Source: Thermus brockianus (GTDB taxonomy: Bacteria > Deinococcota > Deinococci > Deinococcales > Thermaceae). Taken from it: a stretch of DNA of 56,702 nt. Position numbers and translations under genes: made by a program. This document shows positions 1 to 56,702 of the stretch, in pieces (position 1 is the stretch's first letter; every line of letters begins with the position of its first letter). The stretch lies in assembly GCF_021462505.1 (NCBI RefSeq), contig NZ_JAKEDV010000012.1, forward strand, positions 1-56,702. The letters are read 5' to 3'. The notes beneath the pieces were generated by a model that saw only the letters and a list, made by a program, of their open reading frames with translations, was not told the origin of the DNA and searched no databases.

Positions 1-71
<71 letters not shown>

Positions 72-138
72 GGTTCCTCCTCTTTTCTTGCACGCAAAGG
101 CCGCCCTGGGGGCCTAAGGCCCAGGGCAGACAAAAAAG

Positions 139-214
139 TGGAGCTCGCGGCCGGGCTCGAACCGGCGACCTCACCCTTACCAAGGGTGTGCTCTACCTGC
201 TGAGCTACGCGAGC
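139..214 (-). tRNA. tRNA-Thr (anticodon GGT)
   Basis: A 76-nt cloverleaf on the minus strand. The seven-base acceptor GCTCGCG pairs with CGCGAGC, and a T discriminator and an encoded CCA follow. The anticodon loop is TTGGTAA on a CACCC/GGGTG stem, and the T-loop GGTTCGAGCCC is present. It is the tRNA nearest to tuf in the operon. Confidence 0.96.
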
Positions 215-217
215 TCG

Positions 218-293
218 TGGAGCGGGAGACGGGACTCGAACCCGCGACCCTCGGCTTGGGAAGCCGATGCTCTACCAACTGAGCTACTCCCGC
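218..293 (-). tRNA. tRNA-Gly (anticodon CCC)
   Basis: A 76-nt cloverleaf on the minus strand with acceptor GCGGGAG, loop TTCCCAA on a TCGGC/GCCGA stem, and an encoded CCA. Only 3 nt separate it from the neighbouring tRNA-Thr(GGT), so both must be cut from one precursor. In the matching E. coli operon I recall the glycine tRNA reading TCC rather than CCC. Confidence 0.95.
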
Positions 294-319
294 ATGGGGG
301 TGTGCTTAGGCACACCGTT

Positions 320-405
320 TGGTGGGCAGGGCTGGATTCGAACCAGCGTAGGCGTGCGCCAACGGTTTTACAGACCGTCCCCTTTGGCCGCTCGGGCACC
401 TGCCC
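320..405 (-). tRNA. tRNA-Tyr (anticodon GTA)
   Basis: An 86-nt class II tRNA with a long variable arm. The acceptor GGGCAGG pairs with CCTGCCC, followed by discriminator A and an encoded CCA. The anticodon loop is CTGTAAA on an ACGGT/ACCGT stem. It is the second tRNA of the tuf operon. Confidence 0.96.
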
Positions 406-416
406 ACGCCCTCCTT

Positions 417-492
417 TGGAGCCACCCAGGGGAGTTGAACCCCCAACCCCCCGATTACAAGTCGGGTGCTCTGCCTGTTGAGCTAGGGTGGC
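417..492 (-). tRNA. tRNA-Thr (anticodon TGT)
   Basis: A 76-nt cloverleaf on the minus strand with acceptor GCCACCC, loop CTTGTAA on a CCCGA/TCGGG stem, and an encoded CCA. It is the first gene of the tRNA-tuf transcript. The -10 box of the operon lies about 33 bp upstream. Confidence 0.95.
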
Positions 493-524
493 AGGACCGG
501 GGATGGGACCCTGTCCGAGGGAAT

Positions 525-553
525 AGGCTAACACACCCCAGGGTGAGTGTCAA
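525..553 (-). promoter_or_regulatory. Promoter of the tRNA-tuf operon
   Basis: On the minus strand a perfect TTGACA (553-548) is followed by a 17-bp spacer and TAGCCT (530-525), the near-consensus form expected for a stable-RNA operon. The initially transcribed stretch is GC-rich. The -35 hexamer overlaps the weak -10-like CAAGAT (551-556) of the divergent RNase gene that starts at 563, so the two transcription starts may compete. Confidence 0.85.
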
Positions 554-562
554 GATAAGGGC

Positions 563-1858
563 ATGCGCATCGTACCTTTTGGCGCCGCCCGGGAGGTGAC
601 GGGAAGCTGCCACCTCCTTCTGGCCGAGGGGAGGCGGGTGCTTTTGGACTGCGGCATGTTCCAGGGCAAGGAGGAGGAAAAAAACCACGCCCCCTTCGGC
701 TTTGACCCCAAGGAGGTGGAGGCGGTAATCCTCACCCACGCCCACCTAGACCACGTGGGCCGCCTCCCCCGGCTCTTCCGCGAGGGGTTTCGCGGACCCG
801 TGTACGCCACCAAGGCCACCTTCCTCCTGATGCGCATCGTCCTGGAGGACGCCCTGAAGGTCATGGAAAGGCCCTTCTTTGAGGAGGAGGACGTGGAGGA
901 GGTCTTCCGCCACGCCAAGCCCCTGGAGTACGGGGAGTGGCTCCGTCTAGGCGACCTCACCCTCTCCTTCTCCCAGGCGGGGCATCTGCCGGGGAGCGCC
1001 TTTGTGGTGGCCCAAGGGGAGGGGAAGACCTTCGTGTATAGCGGGGACCTGGGTAACCGCGAGAAGGTGGTGCTCCCCGACCCCTCCCTTCCCCCCAAGG
1101 CGGATTTGGTCCTCTGCGAAGGCACCTACGGCGATCGGCCTCACCGCCCTTTCGCCGCCACGGTGGTGGAGTTTTTGGAGATTTTGGAGCGGGTCCTGGG
1201 CCGGGGCGGGAAGGTCTTCATCCCCTCCTTCGCCGTGGAGCGGGCGCAGGAAATCCTTTTCCTCCTTTACGAGAACGGCCACCGCCTCCCCAAGGCCCCC
1301 ATCCTCCTGGACTCCCCCATGGCGGAGCGGGTTTTGGAGCTCTACCCGAGGCTCGTGCGCTACCTTAGCGAGGAGGTGCAGGCCTACTTCCTCCAAGGGA
1401 AGAACCCTTTCCGTCCCCGGACGCTACGGGTGGTGGAAAGCGCGGAGGAGTCCCGGGCCTTGGCTCAAGAACCCGGGCCCATGGTGGTCATTGCGGGAAG
1501 CGGGATGCTTTCGGGGGGAAGGATCCTGCACCACCTGAAGCATGGGCTAGCCGATCCCCGAAACGCCTTGGTCTTCGTGGGGTACCAGCCTCGAGGGGGC
1601 CTGGGAGCGGAGATCATCGCCCGGCCCGAGCGGGTGCGCATCCTGGGGCAGGAGGTGCCCCTTAGGGCCGAGGTGCACACCCTGGGCGGTTTCTCCGGCC
1701 ACGCGGGGCAGGACGAGCTTTTGGACTGGCTTGAAGGCCAACCCCGGGTGGTCCTGGTCCACGGGGAAGAGGAGAAGCTTTTAGCCCTGGGCAAGCTCCT
1801 CGCCCTCCGGGGGCAGGAGGTGGCGCTCGGGACCTTCAGCGAGGGGGTGGAGGTCTAG
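563..1858 (+). CDS. MBL-fold beta-CASP ribonuclease (TTHA0252 family)
   Basis: This 431-residue protein has the beta-lactamase-like zinc motif HAHLDH at residues 59-64, preceded by the DCGMFQG segment, and the beta-CASP signatures YSGDLG and PSFAVERAQ with the C-terminal GFSGHA. T. thermophilus HB8 TTHA0252, a structurally characterised RNase of this family, has the same length and start and also lies beside tufB. A role in RNA processing or degradation is therefore likely. The ATG is 6 nt after CAAGAT, compatible with a leaderless mRNA. The stop codon overlaps the stop of metF on the other strand through the tetranucleotide CTAG. Confidence 0.92.
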   Translation: MRIVPFGAAREVTGSCHLLLAEGRRVLLDCGMFQGKEEEKNHAPFGFDPKEVEAVILTHAHLDHVGRLPRLFREGFRGPVYATKATFLLMRIVLEDALKVMERPFFEEEDVEEVFRHAKPLEYGEWLRLGDLTLSFSQAGHLPGSAFVVAQGEGKTFVYSGDLGNREKVVLPDPSLPPKADLVLCEGTYGDRPHRPFAATVVEFLEILERVLGRGGKVFIPSFAVERAQEILFLLYENGHRLPKAPILLDSPMAERVLELYPRLVRYLSEEVQAYFLQGKNPFRPRTLRVVESAEESRALAQEPGPMVVIAGSGMLSGGRILHHLKHGLADPRNALVFVGYQPRGGLGAEIIARPERVRILGQEVPLRAEVHTLGGFSGHAGQDELLDWLEGQPRVVLVHGEEEKLLALGKLLALRGQEVALGTFSEGVEV

Positions 1859-2736
1859 GCCACCGGGCGGAAGCCGAGCCTTTCCAGGACCATGCGGGTG
1901 GCGGGGCTTTTGTTCAGGGTGTAGAAGTGGACCCCCTCCACCCCGGCTTCTAGAAGCTCCGCCACCTGGCGGACGGCGTGGTCCACCCCGATCTCCAGGA
2001 CGGCCTTGGGGTCGTCCTGGTGGCGCTCCAGTTGGGAAAGGAGGGGCCCAGGGATGCTGGCCCCGCAGACCTCGGTGAAGCGGCGGAGCTGGGCGTAGTT
2101 GGTGATGGGCATGATGCCGGGGAGGATGGGGATGTGGATGCCCATGCGCCGGGCCCGCTCCAGGAAGCCGAAGTAGTGGGCGTTGTTGAAGAAAAGCTGG
2201 GTGATGGCGAAGTCCAAGCCAGCCTCCACCTTGGCCTTGAAGTGGCGGAGGTCAGCCTGAAGGCTTTCGCTTTCCGGGTGGCCTTCCGGGTAGGCAGCCC
2301 CGCCCACGGAAACCCTCTCCCCGTAGCGCCCCCGAATGAGGGCTACGAGCTCGGCGGCGTAGCGGAAGCCTTTGGGATGGGGCCGGAAGACCCGCTCCCC
2401 CTGGGGCGGGTCCCCCCGGAGGGCAAGGAGGTTTTCCACCCCGCTTTCCACGAAGCGCCCTAGGACCTCCTCCACCTCTTCCCGGCTCTGCCCGGCCACG
2501 GTGAGGTGGGCCAGGGGGGTTAGGCCGAGCTCCAAAATCCTCCTCGCCCAGGCCACGCTCCTTTCCCGGGTGCTCCCCATGGCCCCGTAGGTGATGGACA
2601 CGAAGGCGGGGCGGAAGGCCTTGAGCTCGGCCATGGTGCGGAAAAGCGCCTCCTCCCCCTCCGCCGTCTTGGGGGGGAAGAACTCAAAGGAGAAAAGGGG
2701 CCCCTGGCGGCTTTTGAGGAGGTCCCGTATTTTCAT
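1855..2736 (-). CDS. metF: 5,10-methylenetetrahydrofolate reductase
   Basis: This 293-residue TIM-barrel flavoenzyme reduces methylene-THF to methyl-THF for methionine synthesis. SFEFFPPK near the N-terminus carries the catalytic Glu (residue 18), and the FAD-binding ALRGDPP stretch is present. An upstream in-frame ATG exists at 2763. I chose 2736 because the homologous protein begins MKIRDLL and because a TACACT hexamer (2750-2745) lies 8 nt upstream of it, consistent with a near-leaderless start. The gene is convergent with the RNase gene and shares 4 bp with it. Confidence 0.93.
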   Translation of the reverse strand: MKIRDLLKSRQGPLFSFEFFPPKTAEGEEALFRTMAELKAFRPAFVSITYGAMGSTRERSVAWARRILELGLTPLAHLTVAGQSREEVEEVLGRFVESGVENLLALRGDPPQGERVFRPHPKGFRYAAELVALIRGRYGERVSVGGAAYPEGHPESESLQADLRHFKAKVEAGLDFAITQLFFNNAHYFGFLERARRMGIHIPILPGIMPITNYAQLRRFTEVCGASIPGPLLSQLERHQDDPKAVLEIGVDHAVRQVAELLEAGVEGVHFYTLNKSPATRMVLERLGFRPVA

Positions 2737-2791
2737 GCTATAGGAGTGTAGCCCCTCCCCCACCCCCGGTCAAGGGTGGCACAATGGGGGT

Positions 2792-3382
2792 ATGGTGGAG
2801 GTTCCCGAGATCCCCAAAGTGGAAAGCCTAGATCTGCCCGCCAAGGAAACGGCCCTCATCGTGGTGGACATGCAGAACGATTTCGCCCACCCCCAAGGGG
2901 CCCTCTTCGTGCCCGACGCCCCGAAGAGCGTTCCCGCCATCCGGCTCCTTCTGGAGAGGGCCCGGGCGGCGGGGGCCAGGGTGGTCTACACCCAGGACTG
3001 GCACCGGGAGGACGACCCCGAGTTCCAGATCTGGCCCCGGCACGCCGTGGCCGGCACCTGGGGGGCGGAGATCCTGGAAGAGCTCCGCCCCGAGCCCGGG
3101 GACCTCATCGTCCAGAAGGTGCGCTACGATGCCTTCTACGGCACCCCCTTGGACCACTACCTGCACCTATGGGGGGTAAAGCACGTGGTGGTCACGGGCA
3201 CCGTGGCCAACATCTGCGTTCTCCACACCGCCGGCTCCGCCGCCTTGCGCTGGTACCAGGTGGTCCTGCCCGAGGACGCCACCAGCGCCCTCACCCCCTT
3301 TGACCTCCAGGCGGCCCTCCGCCAAGTCACCTTCCTCTACCAGGGCAAGGTGACCCGGGCCGAAGGGGTACGGTTTGTTTGA
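2792..3382 (+). CDS. pncA: Nicotinamidase-like cysteine hydrolase (isochorismatase fold)
   Basis: This 196-residue protein has the isochorismatase-superfamily triad: Asp26 in VVDMQNDF, Lys109 in VQKVRYDAF and Cys142 in ANICVLHTA. It also has the metal-site pattern of nicotinamidases, DWH at 69-71 and WPRHAVAGTWGAE with His84. Nicotinamidase converts nicotinamide to nicotinate for NAD salvage. Other cysteine hydrolases share the triad, so substrate assignment rests on the metal motif. CACAAT is 6 nt before the ATG. It is the first gene of an overlapping four-gene run and shares 8 bp with alkA. Confidence 0.78.
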   Translation: MVEVPEIPKVESLDLPAKETALIVVDMQNDFAHPQGALFVPDAPKSVPAIRLLLERARAAGARVVYTQDWHREDDPEFQIWPRHAVAGTWGAEILEELRPEPGDLIVQKVRYDAFYGTPLDHYLHLWGVKHVVVTGTVANICVLHTAGSAALRWYQVVLPEDATSALTPFDLQAALRQVTFLYQGKVTRAEGVRFV

Positions 3383-3926
3383 GCACCCCCTCCTTCTGGC
3401 CTTCTTGGAGCGTTACGGGCCCGCCCCCTTCCACCCTCACCCTGTGCCCCAGCGGGACCCCTTCCGGGTCTTGGCGGAAAGCATCGTGGCCCAGCAACTT
3501 TCCACCCAGGCGGCGAAAACCATCGCCAAAAGGCTTTGGGAACAGGTGGAACCGAGGCCCGAGGCGGTGCTTCAGGTCCCCCTCGAGGCCCTACGCCAGG
3601 CGGGGCTTTCCCTGGCCAAGGCGATGGCGCTAAAGGACCTGGCGGCGAAGGCCCAAGAAGGCCTCCTGGAGGGCCTCGAGGCCCTGGAGGACGGGGCAGT
3701 GAAGGCGCGGCTTCAGGAGGTGCGGGGCGTGGGCCCTTGGACGGCGGAGATGTTCCTCATGTTCGGCCTAGGGCGCCCCGATGTCTGGCCCGTGGGGGAC
3801 CTGGGCCTAAGGCGGGCGGCCAAGGCCCTCTTCGGGGTGGAGGGCGAGGCCCTAGCCGCCTTTGGCGCGCCCTTCCGCCCCTACCGGAGCCACCTGGCGT
3901 GGTACCTATGGCGGAGCCTGGACTAA
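3375..3926 (+). CDS. alkA: DNA-3-methyladenine glycosylase II (AlkA-type HhH-GPD)
   Basis: This 183-residue base-excision repair glycosylase removes alkylated bases. The helix-hairpin-helix LQEVRGVGPWTAE is at 113-125 and the catalytic Asp is at 142 in WPVGDLGLRR. It is shorter than E. coli AlkA and lacks its N-terminal extra domain. The start is TTG at 3375, overlapping the previous gene by 8 bp with GAAGGGG upstream. An in-frame alternative start was not obvious. The next gene begins inside its last codons. Confidence 0.87.
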   Translation: MFEHPLLLAFLERYGPAPFHPHPVPQRDPFRVLAESIVAQQLSTQAAKTIAKRLWEQVEPRPEAVLQVPLEALRQAGLSLAKAMALKDLAAKAQEGLLEGLEALEDGAVKARLQEVRGVGPWTAEMFLMFGLGRPDVWPVGDLGLRRAAKALFGVEGEALAAFGAPFRPYRSHLAWYLWRSLD

Positions 3927-4504
3927 TCCCCCTGGAAAAGGCCGTAGGGGAAGGGGAAGTGGCCCTATTGCGGCGGGCCCAGGCCCTGGGCTTCCCCGTG
4001 GTCCCCACCTGGGTCGCGGGACTAGAGGAGGAGTTTTTCCGCCTAAATAACCTTCCGGAGCGCATAGAAAGGCTTTTTCAAGGGGTTTTCGGCGTGCGCA
4101 TTGACGAGGAAAGGCTTGTCTGGGCCGCCGAAGAGGCCATGCGGGCGGTGAGGGAAAGCTACCTCCTGCCCGAGCGGGCCGAGGCGTTCCTGGCGGCGCT
4201 AAGGGGCCGAGGGCCTTTTCTCCTCCGCCGGGAAGGGAAAGGGGAGGCCCATCCCGCCCCCACCCCCCAGGAGGCCCTCTTCGCCCTGAAGCGGCTCTGG
4301 GCGGGCGCTTTCCGGGTGGAAAGCATCCTAGAACGCTACCCCGCCCTCCTTCCCCCCTTCACCCCTGTCTTGGTGCAGGAGGCGGGGCCTCCGGAGGAGG
4401 ACCCCTTTTTGTCCTTGGACCTGGCCCAGGCCCTAGGCCAAGAGGTGGTGGCCTACGCCTGGCAGGGGCGCCTCGTCCGGATAGAATGGCCCCATGGTGG
4501 ATAG
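3908..4504 (+). CDS. Unknown protein resembling a degenerate PEP synthase/PPDK N-terminal domain
   Basis: I do not recognise an annotated function for this 198-residue protein. Read alongside the N-terminal ATP-grasp domain of PEP synthase and pyruvate phosphate dikinase, several blocks line up: LLRRAQALGFPVVPTWV resembles the LxxAGLPVPPGFV start, GPFLLRREGKGE sits where VAVRSSATAED should be, and EALFALKRLWAGAF followed by VLVQE resembles the ALKRVWASLF and VLVQ segments. The nucleotide-binding RSSA and AGQ motifs are missing, so catalysis is unlikely. It lies inside an operon, overlapping alkA by 19 bp and hisJ by 11 bp. The family relation is an inference. Confidence 0.6.
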   Translation: MAEPGLIPLEKAVGEGEVALLRRAQALGFPVVPTWVAGLEEEFFRLNNLPERIERLFQGVFGVRIDEERLVWAAEEAMRAVRESYLLPERAEAFLAALRGRGPFLLRREGKGEAHPAPTPQEALFALKRLWAGAFRVESILERYPALLPPFTPVLVQEAGPPEEDPFLSLDLAQALGQEVVAYAWQGRLVRIEWPHGG

Positions 4505-5297
4505 CCACGTCCACACCCCCCTCTGCGGCCATGCGGAAGGGGCCCCGGGGGAGTACCTCTTCCAGGCCAGGAAGGTGGGGCTAAGGGGCCTCGTCTTCAC
4601 CGACCATAGCCCCATGCCCGCCTGGTACGACCCCCATAGCCGCATGCGCCTCGCCGAGCTCCCCTTCTACCTCCTGGCCCTGGAGAGGGTGCGGGAGCTC
4701 CACCCGGACCTCTATGTGGGGATCGGCCTCGAGGCCGACTTCCACCCGGGCACGGAGGCCTTCGTGCGGACCCTACTCAAGAGCTACCCCTTTGACTACG
4801 TCATCGGAAGCGTCCACTACCTTGGGGCCTGGCCCCTGGACCACCCGGACCACCAGGAGGAGTACGCCTGGCGCGAGCTCAAGGAGGTCTTCCGCGCCTA
4901 CTTCCAAGAGGTGGAAAGGGCGGCGCAAAGCGGCCTCTTCCACGCCATCGGCCACCTGGACCTGCCCAAGAAGTTCGGCCACCGCCTGCCCGAAGAGGCC
5001 CTTTTGGAGCTGGCCGAGCCCGCCCTAAAAGCCATGGCCGAAGGAGGGCTTTTCCTGGACGTGAACACCGCCGGGCTCCGCAACCCGGCCCAGGAAGTCT
5101 ACCCCGCCTTTTCCCTCCTAAGGCGGGCCCGGGAGCTCGGCATCGGCGTGGTCCTGGGCTCGGACGCCCACCGGCCGGACCAGGTGGGCTTCGCCTTCCA
5201 AGAGGCGGTGGCGCTCCTCCAAAGGGCGGGCTACCGGGAGGCCTTCTACTTCCAGGAGGGAAGGCCCCGGGCCTACCCCCTGTCCAGGGCCTCGTAG
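4494..5297 (+). CDS. hisJ: Histidinol-phosphate phosphatase, PHP family
   Basis: This 267-residue PHP-domain phosphatase catalyses the penultimate step of histidine synthesis. Metal ligands are visible in DSHVHT (His5, His7), the FTDHS block, the GLEADFH block and the C-terminal GSDAHRP. The length equals that of the structurally solved T. thermophilus HisJ homologue as I remember it. The ATG overlaps the previous gene by 11 bp. The 3' end runs 25 bp into the convergent small gene at 5273-5539. Confidence 0.9.
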   Translation: MVDSHVHTPLCGHAEGAPGEYLFQARKVGLRGLVFTDHSPMPAWYDPHSRMRLAELPFYLLALERVRELHPDLYVGIGLEADFHPGTEAFVRTLLKSYPFDYVIGSVHYLGAWPLDHPDHQEEYAWRELKEVFRAYFQEVERAAQSGLFHAIGHLDLPKKFGHRLPEEALLELAEPALKAMAEGGLFLDVNTAGLRNPAQEVYPAFSLLRRARELGIGVVLGSDAHRPDQVGFAFQEAVALLQRAGYREAFYFQEGRPRAYPLSRAS

Positions 5298-5539
5298 ACC
5301 TTTGCCTCCTGCCCCCTCAGGTCCAGGTCCTCCCGCTTACCCCCCGCCGCCTCGTAGGCCTGCACCGCCATTAGCAGACGGGAAAAGGCCTCGGCGCAGG
5401 GGTCGGGAGCGGGGGCCTCGTACTCCATGTACGTGACCCGCTCGTACTCCTCCCCGTACTCCAGAGCCTCCTGTTCCACACAAGCCTCGTAGGCCCGCAG
5501 GGCCTCCTCCACCCCAAGCCGGGCTTCTTTCAGGGTCAT
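5273..5539 (-). CDS. Small acidic hypothetical protein
   Basis: This 88-residue protein has no motif I recognise. It is strongly acidic, rich in Glu, Ala and Tyr, and predicted helical, with Cys at 21 and 48. It is supported as a real gene by a very good ribosome site (AAGGAGGTGGG) and an extended -10 (TGATATAAT) placed to serve it alone. The coding bases follow the genome's GC-rich third positions. It overlaps the end of hisJ on the other strand. Confidence 0.72.
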   Translation of the reverse strand: MTLKEARLGVEEALRAYEACVEQEALEYGEEYERVTYMEYEAPAPDPCAEAFSRLLMAVQAYEAAGGKREDLDLRGQEAKVYEALDRG

Positions 5540-5559
5540 CCTCCCACCTCCTTAGCCGA

Positions 5560-5568
5560 ATTATATCA
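5560..5568 (-). promoter_or_regulatory. Extended -10 promoter of the small acidic gene
   Basis: The minus strand reads TGATATAAT, a consensus TATAAT (5565-5560) with the TG extension one base upstream. No good -35 is seen at 17 bp. This fits an extended -10 promoter, where a -35 is dispensable. It overlaps the stop codon of the upstream oxidoreductase gene, and the ribosome site and ATG follow about 20 bp later. Confidence 0.7.
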
Positions 5569-6168
5569 GGTTTTCTTACTGCGGAACCTAAGGCTTGCGG
5601 CGGGAATGGGGCCCTCCTGGAAGCGTTCCTCCCGCCAGGGGTCCCCCCGCCAGTGGTAGCCCATCCTCTCCCAGAAGCCGAGCTCCAGGTGGTCCAAGAG
5701 CTCTATGCCCCGCACCCACTTGGCGCTCTTCCAGGCGTAGAGGTGGGGGACCAATAGGCGCACGGGGCCGCCCCGCTCCGGGGGGAGGGGTTTGCCGAAG
5801 AGGGTGTGGGCCAGGATCACGTCCTCCCGGAGGAGGTCCTCCAGGAGGAGGTTGGTGGTGTAGCCCCCGTAGGCATGGACCAAGGCGGCCACCGCCTCGG
5901 GCTTGGGGCGGGCCCTTTCCAGGAGGTCCTTGACCCGCACCCCCTTCCAGGCCACGTCCAAACGGCTCCAACGGGTGACGCAGTGGAAGTCCCGAACCAC
6001 CTCCACCTGGGGCAGGGCCAGGAGGTCCTGGTAGGTGAGGGTAAAGGGGGCTTCCACCAGGCCCGTGATGCCAAAGCGCCACTCCTCCGGCGTAACCCTA
6101 GGCTCTTCCCCGTAGGTGAGGATGGGGAAGCGCTCGGTGACGATCTGGCCCGGGGGGATCCGCTCCAT
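5566..6168 (-). CDS. Cytoplasmic sulfite-oxidase-family molybdopterin oxidoreductase
   Basis: This 200-residue protein has the oxidoreductase molybdopterin-binding fold of the sulfite oxidase/MsrP (YedY) family. The molybdenum-ligand cysteine is Cys63 in RDFHCVTRWS, and the pterin-binding GGYTTNLLLEDLL and the HLYAWKSAKWVRGIE block near the C-terminus are present. It lacks the Tat signal of MsrP, so it should be cytoplasmic. The physiological substrate cannot be read from sequence. The ATG lies exactly 6 nt after TAACCT (6180-6175), supporting a leaderless mRNA. No partner membrane heme subunit lies next to it. Confidence 0.85.
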   Translation of the reverse strand: MERIPPGQIVTERFPILTYGEEPRVTPEEWRFGITGLVEAPFTLTYQDLLALPQVEVVRDFHCVTRWSRLDVAWKGVRVKDLLERARPKPEAVAALVHAYGGYTTNLLLEDLLREDVILAHTLFGKPLPPERGGPVRLLVPHLYAWKSAKWVRGIELLDHLELGFWERMGYHWRGDPWREERFQEGPIPAASLRFRSKKT

Positions 6169-6174
6169 ACCCCT

Positions 6175-6180
6175 AGGTTA
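6175..6180 (-). promoter_or_regulatory. -10 hexamer for a leaderless oxidoreductase mRNA
   Basis: TAACCT on the minus strand is separated from the ATG at 6168 by 6 nt (AGGGGT). No Shine-Dalgarno fits at normal spacing. This matches the TAnnnT-N6-start module seen repeatedly in the window. Confidence 0.6.
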
Positions 6181-6212
6181 GAGGGAAGCGCCCAAGGAAA
6201 AAGGAAGGCCGC

Positions 6213-6560
6213 TTACCGGCTTTGGTAGCGGAGGACCTGGACCCTTTCTAGCGTGATGAGCCCCTCCCTCACCATCCCCTCCAGGACGGGCAAAAAGGCC
6301 TGGACCTTTTCCTCGGTGTCCACGATCTCCACCACCACGGGCAGGTCCTCGGAAAGCTGGAGGACCTTGGCGGTGTGGATGCGGGAGTGGGCACCATAGC
6401 CCATGAAACCCTTGAGCACCGTGGCCCCCGCCAGGCCCCGCCGCTTCGCCTCCAGGACGATGGCCTCGTAAAGGGGGCGGCCCCCAAACCGGTCCGACTC
6501 CCCGAGGAAGATGCGGAGGAGCAACGCCTCGCCCGAAAGGCCGCCAGGGTTCTCAGGCAT
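6213..6560 (-). CDS. DUF190 family PII-like protein
   Basis: This 115-residue protein belongs to the DUF190 family, small PII-fold proteins often found with channels or transporters. Recognisable pieces are the start GEALLLRIFLGESDRF, the REA-like LYEAIVLEAKRRGLAGATVLKG block, GYGAHSRIHTAKVLQLSEDLPVVVEIVD, and the C-terminal EGLITLERVQVLRY. Its usual fluoride-channel (CrcB) partner is not adjacent here. The ATG is 6 nt after TAGCCT (6572-6567), so the mRNA is probably leaderless. A long hairpin lies just upstream at 6583-6612. Confidence 0.85.
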   Translation of the reverse strand: MPENPGGLSGEALLLRIFLGESDRFGGRPLYEAIVLEAKRRGLAGATVLKGFMGYGAHSRIHTAKVLQLSEDLPVVVEIVDTEEKVQAFLPVLEGMVREGLITLERVQVLRYQSR

Positions 6561-6566
6561 GGGAAA

Positions 6567-6572
6567 AGGCTA
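6567..6572 (-). promoter_or_regulatory. -10 hexamer for a leaderless DUF190 mRNA
   Basis: TAGCCT on the minus strand, then six bases (TTTCCC), then ATG at 6560. No ribosome site is present. Confidence 0.6.
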
Positions 6573-6582
6573 CCACAAGGGA

Positions 6583-6612
6583 CACGGGGCCTGGAAGCGT
6601 CCAGACCCCGTG
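6583..6612. repeat. Inverted repeat upstream of the DUF190 gene
   Basis: The arms CACGGGG (6583-6589) and CCCCGTG (6606-6612), plus CTGGA (6591-6595) and TCCAG (6600-6604), form a 12-bp stem with one C/A mismatch and an AGCG loop. It has no T-tract on either side. It lies 11 bp upstream of the DUF190 -10, where it could be an operator, or the end of the act transcript. Confidence 0.7.
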
Positions 6613-6667
6613 GGGTGGGCTACTTCTGGACTATTTCCTCCTTTGGTACCTATACCCTGTACCCCTA

Positions 6668-6687
6668 AGCCCAGTTCCCCCTGGGCT
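6668..6687 (-). terminator. Hairpin after the act operon (weak terminator candidate)
   Basis: The arms AGCCCAG and CTGGGCT with a 6-nt loop form a 7-bp stem about 30 bp beyond the actF stop on the minus strand. No U-tract follows, so it may only mark the RNA 3' end or stabilise the transcript. Confidence 0.35.
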
Positions 6688-6717
6688 CTTCGTGAAGGTA
6701 GGTGCAAATGCCCCGGC

Positions 6718-7719
6718 TTAGTCTTGGCGTAGCCTGGCGGCGAAGAGGAGGCCGAGGCCCAGGAAGCCCAGGACCTCCCCCACCCCCACCCCCCGGCCCA
6801 AGGCGGGGAGGAGGTACCAGGCCAGGTGGAGGAGGCGGAAGAAGGGGATCCAAAGGGCCACGGGGAGAAGGAAGCGGGCCTCCCGCTTGGGCGGATTTGT
6901 AAGGAGGTAAAGGAAGGGAAGGAAAAACCCTCCCACCGCCCAAAGGGCCGCCACCTCGTCCCAAGGGCCCTCCAGGCGCTTTAGGTAAAACTCCACCTCG
7001 TGGGGGAGGTCGCCCCCCCAGACGATGATGAGGGTGGTGGCCTCCACGTAGATCCAGATGATGGAAAAGGCCAGGAGGAGGTTGGTGTGGTTCTGGGCCT
7101 GGCCCAAAAGGGCCGCCGTTCCCCTCCTCGCCGCCAGGGCCACCGCCACGGACAGGGCCAGGAGGACGGCGGAAAGGAGGAGGATGGCCCCGTAGGAGGC
7201 GGAGTAGAAGTGGGCCTCGAGGCTCTTGAAGAGGTCATAGGTGAGGAAGGTGCCAGCGGCAAAGGTGAGGGGAAGCCCATAGGCCCCTACCTCCGCCCGG
7301 CGCTCCCCGGGGCGGAGCCGGGCCAGGATCAGGGCGAAGAGGGCGAAGAAAAGGACGTAGCGGAGGAGCATGAAGGGGGCGTTCAAGTAAGCCGAGCGGT
7401 GGCGCAGGATGGGGTCGGAAAGGGCCTCGGGCCTGGCCCAGGGGAAGAGCTCGGGCAGGAAGAGGAAAAAGGGCAGGCCCAAAAGGCCCATGAGGGGGAG
7501 GAGCCGGGCCAAGGGGTAGAGGTAGGGCTCCAAGGGAACCCCCCAGCGGCTCGTGAGGGCGTTGTGGAGGAGGAGAACGAGAAGCGCCCCCAAGGAGAGG
7601 AGGAGGAAGAAGGCGAAGGGGAAGTAGGCGGCCGGGGCCCCGAAGAGGAAGGAAAGGGCGTAAAGCCCAAGGCCCAAGGCCCAAGGCCACGCGCGGGGAG
7701 CCTCAATGGACCTCTGCAT
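6718..7719 (-). CDS. actF: Alternative complex III membrane subunit ActF
   Basis: This 333-residue polytopic membrane protein has about ten hydrophobic segments and the His-bearing helices HNALTSRWGVP and AQNHTNLLLAFSIIWIYVEATT typical of ActF. In ACIII, ActF and ActC form the quinol-side membrane core, with ActF related to the C-terminal half of NrfD-like proteins. It is the last gene of the act operon and overlaps actE by 17 bp. Its position and family fit make the call firm. Confidence 0.85.
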   Translation of the reverse strand: MQRSIEAPRAWPWALGLGLYALSFLFGAPAAYFPFAFFLLLSLGALLVLLLHNALTSRWGVPLEPYLYPLARLLPLMGLLGLPFFLFLPELFPWARPEALSDPILRHRSAYLNAPFMLLRYVLFFALFALILARLRPGERRAEVGAYGLPLTFAAGTFLTYDLFKSLEAHFYSASYGAILLLSAVLLALSVAVALAARRGTAALLGQAQNHTNLLLAFSIIWIYVEATTLIIVWGGDLPHEVEFYLKRLEGPWDEVAALWAVGGFFLPFLYLLTNPPKREARFLLPVALWIPFFRLLHLAWYLLPALGRGVGVGEVLGFLGLGLLFAARLRQD

Positions 7720-8215
7720 CCGTCACCTCCTTGGGACAGGCCGCATCCAGGAGGCAGCGCTTGATGTAGTGGGCGATGAGCCAGCGCTCCCTCTCGGGGA
7801 TGCGGCTTTTGTAGGAAAGCATCCTGCCAAAGCCGTTGGTGGCGGCGAAGTAGAAGTAGCCTTCGGGCATTCCCCGCACGGCGGGGTCGTGGAAGGAGCG
7901 GGGCCTCGGAACCCCCAAGGGGATGACCCGGCCATCCCCTTCCCCCCTCATTCCGTGGCAGATGGCGCAGAAGCTTTGGTAAAGCGCCTTGCCCCGCACC
8001 AGGTCTTTCTCGGCGAAGGTGTAGGGGTTTTCCGCAAAGCCCCCTTCCGGCTTCACCCCAAGGCGCACCTCGGGGTTCAGGTTCTCCCCGAAGCGCACCC
8101 GCTCCTCGGGCACCTCCACCTGGAGGGGGGCAGGGCGGAAGGCTTTGGCCTTGGGCTGGTCCCACATCCAGCCGCAGGCGGAAAGGAGGGGGAGGAGGAG
8201 AAGGAGCCTAATCAC
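7703..8215 (-). CDS. actE: Alternative complex III monoheme cytochrome c lipoprotein ActE
   Basis: This 170-residue protein starts with a short signal sequence and lipobox (LLSAC/G), then carries one heme-c site, CAICH, in a cytochrome c domain with later Met residues that could be the sixth ligand. It should be lipid-anchored outside the membrane and pass electrons from the ACIII core to a soluble carrier or an oxidase. An upstream in-frame ATG exists, but GTG at 8215 is preferred. GGAGGTGCGGC precedes it and the signal peptide then begins directly. It overlaps actD by 8 bp. Confidence 0.87.
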   Translation of the reverse strand: MIRLLLLLPLLSACGWMWDQPKAKAFRPAPLQVEVPEERVRFGENLNPEVRLGVKPEGGFAENPYTFAEKDLVRGKALYQSFCAICHGMRGEGDGRVIPLGVPRPRSFHDPAVRGMPEGYFYFAATNGFGRMLSYKSRIPERERWLIAHYIKRCLLDAACPKEVTDAEVH

Positions 8216-8726
8216 GCCGCACCTCCTCCACCTCCGCCCCCAGGGCCTGGAGGAGGGCCCGGGTGGCCTCCGGGTCAAAGCGGGGGTCCGTGGCGTAGAG
8301 GAAGACCCCGTAGCGGTCTAGAAGCACCTCCACGTACCGGGGAGCCCGCACCGCCGGGTGGGCGGCCAGGGGCAGGCCGTTGATGTAGAGGAGGTACAGG
8401 AAGATGCCCACGGTGATGGTGAGGATGGTGAGCTCAAAGGTCACGGGGATGAAGGCGGGCCAGCCCAAAAGGGGCTTGCCCCCGGCGTTGTGGGGGTAGT
8501 CCAGGGTGGTGTAGACCTGGAGGAAAAGCCCAAGCCCCGCCCCCAGGACCCCCAGGAAGAAGGCCACCCAAGGAATGCGCCCATCCCCCCCCAGAACCTC
8601 CTCAATCCCCTCCACGGGGTTCGGGGTGAGGGCCTCGAGGCGGCGGTAACCCTCCTTCTTGAGCGCCCTTAGGGCCGACAGCAAGGCCTCTGGGGTATCA
8701 AAGTAGGCCATGTAGCCGTAGAGCAT
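8208..8726 (-). CDS. actD: Alternative complex III subunit ActD (DUF3341)
   Basis: This 172-residue protein has a ferredoxin-like N-terminal domain (YMAYFDTPEALLSALRAL), two membrane helices around residues 52-72 and 93-115, and a C-terminal YGVFLYATDPRFD strand, the layout of ActD/DUF3341. ActD sits on the membrane and cytoplasmic side of ACIII with no cofactor. The gene is fifth from the operon end, 9 bp after actC. Confidence 0.85.
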   Translation of the reverse strand: MLYGYMAYFDTPEALLSALRALKKEGYRRLEALTPNPVEGIEEVLGGDGRIPWVAFFLGVLGAGLGLFLQVYTTLDYPHNAGGKPLLGWPAFIPVTFELTILTITVGIFLYLLYINGLPLAAHPAVRAPRYVEVLLDRYGVFLYATDPRFDPEATRALLQALGAEVEEVRRD

Positions 8727-8735
8727 CCTGCCCTC

Positions 8736-10085
8736 CTAGTGCCCGCGCAGCTTGTGGAAGAGGTGGACCATCTCCGCCACGGCGATGGGGGGGAAAATCC
8801 GGATGAAAAGGGCCAGGCCAAAGAGGAAGAAGCCGATGGTCCCCAGGAAAAGCGTCCAGTCCACCCAAGTGGGGTAGTAGAGGTGGAAGTTGCCCGGCAA
8901 GAAGTCGTGGGAGAGGCTGATCACCACGATGACGAAGCGCTCCAGCCACATGCCCACGTTGGCCAGGATGGAAAAGAGGAAAAGCCAGGTGAGGTTTTTG
9001 CGGAAGCGGGGGAACCATAGGGTCTGGAGGAGGACCACGTTGATGAGCATCATGGCCCAGTAGTAGGGGGCGTAGGGCCCCGTCATGCGCCAAAGCTGCT
9101 GGGCCCACTCCGCCGGCTCCCCGCTATACCAGGCGATGAAGATTTCCAAAAGGTAGATGTAGGCCACCCCGAGCCCCGAGGCCAGGGTCACCTTGGCCAT
9201 CCAGTCCAGGTGCCTGTCGGTGATGACCCCCTCCAGCCGGTACCACCGGCGCAAGGGGATGATGAGGGTGAGGGCCATGGCGAAGCCCGAGTAGATGGCC
9301 CCGGCGGCGAAGAAGGGGGGGAAGACGGTGAGGTGCCAGCCCGGCACCAGACCGTAGGCGAAGTCCATGCTCACCACGGAGTGCACGGAGATGACCACGG
9401 GGGTGGCGAGGCCCGCCAGGAGGACGTACACCGCCCGGTAGCGTTGCCAGTGGACGGCGTTCCCCGTCCAGCCTAAGGAAAGCCAGCCGTAGAGCTTCCT
9501 CCGCCAGCCCGTGCTCCTCTCCCGCAAAAGGGCCAGGTCGGGGATGAGCCCCAGGTAGAGGAAGAGGGTGGAGATGGTGAGGTAGGTCATGATGGCCAGC
9601 ACGTCCCAGGAGAGGGGGCTCTTGTACTGGGGCCAGAGGGCCATGTGGGTGGGGTAGGGCATGACCCAGTAGAAGTGTTGTGGCCGGCCCATGTGGATGA
9701 GGGGGTAGGTGGCGGCGCAGAGCACGGCGAAGAGGGTCATGGCCTCGGTAACCCGGTTGAGGGAGTCCCGCCAGTTCTGCCGCATGAGAACCAGGATGGC
9801 GCTGATGAGGGTCCCAGCGTGGCCGATGCCGATCCACCAGACGAAGTGGACGATATCGTACCCCCAGGCCACGGGCTGGTTGATGCCCCAGGTGCCCAGG
9901 CCCTGGACGAAGGTCACGAAGATGGCGTAAAGCCAGGCCAGGGTGAGGGCGAAACCCACGGCCAAAACCACCTTCCAGGGCCTTGGCGGGGGCTTCTCCA
10001 CGGGCTCCAAGAGCTTTTCCACCAAGCTCCTCTCCGTCCATTCCCCTTGGATGAGGTCGCGGTCCGGGTGGGGTTCCTTAGCCAT
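8736..10085 (-). CDS. actC: Alternative complex III NrfD-like quinol-binding membrane subunit ActC
   Basis: This 449-residue NrfD/PsrC-family integral membrane protein has about ten transmembrane segments. The features FVWWIGIGHAGTLISAIL, THMALWPQYKSPLSWD and the central HSVVSMDFAYGLVPGWH block are those of ActC, the subunit carrying the quinol site next to ActB. It oxidises menaquinol in the membrane and hands electrons to ActB. It overlaps actB by 8 bp. Confidence 0.9.
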   Translation of the reverse strand: MAKEPHPDRDLIQGEWTERSLVEKLLEPVEKPPPRPWKVVLAVGFALTLAWLYAIFVTFVQGLGTWGINQPVAWGYDIVHFVWWIGIGHAGTLISAILVLMRQNWRDSLNRVTEAMTLFAVLCAATYPLIHMGRPQHFYWVMPYPTHMALWPQYKSPLSWDVLAIMTYLTISTLFLYLGLIPDLALLRERSTGWRRKLYGWLSLGWTGNAVHWQRYRAVYVLLAGLATPVVISVHSVVSMDFAYGLVPGWHLTVFPPFFAAGAIYSGFAMALTLIIPLRRWYRLEGVITDRHLDWMAKVTLASGLGVAYIYLLEIFIAWYSGEPAEWAQQLWRMTGPYAPYYWAMMLINVVLLQTLWFPRFRKNLTWLFLFSILANVGMWLERFVIVVISLSHDFLPGNFHLYYPTWVDWTLFLGTIGFFLFGLALFIRIFPPIAVAEMVHLFHKLRGH

Positions 10086-12711
10086 GGGCCTCCTCCTTCC
10101 TTAGGCGCGGGTTCGGGTTTTTGAGGTGGGCCAGGTAGGTGGTGCGGGGCCAGGTGTTGGCCTCCTCCAAAAGGGTGTAGTGCCGCCCCTCCTTGCGGTG
10201 GGCCTGGATGGGGTCCTCGGGGTCCAGGAGGTCGCCGAAGTGGATGGCCTTCCCCGGGCAGACCTCCTGGCAGGCGGTCCTTACCTCCCCGGTGCGGATC
10301 TTGCGCCCCTCTTTGGCGGCCTCGGCCCGGGCGAGCTCTATCCGCTGGACGCAGTAGGTGCACTTCTCCATGACCCCCCGGCTCCGCACCGTCACCTCGG
10401 GGTTCATGAGGAGGGCGAGGGGGCTTTCCTTGGCCCGCCGGGGGTCCCCTTGGCCCACGAAACGCTCGGCGTAGGGGAAGAAGTTGAAGCGGCGGGCCTT
10501 ATAGGGGCAGTTGGCGGAGCAGTACTTGGTGCCCACGCAGCGGTTGTAGACCATGAGGTTTAGCCCCTCATCGGAGTGCTCCGTGGCCGCCACCGGGCAG
10601 ACCGCCTCGCAAGGGGCCTTCTCGCAGTGCTGGCACATCACGGGCTGGTGCAAAGCCCCTTCGGGGGTGAAGTAGCGGTCCAGGCGGATCCAGTGCATCT
10701 CCCGCCCCTTCTGCACCTCCTCCTTCCCCACCACGGGGATGTTGTTCTCCACCTGGCAGGCCAAGACGCAAAGCCCGCACCCCAGGCAGCGGCTTAGGTC
10801 CACGGTCATGGCCCAGGCGTGCTCCCCTTGGGGCCAAGGGGGGTAGAAGGAGAGGCGCTTTTCCGCCTTGGGCTCCTTCAAGGCCTCCTTCTCGGTCATG
10901 ACGTGGACCGCCTCCACCTCTCCCAAATAGCCGTGGTACTGGGTGGAAACCAGGGGGTAGTCCCGCCCGGTGGGGCTGACCTCCGCCGGGAAGGCCACCC
11001 CTCCCGGGTGGAAGAAGTGCGCGAGGGAAGCCACCAAGCTCCCCTCCGGCAAAAGGGGCAAGGGCCAAAGGGGCAGGAGGGCCTCCTGCCCCCCCGCCCG
11101 CACCCGGAGGAGGGGCCTTCGGGGATCGGCCCGGCGCTCCCGGGCCTGCACCTCCTCCAAAAACCCCCAGGCCTCCGCCTGCCCCTCCCCCGCCAAGAGG
11201 GCCCCGTCCCAGACCAAGCGGGTGAGGGGCCGGGGGAGCTCTTGGAGGTAGGGGTTTTCCCGGTAGCGGCCGTCAAAAAGGCTGGCGTCCGGGCGCAGGG
11301 TGAGCTCCAGGGGGGCCTCCTCCCGCAAGGGGGGAAGCCGGTCCATAAGGCCTGGCCTTAGGGCCACCGCCAAGGCCTCCGCCTCCGCCAAGGGGCGGCC
11401 CTCCGCCAGGGCCCGCTTCTCCTCGGGGGAGAGGGCGGGAAGCTCCTCCCCTAGGAGGCCCGCCAGGACCTCCTCCAAGGACTTTCCCCCCCAAAGGGGC
11501 TTCACCAAGGCCTGGGCGGGCCAAAGCCGCCCCTGGGCGTCCCGGTACTGGCCGGAGGCCTCCAGGGGGTGGGCGAGGGGGAGGCTATGGGGTGCCTCCT
11601 TGGGGTAGAGGGAGAGCACGGCGGCGAAGGCCTTCCCCTGAAGGCTTGGTAGGGGGCCTTCCGCCGCCCAGACCAGGCGGCTTGCCCCTTCGGCTTCCCG
11701 GAAGGCCCTAGGGGTGGCCGCCTCCCCCTCGGGCGGGGGCACATAGGCCACGGGGGCCCTTAGGTGGGCGTTCACCGCCATGGCCAGGGCCTGGGCCCCT
11801 GGGGAGAGGTGGACCCCAGGGAGCACCACCCCGCCCCTACCCAGGTCCTCCACCAGGGCGGGGAGGAAGCCGCCGTAGTCCGAGGTAGGGCTTCCCGGAA
11901 CCACCCCGAGGGCCCGGGCCAGGTCCAGGAGGAAGGCCTCCACCCCGCTCGGCTTCAGGGCCAGGCGGTGGTCCGCCAGGGTCCCGAGGAGGCTTGCCCC
12001 GCTTTCCACGGCGTAGATGCGGTTCATAGGGGGAAGGCGCCTTTGGGCCAGGGCGCTTCCCCAGAGGTAGCCTGCGGGGTGCTCGTGGAGGTCCACGTCC
12101 AAGAGGAGCACGGTTTCGGCGCGCTCGGGCCGGTAAACGGGCCAGGCCCTGCGCCCGAAGGCGAGCTCGGCCCCCAGGTAGACGTTTTCCAGGCTCCAGG
12201 CCTCAAACCGGGCCACCCGCAGGTTGGGGTAGCGCCTCAGGGCCTCCCGCACCAGGCCCTCGAGGCGGGGGGAGGTGGTCCGAGGGAGGACGAGGAGGGT
12301 CTCCCCTTCCCCAAGCGCCTTGCGCCAGGCGGCGAAAAAGCCCTCCCAGTCCGGCCCTTTCCCCTTGCGGGCGGGGTCGTAGAGGGCGTAGAGGGAGGCC
12401 AGGGGGTAAGGGCTCATGGCCGCCTCGAGGGGGGTGAGGAAGAGGGGCCGCTCCTGGTAGTGGCGCACCCGCACGGGCTCGGCGAAGCCGGCGTGGGGGA
12501 AGGCGGTGACGAACTCCGCCCTTCCCCCCTCCACCACCCACTCGGGCTGGCGCACGTAGGGCACCCCCTTGCGCCGCACCACCGGGGTGCAGGCGGCGAG
12601 GCTCAAGAGGCCCAAGGCCAAAACGCCCCTTCGGGTCACGGGGCCAAAGGGAAACTCTTCCCGGAAGAGCTCCTTTTCCAGGGCTTCGGAAAAACCGCGC
12701 GTCTCCTTCAT
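10078..12711 (-). CDS. actB: Alternative complex III ActB: molybdopterin-enzyme-like domain fused to an Fe-S domain
   Basis: This 877-residue fusion has an N-terminal twin-arginine signal with lipobox (TRRGVLALGLLSLAAC), so it is probably a Tat-exported lipoprotein. Residues of about 45-615 form the molybdopterin-oxidoreductase-like domain, which in ACIII lacks the cofactor. From about 635 comes an NrfC-like ferredoxin domain with CLGCGLCVLAC, CQHCEKAPCEAVCP, CVGTKYCSANCP and CTYC...CQEVCP. The third motif has only three cysteines in the usual positions, as expected for the 3Fe-4S cluster. The protein is somewhat shorter than the ~1000 residues common for ActB, mainly in the first domain. Confidence 0.92.
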   Translation of the reverse strand: MKETRGFSEALEKELFREEFPFGPVTRRGVLALGLLSLAACTPVVRRKGVPYVRQPEWVVEGGRAEFVTAFPHAGFAEPVRVRHYQERPLFLTPLEAAMSPYPLASLYALYDPARKGKGPDWEGFFAAWRKALGEGETLLVLPRTTSPRLEGLVREALRRYPNLRVARFEAWSLENVYLGAELAFGRRAWPVYRPERAETVLLLDVDLHEHPAGYLWGSALAQRRLPPMNRIYAVESGASLLGTLADHRLALKPSGVEAFLLDLARALGVVPGSPTSDYGGFLPALVEDLGRGGVVLPGVHLSPGAQALAMAVNAHLRAPVAYVPPPEGEAATPRAFREAEGASRLVWAAEGPLPSLQGKAFAAVLSLYPKEAPHSLPLAHPLEASGQYRDAQGRLWPAQALVKPLWGGKSLEEVLAGLLGEELPALSPEEKRALAEGRPLAEAEALAVALRPGLMDRLPPLREEAPLELTLRPDASLFDGRYRENPYLQELPRPLTRLVWDGALLAGEGQAEAWGFLEEVQARERRADPRRPLLRVRAGGQEALLPLWPLPLLPEGSLVASLAHFFHPGGVAFPAEVSPTGRDYPLVSTQYHGYLGEVEAVHVMTEKEALKEPKAEKRLSFYPPWPQGEHAWAMTVDLSRCLGCGLCVLACQVENNIPVVGKEEVQKGREMHWIRLDRYFTPEGALHQPVMCQHCEKAPCEAVCPVAATEHSDEGLNLMVYNRCVGTKYCSANCPYKARRFNFFPYAERFVGQGDPRRAKESPLALLMNPEVTVRSRGVMEKCTYCVQRIELARAEAAKEGRKIRTGEVRTACQEVCPGKAIHFGDLLDPEDPIQAHRKEGRHYTLLEEANTWPRTTYLAHLKNPNPRLRKEEAHG

Positions 12712-12718
12712 ACGCCTC

Positions 12719-13354
12719 CTAGCGGTGGCAGGTGTTGCAGCTCGTGAGGGCCTCGGGGGAACGGATCTGGTAAACCTCCTTGAGCTTCTTGCCGAGTTCG
12801 GGATCGGGGGTGTAGGCCATGTTGAAGACCTGCTCTTTTGGCCTCAAGTGGGCCTCGGGGTTCCGGTGGCAGGAGAGGCAGAACTTCATGGTGAAGGCCT
12901 GGGGCTGGTAGACCACCGCCATCTGGTCCACCCGGCCGTGACACTCGGCGCACCCCACCCCCTTGGCCACGTGGGCGGCGTGGTTGAAGTAGACGAAATC
13001 CGGCAGGTTGATGACCCGGTTCCACTCTATGGGCTTGCCCGTCTCCCAGCTTTCCCGCACCAGGGCCAGGTTGGGGCTATCGGGCTTCACGTAGGTGTGG
13101 CAGGTCATGCAGGTTTCCGTGGGGGGAAGCCCGGCGTAGGGAGCGTGCTCCACCGCCGCATGGCAGTAACGGCAGGAAAGGCCAAGCCCCCCGGCATGGA
13201 AGGCGTGGCTAAAGGGAATAGGTTGGGCCACGGGAAGGGTGCGCTGTTCAAAGGCCCCCACCGCCACCCCGGAGAAGATCACCCCCAAGAGGGCGAACAC
13301 CCCGAAGACCGAGCCCCAAAAAAGGGTGCGTACCCAACGGTTGCGTCTCCGCAT
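12719..13354 (-). CDS. actA: Alternative complex III pentaheme cytochrome c ActA
   Basis: This 211-residue protein has one N-terminal membrane helix and five CxxCH heme-c sites: CRYCH, CMTCH, CAECH, CLSCH and CNTCH. That is the heme count of ActA. It collects electrons from ActB outside the membrane. It is the first gene of the act operon. GGAGGTGGC lies directly before the ATG. Extra histidines (FSHAF, NHAAH) could be distal ligands. Confidence 0.92.
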   Translation of the reverse strand: MRRRNRWVRTLFWGSVFGVFALLGVIFSGVAVGAFEQRTLPVAQPIPFSHAFHAGGLGLSCRYCHAAVEHAPYAGLPPTETCMTCHTYVKPDSPNLALVRESWETGKPIEWNRVINLPDFVYFNHAAHVAKGVGCAECHGRVDQMAVVYQPQAFTMKFCLSCHRNPEAHLRPKEQVFNMAYTPDPELGKKLKEVYQIRSPEALTSCNTCHR

Positions 13355-13501
13355 GCCACCTCCGGCCTTGGGGCCTTAGGCTAAGGGCACGCCGCCTCGG
13401 TTTCCATCAGGGGCCCTGGACCATTCCATAAGAAGCGCGGCCGTACCCGTACCTAACCCCTTCGCAAGGACTTGTCAGGGGTAATCTACCGAAAGGGTGT
13501 A

Positions 13502-13515
13502 GGGACAAATGTCCC
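13502..13515. promoter_or_regulatory. Palindrome GGGACA-AA-TGTCCC upstream of actA and tRNA-Leu
   Basis: A perfect 6+6 bp palindrome with a 2-bp centre in the 227-bp gap between divergent actA and tRNA-Leu. It starts about 150 bp before the actA start and ends 13 bp before the tRNA -35. The size suggests a dimeric regulator site. I cannot name the regulator. Confidence 0.45.
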
Positions 13516-13528
13516 AAGCCCGCCAACC

Positions 13529-13556
13529 TTGACAAAGAAGGGGCTTTTGCTAAACT
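13529..13556 (+). promoter_or_regulatory. Promoter of tRNA-Leu
   Basis: TTGACA (13529-13534), a 16-bp spacer, then TAAACT (13551-13556). The mature tRNA begins 26 bp after the -10. Confidence 0.8.
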
Positions 13557-13581
13557 AAGCCTTGCGCGTGAGGCGCGCCCT

Positions 13582-13668
13582 GCCGGGATGGTGGAACTGG
13601 TAGACACGCCATCTTGAGGGGGTGGTGCCCGCAAGGGCGTGCGGGTTCAAGTCCCGCTCCCGGCACCA
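13582..13668 (+). tRNA. tRNA-Leu (anticodon GAG)
   Basis: An 87-nt class II tRNA with encoded CCA. The acceptor GCCGGGA pairs with TCCCGGC, and the anticodon loop TTGAGGG sits on a CCATC/GGTGG stem. A long variable arm (TGGTGCCCGCAAGGGCGT) and T-loop GGTTCAAGTCC follow. Confidence 0.96.
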
Positions 13669-13670
13669 AG

Positions 13671-13691
13671 AAAGGCCCTTCGGGGCCTTTT
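13671..13691 (+). terminator. Terminator of tRNA-Leu
   Basis: AAAGGCCC-TTCG-GGGCCTTT is a perfect 8-bp stem with a UUCG tetraloop followed by TCT. It sits 3 bp after the tRNA CCA and 7 bp before tsaE, so tsaE may be expressed by read-through. Confidence 0.8.
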
Positions 13692-13697
13692 CTGCTT

Positions 13698-14141
13698 ATG
13701 CGGAAGACCCTCCTGCTTGCCCGAACCCTGGGGAGCCTCGAGGACACCGAAGCCCTGGCCCAGGAGGTCCTCCCCCTCCTGCCCGAAGGGGCCCTCGTGG
13801 TCCTGGAAGGTCCCTTGGGGGCGGGAAAGACCACCTTTACCCGTTTCCTGGCAGAGGCCCTGGGCTTCGGGGGCCGGGTGACGAGCCCTACCTACACCCT
13901 GATCCACACCTACCCCACCCCCCAAGGCCCCCTGGTCCACGCCGACCTCTACCGCCTAAAGGACCCCCACCTCCTCCTACCCCAGTTGGAGGCGGCCCGG
14001 GAGGGGGCGAGGCTCCTTCTGGTGGAGTGGGGCGACCCGGAGGCCCTGGAAGCGGACTTCCTCCTGCGCCTTATCCCCCAGGGCGAGGTACGGCGAGCGG
14101 AGCTATGGCACCTCCACCCCGGCGAGGAGGAGGGCGTCTAG
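13698..14141 (+). CDS. tsaE: tRNA threonylcarbamoyladenosine ATPase TsaE
   Basis: This 147-residue P-loop protein has Walker A GPLGAGKTT, the SPTYTLIHTYP block and the VEWGD motif of TsaE. It helps the TsaB-TsaD complex make t6A at position 37 of ANN-decoding tRNAs. Upstream in-frame codons overlap the tRNA-Leu gene and its terminator, so the ATG at 13698 is the start. The 3' end overlaps the convergent thioredoxin gene by 39 bp. Confidence 0.9.
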   Translation: MRKTLLLARTLGSLEDTEALAQEVLPLLPEGALVVLEGPLGAGKTTFTRFLAEALGFGGRVTSPTYTLIHTYPTPQGPLVHADLYRLKDPHLLLPQLEAAREGARLLLVEWGDPEALEADFLLRLIPQGEVRRAELWHLHPGEEEGV

Positions 14142-14588
14142 CAAGGCCTCCCGCCCGGCACGCCCGGCGAAGAGGGCCACCACCTTGCCCTCCCCGTCCA
14201 CCACGAAGGTCCAGGGCTGCCCCAAGACCTTGAAGCGGTTCGCCACCTCGTGGGGCCTGTCCCGGTCCGAGGCCAGGAGGGGGATAAAACGAGGGTAGGC
14301 CTTCATATAGGCCAGGACCACCTCCTTGGTGTCCTTGGGCTCGCGGCTGATGACGTAGAAGGGCACCCCGGTTTCCTCCGCCACCTTGTGAAGGCCCGGG
14401 AACTCCGCCCGGCACACCGGGCACCAGTTTGCCCAAAAAACGAGGACCGCGGGTTTTTTCATGGTGGCGGGGGTGACGAGGTTCCCCTGGGGGTCCAAAA
14501 GGGCGAAGTCGGGGATGCGCTGCCCAGGCTGGACGGCAAAGGCCAAGCCCAATAGGACCCCTAACGCCCAAAGAACCCGCTTGCGCAT
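14103..14588 (-). CDS. TlpA/ResA-like membrane-anchored thioredoxin
   Basis: This 161-residue protein has an N-terminal hydrophobic signal or anchor, then an AhpC/TSA-type thioredoxin domain with active site WCPVC around residue 55 and the ATMKKPAVLVFWANWC strand typical of TlpA/ResA. It probably reduces or oxidises protein disulfides outside the membrane, for example during cytochrome c maturation. The ACIII genes nearby need that process, although the link is inference. It overlaps the end of tsaE on the other strand. Confidence 0.88.
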   Translation of the reverse strand: MRKRVLWALGVLLGLAFAVQPGQRIPDFALLDPQGNLVTPATMKKPAVLVFWANWCPVCRAEFPGLHKVAEETGVPFYVISREPKDTKEVVLAYMKAYPRFIPLLASDRDRPHEVANRFKVLGQPWTFVVDGEGKVVALFAGRAGREALLDALLLAGVEVP

Positions 14589-14631
14589 GCCCTCATTCTC
14601 TACCCTGCCCCGGCTTGGTATGTAAACCGCC

Positions 14632-15132
14632 TCACCTTGGCCGCCGGAGTTGCCTGAGGTCGTGGTCCGGCCAAATGCCGTCCGCCACCAAGTGCAGCCA
14701 CTGGGAGAGGTAGTAGCCCAAAAGCCCCCACCCCAAGGCTTCTTTGGGCCAAACGGGAAACCTAAGGTCCAGGTCCACCCCTAAGTAGGCCAAAATCCTC
14801 CCCAAGAGGAAGGCCAAAACCCCACCCACTCCCCCCAGGTAGGCGAGCCGGGTGAGGGGCCCGAGCACCCAGGTGTGGGAAAGGCCCCGGTGGCGGAAAA
14901 GCCAGCCATAGGGCCGCCAGAGGAGGCGCAAAACCCCCCAGCGCCGCCCGGGGCCTGACCCCTTTTCCGCCAAGTCCAGGTCCGGGGAAAGCAGATAGGT
15001 GCCGGCCAAATAGGCCAAGGCGAAAGCCAGGGCCCGGGGCTCCTCCGGAGAACCCCCTTGGGCCAGGTAGGCGAGGGCCCCAGCCCCCAGAACGGTCAGG
15101 TTAAGAGCCTCGTGCACGCGCCCCGAGGGCAT
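14632..15132 (-). CDS. DUF2227-type metal-binding membrane protein
   Basis: This 166-residue membrane protein has four or five hydrophobic segments with conserved polar signatures of the DUF2227/YdjM-like group: an N-terminal GRVHEALN, SPDLDLA, the FRHRGLSHTW block and a C-terminal QWLHLVADGIWPDHD. The His/Asp pattern suggests a metal site of a membrane hydrolase fold. The substrate is unknown. Confidence 0.72.
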   Translation of the reverse strand: MPSGRVHEALNLTVLGAGALAYLAQGGSPEEPRALAFALAYLAGTYLLSPDLDLAEKGSGPGRRWGVLRLLWRPYGWLFRHRGLSHTWVLGPLTRLAYLGGVGGVLAFLLGRILAYLGVDLDLRFPVWPKEALGWGLLGYYLSQWLHLVADGIWPDHDLRQLRRPR

Positions 15133-15147
15133 GGGGCCATGGTAAGG

Positions 15148-15861
15148 CTAAAGGGCGGGCAGAGGGAAGCGCTCCCCCGCCGCAAGCACGTCCACCTTGA
15201 GCCCCTTCACCCCCCTGGCGGTGAACTCCGCCCCCCCTGCGTCCACCAGGGTCACCCCCCCGGCCCAGACCTCCCCCAGGCCCCTCAGGAGGCGCAAGGC
15301 GGTGTTCTCCAATAGCCCTAAGCCCACCAGGTCGGGGTTGTCCGCCACCAGGCGGGAAAGGGCCAAGAAGCGGCCCTTCTCCTCCACCCGGGGCAAGAGG
15401 GCGAGGCCCCGGAGAAGGGCTAGGCCCAAGGCGGCCCGCACCTCCCCCTCCAGGGTGTAAAAGGCCGCCTCGCCCAAGATCCCCGCCGCCTCTCCCAAGG
15501 CCACCACCCCCCCGCCCTGGCGGTGGACCTCCAGGAGGGCCTCGAGGAGGAGGCTTCCCCGTATGAGGTCCAAAAACTCCGGGAGGCCCTCGGCGGCCAA
15601 AAGCACCAGGGGGCTTTCCGCCACCTTCTGGGCCACCTCGGGGTCAAAGGCCTCTTCCCGGCGCCTCAGGTAGACCACCCTCCCCCGCTTGAGCCCCAGG
15701 TGGCGGTAGGCCAGGCGCCAGGCCTCCGCCACGTCCCGCAAGGGGTAGGGAACGAGGAAAAGGGCTTCCCCCCGGGCCTCCGCCAAGAGCCTTTCCTCCA
15801 CGGGGCGCAAAGCCCCCCGCAAGGGGTCTGCGGTGAGCAAGGCGAAGAAGCCCTGACGCAT
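15148..15861 (-). CDS. Catalytically dead S51 (cyanophycinase-like) peptidase relative
   Basis: This 237-residue protein follows the peptidase S51/cyanophycinase layout. SPLVLLAAEGLPEFLDLIRG resembles the GGDQ helix region and GLGLLENTAL resembles GIGIDEDTAL. The nucleophile elbow GTSAG is replaced by GEAAG (residues 123-127), so the catalytic Ser is Ala125. It should bind rather than cleave a ligand, or have lost its function. AAGGAGG precedes the ATG, and TACCCT lies further upstream. It is divergent from the TetR gene. Confidence 0.65.
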   Translation of the reverse strand: MRQGFFALLTADPLRGALRPVEERLLAEARGEALFLVPYPLRDVAEAWRLAYRHLGLKRGRVVYLRRREEAFDPEVAQKVAESPLVLLAAEGLPEFLDLIRGSLLLEALLEVHRQGGGVVALGEAAGILGEAAFYTLEGEVRAALGLALLRGLALLPRVEEKGRFLALSRLVADNPDLVGLGLLENTALRLLRGLGEVWAGGVTLVDAGGAEFTARGVKGLKVDVLAAGERFPLPAL

Positions 15862-15891
15862 ACCCTGCCTCCTTGTCCCTTAGGGTAGCGC

Positions 15892-15909
15892 TTTCCTCAT
15901 GAAAGGAAA
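15892..15909. promoter_or_regulatory. Dyad upstream of the TetR gene
   Basis: TTTCCT (15892-15897) and AGGAAA (15904-15909) flank CATGAA, giving a 6-bp inverted repeat between the two divergent genes and about 13 bp before a TAGACT -10 (15922-15927). It could be the TetR operator. The symmetry alone is modest evidence. Confidence 0.35.
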
Positions 15910-15943
15910 AGGGCGGTGTGGTAGACTCAAGGACGTGGCCGCG

Positions 15944-16504
15944 ATGGTATCCCCCCCGGGGGCGATTTCCAAGGACAAGAAGCGGGCCATCCTCGAGGCC
16001 ACCTTGGAAATCCTCCGGGAGATGGGGCTTTCCGGGCTCAAGATGGAGGAGGTGGCCCGGAGAGCGGAGGTGGGCAAGGGCACCATCTACCTCTACTTCC
16101 GCGACAAGAAGGACCTCCTGCGCTCCTTGGTGGAGGAAAGGACCTGGGCCTTCTACCGGGAGGTGGAGGAGGTGGTGCGCCTGCGGGCGCCCTTTTTTGT
16201 GCGCCTGGAGGCCCTCTTGCGCAAGCGCCTGGCCTGGATAGAGGAGTGGCGGGGCCTTTGGGCCGCCGTGGCCCGGGAGGCCATGGAAGACCCCACCCCT
16301 TGGCTCAAGGGCTTGCACCAGCACTACCTGGACCTTCTGGAAGAACTGGTGCGAAGCGGCCAGGCGGAAGGGGCCGTGCGGCCCGAGCTTTCCCCGAAGG
16401 CCACCGCCGCCGTCCTTGCGGCCTTAGGGTGTACCCCCCAGCTAGAGGTGGAGGCCTACATGGAGCACCTCCTTTTGGTGCTCCGGAAAGGAGTCGCGCC
16501 GTGA
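15944..16504 (+). CDS. TetR family transcriptional regulator
   Basis: This 186-residue protein has a TetR DNA-binding domain in its first 60 residues: ILEATLEILREMGLSGLKMEEVARRAEVGKGTIYLYF, cut here into the helix-turn-helix VARRAEVGKGTIYLYF and its lead-in. The C-terminal part is a helical ligand-binding domain. Its ligand is not readable. An ATG at 15899 is possible, but TAGACT and AAGGA sit correctly for 15944. The stop overlaps the GTG of carD, so the two are co-transcribed. Confidence 0.85.
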   Translation: MVSPPGAISKDKKRAILEATLEILREMGLSGLKMEEVARRAEVGKGTIYLYFRDKKDLLRSLVEERTWAFYREVEEVVRLRAPFFVRLEALLRKRLAWIEEWRGLWAAVAREAMEDPTPWLKGLHQHYLDLLEELVRSGQAEGAVRPELSPKATAAVLAALGCTPQLEVEAYMEHLLLVLRKGVAP

Positions 16505-16995
16505 AAGAGTTTCGTCCCGGCGACAAGGTGGTCCTACCCCCTTATGGGGTCGGTGTGGTGGCGGGCATAGCCCAAAGGAGCGTTAGCGGCGTAAGCCGGG
16601 CCTACTACCAGGTGGATTTCCCCGGCTCCCGCTCCAAGGCCTACGTACCCGTGGAAGCCCCCCATAGCGTGGGGATGCGCAAGGCCTTAAGCCCGGACGA
16701 GGTTCCCGTCATCCTGGACCTCCTAAAGAACGGGCGCATGCCCCTGCCCAAGCAGTGGGCGGCGAGGCACCGGAAGACGAGCGAGATCCTGGCGGACGGG
16801 AACCCCTACCGCATCGCCCAGATGGCGGGGCAGCTTCGGGCTTGGGAACTAGAGCGGGGCCTGGCCGACCTGGACCGCCAGGCCCTGAGGCGGGCCATCT
16901 ACCTCCTGGCCGAAGAGGTTTCCCAGACCCTGGAGATTTCCGTCCAGGAGGCTAAGCGCCTCTTTGAGGAGGCCTGGGGCGAGGAGCTCAACTAA
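16501..16995 (+). CDS. carD: CarD family RNA polymerase-binding regulator
   Basis: This 164-residue protein, the length I recall for Thermus CarD, begins VKEFRPGDKVVLPPYGVGVV, the Tudor-like RNAP beta-binding module shared with Mfd. The C-terminal helical domain has the DNA-minor-groove part. CarD stabilises open promoter complexes. The GTG start overlaps the TetR stop (GTGA). Its stop overlaps the stop of the convergent TenA-like gene. Confidence 0.92.
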   Translation: MKEFRPGDKVVLPPYGVGVVAGIAQRSVSGVSRAYYQVDFPGSRSKAYVPVEAPHSVGMRKALSPDEVPVILDLLKNGRMPLPKQWAARHRKTSEILADGNPYRIAQMAGQLRAWELERGLADLDRQALRRAIYLLAEEVSQTLEISVQEAKRLFEEAWGEELN

Positions 16996-17561
16996 AGGAG
17001 CAGGCTCCAGGTCTTCTTCTCCATCTCCAGGATGCGGGCCAGGTAGGCCTGCAGGAGATGGGGGTTTAGCTCGGCCAACAGGCCCTGGGCGATGACCTCC
17101 AGGTCGTAGAGCACCGCCTGGAACTCCGGGGCCGACCAGTGTTCGGCGAGCTCCTGCCAGGGGCCTTCCCCTTCCACGTGGGCGTTCCAGGCCTCGAGGA
17201 AGAGGCGGTTGAGGAAGTAAAAGAGGACGAGGCGGTAAGGGTAGGCCAGGCCCCCCATCTCCCCCAGGAGGGCGGCGTATTCCTGGCGCACGGGGTGCAC
17301 GGGCTCCTTGGGATCCGCCCCTTGCGAAAGGAGCCAGTCCAGCTCCTCCACCGTGGCCAAGAGGGCCTGGACCAAGGGGAAGCGGTGGGCCTGGGGCGCC
17401 TCCGCCAAAAGCCCCACCTGGAAGCGGTAAAGAGCCTCCACAAAGGGATAGTCCTGCCTGAGCCAGAAGAGAAACCGCTCCTGGTCCCAACGGATGGGCA
17501 GGGCCTTGAGCTCCGCCAAGGCCTCGCTATAGGGAAAAAGCGCCGTTTCCAAGGGGGACAT
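16992..17561 (-). CDS. TenA/PqqC-like helical protein
   Basis: This 189-residue all-helical protein has the pattern of the TenA/heme-oxygenase-like superfamily: FLFWLRQDYPFVEALYRF resembles the FxxYLxQDYxYL core, and LVQALLATVEELDWLL the following helix. TenA proteins hydrolyse thiamin or aminopyrimidines, and the superfamily also holds unrelated enzymes. No catalytic Cys is seen at the usual place, so the reaction is uncertain. The ATG at 17561 is preferred over 17591 because GGGAGG lies 5-6 nt before it. It overlaps ispE by 35 bp. Confidence 0.55.
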   Translation of the reverse strand: MSPLETALFPYSEALAELKALPIRWDQERFLFWLRQDYPFVEALYRFQVGLLAEAPQAHRFPLVQALLATVEELDWLLSQGADPKEPVHPVRQEYAALLGEMGGLAYPYRLVLFYFLNRLFLEAWNAHVEGEGPWQELAEHWSAPEFQAVLYDLEVIAQGLLAELNPHLLQAYLARILEMEKKTWSLLL

Positions 17562-18366
17562 GGGAACCTCCCAGGATACCCTTGCGGACAAAACCCTGGT
17601 GCCTTAGGGCCTTCACCACCTCCTCGGCGTGGTCCTCGCTTTCCGCTAGGCCAAAAAAGGCGCTCCCCGAACCCGACATGAGGACCCCTTTGAGCCCGAA
17701 AGCCTTGAGGCGGGCCTTCACCTCCTTGAGCTCGGGGTAGAGGCGGAAGGCGGGGCCCTCGAGGCTATTCCAATAGGGGGGCTCTTCCCCCCGGGCGAGG
17801 GCCGCCAGGATCTCCTCCACGGGGAGCTCGGGGGCGAAGTCGTGGGGCTTCACCTCCCCGTACACCCGGGGGGTGGGAAGGCGCAGGCCCGGGGCGAAGA
17901 CCACCACGGGCAAGGGGGGAAGGGCCAAAGGGCGAAGCTTCTCCCCCACCCCTCGGGCCTCTGCCCCCCCGCCCTGGAGGAAAAAGGGCACGTCCGCCCC
18001 CAAGGAAAGGGCCAAGGCGAAGAGGTCCACCTCCGCCGGATAGAGCTCCTTCAGGCCCAAAAGCACCTGGGCGGCGTCCGAGCTCCCCCCGCCCAAGCCC
18101 GCTCCCTCGGGCAGGGCCTTCTCCAACACGATGCGCACCCCCCCCGGAAAGCCCGCCCTCTCCAGGTAAAGGGCCGCCGCCCGGTAGGCCAGGTTCCGCT
18201 TGCCGTAACGCCCCCTGAACTCAATCCCCTCGGGAATGGGCTCCAGATAGAGCCGGTCCCCGAAGGTGAGGGCGGCGAAGAGGGTGTGGAGCTCGTGGTA
18301 CCCATCGGGCCGCCGCCCCAAGAGGGAAAGCCCCAGGTTCACCTTGGCCACCGCTAGCCGTTCCAT
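17527..18366 (-). CDS. ispE: 4-diphosphocytidyl-2-C-methyl-D-erythritol kinase
   Basis: This 279-residue GHMP kinase of the MEP isoprenoid pathway has an N-terminal AKVNLGL, the ATP-binding PEGAGLGGGSSDAA and the C-terminal MSGSGSAFFGL motif. It phosphorylates CDP-ME made by IspD. The start overlaps ispD by 13 bp, so the two consecutive pathway steps are coupled. Confidence 0.94.
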   Translation of the reverse strand: MERLAVAKVNLGLSLLGRRPDGYHELHTLFAALTFGDRLYLEPIPEGIEFRGRYGKRNLAYRAAALYLERAGFPGGVRIVLEKALPEGAGLGGGSSDAAQVLLGLKELYPAEVDLFALALSLGADVPFFLQGGGAEARGVGEKLRPLALPPLPVVVFAPGLRLPTPRVYGEVKPHDFAPELPVEEILAALARGEEPPYWNSLEGPAFRLYPELKEVKARLKAFGLKGVLMSGSGSAFFGLAESEDHAEEVVKALRHQGFVRKGILGGSHVPLGNGAFSL

Positions 18367-18995
18367 ACCTGCGCCAAAGCCTCCGCCAAGGCCAAGTCCT
18401 CTGGGTAGGTGACCTTGAACGCCGTGCGCTCCCCCGGCACCAGGGCCACGGGGTAGCCCAGGGCCCGCACCAGCTGGGCATCGTCCGTGGCGGAAAGGCC
18501 CCGTTTCCTGGCGTAGGCATGGGCCTCCCGCAAAAGGGCGGTGAAGAAGCCCTGGGGGGTCTGCACCAGGCGCAAGGCCTCCCGGGGCACCACCTCCCCG
18601 TAGCCCTCCCCTTCCGGCTGGACCAAGGTGTCCGGCACGGGCAAAACGGGCACCGCCGCCCCCGTGGCCTCTGTGGCCTTCAGGACCCTATCCAAAAGGC
18701 CCCGGCTCACGAAGGGCCGGGCCACATCGTGCACCAGGACCAAGGGGAGGCTTGCCGCCTCCAGAAGCCGGGCCACGGAGGCCTGGCGGGTTTCCCCGCC
18801 CGGCAGAAAGGTGGCCCTGAGGCCCTTGGGCGCCTCCATCCCGGGAGGAAGGGCCACCAGGACCTCCGCCGCCTGGGCAAAAGCGGCCAAGGCCCATTCC
18901 AAGAGGGTCTTTCCCCCCACCTTCAGGAAGGCCTTGGGCCCAAGGCCGAGCCGCTCCCCCCTCCCGGCGGCGGGGATGAGGACGGAAACCTCCAC
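18354..18995 (-). CDS. ispD: 2-C-methyl-D-erythritol 4-phosphate cytidylyltransferase
   Basis: This 213-residue nucleotidyltransferase makes CDP-ME from MEP and CTP. The N-terminal [19 protein letters not shown] carries the CTP-binding residues, and [10 protein letters not shown] and TDDAQLV are the IspD signatures. The start is GTG, 6 nt after TACCAT (19007-19002), with no ribosome site, so the mRNA is probably leaderless. It is divergent from uppP across 23 bp. Confidence 0.93.
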
Positions 18996-19001
18996 GCCCC
19001 C

Positions 19002-19011
19002 ATGGTAGCAT
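19002..19011. promoter_or_regulatory. Overlapping divergent -10 hexamers of ispD and uppP
   Basis: The ten bases contain TACCAT on the minus strand (19007-19002, 6 nt before the ispD GTG) and TAGCAT on the plus strand (19006-19011, 7 nt before the uppP ATG). They share two positions. Both mRNAs would be leaderless, and each -35 zone would fall in or beside the opposite coding start. Confidence 0.6.
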
Positions 19012-19018
19012 GGGCCGC

Positions 19019-19795
19019 ATGAGCGCTTGGGAAGCCCTTCTCTTGGGGGTGGTGGAGGGGCTCACGGAGTTCCTGCCCGTCTCCTCCACCGGCCACCTGA
19101 CGCTGCTTTTCCACCTTCTCGGCCTACCCGTGGAAAGCGATGCCTTTTTGAAAACTTTCCTCATCGCCATCCAGCTTGGGGCCATCCTGGCCATCCTCCT
19201 CCTTTACGGGAAGCGCTTCCTGGTGGACCGGGCCCTGTGGCTCCGCATCGGGGTGGCCTTCCTGCCCACGGCGGCCATGGGCTTCCTCCTCTACCCCTTC
19301 ATCAAGGGGGTGGTCCTGGGGCGGGACGAGGTGGTGGTCTTCTTCCTCTTCTTCGTGGGCCTCGTCCTCCTCTTCGCCGACCGCCTGGCGGAAAGGGCCC
19401 GCTTCCGGGACGCCACCGAGCTCCCTTGGGAACGGGTGGCCCTCATCGGCGTCTTCCAGGGCCTAGCCGCCCTCTTCCCGGGCACGAGCCGGAGCGGGGC
19501 CACCATCCTGGGGGGGCTCTTGCTGGGGCTATCCCGGAAGGGCGCGGCGGAGTTTAGCTTCCTCCTCGCTCTCCCCACCATGCTGGCGGCGGTGGGCTAC
19601 GACCTCCTCAAAAGCGCCCAAGCGGTGCCCGAGGGGGGGTATGGCCTCCTCCTCCTGGGCTTTTCCGCCGCCCTCCTCACCGCCCTCCTCACCGTGCGCT
19701 GGATGCTCGGCTTCGTGGAGCGCTATGGCTTCCGCCCCTTCGCCTACTACCGCATGGCCTTAGCCCTCCTCTACGCCTACTTCTTCCTACACTAG
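19019..19795 (+). CDS. uppP: Undecaprenyl-diphosphate phosphatase
   Basis: This 258-residue membrane phosphatase of the BacA type recycles undecaprenyl pyrophosphate for cell-wall synthesis. [14 protein letters not shown] near the N-terminus and PGTSRSGAT in the middle are the two active-site blocks, with about eight membrane segments. ATG codons occur at 19010 and 19019. TAGCAT seven bases upstream favours 19019. The gene uses the lipid built by the neighbouring isoprenoid genes. The end overlaps the convergent aminotransferase by 9 bp. Confidence 0.93.
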
Positions 19796-20848
19796 GGCCA
19801 AGGCCCGGTCCAAGGCCGCCAGGAAGACCTGGTAAAGCTCCTTCCGCGCCCCCTCCCCCATGAGGCCAAGCCGCAGAACCGCTCCCCGGGTGGGGCCGAT
19901 CCCCCCGGCCACCGCCACCCCTTGGGCGTACAGGGCCTTGACCAGGCGGTCCGCCTCCACCCCCTCAGGGGGACGGACCACCAGGACCGTGGGCAGGGGG
20001 CTTTCCTTGGGGTAAGGGCTAAAGCCCCGGACCCTTAGCTCCTCAAGAAGCCAAGCGTAGACCTCCCGCGCCCTCTTTTCCCTCGCCTCCACGCCCTCCT
20101 CCAAGACCAGGTCCAGGGCCTCGAGGAGGGCGTAGTGCAGGAGGACGGGGGTGGTGTGGTGGTACCCCCCCCGCTCCCAGTGCTCCGCCACCCGGGCGAG
20201 GTCCAGGTACCAACCCCGCCTCCCGGAAAAGGCCTTCCTCGCCTCCGCCGAAACCGCCACCGGGGCCAGGCCCGGGGGGGCGGAGAGGCACTTCTGGCTC
20301 CCGGTGAAGGCGTAGTCCACCCCCATGGCCTGCATGGAGAAGGGGAGCATCCCCAAGGTGGTCACGGCGTCCAAGAAGAAAAGGGCCCCGGCCTCCTTGG
20401 CCAGGGCCCCGATGGCCTCCGCCGGGTTCAAAACCCCCGTGGAGGTCTCCCCGTGGACCAGGGCCACCATGCGGTAGCGGCGCTTCCTAAGGGCCTGGGC
20501 CACCCGCTCGGGGTCCACCGCCTCCCCCGGGGGGAATTCCAGGACGTCGGGGTCCAAGCCGTAGAGGGCAGCCATCTCCGCCACCCGGGCGGAGAAGGCC
20601 CCGTTGACCAACACGAGCACCGGGCCCCGGTCCAGGTTGGCCAGGCCCGCCTCCATGCCCAGGCTCCCCGAGCCAGCCAAGGCCGCCACCAGGGCCCCTT
20701 CCCCAGGGTCAAAGAGGCTTCGGAGCCTCTCCTGGATGGCCCGGTTCACCGCCAGGACCTCGGGGTCCAGGTGCCCCCGCATGGGGCGCATTAGGGCTTT
20801 CTGCACGCGTTCGGGGATGGGGGTGGGTCCGGGGGTCAGGAGCAACAT
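19787..20848 (-). CDS. Class V aminotransferase (serine-pyruvate/alanine-glyoxylate type)
   Basis: This 353-residue PLP enzyme begins [14 protein letters not shown], characteristic of the alanine-glyoxylate/serine-pyruvate group. The PLP lysine is Lys186 in TGSQKCLS, with Asp160 in FLDAVTTLG holding the pyridine nitrogen. It may act in serine or glycine metabolism. The substrate is not certain. CTAGGAGG precedes the ATG at 20848. Reading upstream is open for another 80 codons but crosses the promoter and hairpin region, so I reject it. The leader has a strong hairpin (20892-20920). Confidence 0.86.
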
Positions 20849-20891
20849 GGGCTTCCTCCTAGATGAAGCGAGGCCCCCGCGGCCAAACCGG

Positions 20892-20920
20892 GGGGGCCCT
20901 TCCCGTAGGAAGGGGCCCCC
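20892..20920 (-). promoter_or_regulatory. Strong leader hairpin upstream of the aminotransferase gene
   Basis: The arms (20892-20903 and 20908-20920) give a 12-bp GC-rich stem with one bulge and a 4-nt loop in the leader. The segment CTTCCTA on the RNA (20912-20906) could instead pair with the ribosome site TAGGAGG (20861-20855) over seven positions, one a G-U. The two foldings exclude each other, the layout of a translational switch. Confidence 0.4.
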
Positions 20921-20954
20921 TACCGGATAGCTCGCGAGGGCCTCATTGCCCGGC

Positions 20955-20986
20955 ACTTTAGCAGAAGGCCCCCTTCCCTGTAAAGT
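20955..20986. promoter_or_regulatory. Back-to-back divergent promoters of the aminotransferase and dnaJ genes
   Basis: CACTTTA (20954-20960) and TAAAGTG (20981-20987) are a perfect 7-bp inverted repeat. Each arm is a TAAAGT -10, one per strand. The minus-strand -35 TTTACA (20984-20979) at 18 bp spacing lies across the plus-strand -10, and TTTAGC (20957-20962) serves the plus side across the minus-strand -10. The two polymerases would exclude each other. The dnaJ ATG is 9 bp after its -10, so its leader is almost absent. Confidence 0.55.
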
Positions 20987-20995
20987 GCTAGGTGG

Positions 20996-22045
20996 ATGAA
21001 GGACTACTACGCCATCCTGGGGGTGGGCCGCGAGGCCACCCAGGAGGAAATCAAACGGGCCTACCGCAAGCTGGCCCTGCAGTACCACCCCGACCGCAAC
21101 CCGGGGGACAAGGCGGCGGAGGAGCGCTTCAAGGAGATCAACGAGGCCTACGCCGTGCTCTCCGACCCGGAAAAGCGGGCCCAGTATGACCGGGGCCTTC
21201 TGGGGCAGGCGGAGTACCGCGCCGAGGACCTCTTTGACCTCTTCGCCCAGGTCTTCGGCTTCCGTTCCCCCCGGGCCGCCCCCAGGGGGGAGGACCTGGA
21301 GGCCGAGGTGGAGGTGGAGCTAAAGGACCTCCTGGAAGGCAAGGAGGCGGAGGTGGTCTACGCCCGGCTCGTGCCGTGCGAGGCCTGCGGGGGCCAGGGG
21401 GGTAAGCGGGTGGCCTGCCCCACCTGTGGGGGGCGCGGGGTGGTGGAAAGCTTTCGCCAAGGCCTTTTCGGCGGCTTCGTCACCCGCACCACCTGCCCCC
21501 ACTGCAAGGGCCAGGGCCACCTTCTGGCGGAGGCCTGCCCCGCCTGCCACGGCCGGGGGCGCATCCCCCGGGAGGAAAGGATTACGGTGCGCATCCCCCC
21601 AGGGATGGACGAAGGCCACCTCCTGCGGGTGCCCGGTTACGGGAACCTGGGCCCAGGGGGGCCCGGCGATCTCTACATCCGCCTGCGGGTGCGCCCCCAC
21701 CCTCACCTGGAGCGCCAGGGGGCGGACCTGGTCTTTCGCCTGCACCTGGGCCTGGCCCAGGCCGCCCTGGGCGCCCAGGTGGAGGTGCCGGGGCTTTCCG
21801 GCCCCATCCCCCTGGAGATCCCCCCGGGAACGGGGCACGGGGAGGTGTTTGAGCTTCCCGGGGAAGGCCTGCCCCACCCAGGGGGCCGGGGACGGGGGGC
21901 GCTAAGGGTGGTGGTGGAGCTTTCCGTGCCCAAGAAGCTCTCCCCTAGGGCCCGGGAGCTCCTCCGGGCCTATGCCGAGGAGGTGGGGGAAAGGGTAGCC
22001 CCCGAGGGCTTCTGGGAAAGGGTCAAGGGGTTCTTCCGCAAATAG
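20996..22045 (+). CDS. dnaJ: DnaJ-type co-chaperone with zinc finger
   Basis: This 349-residue protein has a J-domain at residues 1-67 including the HPD motif ([11 protein letters not shown]), a short linker poor in G/F, then four CxxCxGxG zinc repeats ([32 protein letters not shown]), and two beta-sandwich substrate domains. It stimulates the DnaK ATPase and holds unfolded proteins. Thermus is known to have another DnaJ in its dnaK operon that lacks the zinc finger, so this would be the second J-protein. The lack of a long G/F stretch makes it CbpA/DnaJ-intermediate. Confidence 0.88.
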
Positions 22046-22161
22046 GCCCCTCGTGGTAAAGTAAGGTATTCCGGGTCGCTATAGGGTGGCCCCATGGGTC
22101 TAAAGCAACCCCTAAGGCCCCGGATACGGGCCCCAAAAGGGCCTGGAAGCGAAGGAGCGGT
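22046..22161 (+). promoter_or_regulatory. Promoter and long leader of the cold-shock gene
   Basis: About 116 bp separate dnaJ from the cold-shock ATG. TATAGG (22080-22085) and TAAGGT (22062-22067) are both possible -10s, without a good -35. The following 75 bases include GGCCC and GGGCC repeats that can form a hairpin, and AAGGAG lies 4 nt before the ATG. Long structured leaders are typical of cold-shock mRNAs. The switch role is inference. Confidence 0.4.
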
Positions 22162-22383
22162 ATGCAGAAGGGTCGGGTCAAGTGGTTCAATGCGGAGAAG
22201 GGCTACGGCTTCATTGAGCGCGAGGGGGACACGGACGTCTTCGTCCACTTCAGCGCCATCAACGCCAAGGGGTTCCGCACCCTGAACGAGGGCGACATCG
22301 TCACCTTTGACGTGGAGCCGGGCAAGAACGGCAAGGGCCCCCAGGCGGTGAACGTCACCGTGGTGGAGCCGGCCCGCAGGTAA
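22162..22383 (+). CDS. csp: Cold-shock domain protein
   Basis: This 73-residue single cold-shock domain has RNP1 KGYGFIE and RNP2 VFVHFSAI. It binds single-stranded nucleic acid and melts RNA structure. Size and sequence are typical of bacterial CspA-family proteins. AAGGAG precedes the ATG. A perfect terminator follows 13 bp after the stop, so it is a monocistronic gene. Confidence 0.95.
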
Positions 22384-22396
22384 ACGTGGCGGAGAG

Positions 22397-22427
22397 CCGC
22401 CCCGGGAAACCCGGGGCGGTTTTCTTT
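22397..22427 (+). terminator. Rho-independent terminator of the cold-shock gene
   Basis: CCGCCCCGGG-AAA-CCCGGGGCGG is a perfect 10-bp stem followed by TTTTCTTT. Confidence 0.95.
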
Positions 22428-22452
22428 CACCCGCCTCTTAGAAGGGGCAGGG

Positions 22453-22458
22453 TAGCAT
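22453..22458 (+). promoter_or_regulatory. -10 hexamer for a leaderless GNAT mRNA
   Basis: TAGCAT lies 7 nt before the ATG at 22466. This decides between that ATG and the one at 22457, which lies within the hexamer. Confidence 0.55.
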
Positions 22459-22465
22459 GGGGGAG

Positions 22466-22942
22466 ATGCGGACCCTAAGCCTCGCCTTCCGCCCGGCGGC
22501 CCCGGAGGACGCCCCCCTTCTCCACGCGGTCTACCAGGGAAGCCCCGGGTACTTCGCCCTCATCGGCATGGAGATGCCCACCCTCGAGGACGTGGCCCGC
22601 GACCTCGCCACCCTGGAAAAGGACCATCGGCGCCGCGCCTTCCTGATCTTCCAGGAAGGGGAGGCCGTGGGCTATCTGGACTACAAGCTCCACTACCCCG
22701 AGGCCAAAGACGCCACCCTAAGCCTCCTCCTCATCCGGGAAGACCGCCAGGGCCAGGGCTTGGGCCAGCGGGCCCTCGCCCACCTGGTGGAGCACCTGGC
22801 CGGGGTAGAGCGGCTTTACGCCGTGGTCTACGGCAACAACGCCCGCGCCATCGCCTTCTTCCTGGCCCAGGGCTTCCGCCACGTGAAAGACGGGGGGCCA
22901 GCCCTTAGCTGGTACGTGCGCGAGCTTAGGGCTGGCCCCTAG
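22466..22942 (+). CDS. GNAT family N-acetyltransferase
   Basis: This 158-residue GNAT protein has motif A REDRQGQGLGQRAL, which binds the acetyl-CoA pyrophosphate, and motif B VYGNNARAIAFFLAQGF. The acceptor is unknown. The start at 22466 rather than 22457 is supported by TAGCAT at N7. It is convergent with the ferredoxin gene and 7 bp away. Confidence 0.85.
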   Translation: MRTLSLAFRPAAPEDAPLLHAVYQGSPGYFALIGMEMPTLEDVARDLATLEKDHRRRAFLIFQEGEAVGYLDYKLHYPEAKDATLSLLLIREDRQGQGLGQRALAHLVEHLAGVERLYAVVYGNNARAIAFFLAQGFRHVKDGGPALSWYVRELRAGP

Positions 22943-22949
22943 CGGGGGT

Positions 22950-23189
22950 TTACTCTAGCCCCGCCAGCTTGCGGTTCTTCTCAATGTAGGACTTCCACTG
23001 CTCGGGAACGTCCTCCTCGGGGAAGATGGCGTTCACCGGGCAAGCGGGCACGCAGGCCCCGCAGTCAATGCACTCCTCGGGGTGGATGTAGAACTGGTCC
23101 CCCCCGTCGTAGATGCACTCCACGGGGCACACCTCCACGCAGGACTGGTCCTTGACTCCGATGCAGGGCTCACAGATCACGTGCGGCAT
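22950..23189 (-). CDS. 7Fe ferredoxin ([3Fe-4S][4Fe-4S])
   Basis: This 79-residue protein is very close to the Thermus seven-iron ferredoxins I remember. It has PHVICEPC, CVEVCPVEC and CIDCGACVPACP, and a helical tail ending RKLAGLE. Its first motif, CEPC followed by a longer gap to CVEVC, is the arrangement of the 3Fe-4S site. It carries electrons for cytoplasmic oxidoreductases. GGGAGGTGAAGG is upstream of the ATG, and its own promoter is at 23220-23246. Confidence 0.95.
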   Translation of the reverse strand: MPHVICEPCIGVKDQSCVEVCPVECIYDGGDQFYIHPEECIDCGACVPACPVNAIFPEEDVPEQWKSYIEKNRKLAGLE

Positions 23190-23219
23190 CCTTCACCTCC
23201 CGAGCGACCGCTCCCCCCT

Positions 23220-23246
23220 ATTTTAGGGCAGGAACCCACTTGTCAA
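23220..23246 (-). promoter_or_regulatory. Promoter of the ferredoxin gene with dyad -10
   Basis: TTGACA (23246-23241) and TAAAAT (23225-23220) on the minus strand are 15 bp apart, shorter than usual. The -10 is the centre of the dyad CCCTA-AAA-TAGGG (23228-23216). A second TTGAC lies a further 8 bp upstream. The dyad could be read by a regulator. Confidence 0.5.
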
Positions 23247-23788
23247 GCGTCAAAGCCCATGTGGCGGAAGAAGGCCTCCCGGGGAATGGCCCCGAGGACC
23301 TCCTCCCCCCGGAAGACCAGCACCAAAGGCTGGCGGAGGAAAAGGGGGGCGAGCTCGCCCACCGCCACCTCCTCCTCCACGCCCGCCACCTCCTCCAAGG
23401 GCAGGATGTGGTCGGCAAGGCCCAGGACGCCCACGGGCCTCCCCTCCTGCACCAAGAGGGCCACCCCCCGGCCCTCGTAGGCCTCGAGGCCCTCCACCCG
23501 GGGCAGGGGCTTGGCCAGGCGGCGGGCGGGGGCGGGTCCCAGAAGCCCGGCGGTGAGCAGGGTGGTGCAGGGCACCCGCACCGCCTTCTTGGCCAGATAA
23601 AGGGCGAAGGTAAAGGCGAGCACGAACCCAAGCCCCTCCAGAAGCCCAGCCAGGTTGAAGCTTCCCCACCCAAGCCGCCCGCCGCCCCCCAAGAGGACGT
23701 GGAGGAGGTAGGAAAATAAAAGCCCCAACACCAAGGCCGCCAGGTAGGCGAAAAGCCCCGCCAGGCGTAGCTCTTTCACCGTGCGCAT
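23243..23788 (-). CDS. Membrane protein with a C-terminal CBS-like soluble domain
   Basis: I do not recognise this 181-residue protein. It has membrane segments around residues 9-32 and 45-67, then a soluble part with GRGVALLVQEGRPVGVLGLADHI followed by LVLVFRGEEVLGAIPREAF, which resembles the ends of site-2-protease-associated CBS repeats. A sensor role is possible. It is 4 bp behind the nucleotidyltransferase gene and likely co-transcribed with it. Confidence 0.6.
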   Translation of the reverse strand: MRTVKELRLAGLFAYLAALVLGLLFSYLLHVLLGGGGRLGWGSFNLAGLLEGLGFVLAFTFALYLAKKAVRVPCTTLLTAGLLGPAPARRLAKPLPRVEGLEAYEGRGVALLVQEGRPVGVLGLADHILPLEEVAGVEEEVAVGELAPLFLRQPLVLVFRGEEVLGAIPREAFFRHMGFDA

Positions 23789-23792
23789 GGGT

Positions 23793-24485
23793 CTAGCTTA
23801 CCAATTCCTCCTCCCGGTCCACGTCCACCCCCACCTCGGGGTAAGGGGTGAGGAGGGCCCTGGCCTCCACCCCCAGGATCCGGCTCGCCCTGGCCTCCAC
23901 CTCGGCCAGGGAGAGCTTCCCCAGAAGGAGCTTGAGGAGGATATCCAGGCCCACCAGCCGGGCCAGGGCCAAGGGCCTCTTGCGCAGGGCCACCACCCGT
24001 TTGGCCAGGGGCAGGGCCTGGAAGAAGAGGGCCTTGTCCAAAAGGAGGAGGTTCCCCCCGGTGAAGGTCCCCTCCTTGAGCCGGGCGTAGGTGCGCCGGG
24101 TCTTGGGAAAGCGGGCCTCCACCTTCTCCTTGGGCACGATGGGGTAGACCAAGGCCGCTTCCGGCGCCCTCTCCAAGACGAAGCGCACCGCCTCCGGGGT
24201 GAGGTGGGGAATGTCGGCGGTGGCCACCAGGACCCGGCCCTCCACATGGGCCAAGGCCGCCTCCAGGTTGGCGAGGAGACTCCCTTGGTCCGGCAGGGTG
24301 AGGCGGGGAGGGGGGGTAAGCCCAGGGTTTTCCCCCACGTAGAGGGCGGAAAGCCCCGCCTCGGCCAAGGCGGAAAGCACCCACTCCGCCAAAGGCCTTC
24401 CCCGGTAGGGCACCAAAGCCTTGCTCCGCACCCCGTATTTCCTGGCCCAAGCCTCCTCGCCGCCCCCTAGAACGATGGCCTCCAT
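23793..24485 (-). CDS. MobA-like nucleotidyltransferase of unknown substrate
   Basis: This 230-residue protein begins EAIVLGGGEEAWARKYGVRSKAL, with VPYRGRPLAEWVL after it, the NTP-binding start of the MobA/GlmU/IspD-like nucleotidyltransferase family, and has ATADIPHLT with the metal Asp. The first glycine loop (GGG) is shorter than in MobA. It may make an activated sugar or cofactor. The ATG is 6 nt after TACCAT (24497-24492), so the mRNA is probably leaderless. It is divergent from the SdpI-like gene across 24 bp. Confidence 0.72.
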   Translation of the reverse strand: MEAIVLGGGEEAWARKYGVRSKALVPYRGRPLAEWVLSALAEAGLSALYVGENPGLTPPPRLTLPDQGSLLANLEAALAHVEGRVLVATADIPHLTPEAVRFVLERAPEAALVYPIVPKEKVEARFPKTRRTYARLKEGTFTGGNLLLLDKALFFQALPLAKRVVALRKRPLALARLVGLDILLKLLLGKLSLAEVEARASRILGVEARALLTPYPEVGVDVDREEELVS

Positions 24486-24491
24486 GCCCCC

Positions 24492-24503
24492 ATGGTATAG
24501 GCT
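24492..24503. promoter_or_regulatory. Abutting divergent -10 hexamers
   Basis: TACCAT on the minus strand (24497-24492) is followed without a gap by TAGGCT on the plus strand (24498-24503). Each is exactly 6 nt from its start codon. There is no room for a -35 outside the opposite gene. Confidence 0.6.
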
Positions 24504-24509
24504 TTAGGG

Positions 24510-25151
24510 ATGAAGCGCCTCCTTGCGCCTTTGGGGCTCCTTTTCACCTGGGGCATCACCCTCTACGCCTACGCCTTGCTCCCGGAAAGGATCCCCGCCC
24601 ACTTCAACGCCCAAGGGGAGGTGGACCGGTACGGGAGCCGCCTGGAGATCTTCCTCCTGCCCCTGGTCCTCACCTTCCTCCTTTACCCCCTCCTCGCCTT
24701 GGCCCCCCGTTTAGACCCCAAGCTCAAGGGGCAAGCGCCTTGGGTCTGGCCCTGGCTGGTGGCCGGGGTGGTCTGGGCCTTCTTCTTCCTGCAGGGGACC
24801 CTGCTCTATGCCCTCTGGCGGGCGGTACAGGGAAACCCTTTTCCCGTAGGGCAGGCCATCCTGATCGGGGTGGGGCTCGTCTTCCTGGTCCTTGGGCCCC
24901 TCCTCCCCCGGCTTCCCCAAAACTACCTGGCGGGGGTGCGCACCCCCTGGACCCTGGAAAACCCTGAGGTGTGGCGAAAGACCCATAGGCGGGCGGGCCT
25001 CGTCTTCGCCCTCCTCGGGCTTCTCGCCTGGGCCGCCGCCTTCCTGGGAGCGTGGGGAATCTGGCTATGGCTTTTAGGGCTCCTTTTGGGCGCCCTCTAC
25101 CTGGTGGTCTTCTCCTACCTGGCTTGGCGGAAAAAGCGCCCCGGCCCTTAA
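24510..25151 (+). CDS. SdpI/DUF1648 family membrane protein
   Basis: This 213-residue membrane protein has an N-terminal DUF1648 block (LPERIPAHFNAQGEVDRYG) and a C-terminal SdpI block (LPQNYLAGVRTPWTLENPEVWRKTHR, split here as LPQNYLAGVRTPW and LENPEVWRKTHR). B. subtilis SdpI is an immunity and signalling protein, but in most bacteria the role of the family is unknown. There are about six membrane segments. The stop codon sits in the loop of the following hairpin. Confidence 0.83.
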   Translation: MKRLLAPLGLLFTWGITLYAYALLPERIPAHFNAQGEVDRYGSRLEIFLLPLVLTFLLYPLLALAPRLDPKLKGQAPWVWPWLVAGVVWAFFFLQGTLLYALWRAVQGNPFPVGQAILIGVGLVFLVLGPLLPRLPQNYLAGVRTPWTLENPEVWRKTHRRAGLVFALLGLLAWAAAFLGAWGIWLWLLGLLLGALYLVVFSYLAWRKKRPGP

Positions 25152-25161
25152 GGGCCGGGGC
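25131..25161 (-). terminator. Terminator of the PEGA gene (shared palindrome)
   Basis: GCCCCGGCCC-TTAA-GGGCCGGGGC (25138-25161) is a perfect 10-bp stem. Read on the minus strand it is followed closely by CGCTTTTT, so it ends the PEGA transcript. Its loop contains the TAA stop of the plus-strand gene, so the hairpin overlaps coding sequence. Confidence 0.8.
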
Positions 25162-25168
25162 CGGCCTT

Positions 25169-26776
25169 CTAAAGCGGTCTAAGCTCTAGCCTGAGCACCT
25201 GGTTGCCGCTTAGGCGCACCGTCTGCACCAGGGTGCGGTAGCCCTTGGCCACCAGGGTGAGCTCGTACTCCCCCGGGGGCGCCTCCAGGCGGAGGTAGCC
25301 ACCCCGGGCGAGCCCCACCTCTTCGCCGTTCAGGAAGACCCGGGCCTCCACGTTGAGGTAGAGCTCCAAGACAGCCCGCAGGGGCACAAGCTCCACAAAA
25401 AGCCGCAGGCTTTCCCCGGGGCGCACCTCCACCTGGGCCCGGTACTCGGTGTAGCCGGGGGCCACCACCCGCACCTCGTGCAGGCCGGCCTCGAGGCTAA
25501 GCCGCACGGAACCCCGCCCCACCAAGCGGCCGTCCACGTAGACCTCGGCCCCTTGGGGCCTCACCTCCAAGGAGAGCTCCCCGGTGCGGATGGGGGTAAG
25601 CCTGGCGGAAAGCCGCGTCTCCCGGCCCCGCTCCACCCGGACGCTGGCGGTGTAGGGCTCGTAGCCGGGAAGCCTAAGCTCCACCCGGTAGGTCCCCTCG
25701 TCCAGGGTGAGCCGCAAGGGGGTGCGTCCCCTAAGCTGCCCGTTCAGGTAGACCTCGGCCCCCGAGGGGCTGGACTCCAGGAGGAGGGTGCCGGTGCGGA
25801 TGGGGCTTAGGCGCACGTCCAACCGCGTGGTCTCCCCCCGGCGCACCTCAATGCGGGTACGGTAGGGCTCGTAACCGGAAAGCCTAAGCTCCACCTCGTA
25901 CCGCCCCTCGGGCAGGGCGAGGCTTAGGGGGGTGCGGCCCCGCAAGGCGCCATTCAGGTAGACCTCCGCCCCGCCGGGCGTGGAGGCCACCGCCAAGGTG
26001 CCCTGCCGGAGCTCGGGAACGAGCTGGGCGAAGATTTGCACCCGTTCCCCAGGCCTCGGGTTCACCGCCACCCGGTAGGGCTGGTAACCGGGAAGCCGCA
26101 CCTCCACTTCCTGCCGCCCCGGGTTCACGGAGAGGGAAAGGGGCGTGCGCCCTTGGAAGCGGCCGTCCAGGTAGACCTCGGCCCCTTGGGGCCTCGAGTC
26201 CACCGCCAAGGTGGCGGTGGAAGGGGGCGGCGCGGTTACCCGGCCCACGTAGTAGCGGGCCACGTCCGTGACCCAGTCCCGGGCCGGAATGGGCTCAATG
26301 ACGATGGAAAGCGCCCTCGCAAGCCCCTCCGCCCCCTCTACCCGCACCCGGTTCCCCTCCAGGTCCAAAATCTCCAGGAGGGAAAGGGGCCTCCGGCTCG
26401 CCACCGCCAGGATGCGGTCTTCCCCCTCAGGGCCGGTCACGGTGTAGCGGTAACGGGCCCATTCCGGGGGAAACCGCCGCGTCTCCCCCGCCCTTAGGAA
26501 GTTATCCCGCTCGTAGGCGTTGGGCAGGATGGGGTCTATCTTCCCGTCGGCGTTGATATTGAAGAGATAGACGTAGGCGTCTTGGTTCACGTTCACGTAG
26601 ATGTGGATGGGCTCCCCCACCTGGTAAAGGGCCGTACCCCGCTTGCCGGGGTCCTTGTCCACCCAGACCTTGACCTGCAAATCCGTGGGCACCGGGTTGA
26701 TGAGGATGCCCTGGGGGCTTAGCTGCTGGGCCAAAACTGCCCCCAATCCCAACACCGCTAGGAGGAACCTCCGCAT
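25169..26776 (-). CDS. Secreted DUF4384 and five-repeat PEGA protein
   Basis: This 535-residue protein has an N-terminal signal (MRRFLLAVLGLGAVLA), a DUF4384 domain (residues about 25-175, with VNQDAYVYLFNINADGKI), and then five PEGA repeats. Four have the full GAEVYLDG or GAEVYLNG motif and GRTPL turn, and the last is degenerate (ARVFLNGEEVG). PEGA repeats are found in surface-layer and envelope proteins. GTG at 26785 is possible, but the ribosome site GGAGGTGA fits ATG 26776. TAGCCT (26802-26797) is a likely -10. Confidence 0.85.
   Translation of the reverse strand: MRRFLLAVLGLGAVLAQQLSPQGILINPVPTDLQVKVWVDKDPGKRGTALYQVGEPIHIYVNVNQDAYVYLFNINADGKIDPILPNAYERDNFLRAGETRRFPPEWARYRYTVTGPEGEDRILAVASRRPLSLLEILDLEGNRVRVEGAEGLARALSIVIEPIPARDWVTDVARYYVGRVTAPPPSTATLAVDSRPQGAEVYLDGRFQGRTPLSLSVNPGRQEVEVRLPGYQPYRVAVNPRPGERVQIFAQLVPELRQGTLAVASTPGGAEVYLNGALRGRTPLSLALPEGRYEVELRLSGYEPYRTRIEVRRGETTRLDVRLSPIRTGTLLLESSPSGAEVYLNGQLRGRTPLRLTLDEGTYRVELRLPGYEPYTASVRVERGRETRLSARLTPIRTGELSLEVRPQGAEVYVDGRLVGRGSVRLSLEAGLHEVRVVAPGYTEYRAQVEVRPGESLRLFVELVPLRAVLELYLNVEARVFLNGEEVGLARGGYLRLEAPPGEYELTLVAKGYRTLVQTVRLSGNQVLRLELRPL
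25172..26215 (-). repeat. Five tandem PEGA-coding repeats
   Basis: The DNA encodes five repeats of about 67-70 codons. The second and third are the closest pair in protein sequence, sharing LRGRTPL and the VELRLxGYEPY segment. This is coding-level repetition, so intragenic recombination could change the repeat number. Confidence 0.8.
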
Positions 26777-26844
26777 ATTCCTCACCTCCGCCCTCAGGCT
26801 AAAGGGTTCCTGTGAAAATCCTGAGGGAAGGAGGCCAAGGCCCC

Positions 26845-27795
26845 TTAAGACTCGGCGTAGGCCCCCAGGGCGCGGAAGCGGCGGTAGCGGTCCTGGTAAA
26901 GGGTTTCCGGGGTGAGGGCCTTGAGTTCCTCCAGGGTCCGCAGAAGGGCTTCCTTCACGTTCTGGATGGCCCGGTCCGGGTCCTTGTGGGCCCCGCCCTC
27001 GGGCTCGGGGATGACGGCGTCCACCACCCCAAGGGCCAGGAGGTCGTGGGCCGTGAGCTTAAGGGCCTCCGCCGCCTTGGGAGCCTCCTTAGCGTCCCGC
27101 CAGAGGATGGCGGCGCAGGACTCGGGGCTAATGACGGAGTACCAGGCGTTTTCCAGGATCAGGACCCGGTTGGCCACCCCGATGGCCAAGGCCCCCCCGC
27201 TTCCCCCCTCCCCCAGGATCACGGCAATGGCGGGCACCCTTAGGCGCCCCATGCGCTGGATGCTCTGGGCGATGACCCAGGCCTGGCCCCGCTCCTCGGC
27301 GGAAACCCCGGGGTAGGCCCCCGGGGTGTCAATGAAGCTGATGAAGGGGTAGCCGAAGCGGTCCGCCAGGTCCATGAGGCGCATGGCCTTGCGGTACCCC
27401 TCGGGGTGGGGCATGCCGAAGTTGCGCTGGAGGTTCTCCTTGGTGTCCCGCCCCTTCTGGTGGCCCACCACCACCACCTTCTGCCCCTCCAGGTAGGCGA
27501 GCCCCCCCACGATGGCGGGGTCGTCGGCGAAGGCCCGGTCCCCGTGGAGCTCCAGGAAGTCCTGGAAGGCCTTGGCCAACACGTCCAAGGTGGTGGGCCG
27601 CCCTGGGGCCCGGGCGAGCTGCACCCGCTGCCAGGGGGTGAGGTTGCCATAGATCTCCTGCTTGAGCCGCGCCAAGCGCTCCTCCAGAAGGCGGATCTCC
27701 GCCTCCAGGTCCACGCCCGTGGTGCGGGCAGTTTCCTTGAGCTCCTGGATGCGCTTTTCCAGTTCCAGGATGGGCTTTTCAAACTCCAGGGGCAT
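26845..27795 (-). CDS. accA: Acetyl-CoA carboxylase carboxyltransferase subunit alpha
   Basis: This 316-residue AccA has the N-terminal helical [36 protein letters not shown] and the [12 protein letters not shown] oxyanion block. With AccD it transfers CO2 from carboxybiotin to acetyl-CoA to make malonyl-CoA for fatty acids. It overlaps accD by 17 bp. Confidence 0.95.
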
Positions 27796-28636
27796 AGGGG
27801 ACTCCGGGGTGTAGGTGGCGCAGGGCCTGGACCACCTCCGCCTTGAGCCTACGGCGGTCCGTGACCCGGTCCACCATGCCGTGCTTTAAGAGAAACTCCG
27901 CGCGCTGGAAGCCCTCGGGGAGCTCCTGGCGGATGGTCTGGCGGATCACCCGAGGACCGGCGAAGCCGATGAGGGCCCCGGGCTCGGCGAAGATGACGTC
28001 CGCCAAGGCGGCGAAGCTGGCCGTGACCCCCCCCGTGGTGGGGTCGGTGAGGACGGAAACGTAGGGAAGGCGCTTGGCCCAAAGGAGGTCCAGGCTCATC
28101 ACCGTCTTGGCCATCTGCATGAGGGAAAGGGCCGCCTCCTGCATCCTCGCGCCCCCCGAGGCGGCCACGATGACGAGGGCCCTGCCCTCTTCCGCCGCCC
28201 GCTCCACCCCCCGGGCGATCTCCTCCCCCACCACGCTCCCCATGGACCCCCCGGCAAAGGCGTAGTCCATGACCAAAAGGACGCTCGGGACCCCCCCGAT
28301 GGCGCAGGTGCCGCCCACGATGGCGTCCTTGCGCCCCGTTTCCTTCTGGTAGGCCTCGAGGCGCTCCCTATAGGGCTTGGTGTCCACGAAGCCCAAGGGG
28401 TCCAGGGGGGCGAGGCGGGTGGTTTCCTGGAAGGTGCCGGGGTCGGCCAGCATGGCCACCCGCTCGGCGGCGGGCATGCGGTGGTGGTGGCCGCACTTGG
28501 GGCAGACGTAGAGGTTTTCCTTGAACTCCTTTTTGTAGAGCTGGGCCCCGCAGGCCTCGCACTTGGTCCAAAGCTCGGGGACGTCCCGGTTCTCCCCGCT
28601 CGGGCGCTTGCGGCGGAAAAGCCTCTCTAAGGCCAC
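27779..28636 (-). CDS. accD: Acetyl-CoA carboxylase carboxyltransferase subunit beta
   Basis: This 285-residue AccD has a four-cysteine zinc ribbon near residues 26-48 (CEAC ... CPKC), the [10 protein letters not shown] and ASGGARMQE blocks, and [11 protein letters not shown]. The start is GTG at 28636, behind GGAGGCGTA. It lies 1 bp after the bactofilin gene. Confidence 0.95.
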
Positions 28637-28637
28637 G

Positions 28638-29009
28638 CTACGCCTCCTTGGGAGCCTCGAGGGCCCGGCTCTCCCCAGCCAGGCTCTGGCCGATGAAGAC
28701 CGCCCCCGCCTCCACGTCCAGGGCCTGGGCCCGCACGCTCCCCGTGAAGCGGGCCGTTTTGGAAAGGGCCACCTTCCCGGCCACGATATCGGCCTTGACC
28801 TCCCCGTGGATCTGCACCGCCTGGGCCTCTATGCGCTCCCCTTCTATGCGGCCCGTGCGCCCCACCTCCAGCTCCCCTTCCACGTAGACCGAACCCCGGA
28901 CCAGGCCGTCTATGCGCACCTGGCCCTTGGCCTTGAGGTCGCCCAGGACCTCGGTTTCCGGGGCCAGGTAGGTGAGGGGGTTCTGCCTCCTTGCGAGCAT
29001 CCGCCCCAT
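28638..29009 (-). CDS. Bactofilin
   Basis: This 123-residue protein is built of the short beta-helix repeats of bactofilins (DUF583): [21 protein letters not shown] and [18 protein letters not shown] (split across rungs), with a proline-containing tail. Bactofilins polymerise without nucleotide and position wall enzymes. The frame is open much further upstream, but that part is a shadow of the M23 gene. ATG 29009 overlaps the spacing after the M23 stop. Bactofilin-M23 neighbour pairs are common in bacteria and suggest a shared cell-shape role. Confidence 0.88.
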
Positions 29010-29010
29010 T

Positions 29011-29910
29011 TTACCGGCCCGCCCAGGCGGGGGAAAGGTAGGGCCTGGGGTCCAGGGGGACGCCGTGGCGGTAGACGCCGTAGTGCAGGTGGGGCCCCGT
29101 GGAGCGGCCCGTGGAGCCCACGTAGCCCAGAACCTGCCCCCGCTCCACCCGTTCCCCAGGCCGCACCAGGATGCGGGAGAGGTGGCCGTAAAGGGTCTGG
29201 TAGCCCTCGGCGTGGTCCAAGAGGACGGCGAGGCCATAGGGCCCCATCCAGCCCACCCGGGCCACCACCCCGCCGCCCGTGGCGTGGACCGGCGCCCCGT
29301 AGGGGGCGGAGAAATCCAGCCCATCGTGGAACTCCAGGCCGGGGCCAAAGGGGTTTTTGCGGGTACCGAAGGAGGAGGTGATGCCCCCATGGCCCCGGAG
29401 GGGAAGCCCCCGGGGGAGGCTCGCCTCCACCTCCAACGTGCGCTCCAAGGCCGGAACAAGCTCCCGCACCTGGTTTTGCAGGTCCAGCACCGTGGCCCGC
29501 ACCTCCGCCCACCCCGCCATGGCCCCCCCGCCCTGTCCCCCCTCTTGGTAGCGCACGGGCAGGGCGTTGAGGGGGGAAAGCCCGGCGCGGCGGCGGAGCT
29601 CGTCAATGGCCTTTTTCAAGGCTTCCAGTTCCCTTTTGGTACGCTCCGCCTCCTGGGAAAGCGCCCCGTTTTTGGCCTTTTCCGCCTCGAGGGCCAGGGA
29701 AAGCCTGCGGGCCTCCTGGGCCAAGGCGCGCATTCTGGCCTCCAAATCCCGGGCCTCCTGGGCCCGGTGCCAAAAGTAAAGGTTGGCCCCGCTCCACAAG
29801 GCCAAAAGGGCCAGGAGGAGGAGGGCCGCCCACCCGGGGAGGCTTAGGGCATGGCTCCCCCCGCCGCTTCGGGCGAGAAGGAGGGTGTAGCGCACGGGCC
29901 GCCTTTTCAT
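29011..29910 (-). CDS. M23 family metallopeptidase
   Basis: This 299-residue protein has one N-terminal membrane helix, a coiled coil at about residues 50-100 (EARMRALAQEARRLSLALEA), and a C-terminal LytM domain with the zinc motif FHDGLDFS and the catalytic HLHYG. All visible catalytic residues are present, so it should cut peptidoglycan. The ATG is 8 nt after TAAACT (29924-29919). It is followed directly by bactofilin. Confidence 0.92.
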   Translation of the reverse strand: MKRRPVRYTLLLARSGGGSHALSLPGWAALLLLALLALWSGANLYFWHRAQEARDLEARMRALAQEARRLSLALEAEKAKNGALSQEAERTKRELEALKKAIDELRRRAGLSPLNALPVRYQEGGQGGGAMAGWAEVRATVLDLQNQVRELVPALERTLEVEASLPRGLPLRGHGGITSSFGTRKNPFGPGLEFHDGLDFSAPYGAPVHATGGGVVARVGWMGPYGLAVLLDHAEGYQTLYGHLSRILVRPGERVERGQVLGYVGSTGRSTGPHLHYGVYRHGVPLDPRPYLSPAWAGR

Positions 29911-29926
29911 CCCGCTAGAGTTTACC

Positions 29927-31201
29927 CTATCCCACCGCCTCCAGAACGAGGGGCAAGGGGCTTGCCGTTTCCCCCAAAAGGAAGGCCTCCCGCAGGTGGT
30001 CCAAGGCCTCCTCCACCCCCCGCCCCCGGTGGTAGAGGAGGGCCAGGGCCTCCCCCCTTTCCACCCGGTCCCCGGGCTTTTTCATGAGGTAAACCCCCAC
30101 CCCGTGGTCAATGGCCTCGCCCTTCCTGCGCCGCCCACCCCCCAGGGCCAAAACCGCCAGGCCCACCCGGTAGGCGTCCACCTCCCGCACCACCCCGGCC
30201 TCCCGGCTCAGAAGGGGCAACTCTTCCCCAAGGGGCAGGAGGGAGAAGTCCTCCACCACCTTCGGGTTTCCTCCTTGGGCCTCGAGGAAGGCCCTAAACT
30301 TCTCCAAAGCGGCCCCGCTTTCCAGGGCCTTCTGGGCGAGGCCTGGGTCCAGGCCCTCGAGGCGCAAGGCTTCCTCCGCCAGACGCAAGGCCACCGCCAC
30401 CAGGTCCTCGGGGCCCTCCCCCTTAAGGGCCAAAAGGGCCTCCCGCACCTCTATGGCGTTCCCCACCGCCCGGCCCAAGGGAGCCTCCATGCTGGTGAGG
30501 AGGGCCTTCACCCGCCTGCCCGCCCCTTGGCCGATCTCCACCATGGTCTTTGCCAGGAGGCGGGCCTCCTCCAGGGTCTTCATGAAGGCCCCCTTGCCCA
30601 CCTTCACGTCCAGGACGATGCTCCGCGCCCCAGCGGCGAGCTTTTTGCTCATGATGGAGCTGGCGATGAGGGGGATGCTCTCCACGGTGGCGGTCACGTC
30701 GCGAAGGGCGTAAAGCTTCCCGTCCAGGGGAGCGAGGTCGGGGCTTTGGGCGGCGATGACGAGGCCCACCCGCCTAGCCCTTTCCAGAAACTCCGCCTCC
30801 GTCATCTCCCCCCGCCAGCCGGGCACGGACTCCAGCTTGTCAATGGTCCCCCCGGTGTGGGCCAGGCCCCGGCCGGACATCTTGGCGAAGGTGCAACCGC
30901 TTGCGGCCAGGATGGGCCCCACCACCAGGCTCACCTTGTCCCCCACCCCGCCCGAGGAGTGCTTGTCCACGGGATGGGGCAGGCCGGAAAGGTCCAGGAC
31001 CTTCCCGGAATAGGCCATGGTCTCCGTGAGCCAAAGGGTTTCCTCCCGGTCCAGGCCCCGGAGGAAGGCGGCCATGAGCCAGGCGGCCACCTGGTAGTCG
31101 GGGACCTCCTCCTTCAGGTAGCCCAGGAGGAAGGCCTTTAGGTCTTCCTGCCGGTGCTTGCCTCCCTCCCGCTTCTCGCGGATGAAAAGCACGGGGTTCA
31201 T
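29927..31201 (-). CDS. pdp: Pyrimidine-nucleoside (thymidine) phosphorylase
   Basis: This 424-residue member of the thymidine phosphorylase family has HSSGGVGDK for phosphate, SGRGLAHTGGTIDKLES, and the signature DVKVGKGAFMK. It cleaves pyrimidine nucleosides with phosphate in salvage. It is 16 bp from the M23 gene. The ATG lies exactly 6 nt after TAGCAT (31213-31208), so it probably starts its own leaderless mRNA. A long hairpin lies just upstream at 31232-31274. Confidence 0.93.
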   Translation of the reverse strand: MNPVLFIREKREGGKHRQEDLKAFLLGYLKEEVPDYQVAAWLMAAFLRGLDREETLWLTETMAYSGKVLDLSGLPHPVDKHSSGGVGDKVSLVVGPILAASGCTFAKMSGRGLAHTGGTIDKLESVPGWRGEMTEAEFLERARRVGLVIAAQSPDLAPLDGKLYALRDVTATVESIPLIASSIMSKKLAAGARSIVLDVKVGKGAFMKTLEEARLLAKTMVEIGQGAGRRVKALLTSMEAPLGRAVGNAIEVREALLALKGEGPEDLVAVALRLAEEALRLEGLDPGLAQKALESGAALEKFRAFLEAQGGNPKVVEDFSLLPLGEELPLLSREAGVVREVDAYRVGLAVLALGGGRRRKGEAIDHGVGVYLMKKPGDRVERGEALALLYHRGRGVEEALDHLREAFLLGETASPLPLVLEAVG

Positions 31202-31207
31202 GGGCCC

Positions 31208-31213
31208 ATGCTA
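31208..31213 (-). promoter_or_regulatory. -10 hexamer for a leaderless pdp mRNA
   Basis: TAGCAT on the minus strand, then GGGCCC, then ATG at 31201. The foot of the 31232-31274 hairpin lies 18 bp upstream, where the -35 would be. Confidence 0.6.
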
Positions 31214-31231
31214 CGCCAAAGCCGGGCCCTC

Positions 31232-31274
31232 CCGGTAAACCGCCCCCTCCAGGATGGGAGGAGCGGTTTACCGG
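31232..31274. repeat. Long imperfect hairpin between fba and pdp
   Basis: The arms CCGGTAAACCGC (31232-31243) and GCGGTTTACCGG (31263-31274) are perfect 12-bp complements. They continue inward, after one mismatch, as CCCTCC/GGGAGG around an AGGAT loop. No U-tract follows on either strand. It covers the -35 zone of pdp. Confidence 0.85.
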
Positions 31275-31358
31275 ATGCGCCCCATAGGACCCAGGCCCGC
31301 CTCGGCCGGGGCGTAGGCGGAACCCCCGACCGTTCGGAAAGAGGGAGCGCCCCTGGCC

Positions 31359-32276
31359 CTAGGCCTTACCCACGGAGCCAAAGAGCTCCATGCGGCTTTT
31401 CACCACCTCCTTCACCGCCTGCCGGGCCGGGCCCAGGTACTTCCTGGGGTCAAACTCCTTGGGGCTCTTCCCCAGGGTTTCCCGGATGAGGGCGGTAAAG
31501 GCCAGGCGCAGGTCGGTGTCGGTGTTGATCTTGGCCACGCCCAGGGCGATGGCCTTCCTGATGTCCTCGGGGTGGATGCCCGCCGCCTCCCCAATCTCCC
31601 CCCCGGCGGCGCGGAAGCGCTCCACGAGCTCGGGCGGCACGGCGCTCGCCCCGTGGAGGACGAGGGGAGCGGGGACAAGCTGGGCGATGCGCTCCAGGCG
31701 GGGGTGGTCAATGAAGGGACGGCCCTTCCCCTTGTAGGCCCCGTGGCTGGTGCCGATGGCCACCGCCAGGTAGTCGGCCCCCGTGCGCTCCATGAAGAGG
31801 CGGGCCTCCTCGGGGTTGGTGAGGAGGGCGTCCTTCTCGTCCACCGCCACGTGCTCCTCAATCCCCGCCAGGCGGCCCAGTTCCGCCTCCACCGTGACCC
31901 CCACGGCGTGGGCCGCCTCCACCACCCGCTTGGTTTCCCGGACGTTCGTCTCAAAGTCCTCGTGGGACTTGTCAATCATGACGCTGGTGAAGCCCTCCCT
32001 GAGGGCCTTGAGGACGCTTTCGTAGCTGGAGCCGTGGTCCAGGTGGATGGCCACGGGCACCCGGGCCTCCTTGGCCAGGGCCACCGCCATCTGGGTGAGG
32101 GCCCGGCCCCCGTACTTCATGGCCCCTTCGGATAGGGCCAGGATCACCGGGCTCCTAAGCTCCTCGGCGGCCTCGAGGATGGCCTGGGTGAACTCCATGT
32201 TGTTGGTGTTGAAGGCCCCCACCCCGTAGCCCTCGGCCCGCGCCTTCTTGAGGATTTCCAGTCCGGTCACCAGCAT
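31359..32276 (-). CDS. fba: Fructose-1,6-bisphosphate aldolase, class II
   Basis: This 305-residue zinc aldolase, the length of the solved T. aquaticus enzyme as I recall it, has the HLDHGSS metal motif, VEAELGRLAG, and GTSHGAYKG with the second His. It interconverts fructose bisphosphate with two triose phosphates. GGAGGCG lies before the ATG. It has a good promoter of its own with a palindrome around the -10. Confidence 0.95.
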   Translation of the reverse strand: MLVTGLEILKKARAEGYGVGAFNTNNMEFTQAILEAAEELRSPVILALSEGAMKYGGRALTQMAVALAKEARVPVAIHLDHGSSYESVLKALREGFTSVMIDKSHEDFETNVRETKRVVEAAHAVGVTVEAELGRLAGIEEHVAVDEKDALLTNPEEARLFMERTGADYLAVAIGTSHGAYKGKGRPFIDHPRLERIAQLVPAPLVLHGASAVPPELVERFRAAGGEIGEAAGIHPEDIRKAIALGVAKINTDTDLRLAFTALIRETLGKSPKEFDPRKYLGPARQAVKEVVKSRMELFGSVGKA

Positions 32277-32285
32277 AAACGCCTC

Positions 32286-32322
32286 CGCCCGGGATTATAC
32301 CCCGGGCGTGGAAGCGTGGAAA
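32286..32322 (-). promoter_or_regulatory. fba promoter with its -10 enclosed in a dyad
   Basis: TTTCCA (32322-32317), 17 bp, then the consensus TATAAT (32299-32294) on the minus strand. CGCCCGGG (32286-32293) and CCCGGGCG (32301-32308) are a perfect 8-bp inverted repeat whose 7-bp centre contains the -10, so a dimeric protein bound there would block polymerase. Confidence 0.75.
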
Positions 32323-32328
32323 CCAGGC

Positions 32329-33435
32329 CTAGTAGGCCTGTCCCGTGGCCTTGGTGAGGAGGAGGCGGAACTCGTGGGGGCTGGTGGCGGCGGAGAGGGC
32401 GTCCTCCAGGGAGATGAGCCCCTGGGTGTAGAGCTCCACCAGGTGTTGGTCAAAGGTGCGCATGCCGTGGATGCTCCCCTCCATCATGGCCTCCTTAATC
32501 TGGGGCGTCTTGTCCTCATCCTTGATGAGCTCCCGCACGTACGGGGTGGCGATGAGGACCTCGAGGGCCAACACCCGCCCCTGCCCATCCGCCCGGGGCA
32601 GGAGGCGCTGGGAAAGGATGCCGAGGAGGGATTCCGCCAGGAGGATGCGCACCTGCTGGTGCTCGTGCAAGGGGAAGAACTCAATGATGCGGTTGATGGT
32701 GCGCCAAGCGTCCAGGGTGTGGAGGGTGGAAAGGACCAGGTGCCCGGTCTGGGCGGCCATGAGGGCGGCCTCCACCGTCTCCTTGTCCCGCATCTCCCCG
32801 ATGAGGATCACGTCGGGGTCCTGGCGCATGGCGTACTTGACCCCGGAGTAGAAGCTATCCGTGTCTAGCCCCACCTCCCGCTGCACCACCAGGCTCTTCT
32901 TGTGCCGGTGCAAAAACTCTATGGGGTCCTCAATGGTGATGATGTTCTTGGCGTAGTGCAGGTTGATGTGGTCAATGAGGGCCGCCAGGGTGGTGCTCTT
33001 GCCGCTCCCCGTGGGCCCGGTGACCAGGATGAGGCCCCGCTCCTTGGCCGCTAGGTTTTCCATAACCTCCCGGGGCAGGCCCAGGGCCTCAAAACTGGGG
33101 ATGACCTCCGCCACCACCCGCATCACCAGGCCAAAGCTGCCCCGTTGCCTGAGGAGGTTACAGCGGAAACGGGCCACCCCGGGGATGGTGTAGGCGAAGT
33201 CCATCTCCTTCCGGTACTCCAGCTCCTCTTGTTGCTCCGGGGTGAGGAGGGCCCGCGCGATGGCCTCTGTATCCTTCGGGGTGAGGGGCCGGTTGCCAAA
33301 GGGCCTAAGCTTTCCGTCCACCCGGACCATCGGAGGGGCTCCCGCCTGCAGGTGGATATCCGAAGCCCGGGCCTGGACCATGGCCTTCAGCATCTCCAAA
33401 AGGCTTTGCTTTCCCTCGGAAGGGGCCTCGCTCAT
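32329..33435 (-). CDS. pilT: Type IV pilus retraction ATPase, PilT/PilU type
   Basis: This 368-residue secretion ATPase has Walker A GPTGSGKST, the Asp box IITIEDPIEF, Walker B DPDVILIGEMRD and the His box TGHLVLSTLHT. It powers pilus retraction, twitching and DNA uptake, a trait well known in Thermus. The C-terminal AIRNLIRE signature of classical PilT is not seen in that form, so PilU or a second PilT paralog is possible. It overlaps panC by 4 bp (ATGA). Confidence 0.9.
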   Translation of the reverse strand: MSEAPSEGKQSLLEMLKAMVQARASDIHLQAGAPPMVRVDGKLRPFGNRPLTPKDTEAIARALLTPEQQEELEYRKEMDFAYTIPGVARFRCNLLRQRGSFGLVMRVVAEVIPSFEALGLPREVMENLAAKERGLILVTGPTGSGKSTTLAALIDHINLHYAKNIITIEDPIEFLHRHKKSLVVQREVGLDTDSFYSGVKYAMRQDPDVILIGEMRDKETVEAALMAAQTGHLVLSTLHTLDAWRTINRIIEFFPLHEHQQVRILLAESLLGILSQRLLPRADGQGRVLALEVLIATPYVRELIKDEDKTPQIKEAMMEGSIHGMRTFDQHLVELYTQGLISLEDALSAATSPHEFRLLLTKATGQAY

Positions 33436-34262
33436 GGGTAGACCTCCAGGTTATCAATAAGCCGCACCTCGGGAAAGCGCCCGGCCACGATGCCCCTAGC
33501 CCCCTTCACCCAGTCGGAAAGGGGAAGGAGGGTCTCGGGGTCCACCAGGGCCAGGTAGTCCTTCCTAAACTCGGGCACCTCCGCCAAAACCGCCTCCCCA
33601 GCCCGCAGGGCCTCGGCCACGCTTCCGCCCTCCTTCGCCACCTCCCGCATGGCGGAAAGGGCCCTATAGAGCACGGTGGCCTTCTTGCGCCTTTCGGGGG
33701 AAAGGTAGACGTTGCGGCTGGAAAGGGCTAGGCCGTCCTCCTCCCGCACCGTGGGCACCCCCACCACCTCCAGGGGAAAGCCCAGGTCCCGCACCATCTT
33801 GCGGATCACAAGGAGTTGCTGGTAGTCCTTCTCCCCGAAGTAGGCCCGCCTCGGCCCCACCAGGAGGAAGAGGCGGGCCACCACCGTGGCCACTCCTTGG
33901 AAATGGCCGGGGCGCACCTCCCCTTCCCATAGGGCGGTGAGGGGGCCTTCCACCTGGACCCGGGTGGCAAAGCCCTTGGGGTACATCTCCTCCACGCTGG
34001 GGGCGAAGAGGAGGTCCACCCCCGCCGCCTCCAGAAGGGCCTGGTCCCGCTCCAGGTCCCGGGGGTAGCGGTGGTAATCCTCCCCAGGCCCGAACTGCAA
34101 GGGGTTCACGAAGATGGACACCACCACGAAGGGGTTTTCTGCCCGGGCCCTTTCCACCAAGGCCAGGTGGCCGGCGTGGAGGTAGCCCATGGTGGGCACG
34201 AAGCCCACCCCTTCCCGGGGCAACGCCGCCCGGAGTTCCGCCACGGTGCGGACCACGTTCAC
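33432..34262 (-). CDS. panC: Pantothenate synthetase
   Basis: This 276-residue enzyme joins pantoate and beta-alanine with ATP for coenzyme A synthesis. VPTMGYLHAGHLALV is the HIGH-type nucleotide motif, and FGEKDYQQLLVIR and LALSSRNVYL are family signatures. The start is GTG, 7 nt after TATACT (34275-34270). It is co-transcribed with pilT, an unusual partnership with no evident functional link. Confidence 0.94.
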   Translation of the reverse strand: MNVVRTVAELRAALPREGVGFVPTMGYLHAGHLALVERARAENPFVVVSIFVNPLQFGPGEDYHRYPRDLERDQALLEAAGVDLLFAPSVEEMYPKGFATRVQVEGPLTALWEGEVRPGHFQGVATVVARLFLLVGPRRAYFGEKDYQQLLVIRKMVRDLGFPLEVVGVPTVREEDGLALSSRNVYLSPERRKKATVLYRALSAMREVAKEGGSVAEALRAGEAVLAEVPEFRKDYLALVDPETLLPLSDWVKGARGIVAGRFPEVRLIDNLEVYP

Positions 34263-34269
34263 GGGGCCC

Positions 34270-34277
34270 AGTATACT
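34270..34277. promoter_or_regulatory. Palindromic -10 shared by two divergent leaderless genes
   Basis: AGTATACT reads as TATACT on both strands. On the plus strand it is 6 nt before the GTG at 34284, and on the minus strand 7 nt before the panC GTG. The whole gap between the two genes is 21 bp, so one melting site must serve both directions. Confidence 0.65.
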
Positions 34278-34283
34278 TTCCCT

Positions 34284-34565
34284 GTGGGGAAGAGGAAACG
34301 GGAGGAAAAGCTCAAGAGAAAGGCCCTGAAGGAATGGGAGGCGCGCCGGCCCAAGACCTTCCGCGAGGCCTTAAAGTACTTCCCCGGGGTGTTTTTCCGC
34401 ACCACCTTGGTGATGATGGGAGCGGTGAGCCTCATCCTGCTGGCGGCGGCCTTGGGGCTTAAGGTGGCGGCAAGCTTTTGGTTCCAGCTCCTCGTCTACC
34501 TGGGCTTCTACCTGGCCTTCCAGCGCTTCATCATGGGGCCTTTGGCCCCGCCCCGCATCAAGTAG
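34284..34565 (+). CDS. Small two-helix membrane protein of unknown function
   Basis: This 93-residue protein has a very basic first 30 residues (KRKREEKLKRKALKEWEARR) followed by two membrane helices (about 38-60 and 64-82) and a short basic tail. I do not recognise a family. The GTG start is set by TATACT at N6, and the open frame further upstream is a shadow of panC. Its TAG is directly followed by the convergent rsfS stop. The basic N-terminus should lie inside. Confidence 0.7.
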   Translation: MGKRKREEKLKRKALKEWEARRPKTFREALKYFPGVFFRTTLVMMGAVSLILLAAALGLKVAASFWFQLLVYLGFYLAFQRFIMGPLAPPRIK

Positions 34566-34907
34566 TTAAAGCCTTTCGGCGTCGGCCCAGAAGCCCTCGA
34601 GGTCGTAGTACTCCCGGGCCTCGGGGGTCATGAGGTGGACCACCACCTCCCCGTAGTCCAGGACCACCCAGCGGGGGCTTTGCCCCTCCGTGGGCCTAGG
34701 GCGCAACCCCTCCTCCTCTAGCTTCTCCTGCACGTGCCGCTCCAGGGCCTGGAGGTGCGGGGTGCTGGTGGCGCTCGCCACCACGAAGTAGTCCAGGCTT
34801 TCGGAAACGGCCCTGAGGTCCAGGGCCACCACGTTCTCCGCCTTTTTTTCCCAAAGAAGTTCCTTAATGCGCCCGACGAGCTCTACCGCCTCCTTGGTCT
34901 TCACCAT
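34566..34907 (-). CDS. rsfS: Ribosomal silencing factor RsfS
   Basis: This 113-residue RsfS/YbeB/DUF143 protein has the family blocks ALDLRAVSESLDYFVVASATS and WVVLDYGEVVVHLMTPEAREYYDLEGFW (in shorter pieces WVVLDYGEVVVH and AREYYDLEGFW). It binds L14 and blocks joining of the ribosome subunits when nutrients are short. It is the last gene of the rplU operon, 6 bp behind the LCP gene. Confidence 0.92.
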   Translation of the reverse strand: MVKTKEAVELVGRIKELLWEKKAENVVALDLRAVSESLDYFVVASATSTPHLQALERHVQEKLEEEGLRPRPTEGQSPRWVVLDYGEVVVHLMTPEAREYYDLEGFWADAERL

Positions 34908-34913
34908 CTAGCC

Positions 34914-36011
34914 TCATTGTAGCAGGTCCTTCCCAAGCTCCACCACCACGCCCGAAAGGGGCCTATGGGGGGCGAGGAGGGGCAGGTGGAAAAGCTCGGC
35001 GTAGTAGGCCCCGGCCACGGGGTCTTGGGTGTAGACGGCGCTCCTCTCTACCCCCGCCTCCTCCAAAACGGGCCTTACCCCTTCCCTTTGCAAAAGCGCC
35101 TGCCCCCAGCGCAAAAGCGCCCCTTCTCCTCGCAACACCACCGGCACGTCCGGGGGTGCCAAAGGGGGGTTTTCGCCGAAGAAAGCGGCGAGGAAGCGGG
35201 CCCGGGCCTCCTCGTCCACGTAGAGGAAGGTGCCGGGGCCCTCCCGGGTGGGCAGGGTGGCCAGGGAAACCTTAAGCCCCTGGACGGCGGGTAGATAGCC
35301 CAGGACCTCCTCGAGGGTGAGGTCCGTGTCCAACTGGGCCCAGACCTCCCGCAGGGCCAGGGCCAAGGCGGGCCAGGTGCGGGGGTCTTGGGCTTTCCGC
35401 AAGACTTGGACCAACACCTCCTTGATGCGGTCCAGCCGGGCGTAGTCCCCCAGGGCATCGTGGCGGAAGCGCATGTACTTCACCGCCTCCTCCCCGTTTA
35501 GGTGGAGGCGGCCTGCGGGGAAGTCTATGAAGAGCCTGGCCGCCCGGTCGGTGTAGCGCATGGGCCTTTCCAGATAGACCTCCACCCCCCCCACGGCGTC
35601 CACCACCCGGGCCACGCTCTCCAGGGTGAGGATGAGGTGCCTTTCCACCACCATCCCCGTGGCCTCGGCCACCGCCCGCTTTAGAAGCTCCGCCCCACCC
35701 CGGCCGTAGGCGGCGTTCACCTTGCCCCCCACCAGGGGGCTATAGAGGTCGCGGGGGATGGCCACCCCCTTGGCCTCCTGGCCCCTTAGGCGCAGGTAAA
35801 AGATGGTGTCCGTGCGGGAACCGGGGCCGCAGGGGGTGTGGTAGCCGCAGTACTCTATGTCCCGGGCCGCCACCACCACCCCCATCTCCGGCAAGGCCCC
35901 CGCCCGCACGGGGCGCACCTCCCCCTCCTCCTTCGGACGGGGCAGGGAAAGAACGCCCCCAAGGGCGAAAAGCGCCAAGGCCAAGAGGAGGAAGGAAACC
36001 CTAGGGCGCAT
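34914..36011 (-). CDS. LytR-CpsA-Psr family cell-envelope transferase
   Basis: This 365-residue protein has an N-terminal membrane helix and an LCP domain with the signatures RTDTIFYLRL, VAIPRDLY, VNAAYGRGG, LNGEEAVKYMRFRHD and YARLDR. LCP enzymes attach wall polymers from a polyprenyl-phosphate carrier to peptidoglycan. A C-terminal region of unknown fold follows. It overlaps yqeK by 11 bp and lies between yqeK and rsfS. Confidence 0.9.
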   Translation of the reverse strand: MRPRVSFLLLALALFALGGVLSLPRPKEEGEVRPVRAGALPEMGVVVAARDIEYCGYHTPCGPGSRTDTIFYLRLRGQEAKGVAIPRDLYSPLVGGKVNAAYGRGGAELLKRAVAEATGMVVERHLILTLESVARVVDAVGGVEVYLERPMRYTDRAARLFIDFPAGRLHLNGEEAVKYMRFRHDALGDYARLDRIKEVLVQVLRKAQDPRTWPALALALREVWAQLDTDLTLEEVLGYLPAVQGLKVSLATLPTREGPGTFLYVDEEARARFLAAFFGENPPLAPPDVPVVLRGEGALLRWGQALLQREGVRPVLEEAGVERSAVYTQDPVAGAYYAELFHLPLLAPHRPLSGVVVELGKDLLQ

Positions 36012-36558
36012 GTTGGAGGCTCTCGTACACCTCCAGGGTCCTGGGGTGGACGGGAATGCCCTTGCCCTGGAGGTAGTGCACCTTGTTGACCACCGCCTCC
36101 CGGTAGGCCTCCCGAAGCCTCCCCGAAAGGGCGAGGTCGCGGATCTCCCCGTTCACCCCCCTCCCGGGCTCGGAAACGTCGGCCACGTAGAGGGCCATGC
36201 CCAGCCCGTTCTCGGGGGAAACCCCGTAGACGTGCCCCTCTATGGCCTCCAGGACCTCCGGGTCCTCCACCCCCCAAGCCTCCGCCAGCCTGCGGGCCGC
36301 CCGGCCGTGGAGGGCCAAGGGGTGGGCCCTCTCCACCTCGTTCTCCGGGGAGGCTAGGCGCAAAAGCTCCTCCAAAGGCAGGTCCCGCGCCGCATCGTGC
36401 AGAAGCCCCGCCAAGTAGGCCCGTTCGGGGTCTAGGCCGTTCCTCTCGGCGATGGTGCGGGCAAGCTCGGCCACCCGCAGGATGTGCGCCCACCTTTCCG
36501 GGGTCACCAAAGGCCTCACCTTTTCCAAAAGCTCAGCGGTAGAGGGCGTGCTTTTCAA
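36001..36558 (-). CDS. yqeK: HD-domain hydrolase YqeK
   Basis: This 185-residue HD protein has WAHILRVAELA, the metal pair in LLHDAARDLP, and GHVYGVSPENGLGMALYVAD. YqeK homologues are diadenosine tetraphosphatases, and the gene commonly lies between nadD and rsfS, as here. It overlaps nadD by 26 bp and the LCP gene by 11 bp. Confidence 0.92.
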   Translation of the reverse strand: MKSTPSTAELLEKVRPLVTPERWAHILRVAELARTIAERNGLDPERAYLAGLLHDAARDLPLEELLRLASPENEVERAHPLALHGRAARRLAEAWGVEDPEVLEAIEGHVYGVSPENGLGMALYVADVSEPGRGVNGEIRDLALSGRLREAYREAVVNKVHYLQGKGIPVHPRTLEVYESLQHAP

Positions 36559-37093
36559 GGTACACCTCCACGGCCCGGGGCACCCAGTAGCGCACGGAAA
36601 GCCCTTCCCGGATGCGCCGCCTGATCTCGGTGCTAGAGATGCCCACCTCCGGCACCCAAAGGGGCACCACGGGCACGGGCATCGCCTCCAAAGGATACCC
36701 CGGGCGGGCCACGGCCACCAGGGTGGCGAGCTCGTGGAGCCGGTGCCCTTCCTTCCAGGTGAGGACGTCCCGGTAGGCGTCGGCCCCGGTGATGAAAAAG
36801 AGCTCGTCCTCGGGGAAAAGCTTGCGGGCTTCCTCCAGGGTATCCACGGTGTAGCTGGGCCCGGGGCGGTCTAGCTCCAGCCTCGAGGCCCCAAACCTCC
36901 GGTCCTCCGCCGTGGCCAAGAGGACCATCTCGTACCGGGCCTCCGGGGGGGCCACGGGGGTCTTGTGGGGCGGACGGGCGGCCACCACGAAGAGGACCTG
37001 GTCCAGGCCCAGGGCGCTGGCCGCCTCGCTGGCGGCGATGAGGTGCCCCAGGTGGATGGGGTCAAAGGAGCCGCCAAAAAGGCCAATCCGCAC
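36533..37093 (-). CDS. nadD: Nicotinate-nucleotide adenylyltransferase
   Basis: This 186-residue enzyme of NAD synthesis has GSFDPIHLGHL, with the nucleotide HxGH motif, and the C-terminal ISSTEIRRRI. The start is GTG at 37093, 1 nt after the obgE stop. The in-frame ATG at 37117 lies within obgE and is less likely. A nicotinamidase candidate sits elsewhere in the window at 2792. Confidence 0.93.
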   Translation of the reverse strand: MRIGLFGGSFDPIHLGHLIAASEAASALGLDQVLFVVAARPPHKTPVAPPEARYEMVLLATAEDRRFGASRLELDRPGPSYTVDTLEEARKLFPEDELFFITGADAYRDVLTWKEGHRLHELATLVAVARPGYPLEAMPVPVVPLWVPEVGISSTEIRRRIREGLSVRYWVPRAVEVYLEKHALYR

Positions 37094-37094
37094 C

Positions 37095-38345
37095 CTAGCC
37101 CTCCGGGATGTACTCAAACTCCAGCCCCCCCAGGCGCACCACGTCCCCCGCCCGCACCCCCTTGGCCCGAAGGGCCGCCTCCACCCCGTGACGCTTGAAG
37201 ACCTCCTGCAGGTACCCCGCCGCCTCGGAAAGGTCGCCCTTTAGCCGCTTGAGGTAGCGCTCCACCTCCGGGGCCCGCACCTCGTAGACCCCCTCAGCCA
37301 CGGGCACCACCTCCACCCCTGCCCGCACCTCGGTCTTGGGGATGGGCTTGGGCAACTCGGGAGCCGGGGTGGCCTGGACCAGGCTCCAGAGGGCCTCCTT
37401 TAGCGCATCCAGGCCTTCCCCGGTAAGGGCGCTCACCGGAAGGACGGGAAGGCCCTCCGGGAGGAGCTCCGCCACCCTGACCTCCACCTCCTTGGGGGCG
37501 AGGAGGTCCACCTTGTTGAGGGCGATGAGGGCCGGGCGGCGGAGGAGGGCGGGGTCGTAGGCCCCCACTTCCTGGCGCAAGGTGGCGAGGACCTCCTTGG
37601 GGTTTTCCGTGGCGTCCAGCACGTAGAGGAGAACCCGGGTCCGGGCGATGTGGCGCAGGAACTCCAGGCCAAGCCCCTTCCCCTGGCTCGCCCCCTCAAT
37701 GATCCCCGGGATGTCCGCCAGGGTGAAGCGGGCCTCCTCGGAAAGCTCCACCACCCCCAGGTTGGGGCTCAGGGTGGTGAAGGGGTAAGGGGCGATCTTG
37801 GGGTGGGCGCGGGTGGTGGCGGCGAGGAGGCTGGACTTGCCGGCGTTGGGATAGCCCACGAGGCCTACGTCGGCGATGAGCATGAGCTCCAGGCGGAGTC
37901 TGCGCCTCTCCCCCTCCTCCCCCGCCTCGGCGAAGCGGGGAGCCTGGCGGGTGGGGGTGACGAAATGGGTGTTCCCCCGCCCCCCCTCCCCGCCCCGGGC
38001 CACCAGGAGCACCTCCCCTTCCTGGGTCAGGTCCCCCAAAAGCTCTCCCGTGTCCGCATCGTAAACCCGGGTCCCCCGGGGCACCTCTATGTAAAGGTCC
38101 CGCCCGGCGCGGCCGTGCTGGCCGCTTCCCTTGCCGTGCTCCCCGTCTTCCGCCTTATAGGTGCGCTTGGAAAGCTCGGAAAGGGAGTCCACGCTCCCCC
38201 GGGCCCGGAGGTAGACGCTCCCCCCCCGCCCCCCGTCCCCCCCGTCCGGCCCTCCTTTGGGCACGAACTTTTCCCGGCGGAAGGAAACGGCGCCGTCGCC
38301 ACCCTTGCCGGCGGCGACGGTGATGAGGAGAACGTCTTGGAACAC
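37095..38345 (-). CDS. obgE: GTPase ObgE/CgtA
   Basis: This 416-residue GTPase has the glycine-rich Obg domain (residues 1-157), the G domain with [19 protein letters not shown] and NKVDLL, and a C-terminal OCT domain. It acts in large-subunit assembly and stress. It lies 1 bp after rpmA, as in many bacteria. Confidence 0.96.
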
Positions 38346-38346
38346 C

Positions 38347-38604
38347 TTACGCCAAGGGGCGCACGTGCACGTACCGGCCTAGACGCCCCTTGTCCTGGAA
38401 CTCCACCACCCCGTCCACCAGGGCGAAGAGGGTGAAGTCCCGGCCCATGCCCACGTTCTTGCCCGGCTTGAACTTGGTGCCCCGCTGGCGGACCAGGATG
38501 TTACCCGCCCGCACCACCTGGCCGCCGTAACGCTTCACGCCCAAGCGCTTGGCCTGGGAGTCGCGGCCGTTTTTGGTAGAACCTAGACCCTTTTTATGCG
38601 CCAT
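38347..38604 (-). CDS. rpmA: 50S ribosomal protein L27
   Basis: This 85-residue protein starts [27 protein letters not shown] in short ([20 protein letters not shown]), the L27 N-terminus that reaches the peptidyl-transferase centre. There is no cleavable N-terminal extension as in Firmicutes. It is 3 bp after rplU. Confidence 0.97.
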
Positions 38605-38607
38605 GGC

Positions 38608-38913
38608 TCACCCCTGGATTTCCTTGATGAGGATCTCGGTGTAGGGCTGGCGGTGCCCCTTCTTGCGCCGGTACTGAACCTTGGCCTTGAACTTGGAGAT
38701 GGTGATCTTCTTGCCCCGGCCGTGGGCCAGCACCTCGGCCACCACCTTGGCCCCCTCCACGAAGGGGGTCCCTACCCGTATTCCCTCGCCCCCCAAGAGC
38801 AGGACGGGGAGCTCCACCTGGCTGCCGGGCTCGGCGGCCAGCTTCTCCACCCTGAGCTTAAGCCCGGGCTCCACCCGGTACTGCTTTCCACCCGTCTTGA
38901 CGATTGCGTACAT
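38608..38913 (-). CDS. rplU: 50S ribosomal protein L21
   Basis: This 101-residue L21 has the start [17 protein letters not shown] and the basic C-terminal [16 protein letters not shown]. It is the first gene of the rplU-rpmA-obgE-nadD-yqeK-lcp-rsfS operon. GGGAAGGGGAAGG lies before the ATG. Confidence 0.97.
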
Positions 38914-38956
38914 GGCCTTCCCCTTCCCAAAGCCCCAGAGGGCCTACCGGTCTTCC

Positions 38957-38985
38957 ACTATACCCAAGCGGGGGGCTTCCCGCAA
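38957..38985 (-). promoter_or_regulatory. Promoter of the rplU operon
   Basis: TTGCGG (38985-38980), 17 bp, then TATAGT (38962-38957) on the minus strand. The leader is about 37 nt. Confidence 0.75.
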
Positions 38986-39195
38986 GCGCCTCTGCTGCTG
39001 CGTTCTCCTCCTTTTTTCCGTAGGGGCTTGACCAAGGGAAAACAAAGAGGGGGTTGGGTAAGGTATGCGAATGCTCCTCCTCCTTTAGACCACCACATGG
39101 GCCCCCACGGTCTTCCGGCTCCCCAGAAAACCCGCGCCCACCCACCCCTCCCCCTTTCCCTGCCCGAACCGAGTTAGGGGTCCAGGCCCTGGGGT
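38986..39195. other. Intergenic stretch with no recognised feature
   Basis: Between the rplU promoter and the doubtful frame at 39196 there is no convincing gene, RNA or terminator. It has a TTTTTT run, a TTGACC without a partner -10, and pyrimidine-rich stretches. It is less GC-biased than the coding DNA around it. Confidence 0.5.
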
Positions 39196-39549
39196 ATGTC
39201 CCCCTTTTCCTCCCTAGACCGGGGCTTTGACCGGGTCTCCCGGATGGGGCAGGAGGAATGGGACATGGGGTTCCTCATCCGGTCCCTACGCCAACGGGAG
39301 GTGGAGATGGAGGAGGGGGAGCGCTACCCGGAGGTGCGGGAGGCGGAGGGCAAGGGGGCTTGGCTTTCTGGGTACGACGGGAGGAGGGTGGAGGTGAAGC
39401 TCTTTCTGGCCCAAGGTCCTCCTTCCCTGCGGGGCGTGGCGGTGCGGGTGCTTGGGGGTTTTTCCCAGCAACCGGCACGGGGTGGGGGAAGGGATGCGAG
39501 CTCAGCTCCGCCTGCACTTGACAAAGGTGCCAAGCTTCACTATAGTTAA
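39196..39549 (+). CDS. Doubtful hypothetical frame, possibly a gene remnant
   Basis: The frame encodes 117 residues without recognisable motifs. Codons up to about 39455 follow the genome's G/C third-position pattern (for example the RQREVEMEEGERYPEVREAE stretch). The last 30 codons do not, and they run through the tRNA promoter at 39518-39546. I see no ribosome site. It may be the decayed front of a lost gene, or chance. Confidence 0.3.
   Translation: MSPFSSLDRGFDRVSRMGQEEWDMGFLIRSLRQREVEMEEGERYPEVREAEGKGAWLSGYDGRRVEVKLFLAQGPPSLRGVAVRVLGGFSQQPARGGGRDASSAPPALDKGAKLHYS
39518..39546 (+). promoter_or_regulatory. Promoter of the initiator tRNA gene
   Basis: TTGACA (39518-39523), exactly 17 bp, then TATAGT (39541-39546). 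It is the closest match to consensus in the window. Confidence 0.9.
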
Positions 39550-39558
39550 GGATGGCGA

Positions 39559-39635
<77 letters not shown>

Positions 39636-39640
39636 AACCG

Positions 39641-39669
39641 CCCCCGGGCACAATGGGCCCGGGGGTTTT
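39641..39669 (+). terminator. Terminator of tRNA-fMet
   Basis: CCCCCGGGC and GCCCGGGGG form a perfect 9-bp stem with a 7-nt loop, followed by TTTT. Confidence 0.9.
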
Positions 39670-39673
39670 GCCT

Positions 39674-39679
39674 TACCCT
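39674..39679 (+). promoter_or_regulatory. -10 hexamer for a leaderless pterin dehydratase mRNA
   Basis: TACCCT, then TAGGGC, then ATG at 39686. The hexamer follows the tRNA terminator by 4 bp. Confidence 0.6.
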
Positions 39680-39685
39680 TAGGGC

Positions 39686-39922
39686 ATGGACTGGGAGGTG
39701 CGCCAAGACCCCGAGCGCCTCTACAAGCGCTTCCGCTTCAAGGACTTCCGGGAGGCCCTGGCCTTCGCCAACCGGGTGGGGGAACTGGCCGAGGCCCAGG
39801 GCCACCACCCCCGCCTCACCGTGGCCTGGGGCCAAGTGGAGGTGGAGTGGTGGACCCACAGCGCCGGGGGCATCACGGAGAAGGACCGGGAGATGGCCCG
39901 CCTCACGGATAGCCTCCTGTAG
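39686..39922 (+). CDS. 4a-hydroxytetrahydrobiopterin dehydratase (PCD/DCoH)
   Basis: This 78-residue protein has FKDFREALAFANRVGELAEAQGHHP and VEVEWWTHSAGGITEKD (in shorter parts AEAQGHHPRL and WTHSAGGITEKD), the PCD active-site His cluster and Thr/Ser loop. It dehydrates pterin carbinolamine. No phenylalanine hydroxylase is nearby. Shorter than typical PCDs, it begins directly at the first strand. Its TAG stop forms part of the next gene's -10. Confidence 0.88.
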   Translation: MDWEVRQDPERLYKRFRFKDFREALAFANRVGELAEAQGHHPRLTVAWGQVEVEWWTHSAGGITEKDREMARLTDSLL

Positions 39923-39925
39923 GCT
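39920..39925 (+). promoter_or_regulatory. -10 hexamer containing a stop codon
   Basis: TAGGCT includes the TAG stop of the pterin dehydratase gene and lies 6 nt before the ATG of the thioesterase at 39932. Confidence 0.55.
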
Positions 39926-39931
39926 AAGGGC

Positions 39932-40309
39932 ATGGAGGCGCGGACCCTCGAGCTCGTCTTCCCCGAGCACACCAACCCCTTGGGGGCGGCCTTTGGCGGC
40001 TTCGTCCTGGGCCTTATGGACAAGGTGGGCTCCTACGCCGCCGCCCGCTACGCCAAAAAGCCCGTGGTCACCGTGGCGGTGGGGAGCGTGGAGTTCAAGG
40101 TGCCCATCCGCACCGGGGACCTCCTGGAGGTGGTGGCCCGGGTGGTGCGGGTGGGGCGCACCTCCTTGACCGTGGAGGTGGAGGTGTACAAGGAACGCTT
40201 CGGCCACGAAAACGGCCGCACCCTCGCCACCAAGGGCACCCTCACCTACGTGGCGGTGAACGAGAAGGGGGAGCCCGTCCCCGTGGAGGCCCATGCGGGT
40301 GCTGATTGA
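39932..40309 (+). CDS. Acyl-CoA thioesterase (hotdog fold)
   Basis: This 125-residue hotdog thioesterase of the YciA/acyl-CoA hydrolase type has the HTNPLGAAFGGFVLGLMDKVG block, in which the Asp is the catalytic candidate, and VGSVEFKVPIRTGDLLEV. It hydrolyses acyl-CoA. The natural chain length is unknown. It overlaps the next gene by 17 bp. Confidence 0.88.
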   Translation: MEARTLELVFPEHTNPLGAAFGGFVLGLMDKVGSYAAARYAKKPVVTVAVGSVEFKVPIRTGDLLEVVARVVRVGRTSLTVEVEVYKERFGHENGRTLATKGTLTYVAVNEKGEPVPVEAHAGAD

Positions 40310-40598
40310 CGCCCAGTGCCCCTACTGCCGGGCCTTGGGAGAGGCCCTAAAGGCCCTGGACCTGGGGAAGGCCCTTCGGGTGGAGCCCCTACAAGGGGCC
40401 ACGGACCTGGAAAAGGAGGCCCTTCTCCGGGAGCTCCACGTCCTGGAGGGGGAAAGGGTCTACCGGGGCTATGGGGCACTCCTCCACCTGGCCCGCCGCC
40501 TCCCCCTCCTTTGGCCCCTTTTCCCCTTCCTCTACCTCCTAAGCCCTTTGGGGAAGCCCCTTTACCGCCTCCTGGCGGCGCGGAGGCCCCGTGCCTGA
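40293..40598 (+). CDS. DCC-family thiol-disulfide protein (DUF393)
   Basis: This 101-residue DUF393 protein has the N-terminal redox motif CPYC and the usual YRGYGALLHLARRLPLLWPL block, followed by a hydrophobic stretch. Its role is not known. It is translationally linked, overlapping the thioesterase by 17 bp and mutM by 8 bp. Confidence 0.8.
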   Translation: MRVLIDAQCPYCRALGEALKALDLGKALRVEPLQGATDLEKEALLRELHVLEGERVYRGYGALLHLARRLPLLWPLFPFLYLLSPLGKPLYRLLAARRPRA

Positions 40599-41385
40599 GC
40601 TGCCCGAGGTGGAAACCACGAGGCGCCGCCTCCTCCCCCTCCTAAAGGGGAAACCCCTCCTAAGGGTGCGCCACCAGGACCCCCTGCGCTACCGCCACAC
40701 GGAACGGGCGGAAGGAAAGCGCATCCTGGACATCGGGCGCCGGGGGAAGTTCCTCCTCTTCGCCCTTTCCGGGGGGCTGGAGATGGTGGTCCACCTGGGG
40801 ATGACGGGGGGCTTCCGCCTCGAGGCCACCCCCCACACCCGGGCCACCCTGGAGTTCCCCTCCTTCCCCCTCCACTTCCACGACCCCCGGCGCTTCGGCC
40901 GCATCTGGGTGGTGGAAGGGGGAAACTACCAGGAAATTCCCCTCCTAAGCCGCCTCGGCCCCGAGCCCCTTTCGGAAGATTTCCGACTGGAAGGCTTCCT
41001 CCAAGGGCTTCGCCGAAGCGCCAAGCCCCTCAAGGCCCTCCTCCTGGACCAGACCCTGGCGGCGGGGGTGGGGAACATCTACGCCGACGAGGCCCTCTTT
41101 CGGGCCCGCCTCCACCCCTTGCGCCGGGCCAAGGAACTCCGCCCCGAGGAGGGGGAAAGGCTTTTCAGGGCCCTAAAGGAGGTCCTGGCCGAGGCCCTCG
41201 CCCTTGGGGGAAGCACGCTTTCCGACCAAAGCTACCGGCAGCCCGACGGCCTCCCCGGAAGCTTCCAGGAGCGCCACGCCGTCTACGGGCGGGAAGGCCT
41301 CCCCTGCCCCGCCTGCGGCGCGCCCATCCGGCGGCAGGTGGTGGCGGGGCGGAGCGCCCACTTCTGCCCCCGGTGCCAGGGCTAG
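40591..41385 (+). CDS. mutM: Formamidopyrimidine-DNA glycosylase
   Basis: This 264-residue enzyme excises 8-oxoguanine. The mature N-terminus PELPEVET provides the catalytic Pro and Glu. GNIYADEALF is the H2TH region, and the C-terminal zinc finger has CPAC and CPRC. The start is GTG. Thermus MutM is structurally known and of similar size. The stop overlaps the convergent flavin reductase stop through CTAG. Confidence 0.95.
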   Translation: MPELPEVETTRRRLLPLLKGKPLLRVRHQDPLRYRHTERAEGKRILDIGRRGKFLLFALSGGLEMVVHLGMTGGFRLEATPHTRATLEFPSFPLHFHDPRRFGRIWVVEGGNYQEIPLLSRLGPEPLSEDFRLEGFLQGLRRSAKPLKALLLDQTLAAGVGNIYADEALFRARLHPLRRAKELRPEEGERLFRALKEVLAEALALGGSTLSDQSYRQPDGLPGSFQERHAVYGREGLPCPACGAPIRRQVVAGRSAHFCPRCQG

Positions 41386-41861
41386 CCCCCGTAGAACCAG
41401 CCCGTGTCCCACATGACGAGGGGCTTGGCCTCGTACCGCACCCCCGCCCCCACCACCTCCGCCACCACCACGCTGTGGTCCCCGCCGGGGTAGAGGTGGC
41501 GCACCTCGGCCTCGAGCCAGTAGGGGAGTTCGGTGAGGAGGGGGAGGCCCAGGGTGGGGGAAGGCGCAAAGGGGTGGCCGTTTAGGGTGTTCCCCTCCCT
41601 CTGCGTGGGCTTGAAGAAGTCCTGGGCGATGGCCTTCTGGTCGGCGGCGAGGGTCATGAGGGCGAGTTTCCCCGTGCGCTCTATGAGGGCGTGGAGGTGG
41701 CTATCCCGCTTCACCCCCAGGGCAATGAGGGGCGGGGTGAAGGAGGCTTGGGTCACCCAGTTCACCGTGCCGGCAGCGTAGTCCTCGCCGTCTTTGGCCG
41801 TGAGGATGTAAAGGCCGTAGGTGAAGCTCCTTAGGACCTTCTTCTTGGCCTCCAGGTCCAT
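41382..41861 (-). CDS. Flavin reductase-like FMN-binding protein
   Basis: This 159-residue split-barrel protein of the HpaC/styrene monooxygenase small-component type has YGLYILTAKDGEDYAAGTVNWVTQASF (in parts YGLYILTAKDG and TVNWVTQASFTPPLIAL) and the GDHSVVVAEV strand. It would supply reduced flavin to a monooxygenase or bind FMN itself. No oxygenase lies near. The ATG is 6 nt after TAGAAT (41873-41868), which includes the suhB stop. Confidence 0.87.
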   Translation of the reverse strand: MDLEAKKKVLRSFTYGLYILTAKDGEDYAAGTVNWVTQASFTPPLIALGVKRDSHLHALIERTGKLALMTLAADQKAIAQDFFKPTQREGNTLNGHPFAPSPTLGLPLLTELPYWLEAEVRHLYPGGDHSVVVAEVVGAGVRYEAKPLVMWDTGWFYGG

Positions 41862-41867
41862 GTCCCC

Positions 41868-41873
41868 ATTCTA
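41868..41873 (-). promoter_or_regulatory. -10 hexamer containing the suhB stop codon
   Basis: TAGAAT on the minus strand begins with the TAG stop of suhB (41873-41871) and is followed by GGGGAC and ATG at 41861. Confidence 0.6.
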
Positions 41874-42656
41874 GTCTTCCCGGAGGGTCCGGAGCAAAGC
41901 CTCGTGGATGCGGCCGTTGGTGGCCACGATGTAGCGGTGGCCCAGGCGGTAGGGCCTCCCCTCCAGGTCCGTGACCTTCCCCCCCGCCTCCTCCACCAAA
42001 AGCCACCCCGCCGCCACGTCCCAGGGGTTGAGCTTCACTTCCCAGAAGCCCTCGAGGCGGCCCGCCGCCACGTAGGCCAGGTCCAAGGCGGCCGCCCCCG
42101 GCCGCCGCACGAGAAGCCCCCGCCTCAGGGCCCGGGCGAAGTAGGTGAGGTTCTCCGGGTCCTGGGCCACGTCGTAGGGGAAGCCCGTGGCGAGGAGGCT
42201 TCCCAGCAACTCCGCCCGCTCCGTGACCCGGATGGGCCGCCCGTCCAGGTACGCCCCCCCGCCCCTCAGGGCGTAGAAGACCTCCCCCCGGGCGGTGTCC
42301 ATCACCACCCCCGCCTGGACCACCCCCTCCACCTCCAGGGCCAGGGAAACCCCGTAGAAGGGGAAGCCGTGGGCGTAGTTCACCGTGCCGTCCAAGGGGT
42401 CCACGATGAAGCGGAGGGCCTTTCCCCCCTCGCTTCCCCCCTCCTCCCCCAAGAACCCCGCCTCGGGGAAGCGGGCGAGGAGGAGTTCCCGGATGGCCGC
42501 CTCCGCCTCCCGGTCCGCCTGGGTCACCAGGTCCGTGGGGCCCGACTTGGTCCCCTGGGTGAAGCCCTTGGCCAGGTAGTAGGCGTGGATGCCCCGGGCG
42601 AGGTCCGCCGCCTCCAGCATGGCCATGAGATGGGGAAAGAAGGGATGACCCTTCAC
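41871..42656 (-). CDS. suhB: Inositol monophosphatase family protein
   Basis: This 261-residue metal-dependent sugar phosphatase has GEEGG for metal binding, DPLDGTVNYAHGFPF and the C-terminal PWDVAAGWLLVEEAGG. It is typical of inositol-1-phosphatase/SuhB, though fructose bisphosphate or NADP can be substrates in this family. The GTG at 42656 overlaps trpF (GTGA). An internal start at MAMLEAADLA, 10 codons later, is also possible. Confidence 0.9.
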   Translation of the reverse strand: MKGHPFFPHLMAMLEAADLARGIHAYYLAKGFTQGTKSGPTDLVTQADREAEAAIRELLLARFPEAGFLGEEGGSEGGKALRFIVDPLDGTVNYAHGFPFYGVSLALEVEGVVQAGVVMDTARGEVFYALRGGGAYLDGRPIRVTERAELLGSLLATGFPYDVAQDPENLTYFARALRRGLLVRRPGAAALDLAYVAAGRLEGFWEVKLNPWDVAAGWLLVEEAGGKVTDLEGRPYRLGHRYIVATNGRIHEALLRTLRED

Positions 42657-43267
42657 GCCCCCATCATAAAGGCCCGCACCCGGGCGAAAAGGGCCTTAAG
42701 CTTCTCCGGGCTCTTCACCCCCGCCGCCGCCTCCACCCCGCTCGCCAGGTCAATGGCGTAGGGCCGGAGGGCCAGGGCCTCGAGGGCGTTCTCCGGGGTG
42801 ATCCCCCCGGCGAGGATCACCCGCTTGCCCGTGGCGAGGAGGGGCTTGGCCCACTCCCTGGGGTAGGGCTCGCCGCTTCCCGGGAGGCGGCTATCCAGGA
42901 GGAAGGCCCAGGCAGGGTAGTGGGCCCACTCCGGCCTGGCGGGGCCCTCCAGGGGGAAGGCCTTGATGACGGGGAAGAAGCGGCCGATGGCCTCCGCCCA
43001 CTCCGGGGGCTCCTCCCCGTGGAGCTGGGCCACCTGGAGCCGGGCCTCCTCCATGAGCCTCAAAACCTCCCCGGGGGGCTGGTCCCGGAAGACCCCCACC
43101 CGCACCACCAAAGGCCCCAGGGCCCGGGAGATCTCCCGGGCCGCTTCCGGGGCCAGGCGCCTTTTGGACCCGGGGGCCAGGACGAAGCCCAGGGCGTGGG
43201 CCCCGAGCGCCTCAGCGAGGAGGGCGTCCTCGAGGCGGGTGAGACCGCAGATCTTCACCCGCACCAT
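42653..43267 (-). CDS. trpF: Phosphoribosylanthranilate isomerase
   Basis: This 204-residue TIM barrel of tryptophan synthesis has the catalytic Cys7 in VKICGLTR, the phosphate-binding AGGITPENA and the AFLLDSR strand with the catalytic Asp. No other trp gene is next to it. It is 4 bp after nrdJ and overlaps suhB by 4 bp. Confidence 0.95.
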   Translation of the reverse strand: MVRVKICGLTRLEDALLAEALGAHALGFVLAPGSKRRLAPEAAREISRALGPLVVRVGVFRDQPPGEVLRLMEEARLQVAQLHGEEPPEWAEAIGRFFPVIKAFPLEGPARPEWAHYPAWAFLLDSRLPGSGEPYPREWAKPLLATGKRVILAGGITPENALEALALRPYAIDLASGVEAAAGVKSPEKLKALFARVRAFMMGA

Positions 43268-43271
43268 CCGC

Positions 43272-46200
43272 CTAGCCGCACTTGGAGTAGCCGCAGGCCT
43301 GGCACTTGTAGCAGGCCTCTTCCCGCACCAACGCCTTCTCCCCGCACACCGGGCAGGTCAAAGCCCCAGGGAGGGCGAGGCCTCCCCCGGAAAGCGGCAG
43401 GGGGGCTTCCGCCTCCTCGGGGGGAAGGCCCCGTTTGAAGGCCTGGGGAATGGTCTCCAGGGCCACGGCGATGAGGTCCGCCTTGCTGGACACGAGCCTC
43501 CCCTGGTAGCTCCCGTAAAGCCCCCCGTTGATGCCCCTAAGGGTCCGGATGATGGCCTCGGGGGGCACCCCGTACTGGAGGGCGATGGACACCACCCGGC
43601 CCAGGGCTTCGCTATCGGCGTTGGCCTCGTCCCCCGCCTTCCCCGAGGTGAGGATGACCTCAATGGGCCTATCCCCGAGGAGGTTCACCGTGACGAGGAA
43701 GCTCCGCTTGGCCCCCTCGGGGGTAAGGAGCTTCACCATGTCCGTAAAGCCCATGAGGCGCCCCGGGCGCTCGTAGACGGGACCTTCTGGCCTCTCCTCC
43801 CGCTTTGGCGCGCTTGCTGGGGCCGCCTGGGGCTCCCCTTCGGGCGCCTTTTTCTCCTTGCCCTTCTCTTCTTTCTTCACCGTGAGCACCTGGAACTCCC
43901 GGGAGCCATCCCGGTAGACGGTAATCCCCTTGCACCCCGTGCGGTAGGCCTCGGCGTAGGCCGCCTCCACGTCCGCCACCGTGGCCTCATGGGGCAGGTT
44001 GATGGTGTTGTGGGAGAGGACGCCGTTCACCACATAGCGGTGGACCTCCTCCACCTCTATGTCGTACATTTCCACCTCGCCCACATCCTCCACCTCCACC
44101 ACCCTAAAGGCCAACACCTCCGTGGGCCAACCCAGACGGTCCGCGGTGCAGTTGTAAACGTGGGAAACCCCCCTGCTCCGCACCGACCTTAGGTTTGTGT
44201 ACCCAGGATGGTGCACCCCCACGCGGGTGGCCTCCACAACCTCCTCCGGAACGAACACCCTGTACTGCCTGTCCACCCGGGGAATGCGTTTATGGACCTC
44301 AATAGGCTCCACCAGTTCCTGCAGGGGACCCGAAACGACCACCGAATGGACGAAGTATGTCTCCTTAGGTGCTTCTACTTTCTTGCGCCCCTGGTACACC
44401 TGGGGCAACCCGAAGCTCCGGGCCACCTCCGCAGCCTCGTAAGCAAGCCGGGCACTCTTGCCCTCGTAGACCACGAGGCCCAAGTCCGGACGAGCATAGC
44501 CATCCAAGGTCAGCCCCTTAAGGAAAGCGAGCTTCTCCTCGGCGTTTCCCTGAAGGATCTGGCGCGGCACCCGCTTTTCAGCGGCCCCCTTGCCGATTAA
44601 AGCCTCCACGTAACGGACCAGGCGCCTGGAGGTAAGGTACAGGTTGCGCACCCCCGTGCGTTTGTCCACCGTTACCTTGGGTTCCGTGCCGAAGAGCCGT
44701 TGGACCACCTCTCGGAAGGTCGCTTCCACCTCCGGGCTCTTGGTGGCTATGCCCACAAAACCGGTGCTCTCCACCGTGGAACCGTCCGCGGCCAACATGC
44801 CCAGAAAGAGGGCCAGTTCGGGGCTCATCCTTTCGGGCAGAGGAAGGGCCTTGGCGTTGGTGCGCAGGGGAAACTCTAGCGAAATAGGGGCTCCCCCAGG
44901 ACCATGGGCGGGAACCAGCTTGCCCAAAACGAGGTCTCCGGGCTTAAGCTCCCGCATCAGGCGCCAACCCTGGGGAGTGAGGACGCGGTGGCTCTCCCAC
45001 GCACCCACCAACTCCGCCCCATTGTCTAGGCGCACCCGAACCCCCCTCTTCTTGCCAGCGAAGTAGTGGGCGGTGATGCGGTATCCCTCCGCCGTGTACA
45101 AGCCGTCCACCGGGGCAAAGGTGTCCTCGGGATGGGGTGGGGCGATCTCCTCAACGGGGATGAGCCCTTTGGAGGTAGGAATCAGGGTGCCCTTGGCGAT
45201 GCACTTAGATAGGGAGTTGGCGGCGTACCCCTCGGCGTCAAAGGCCCGTTGCACCACTCCCTGCATGCGCACGTGGTCCAAGGGGTGGATGTCGTGGGCG
45301 CACCGGAAGACCCTGCGGATGGGCTCGGGCACGAAGGAGAGGTTCTGCACGGAGCCGTGGCCGTCCCGTTGGATCTCCTCAACGATCTTGTCCCAGTCCC
45401 ACTTCCCGTCCTTCTCGTAGCCGGGGGCGGGCGGGTAGGCCTCCATGAGCTCCACGAAGAGGGGGTGGAGGAGGGGCTTGTACTCCCCGCCGATCCTCCG
45501 CCAGACGAAGGGACTAAAGACGGGCTCAATCCCGCTGCTAACCCCCATGAGCATGCTGGTGGTGCCCGTGGGGGCCACGGTGAGGACGGCCACGTTGCGC
45601 CGGGGGCGGATGCCGAGCTCCTGGAAGTACTCCCGGTGCGCCTCGTAGAGGGGGAAGGGGCCCCTTTCCTCGGCGAGGGCCTCCGAGGCCTTGATGGCCT
45701 CCTCCCGCATGGCGGAGATGATCTCGTAGACCTTCTCCCGGGCCGCCTCGGAGTCGTAGGGGAGGCCCATCTTGATGAGGGCGTCCGCCAGGCCCATGAC
45801 CCCAAGACCCAGGCGCCTCAGGCTTTTCGCCGCCTCCTCGTTGTCCTTGAGGGCGAAGCGGTTCACGTCCAGGACGTTGTCCAGGAAGCGGATGGCGGTA
45901 TGCACGTCCCGGCGGAAGGTTTCCATCTGGAACTCCCCGTCCTTCACGTAGGCGGCGAGGTTCAAAGCCCCGAGGTCGCAGGGCTCGCCCACGGTGAGTG
46001 GGATTTCACCGCACGGGTTAGTGGAACGAATCCAAAAACGCTCCCCCAACCCCTTCAGCGCCGAAAGGGCGTTGATGCGGTCCACGAAGATGAGCCCCGG
46101 CTCCCCCGTGGCCCAGGCGTGCCAGGCGATCTCGTGCCAAAGCCAACGGGCAGGGACCTTGCCCCCAAAGAGCGGGATGGGCTTGGCCCCGTCCTCCCGC

Positions 46201-47351
46201 TCGGGAAGCTCGGGGAGCTTCCCGGTGTAGGGGCCTTCCAGGGGGTATGGGTAGTACTTGCCGGGAACCTCAATGGGGGTCACGGGCCAAAGGGCATCCT
46301 CCTCCAGGGCCCGCATGAAGGCGTCGCTCACCAGGACGGAGATGTTGAAGGTGGAGATGTCCCCTTCCGCCTTCTCCCGGTCCAGGTCCTTGGCGGTGAG
46401 GAAGTCCAAGAGGTCCGGGTGCTCAATGGAGAGGGTGGCCATCCCCGCTCCACGGCGGGTACCTCCCTGCCGCACCACCCGGAGCACAGGGGCATAGACG
46501 TAGCGCAAGGTGGCCACGGGACCCGCCTCTTCCGCCCCCAAGGCCGCCCACTCCAAGAAGTTGTCAAAGATCTCAAAGAGGAAGCTCACCGGGCCCGAGC
46601 TCGTCCCCCCGCTACCCCGGATGGGGGCCCCTTCGGGCCGAAGGAGGGAGAAGTCCACGTGGGCGACAAGCCCCCGCCTCGCCCGGTCCGCCGCCTCCTT
46701 GGCGGCGTCCACGATGCCCCCCATGTCATCGGGAACCCGGATAACGTCCTCCGGGGGTTCCTGGGCCAGGGCCACCCCGTAGCGCTCCGCCAAGGCCTTT
46801 AGCTCGGGAGAAACCTCCCCGTAGACTACCCGGGCAAAGTTCTTCAGGGCGATTTCCTCTTTCGGTCCATCGGGGTTGATGGGGGGACGCATGAGGCCGC
46901 GGATGAAGTCCTCCACATCGGGGTGGCTTGCGGCCAGGTAAGCCACCCCCTGCACGGGCCGCCGCTTCCTCCCGCCCTTGGAGCGGTAGGGGTCCAGGTT
47001 CACCCCGTTCCCCCCGCCCACCTTGGTGACCAGGGCGAGCTTTCTGGCCACCTCCATGATGCCGGCAAAGCTTTCCGGAGGGTTTTCCGTGGCCCCTTGG
47101 ACGAAGCAGTTGAGGAGGTTGCCGTGGGCGGTACCGGCCCCCGCCAGGATGCGCCCGCCCGGGGAGAAGCGCTTGGTGGCCATGAGCTCGTAGAACTTCT
47201 CCTCCCAGTAGGCCCGCGCCTCCGGGCGCTCCACCTTGGCCATTTCCCGGGCCACCCGGCGGAACATGCCCAGGATGTCCCCGTCTTCGGGCTGGAGATA
47301 CTGCCGCTTGGCAATGGCTTGGGCGTGCTCGTCAAAGAAATAGGGCTCCAT
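43272..47351 (-). CDS. nrdJ: Adenosylcobalamin-dependent (class II) ribonucleotide reductase with intein
   Basis: The 1359-residue precursor makes deoxynucleotides. The extein shows NPCGE (Cys447, thiyl radical site), NLLNC near the N-terminus, APTGTTS for phosphate, and a C-terminal cysteine-rich tail (CPVC, CYKCQACGYSKC). Residues 717-1115 are an intein, so the mature enzyme is about 960 residues. No NrdB-type subunit is nearby, which fits the B12-dependent class. ATG 47351 is preferred over 47372 because GGGAGG lies 4 nt before it. TTGCCG-18-TAGTAT is the likely promoter. trpF and suhB follow. Confidence 0.94.
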   Translation of the reverse strand: MEPYFFDEHAQAIAKRQYLQPEDGDILGMFRRVAREMAKVERPEARAYWEEKFYELMATKRFSPGGRILAGAGTAHGNLLNCFVQGATENPPESFAGIMEVARKLALVTKVGGGNGVNLDPYRSKGGRKRRPVQGVAYLAASHPDVEDFIRGLMRPPINPDGPKEEIALKNFARVVYGEVSPELKALAERYGVALAQEPPEDVIRVPDDMGGIVDAAKEAADRARRGLVAHVDFSLLRPEGAPIRGSGGTSSGPVSFLFEIFDNFLEWAALGAEEAGPVATLRYVYAPVLRVVRQGGTRRGAGMATLSIEHPDLLDFLTAKDLDREKAEGDISTFNISVLVSDAFMRALEEDALWPVTPIEVPGKYYPYPLEGPYTGKLPELPEREDGAKPIPLFGGKVPARWLWHEIAWHAWATGEPGLIFVDRINALSALKGLGERFWIRSTNPCGEIPLTVGEPCDLGALNLAAYVKDGEFQMETFRRDVHTAIRFLDNVLDVNRFALKDNEEAAKSLRRLGLGVMGLADALIKMGLPYDSEAAREKVYEIISAMREEAIKASEALAEERGPFPLYEAHREYFQELGIRPRRNVAVLTVAPTGTTSMLMGVSSGIEPVFSPFVWRRIGGEYKPLLHPLFVELMEAYPPAPGYEKDGKWDWDKIVEEIQRDGHGSVQNLSFVPEPIRRVFRCAHDIHPLDHVRMQGVVQRAFDAEGYAANSLSKCIAKGTLIPTSKGLIPVEEIAPPHPEDTFAPVDGLYTAEGYRITAHYFAGKKRGVRVRLDNGAELVGAWESHRVLTPQGWRLMRELKPGDLVLGKLVPAHGPGGAPISLEFPLRTNAKALPLPERMSPELALFLGMLAADGSTVESTGFVGIATKSPEVEATFREVVQRLFGTEPKVTVDKRTGVRNLYLTSRRLVRYVEALIGKGAAEKRVPRQILQGNAEEKLAFLKGLTLDGYARPDLGLVVYEGKSARLAYEAAEVARSFGLPQVYQGRKKVEAPKETYFVHSVVVSGPLQELVEPIEVHKRIPRVDRQYRVFVPEEVVEATRVGVHHPGYTNLRSVRSRGVSHVYNCTADRLGWPTEVLAFRVVEVEDVGEVEMYDIEVEEVHRYVVNGVLSHNTINLPHEATVADVEAAYAEAYRTGCKGITVYRDGSREFQVLTVKKEEKGKEKKAPEGEPQAAPASAPKREERPEGPVYERPGRLMGFTDMVKLLTPEGAKRSFLVTVNLLGDRPIEVILTSGKAGDEANADSEALGRVVSIALQYGVPPEAIIRTLRGINGGLYGSYQGRLVSSKADLIAVALETIPQAFKRGLPPEEAEAPLPLSGGGLALPGALTCPVCGEKALVREEACYKCQACGYSKCG
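44007..45203 (-). other. Intein with LAGLIDADG homing endonuclease inside nrdJ
   Basis: The 399-residue intein begins at Cys (codon 45203-45201) with CIAKGTLIPTSKGL (block A) and ends VLSHN before Thr (block G plus +1 residue). Block B is AWESHRVL with the conserved His, block F is MYDIEVEEVHRY, and two LAGLIDADG helices (LALFLGMLAADGS and LAFLKGLTLDGYA) keep their acidic residues. Splicing and endonuclease functions both look intact. The flanks join as NSLSK/TINLP. T. thermophilus is known for several inteins in this gene. By eye the intein DNA is less GC-rich than the extein. Confidence 0.95.
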
Positions 47352-47393
47352 AATGCCTCCCACATCCCCCATATCTTGGGGCCTACGGCGGGA

Positions 47394-47423
47394 ATACTAC
47401 TACTCCTTGGGTTTTCACGGCAA
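47394..47423 (-). promoter_or_regulatory. Promoter of nrdJ
   Basis: TTGCCG (47423-47418), 18 bp, then TAGTAT (47399-47394). The leader is about 40 nt, with GGGAGG before the ATG. There is no room for a cobalamin riboswitch between the S4 gene and nrdJ. Confidence 0.6.
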
Positions 47424-47439
47424 GTGGGGGGGCGCACAT

Positions 47440-48075
47440 TTAGCCCCGCTCCACCTCCACCCGCACCTTGTAGTTGCCCCTTCGGGTGGCGCCCAGGACC
47501 TCGAGGAGCCGGAGGCTTCCCAACCCCTCGGCCAGGAGGGTATCCCCAGGCCGCACCTCGTCCTTGGGGGAAGCGGGCCTTCCCCTCAGGCGCACCTTCC
47601 CCGCCTTCACCCCCTGCACGAAGTAGCTCCGGGAAACGCCGAAGCCCTTGGCCCCGAGGGCGTCCACCCTTAGGGAGGGCACCACCAGGGTGCGCACCCC
47701 CTTGCTGGCCTTGAAGGCGGCCTCGGGGGCGGGGTGGAGGGTATAGCCCGCCTCCAGAAGGGCCTTTTTCCCCTCGGGAAGGAGGGCCACCACATAGCCC
47801 TCCTCCCAGGCCTCCACGTCCCCCAGGGCCTCTCCCAGGTCCGGGGGCTCCTTCTCCAGGAGGTAGACCTCCACGGGGTCCTGGACGCTCGGGACCTCCT
47901 CGGGGTAGAGGATGGCCACCTTGCGCTCGGCCAAGGGGAAGCCCCCAAAGAAGGAAACCTTCAACCCTTCCGCCCGGGCCTTTTCCTCCAAGAGGGCTTG
48001 GTCCTCGGGCTCCAGAAAGCCCGTGCGCACCACCCGCCCGCCCCGGGCCCGTTTCAGGTAGGCGGAAAGGTCCAT
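47440..48075 (-). CDS. S4-domain RNA-binding protein, YlmH-like
   Basis: This 211-residue protein has an N-terminal YlmH-type domain (LSAYLKRARGGRVVRTGFLEPE in short form YLKRARGG) with FFGGFPLAERKVAILYPEE-like sequence, and a C-terminal S4 domain with LGAKGFGVSRSYFVQGVKAGKV. YlmH in Gram-positives helps rescue stalled large subunits and also lies near division genes. Here it follows fabZ, overlapping by 1 bp (TGATG). ATG 48075 has GGGAGGGG upstream. Confidence 0.85.
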   Translation of the reverse strand: MDLSAYLKRARGGRVVRTGFLEPEDQALLEEKARAEGLKVSFFGGFPLAERKVAILYPEEVPSVQDPVEVYLLEKEPPDLGEALGDVEAWEEGYVVALLPEGKKALLEAGYTLHPAPEAAFKASKGVRTLVVPSLRVDALGAKGFGVSRSYFVQGVKAGKVRLRGRPASPKDEVRPGDTLLAEGLGSLRLLEVLGATRRGNYKVRVEVERG

Positions 48076-48500
48076 CACCCCTCCCGCACGGCGAAGCTGA
48101 GGGTGGCGCTCGCCCGCTCCTCCCCCTCCACCAAAGCCTTCACCGCCACCTTGCCGAGGCCGCGGCGGAAGAGGAGGAGTTCCCCTTCCAGGATGAGGGT
48201 GTCCCCCGGCACCACGGGCTTTTTAAACCGGGCCTCCTCCACCCCCACCAGGAAGACGAGCCCCCCCGGCTTGAAGCCGGGCTGCTTGGCGATGGTCCCC
48301 ACCGCCGCCTGGGCCATGGCCTCGAGGATAAGCACCCCCGGCATGATGGGGTAGCCGGGGAAGTGCCCCTGGAAGTGGGGCTCGTTGAAGGTCACGTTCT
48401 TCAGGGCGCGGAAGCCCTTCTCGTCGGCTTGGAGTACCCGGTCAACGAGGAGGAAGGGGTAGCGGTGGGGGAGGAGTTTCAGGATCTCCTGGATGTCCAA
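48075..48500 (-). CDS. fabZ: 3-hydroxyacyl-[acyl-carrier-protein] dehydratase
   Basis: This 141-residue hotdog dehydratase of fatty acid elongation has PHRYPFLLVDRV, His46 in GHFPGYPIMPGV and Glu60 in LEAMAQ, the catalytic pair. It lies 3 bp after mreB. Confidence 0.95.
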   Translation of the reverse strand: MDIQEILKLLPHRYPFLLVDRVLQADEKGFRALKNVTFNEPHFQGHFPGYPIMPGVLILEAMAQAAVGTIAKQPGFKPGGLVFLVGVEEARFKKPVVPGDTLILEGELLLFRRGLGKVAVKALVEGEERASATLSFAVREG

Positions 48501-48503
48501 GCC

Positions 48504-49535
48504 TCACCTCCTTAGGACATCGTCGGAGGAGAGGATGGTGTCCTCGAGGACGTGGAGCATCTCCAAGGCCTTGCCCGTGCCCAGGGCCACGGCCTCAATG
48601 GGGTTTTCCGCCACCACCACGGGCACCCCGGTGGCCTCCTGCAAGGCCACGTCCAGGTTCTTGAGAAGCGCCCCACCCCCGGTGAGGAGGATGCCCCGTT
48701 CGTAGATGTCGGAGGCCAGTTCGGGCGGGGTGGTTTCCAACACGCCCTTCACCCCCTGGAAAATCTTCTCCAAGGGCTCCTTGAGGGCCTCGGCCACGTC
48801 CTCCGCCGGGATCTCCGCCGTGCGGGGAAGGCCGGTGACGAGGTCCCGCCCCCGGACCTCCGCCACCTCCTTCTCCTCCCCCGGCAGGAGCTTGGCCCGG
48901 CCCAGCTGGATCTTGAGCTCCTCGGCGGTGCGCTCCCCGATGAGGAGGCTGTACTTCTGCCGGACGTAGCGGATGATGGCCTGGTCCATCTCGTTCCCGG
49001 CGATGCGGAGGCTTTCCGAGCGGACGATGCCCCCTAAGGAGATGACGGCGATGTCCGTGGAGCCGCCCCCGATGTCCACCACCATGCTCCCCGTGGGTTC
49101 GGCCACGTTGATGCCGGCCCCGATGGCGGCGGCCAAGGGCTCCTCAATGAGGTAGACCTTCTGGGCCAGGGCGGAAACCGCCTGGACCACGGCCCGCCGC
49201 TCCACGTCCGTGACCCCGGAGGGCACCCCCACCATCACCCGGGGCTTGAAGAAGCGGCTTAAGGGGGAGAGCACCTTCTGCAGGAAGAGGAGGAGCATGC
49301 GCTCGGTGAGGGCGTAGTCGGCGATGACCCCGTCCTTTAAGGGGCGCACGGCCACGATGTTGCCGGGGGTGCGCCCCAGCATCCGGTAGGCCTCGGCCCC
49401 CACCGCCTTCACCTCCCGCTTCCCCTGCACCACGGCGATCACCGAGGGCTCGCGGAGGACGATCCCCTTCCCCCGCACGTAGATGAGGACGCTGGCCGTC
49501 CCCAGGTCAATCCCGATGTCCTCGCCCCGAAGCAT
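48504..49535 (-). CDS. mreB: Rod-shape actin homologue MreB
   Basis: This 343-residue protein has GIDLGTASVLIYVRGKG (phosphate 1), VGVPSGVTDVERRAV, DIGGGSTDIAVISLGG (phosphate 2) and the LTGGGALLKNL adenosine motif. It forms membrane-bound filaments that guide wall synthesis in this rod-shaped genus. TAAAAT (49549-49544) lies 8 nt before the ATG, so a near-leaderless promoter is possible. mreC and mreD do not follow. fabZ does. Confidence 0.95.
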   Translation of the reverse strand: MLRGEDIGIDLGTASVLIYVRGKGIVLREPSVIAVVQGKREVKAVGAEAYRMLGRTPGNIVAVRPLKDGVIADYALTERMLLLFLQKVLSPLSRFFKPRVMVGVPSGVTDVERRAVVQAVSALAQKVYLIEEPLAAAIGAGINVAEPTGSMVVDIGGGSTDIAVISLGGIVRSESLRIAGNEMDQAIIRYVRQKYSLLIGERTAEELKIQLGRAKLLPGEEKEVAEVRGRDLVTGLPRTAEIPAEDVAEALKEPLEKIFQGVKGVLETTPPELASDIYERGILLTGGGALLKNLDVALQEATGVPVVVAENPIEAVALGTGKALEMLHVLEDTILSSDDVLRR

Positions 49536-49543
49536 ATCGCCCC

Positions 49544-49549
49544 ATTTTA
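49544..49549 (-). promoter_or_regulatory. -10 hexamer upstream of mreB
   Basis: TAAAAT, 8 nt before the mreB ATG and 2 bp from the rny stop. No ribosome site fits. Confidence 0.5.
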
Positions 49550-49551
49550 GC

Positions 49552-51276
49552 CTATCGGGCGTACTCCACCGCCCGGCTTTCCCGCACCACCGTCACCTGG
49601 ACCTGCCCCGGGTAGTTCATCTCCCGCTCAATGCGGCTTGCGATCTCCCGGGCCAGGAGCACCGCCTTGGCGTCGGTAATCTTGTCCGGCTTGACGATCA
49701 CCCGCACCTCCCTCCCCGCCTGGACGGCGAAGGCGGTTTCCACCCCGGGGAAGGAGAGGGCGATGCGTTCCAGGGCCTCGAGGCGCTGGAGGTACTCCTC
49801 CAGGCTCTCCCGCCTGGCCCCAGGACGGGCGGCGGAAAGGGCGTCGGCGGCGGCCACCAAGACGGCGTAGACCGTCTCGGCGTTCTCGGGGTCGTGGTGG
49901 TGGGCGATGCCGTCAATGACCTCCTTGGGCTCCCCGAAGCGCCGGGCCAAGGCGATGCCGATCTCCACGTGGCTCCCCTCCACCTCCCGGTCCACGCTCT
50001 TGCCGATGTCGTGAAGGAGCCCAGCCCGCTTGGCCAAGGCGGCGTCCAGGCCCAGCTCCGCCGCCATAATCCCCGCCAGGTGGGCCACCTGCACGGAGTG
50101 CTTGAGGACGTTTTGGCCGTAGCTGGAGCGGAAGTGGAGCCGGCCCAAAAGCTGGATGAGGCCGGGCTTTAGCCCCACCACCCCGGCCTCCAAGGCCGCC
50201 TCCTCTCCCCTCTCGTAGATGAAGGTCTTCATCTCCTGCTTGGCCTTCTCCACCACCTCCTCAATGCGGCTTGGGTGGATGCGGCCGTCTTTTAAGAGCT
50301 CCTCCAGGGCCATGCGGGCGATCTCCCGGCGGATGGGGTTGAAGGAGGAGAGGAGGACCGCCTCGGGGGTGTCGTCAATGATCAGGTCCACCCCCGTGAG
50401 GGCCTCAAAGGTGCGGATGTTCCGCCCCTCCCGGCCGATGATGCGCCCCTTCATGGCGTCCGAGGGGATGGGGACCACGGAAACGGCGAGCTGGGCGGCG
50501 GTTTCCGAGGCCTGGCGTTGGATGGCCTGGGCCAGGATTTTCTGCGCCTCCCGCCGGGCCTCGAGGCGGACCTTCTCCAGGGCCGCCCGCACCCTTTGGG
50601 CCTTCTCCTCCTCCAGCTCCTGGTCTAGCTTTTCCAGGATGAGCCTGCGCGCCTCCTCCGGGGAGAGGCCCGCCACCTCGTAAAGCTTCTTTTCTATCTC
50701 CCTTTCCCGCTCCAGAAGCCCCGCCTCCCGCGCCTTCAGGGCCTCCTCCTTCTGGGCAAGGGCCTCCTCCAGGGCGTCCAGCTTTAGGGCCCGGGCGTCC
50801 AGGGCCTCGCCCCGCTTGGAAAGCCTTTCCGCCTCCCGGCGAAGCTCCTCCCTTTCCTCCTTCAGGCGCTCCCTTTCCGCCTTTAGCTCCTCCTGAAGGC
50901 CCCTAAGCCGATCCCTTTCCGCCCTTAGCTCTTCCCGCTCGGCCTTGAGGCGCTCCTCCAGCTGGGCCAGGCGGGCCTTGGCCTCGGCCTCCGCCGCCTC
51001 CGCCCGCCGCTTGAGCTCGGCCTCCAGCTCCCCCCTGAGGGCCTTGGCCCGGGCCTCCGCCTCCTCCCTTAGGGCCTTGGCCTCGTGCCGGGCCGTTTCC
51101 AGGATCTCCTTGGCCTCCTTCCGGGCGGCCTCCAGGGCCGCCTTCGCCTCCTCCTTGGCGGCCTCGAGGAGGCGCTTCGCCTCCTCCCCCGTGCGGTCCT
51201 CGCCCTTACGCCTTAGGAAAAGGGCCGCCAAGAGAAGGAGGACCAGGGCCAAAAGGACCAGGTCCAGAAGGCTCAT
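49552..51276 (-). CDS. rny: Ribonuclease Y
   Basis: This 574-residue endoribonuclease initiates mRNA decay. It has one N-terminal membrane helix, a long coiled coil to about residue 220 (many EAKA/REEAE repeats), a KH domain ([15 protein letters not shown]), and an HD domain with HDIGKSVD and HHHDPENAE. The start overlaps recA by 4 bp, so it ends the cinA-thpR-recA-rny unit. Confidence 0.95.
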
Positions 51277-52295
51277 TCCTCCCCCTCTTCGCTGGCGGCG
51301 AGGACCACCTGGTCGGCCCGCTCCAGGACCTTGGCCCGGATCTCCTCTAAGAGTTCAGGCCGCTCCTTGAGGAAGTCCGCCGCCTTCTCCTTGCCCTGGC
51401 CCAGGCGGTGCTCGCCGTAGGAGAACCAGCTCCCCGCCTTCTCAATGACCCCAGCAGCCACGGCCACGTTCACCAGGTCCATCACCGGGTCAAAGCCCTT
51501 GCCGAAGTAGATCTCCAGCTCCGCCTCGCGGAAGGGGGGGGCCAGCTTGTTCTTCACCACCTTGACCTTGACCTTGATGCCCACCGCCTCGCTCCCCACC
51601 TTGATGGGCTGGCCGCTTTTGCGCACATCCAGGCGCACGCTGGCGTAGAACTTGAGGGCCCGCCCCCCCGGGGTGGTCTCGGGGTTGCCGTACATCACCC
51701 CCACCTTCTCCCGCACCTGGTTGATGAAGATGGCGGCGGTGTTGCTCTTGGAGAGGACCGCGGTGAGCTTGCGCAGGGCCTGGCTCATGAGCCGGGCCTG
51801 GAGGCCCACGTGGGCGTCCCCCATGTCCCCCTCAATCTCCGCCTTGGGCACCAAGGCGGCCACGGAGTCCACCACGATGACGTCCACCGCCCCGGAGCGG
51901 GCCAAAAGCTCCACGATCTCCAGCGCCTGCTCCCCCGTGTCCGGCTGGGAAACCAGGAGGTCTTCCACCTTGACCCCAAGCCTTGCGGCGTAGAGGGGGT
52001 CCAGGGCGTGCTCGGCGTCCACGAAGGCGGCGATACCCCCTTGCTTCTGCGCCTGGGCGATGATGGTGAGGGCCAGGGTGGTCTTGCCCCCGGACTCGGG
52101 GCCGTAGATCTCCACCACCCGGCCCCGGGGAATACCCCCGATGCCCAAGGCCAGGTCCAGGCCCAAGGAGCCCGTGGGGATCACGTCCACCTGGAGCTTG
52201 GGCATCTCCCCAAGCCGCATCACCGCCCCCTTGCCGAACTCCTTCTCAATGGTCTTTAGGGCGTTCTCCAGCGCTTTCCTCTTGTTCTCGTCCAT
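51273..52295 (-). CDS. recA: Recombinase RecA
   Basis: This 340-residue RecA, the usual Thermus length, has Walker [10 protein letters not shown], Walker [11 protein letters not shown], loop L1/L2 ([15 protein letters not shown] and [21 protein letters not shown], in part) and a short acidic C-terminus ASEEGEE. ATG 52295 has GAGGTG upstream. The GTG two codons earlier is less likely. It starts 50 bp before the end of thpR, so the two are coupled. Confidence 0.97.
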
Positions 52296-52839
52296 GTTCA
52301 CCTCTTAAAGGGAATTTCTCCAGAATAGTGTACACGGGCCCCTTGGGCCGAAGCTCGGAGCGCACCAGGGCGAACTCCGTTACCGGCCACTCCAAGCCGA
52401 AGACCACGGGGGGTACCCGTGGGGCGGGGGCCTTGCGCCGGGCCAGGGTGATGTGGGGCTTGAAGGGCTTATCCCCTCCCGCCCTTAGGGCCTCCTCCCC
52501 CAAAAGCTCCGACACCCCTTCCCTCAAGGCCCCCGCCAGGAGGGAAAACCCTTCCCCCTCCGCCTTGGCGAACCAGACCCTGGGGGTGCCCTCGTTGGGG
52601 AAGTAGCCCGTGCCCCGGATGCGGGCGGGGAAAGGGGCATGGAGGCGCCCCAGGCGGTGGCCCAGGGCAAGGAGGTCCTCGAGGTCCCCTTCCGGCCTCT
52701 CGCCCAGGAAGAGCAGGGTGAGGTGGAGCTGGTGGGGCGCCACCTCCTTCCAGCCCTTATAGCGGGACACCTTTTCCTGGGCCTCCACCAGGGCCCGCCG
52801 CACGTCCTCAGGGAGAAAAACTGCGTAGAAGAGCCTCAT
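52246..52839 (-). CDS. thpR: RNA 2',3'-cyclic phosphodiesterase (2'-5' RNA ligase family)
   Basis: This 197-residue 2H-phosphoesterase has the two catalytic HxT motifs, HLTLLFLG and HITLARR. It opens 2',3'-cyclic phosphates on RNA ends. Thermus thermophilus has a solved homologue of about the same length beside recA. It overlaps cinA by 4 bp and recA by 50 bp. Confidence 0.93.
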
Positions 52840-54020
52840 GTCACCAAAAGGGCCAAGGCGGCGTAGACGCTCCGAAGCCGCACCGCCTCCCGGTCCCCGG
52901 GAAAGCGGTAGCGCCTGGCCTCCGTCCCCTTGGGCCCCGCCAGGGCCACGTAGACCGTGCCCACGGGCTCGCCCTCCAAGGGGTCAGGCCCCGCCACCCC
53001 CGTGGTGGCCAGGGCATAGGTGGCGCCAAAAAGGGACCTTGCGGCCTCCGCCATGGCCTTGGCCGTTTCGGCGGAAACCGTCTTGGCCAAAAGCTCCTCA
53101 GGCACACCGAAGCGGGCCTTGGCCCCTACGGAATAGGATACCACGCCCCCCAGGTAGAAGCGGCTCGCCCCGGGAACCCGGGTGATCTCCGCCCCGAGCA
53201 GCCCCCCCGTGAGGCTTTCCATGGTGGCCAGGGTGGCCCCCTCCAGCTCCATGCGCCTTTTCACCGCCTCGGCCAGGGTCAGGTCCCCTTCGCCCCAGAT
53301 CTCCCGCAAAAGCTTCTTCTTGATCCTTTCCGCAAGCTCCGCCACCCGGTCCTCCCGGCCCCGGACCACCACCTCCACCCCGTGGAGCTTGGGGTAGGTG
53401 CCCACCTCCACCTCCTCGCCCCGGACGAAAAGTTCCCCAAGCCGCTCCACGATGTCCGACTCCCCGATGCCCCAGGTCTTGAAGACCCGTTCGGCGTAGG
53501 GCCTTGGGGGAAGGGCAAGCCTCGGGAGCACCTCCCGCCACATGGGCCGCCACTCGGGGGGAGGCCCCGGGAGGAGGACGAGGTCCTTGCCCCCCTTGCG
53601 CACCCACCAGCCCGGGGCGGTGCCCACGGGGTTTTTAAGCCAGGTGGCCGAGGGGATCTTCAGGGCCTGCTTGCGGTTGGCCGGGGGCATATCCCGCCCC
53701 CGGGCGCGGAAAAGGGCCTCAATCTCTGCCAGCACGGCCTCGTCCAGCTCCAAGGGCTCCCCCAGGGCCAGGGCCACCGCCTCCCGGGTCACGTCGTCCG
53801 GGGTGGGGCCAAGCCCCCCCGAGAGGACCACGAGCCGCGCCCGCTCCCAGGCCGCCCGCACCTCCTGGGCCAGGGGCTCGGGCTCGTCCACCACCCGCAG
53901 GGTCCTTTCCACCTTGAGGGCGTAGGGCTTGAGGCTTCGGGCGATCTCCGCCGTGTTGGTGTCCAGGGTTTCCCCGTAGATGAGTTCCGTGCCTACGCCG
54001 ATGAGCTCTGCCCGCTCCAC
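52836..54020 (-). CDS. cinA: CinA: ADP-ribose pyrophosphatase / NMN deamidase
   Basis: This 394-residue two-domain protein has an N-terminal MoaB-like domain ([34 protein letters not shown]) and a C-terminal PncC-like domain with the Ser of [14 protein letters not shown] and the TGVAGP motif. It functions in NAD repair and salvage, and in many bacteria is linked to recA and competence. It overlaps ygfZ by 28 bp. Confidence 0.94.
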
Positions 54021-54769
54021 GCCGCCTCCTCAAAGGGAAGGGAGGAAAGGCGGTACCGCCCACCGCCCCCTTCCACCACCGCTCCAAAGGGCACCTCCGG
54101 CCGCACCACCCCTAGGCCCAAGGGGCCAAAGGGGGTGGCCTCGAGGCGCTTCGCCTCCCCCACCCGCTTGCCCTCCCAGAAAAGCTCCGCCGGGGCCTCC
54201 CCCCTTTCCACCACCCTCAGGCCCACCAAGCGGTAGGGCGCCGCCTTGCCCTCGGTGCGGGCCATGATCTCCTGGCCCACGTAGCACCCCTTGCCGTAGT
54301 CCACCAGGGAGAGGAGGCCCACGCTTTGGGGAAGCTCCCCCCGGATGTCGGAGAGGAGGGGAAGGCCTTTGAGGAGGGTGTAAAGGGGGTAAAGCTCCCC
54401 AGGCCACGCCCCCTCGGAGGTCTCCCCTAGCTCCTCCCGCCCGTCCGCATAGACCAGGCGGAAGAGGGGAAGCGCCTGGAGTTCCACCTGGTCAAAGACG
54501 ATGTAGCGCTTAAGCCTATTCCGAAGGCCCTCGAGGGTGCCCCAAGGGGCGAGGAGGAAGCCCTCCTTGTGGGGGAAAACCGTGGCCGCCTCCTCTATCT
54601 GGCCCTTGTGGTTGAGGAATAAGGCCCCCATAGGGGCCGAAAGGCGCCTCAGGTCCCGGGTGCACTGCCCCTGGAGGAAGGAAAGGGCATCGGGCCCCCG
54701 CACCAGGAGGACGCCGGGAAAGGCGAAGAAGCCTTCCCCCGCAAGAGCCTTGGCCAACAGGGCCTCCAT
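53993..54769 (-). CDS. ygfZ: Folate-binding YgfZ/GcvT-like protein
   Basis: This 258-residue protein of the YgfZ family has the signature [13 protein letters not shown], with the conserved Cys, and an N-terminal [17 protein letters not shown] block. YgfZ uses folate to help assemble or repair Fe-S enzymes such as MiaB, which matters here given the Fe-S-rich ACIII. ATG 54769 is favoured over 54778 by GGGAGG upstream. It begins the operon with cinA. Confidence 0.9.
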
Positions 54770-54807
54770 GCCTCCCATTATTGACCAAAGGGTCAGGAAG
54801 GGGGAGA

Positions 54808-55857
54808 ATGGCGGACGTGCGCTTTTTCTGGGGCTCGTTTCTCGCCCTTTTCCTCGTGGGGGTCATCGTGGCCCTCCCGGGGGCGGCCCTCCCCCTTTGG
54901 CGGGCCCGGTACGGGGTGGGGGAGGAGGTTTCCTTCTTCTTCACCGTCCTCCTCCTGGGCCTCCTCCTCGGGGTACGCCTGGCCCAAGGGGAAAGGCGCC
55001 ACCCCCTTTTTCCGGGGGCGCTTTTCCTGGTGGGGCTAGGCTTCCTGGGCCTAGCCTTGGCCCCTAGCTTCCCCTGGGTGGTGGCCCTGGCCTTTCTCTT
55101 AGGCCTCGGGGAAGGCACCATGAACGTGCACGGGAATAGCCTCGTGGGGGAGCTGGACCCAAGGAGGCGGGTGGAGCTTCTAAACCGGGTGAACGTGGCC
55201 TTTGGCCTGGGGGCGGTGACTACCCCCTTCGCCCTCACCTTCCTGCCCTATGGTCTCTTCCTCGCCCTGGCGGGGCTTTTGGCCCTTTTGGCCGCCTTCC
55301 TCGTCTGGGGAGCGCCGGCGGTGGCCCATGCGCCCCGGGGCGAGGCGGGGCGGCTATGGCCTTTTCTGCTCCTGGTGGCCCTCTACACCGGGCTAGAAGG
55401 GGCCTTGGCCACCTGGAACCGGGTCTGGCTCGAGGCCCTGGGCCACCCCACCGCCTTAGGGGGCGTGCTCCTCTCCCTCTACTGGCTTTTCCTAGCCCTA
55501 GGAAGGCTCGTCCTGGCAAGGCGGGTGGCGGCAAGGCCCCTCTTCGCCCTAAAGGCCCTTTTAGCCGGGGTGATGGGGCTCCTTTGCCTAAACTTCCTGC
55601 CCCCCACCGCCCTCCTCTTCCCCTTGGCGGGTTTCCTCCTCGGGCCCCTCTTTTCCACCCTCTTCGCCCTGGTCCAGGCCCGCTTCGGCCACAGGGCCCT
55701 GGGGGGGCTCATGTACGCCGGGGCCACGGGGAGCACCCTGATCCCCGCCCTCTTCGCCCTCCTGCCCCATGGGGGGATTCCCGTGGGGCTTTTGGCCCTG
55801 GCGGCGGGGATTTTCCTGCTTCTACGGGAGCTAGAGCGGAGGGAAGCCCATGCTTAA
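54808..55857 (+). CDS. MFS transporter
   Basis: This 349-residue membrane protein has about eleven hydrophobic segments. FLLGLGEGTMNVHGNSLVGE and RRVELLNRVNVAFGLGA (loop after the fifth segment) resemble the sugar/FucP-type and YbjJ-like MFS branch. The substrate is unknown. ATG 54808 has AGGGGGAG just upstream. Frames from 54781 lack a ribosome site. It is shorter than the ~400 residues common for MFS. Confidence 0.82.
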   Translation: MADVRFFWGSFLALFLVGVIVALPGAALPLWRARYGVGEEVSFFFTVLLLGLLLGVRLAQGERRHPLFPGALFLVGLGFLGLALAPSFPWVVALAFLLGLGEGTMNVHGNSLVGELDPRRRVELLNRVNVAFGLGAVTTPFALTFLPYGLFLALAGLLALLAAFLVWGAPAVAHAPRGEAGRLWPFLLLVALYTGLEGALATWNRVWLEALGHPTALGGVLLSLYWLFLALGRLVLARRVAARPLFALKALLAGVMGLLCLNFLPPTALLFPLAGFLLGPLFSTLFALVQARFGHRALGGLMYAGATGSTLIPALFALLPHGGIPVGLLALAAGIFLLLRELERREAHA

Positions 55858-56485
55858 GGCCCTCCTCTTTGACCTAGACGGAACCCTGGCGGACACCGAC
55901 CCCTTGCACCTCCTCGCCTGGCGGGAGGTCCTAAAACCCTTTGGGCTCGCCGTTGACCGGGACTTTTACCAAAGGCGCATCTCCGGCCGGCTAAACCCGG
56001 AGATCGTGCGGGACCTCTTGGGGCTAGAGGGCGAGGAAGCCGCTCGCCTCATAGAGGCCAAGGAGGCCCGCTTTCGGGAGCTCGCCCAGGGGCTTAAGCC
56101 CACCCCGGGGCTTTACGAGCTCCTTCAAGAAGCGGAGGCCAAGGGGCTCCTTTGGGGGGTGGTCACCAACGCCCCCAAGGAAAACGCCCGCCACGTGCTC
56201 CAGGCCCTTTCCTTGGAGCCCCCCCTCCTCGTCCTGGCGGAGGAGGTGGGCCGGGGGAAGCCCGACCCCCTTCCCTACCGGGTAGCCCTGGAGCAACTGG
56301 GGGTGGCCCCGGAGGAGGCTCTGGCCTTTGAGGACTCCCCTTCCGGGGTGCGGAGCGCCGTGGGGGCCGGCATCCCCACCTACGCCCTCCTCACGGGGCA
56401 CGGGGCGGAAAGCCTCCTGGAGGCGGGGGCCAAGGCAGTCATTTGGACCTTTAACGAGAGCCTGCCGTTGTTGCGTCTGGAATAG
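55850..56485 (+). CDS. HAD-superfamily phosphatase, beta-phosphoglucomutase type
   Basis: This 211-residue HAD protein has motif I LFDLDGTLADTDPLHLLAW, motif II VVTNAPKEN, the Lys in GRGKPDPLPY and motif IV AFEDSPSGVRSA. Asp8 and Asp10 would be the nucleophile and acid/base. It hydrolyses a phosphate ester or isomerises a sugar phosphate. It overlaps the transporter by 8 bp, suggesting that the imported compound is phosphorylated and then processed. Confidence 0.88.
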   Translation: MLKALLFDLDGTLADTDPLHLLAWREVLKPFGLAVDRDFYQRRISGRLNPEIVRDLLGLEGEEAARLIEAKEARFRELAQGLKPTPGLYELLQEAEAKGLLWGVVTNAPKENARHVLQALSLEPPLLVLAEEVGRGKPDPLPYRVALEQLGVAPEEALAFEDSPSGVRSAVGAGIPTYALLTGHGAESLLEAGAKAVIWTFNESLPLLRLE

Positions 56486-56529
56486 GTATGTTTTTGTTTG
56501 GTAGATCTTTCTTGGACGCTCTCTTTTGC

Positions 56530-56559
56530 TTGCAGGGAGCCTAATCAGCATTGTAAAAT
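56530..56559 (+). promoter_or_regulatory. Candidate promoter of the interrupted gene
   Basis: TTGCAG (56530-56535), 18 bp, then TAAAAT (56554-56559). It stands in an AT-richer 100-bp patch that follows the HAD gene. Confidence 0.5.
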
Positions 56560-56591
56560 GCCTCTACCCCGATATGGGGGGGAGGTGTTTT

Positions 56592-56634
56592 ATGAGGAAA
56601 AGCATCCTGGTTCTGAGCTTTTTAGCGATGCTTA
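56592..56634 (+). pseudogene. Start of a secreted or lipoprotein gene cut by an insertion sequence
   Basis: After GGGGAGG the frame reads MRKSILVLSFLAML, a typical signal-peptide start, and is then broken at about 56635, where sequence typical of an insertion-sequence end begins. The continued frame stops after 13 more codons of unrelated sequence. The rest of the gene, if present, is beyond the element and outside the window. Confidence 0.65.
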
Positions 56635-56702
56635 GAGGCTGTCGTAAAAGTCCTCCACGGCCAGCTACGCGGCCCTAGCCAGCCGCTTCACCAACAAGCG
56701 TA
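56635..56702 (-). mobile_element. Right end of an insertion sequence (partial)
   Basis: GAGGCTGTCGTAAAAGTCC at 56635 onward resembles the terminal inverted repeats of IS4/IS5-type elements. On the minus strand the adjoining frame ends RLLVKRLARAA and a TAG stop (56667-56665), as a transposase C-terminus would, leaving about 30 bp of non-coding end. The other end lies beyond the window. Confidence 0.65.
56665..56702 (-). CDS. Transposase C-terminus (partial)
   Basis: Eleven codons on the minus strand read RLLVKRLARAA before a TAG. The basic, leucine-rich end and its location 30 bp from the element's terminus support a transposase, but the fragment is too short for a family call. Confidence 0.5.
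   Translation of the reverse strand, partial: RLLVKRLARAA

Follow-up and report, generated by a model that had tools for sequence, protein, structure and literature searches.

The hexamers TAGGCT and TAGAAT, at two tight gene junctions of Thermus brockianus, were in all likelihood -10 elements (TANNNT) of leaderless promoters of the housekeeping sigma factor, with the box supplying a stop to the gene before it in a packed genome and with probable readthrough from upstream. Both lie in the stretch of 56,702 nucleotides analysed here (contig NZ_JAKEDV010000012.1; hereafter the window), which has a G+C content of 66–70% in 4 kb steps and is part of a genome of 2,347,485 bases. A preliminary description of this DNA had held that each hexamer contains an upstream stop codon as its first half and lies 6 nt before the next ATG, which proved exact to the base. 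It had also taken the hexamers for -10 boxes of downstream genes with their own start, and position, statistics and conservation supported this reading, with leaderless starts, at the level of sequence evidence.

On the forward strand, pcd (39686–39922), encoding a pterin-4a-carbinolamine dehydratase (Pfam PF01329, Pterin_4a, E 8.8e-28), ends with a TAG stop at 39920–39922. This stop is the first half of TAGGCT (39920–39925), the putative -10 box of a 4HBT-family thioesterase gene (39932–40309; Pfam PF03061, E 2.5e-19), and the spacer AAGGGC separates the box from the ATG at 39932. The thioesterase gene was predicted to be leaderless, with its transcription start site at or adjoining the A of that ATG. 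The pcd gene itself is preceded by a sequence that reads as a -10 box, TACCCT (39674–39679, forward strand), with a spacer of 6 nt to the ATG at 39686, and a terminator-like hairpin (39640–39666, forward strand) lies 3' of a tRNA-Met gene, directly ahead of this box. On the reverse strand, a suhB-like gene of the inositol monophosphatase family (41871–42656; Pfam PF00459, Inositol_P, E 8e-64), whose start is uncertain (GTG 42656 or ATG 42626, depending on gene calling), ends with a TAG stop at 41873–41871 that is the first half of TAGAAT (41873–41868). The spacer GGGGAC leads from this putative -10 box to the ATG at 41861 of a flavin reductase-like gene (41382–41861, reverse strand; Pfam PF01613, Flavin_Reduct, E 2.5e-35), where a leaderless transcript would begin. 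Orthologs of the flavin reductase were 86–94% identical in 10 named Thermus records, with the next best match at 61% (80 loci kept). The spacers were G-rich, which would fit the GGGA element reportedly used by Thermus RNA polymerase but may simply reflect general G richness, and which therefore carries no weight here.

Both motifs were conserved between Thermus species, with spacers varying from 6 to 10 nt. At the pcd/thioesterase junction a TA[GA]NNT box was present in all 26 readable genomes (27 searched; G010 was dropped, having only a 45% paralog), as 15 distinct 18-mers with spacers of 6–9 nt; in the ortholog of G042 (L096) a one-base shift close to the start makes the spacer uncertain by one nt. 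The pcd stop formed the first half of the box in 24 of these genomes and started at its last T in the other two, and a Shine-Dalgarno-like 4-mer occurred besides the box in 10/26. Between suhB and the flavin reductase gene, 20 of 23 readable genomes had the box, as 19 distinct 18-mers with spacers of 6–10 nt (27 searched; G006, G015 and G020, with paralogs only, and G042, whose locus L124 is without the N-terminus, were dropped). The three orthologs without the box (L115, L119, L120) all had a Shine-Dalgarno-like 4-mer, vs. none of the 20 boxed ones, and the flavin reductase gene of T. parvatiensis (L157) had a GTG start and a Shine-Dalgarno-like sequence in place of the box. Since an in-frame ATG overlaps the box in 8/23 flavin reductase orthologs (L105, L106, L108, L109, L110, L112, L113, L117), their start is uncertain. 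The spacer was 9–10 nt rather than 6 nt in 16/26 thioesterase and 9/23 flavin reductase orthologs, implying a leader of about 2–4 nt in many relatives. Several loci kept the box while the suhB stop lay elsewhere: 118 nt away in L106 and 24 nt away in L107. In L114 and L121 the stop begins at the last T of the box, and in L122 the box is present and suhB was not found in the locus. As the box is retained despite a shifted stop, a wider gap or a missing suhB, the conserved unit looks like the box rather than the stop.

Conservation was also reflected in ortholog comparisons with samples of two further Thermus species (G009 and G002), in which a spacer of 6–8 nt was required in the first genome and of 6–10 nt in the ortholog, and 24 pairs with differing called starts were kept in the counts. 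Orthologs of starts that were boxed at tight junctions were boxed in 7/9 cases, and those of tight unboxed starts in 0/37; the counts for the far and mid classes were 14/14 and 3/32, respectively. As a counterpoint, two of the nine tight boxed starts had an unboxed ortholog.

Whether a stop codon within a box reflects more than packing depends on where stops would fall by chance, and this was read from 145 boxed starts without a close same-strand upstream gene, taken in three frames (435 frames). The first stop fell at box offset 0, 2 or 5 in 63, 15 and 35 of these frames, respectively, with 72 beyond offset 5 and 250 having none within reach. Among 92 tight boxed junctions, the corresponding numbers were 36, 6 and 21, while 15 upstream genes ended ahead of the box and 14 past offset 5. 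No phase preference of stops in the box relative to random frames was detected (36:6:21 vs. 63:15:35, p = 0.76), and these in-box proportions gave no sign that an exact fusion of stop and box is favoured. Relative to this null, fewer stops lay past the box (63 within it and 14 beyond, vs. 113 and 72, p = 0.001), as avoidance of long overlaps would predict. Because no phase bias was seen and the box is kept in some relatives with the stop elsewhere, the coincidence is more likely opportunistic, a by-product of packing rather than a device. The idea that a ribosome terminates exactly where polymerase initiates, understood as a designed coupling, was thus not borne out.

Two versions of such a coupling were nevertheless weighed. 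It is unlikely that the hexamer is a selected dual-mode boundary in Thermales, ending translation of the first gene and starting transcription of the second, with upstream translation tuning the promoter and the second gene being expressed by reinitiation or from a leaderless mRNA. It is quite unlikely that a stop in the -10 box is useful in itself, for instance because a ribosome terminating there sets the timing of polymerase initiation or clears it, or through a switch between reinitiation and leaderless expression. The recurrence of the arrangement would fit this second version, the stop taking up the first three letters of a TANNNT box at 26 junctions in 857 kb of the T. brockianus genome and holding that phase at the pcd/thioesterase junction in nearly all relatives, but the random stop frames and the relatives with a displaced stop speak against it. 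Moreover, the ribosome acts on mRNA and the polymerase on promoter DNA, which are different molecules except during upstream transcription.

The preferred reading of the hexamers, as -10 elements, was favoured over a translation signal by their position and surroundings. Among 113 starts at a gap of 4–20 nt, TANNNT occurred 0, 0, 1, 0, 0, 0, 31, 22, 7, 4 and 1 times at spacers of 0 to 10 nt, respectively; the spacer of 6 nt at both window sites thus coincides with the peak at 6–7 nt, within the expected distance of about 6–8 nt from the start codon. Shine-Dalgarno-like 4-mers were present at 10/78 boxed vs. 56/81 unboxed starts at gaps of 4–20 nt (p = 2e-13). Neither window site (L071, L101) had one at -18 to -5, in agreement with leaderless starts, and no Shine-Dalgarno sequence overlapped the stop codon at either window junction. 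A C at -1 was found at 115/154 boxed starts with a spacer of 6 nt vs. 352/845 unboxed starts; it resembles the pyrimidine-purine initiator of transcription and gives indirect support for a transcript start at the ATG. A consensus scan for a sigma-70-type promoter with a TTGACA-like -35 box 16–18 nt upstream of the -10 element found none at either junction. The lack of a good -35 box counts against the promoter reading, although TTG 16–19 nt upstream of the box was present at no more than 19/269 boxed starts vs. 5/269 at the control offset (p = 0.006), a weak signal that was not kept as a component. The suhB box is preceded at 18 nt by a TTG that the nearest relatives share (L102–L104, L123), the other loci having none at that distance. 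Spacing, Shine-Dalgarno scarcity and the C at -1 agree more with a -10 element than with a signal for translation, and it is very probable that each of the two downstream genes has a leaderless promoter of its own.

The same observations bear on the view that these are ordinary operon junctions, in which gap and stop choice serve Shine-Dalgarno coupling or reinitiation and TANNNT is incidental. Across prokaryotes, Shine-Dalgarno presence is reported to be highest at genes 9–15 bp apart and stop choice to adapt at 5–8 bp (PMC2784483), and a Shine-Dalgarno-like 4-mer occurred in 22 of 56 pooled junctions with a gap of 9–10 nt in the present samples. However, such 4-mers were scarce at boxed starts and absent from the two window junctions, the box keeps a fixed position relative to the start, and it persists where suhB is far away or was not found (L106, L107, L122), which makes this view very unlikely.

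In the own-genome sample (G000), 816 genes were called in 857 kb with a home-made finder that ignores upstream signals, so that all starts are computational; the gene set differed slightly between analyses (810 vs. 816 genes), and most gap and offset counts rest on the larger set. Same-strand gaps of 9 and 10 nt occurred 24 and 18 times, respectively, vs. 2–9 times for each length of 5–8 and 11–14 nt, and the ATGA overlap (gap -4) occurred 101 times. At the 42 junctions with a gap of 9–10 nt, the upstream stop was TAG in 24, TAA in 17 and TGA in one. With the G009 and G002 samples added, the ratio of TAG or TAA to TGA was 54:2 at these gaps, compared to 435:339 over the remaining gaps (p = 5e-11) and 170:55 over those of the remaining gaps that measure 4–60 nt (p = 2e-4). 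Box position 6 after TAG or TAA was T in 36/54 junctions with a gap of 9–10 nt vs. 21/120 at other gaps of 4–40 nt (Fisher p = 5e-10, three Thermus samples pooled). The box rate in the three pooled samples was 37/56 at gaps of 9–10 nt, 78/159 at 4–20 nt, 32/122 at 21–60 nt and 14/372 from -40 to 3 nt; where genes overlap by the 4 nt of ATGA, as is typical inside operons, it was 6/140. Taken alone, G009 and G002 (200 kb each) showed no distinct peak at 9–10 nt, with 7 cases apiece, of which 5 and 6, respectively, were boxed. A 400 kb sample from another family of the order (G027) had 14 cases at this gap, one of them with TGA and 6/14 boxed, and the stop fell at box offsets 0 and 5 in six each.

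The genome-wide excess of TAGNNT 6 nt before ATG that had been anticipated from the two junctions was also present when gene calls were left out, in agreement with the gap and sixth-position statistics. Over the whole genome TAGNNTN6ATG occurred 123 times (61 + 62) vs. 28 times (12 + 16) for the backward pattern, raw counts that do not require an actual stop codon at the site. The TGA version showed no excess in the own genome (19 vs. 16 backward) and a slight one over 25 Thermus genomes (502 vs. 440), to which a repeated element in G012 contributed 25. The TAG pattern exceeded its backward control in each of 24 other genomes of the genus. In other genera of the same family the excess was mostly smaller than in Thermus (e.g., 153 vs. 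117 in G053), and several other families of the order had no clear excess over the backward control (e.g., G028 435/482, G029 113/97, G033 203/207, G036 180/227, G040 228/240). Packing of stop and box is therefore claimed for Thermus only, with weaker support in G027. Chance or an artefact of start calling is scarcely credible as the source of these patterns: the starts come from a home-made finder and the 9–10 nt peak was distinct only in G000, the small samples of G009 and G002 showing no such peak, but the finder is blind to upstream signals, the raw count and its excess across the genus need no gene calls, and the box at gaps of 9–10 nt recurred in G009, G002 and, more weakly, G027.

Under the favoured explanation, the housekeeping sigma factor would recognise TANNNT as a leaderless promoter, a type known throughout Deinococcus-Thermus. 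RNA polymerase would start at, or a few nt from, the downstream start codon, and the leaderless mRNA would be translated by ribosomes without a Shine-Dalgarno sequence. With tight packing and a high G+C content, the upstream gene would find its nearest stop codon in the invariant T, A and T of TANNNT: TA(G/A) would serve as the stop when read in one frame, and a second frame would have the stop begin at the final T. Stops drawn from the box would produce both the gap peak at 9–10 nt and the near absence of TGA there. Transcripts of the upstream gene would probably read through, and the downstream gene would be carried on a leaderless mRNA as well as a polycistronic one. Neither junction had a terminator-like site, and 9 nt are too short for a terminator, so that the upstream transcript probably continues and two overlapping units would be formed. 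The proposal that such apparent operon neighbours are separate transcription units is therefore supported by the sequence as regards the promoter of the downstream gene, but probably fails as regards the end of the upstream transcript.

The window contains further cases. A third junction of the same kind, overlooked in the preliminary description, lies on the reverse strand, where the TAA stop (29013–29011) of a gene called at 29011–29910 forms the first half of a putative -10 box TAAAAT (29008–29013) with a spacer of 7 nt to the ATG at 29000. Phase-shifted arrangements, also on the reverse strand, were found at 23793–23800, where the last T of the box TAAGCT (23800–23795) starts a TAG stop (23795–23793) ahead of the ATG at 23788, and at 34914–34921, where the last T of TACAAT (34921–34916) starts a TGA stop (34916–34914) ahead of the ATG at 34907. 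The two TAG cases and one TAA case in the window compare with a genome rate of 1.7 per window (26 in 857 kb); the window is typical, not special, for junctions with the stop in the box.

Leaderless -10 boxes are already known in this phylum. The TANNNT motif is reported to work as the -10 region in D. radiodurans, with no substitute tolerated for bases 1, 2 and 6, mutation of which abolished expression of other genes; it accompanies about 30% of the phylum's ORFs, and in T. thermophilus transcription rises downstream of it (PMC12340547, 2025). About 40% leaderless genes have been inferred across the five genomes of the phylum (PMC3160421, 2011). The junctions described here share with those genes (PMC3160421; PMC12340547) the motif, the phylum, a first T that lies about 12 bp from the start codon, the scarcity of Shine-Dalgarno sequences and a similar share of genes. 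They differ in that the motif sits in operon-looking junctions and holds the upstream stop codon; the term "stop codon" is absent from the main text of both papers. The overlap of stop codons with Shine-Dalgarno sequences (PMC2784483, 2009) is likewise a short junction in which stop choice and spacing are shaped by the signal of the downstream gene, but there the signal serves translation on a single mRNA, whereas here it would be a DNA element of a promoter.

Promoters inside operons, by which a downstream gene has its own start in addition to cotranscription, are well known, e.g., at recA-recX. The present junctions resemble them in both respects but are predicted to have no 5' UTR and a box fused to the stop codon. 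No description of stop/-10 packing or of a corresponding gap rule was found in the titles and abstract openings searched.

As a rule for the Thermus samples, a same-strand gap of 9–10 nt signals a leaderless -10 box in 37/56 cases, vs. 6/140 for the ATGA overlap. Since gaps of 9–10 nt are so often boxed, distance-based operon prediction would merge many genes that possibly have their own promoter. The boxes also offer a promoter-based account of the 9–10 nt peak and of the preference for TAG and TAA over TGA. Gaps of 6–8 bp are under-used in Deinococcus-Thermus according to a study centred on Shine-Dalgarno sequences (PMC2784483), and the box is possibly another cause of this.

Back-to-back −10 boxes (TANNNT, the putative −10 element of leaderless promoters) were found between two pairs of divergent called genes in the window gene list. 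The first pair, with GTG starts at 34262 (−) and 34284 (+), is separated by a 21-nt gap containing the palindrome AGTATACT (34270–34277), which places a TATACT box on each strand, one per gene. AGTATACT may act as a bidirectional leaderless promoter shared by both genes. The gap of the second pair measures 24 nt (24486–24509) and contains TACCAT (−) and TAGGCT (+), each with a spacer of 6 nt to an ATG. Immediately 5′ of tRNA-Met, a consensus scan identified TTGACA-17-TATAGT (39518–39546), a near-perfect sigma-70 promoter (11/12 match) with a −35 box, whereas the neighbouring putative leaderless promoters lack one.

In eight flavin reductase orthologs from other Thermus genomes (loci L105, L106, L108, L109, L110, L112, L113, and L117), an in-frame ATG overlapped the −10 box (TAGAATG or TAAAATG), 12 nt 5′ of the aligned start, and translation of these genes may thus begin at either of two positions. 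At its other end, the flavin reductase gene of the window converges with fpg, and a single CTAG (41382–41385) supplies the TAG stops of both, leaving zero intergenic space for a terminator.

Across the sample of the source genome, the upstream stop codon at gaps of 0–2 nt was TAG in 31 of 44 cases, followed by TAA (7) and TGA (6). Pattern matching returned TGATTTCGCCACATG many times in G012, one of the 25 Thermus genomes in which the TGA version of TAGNNTN6ATG was counted; it is probably a repeated element. The window also holds an ORF of great length (43272–47372), which, judging by its sequence motifs, resembles a ribonucleotide reductase split by an intein-like insertion.
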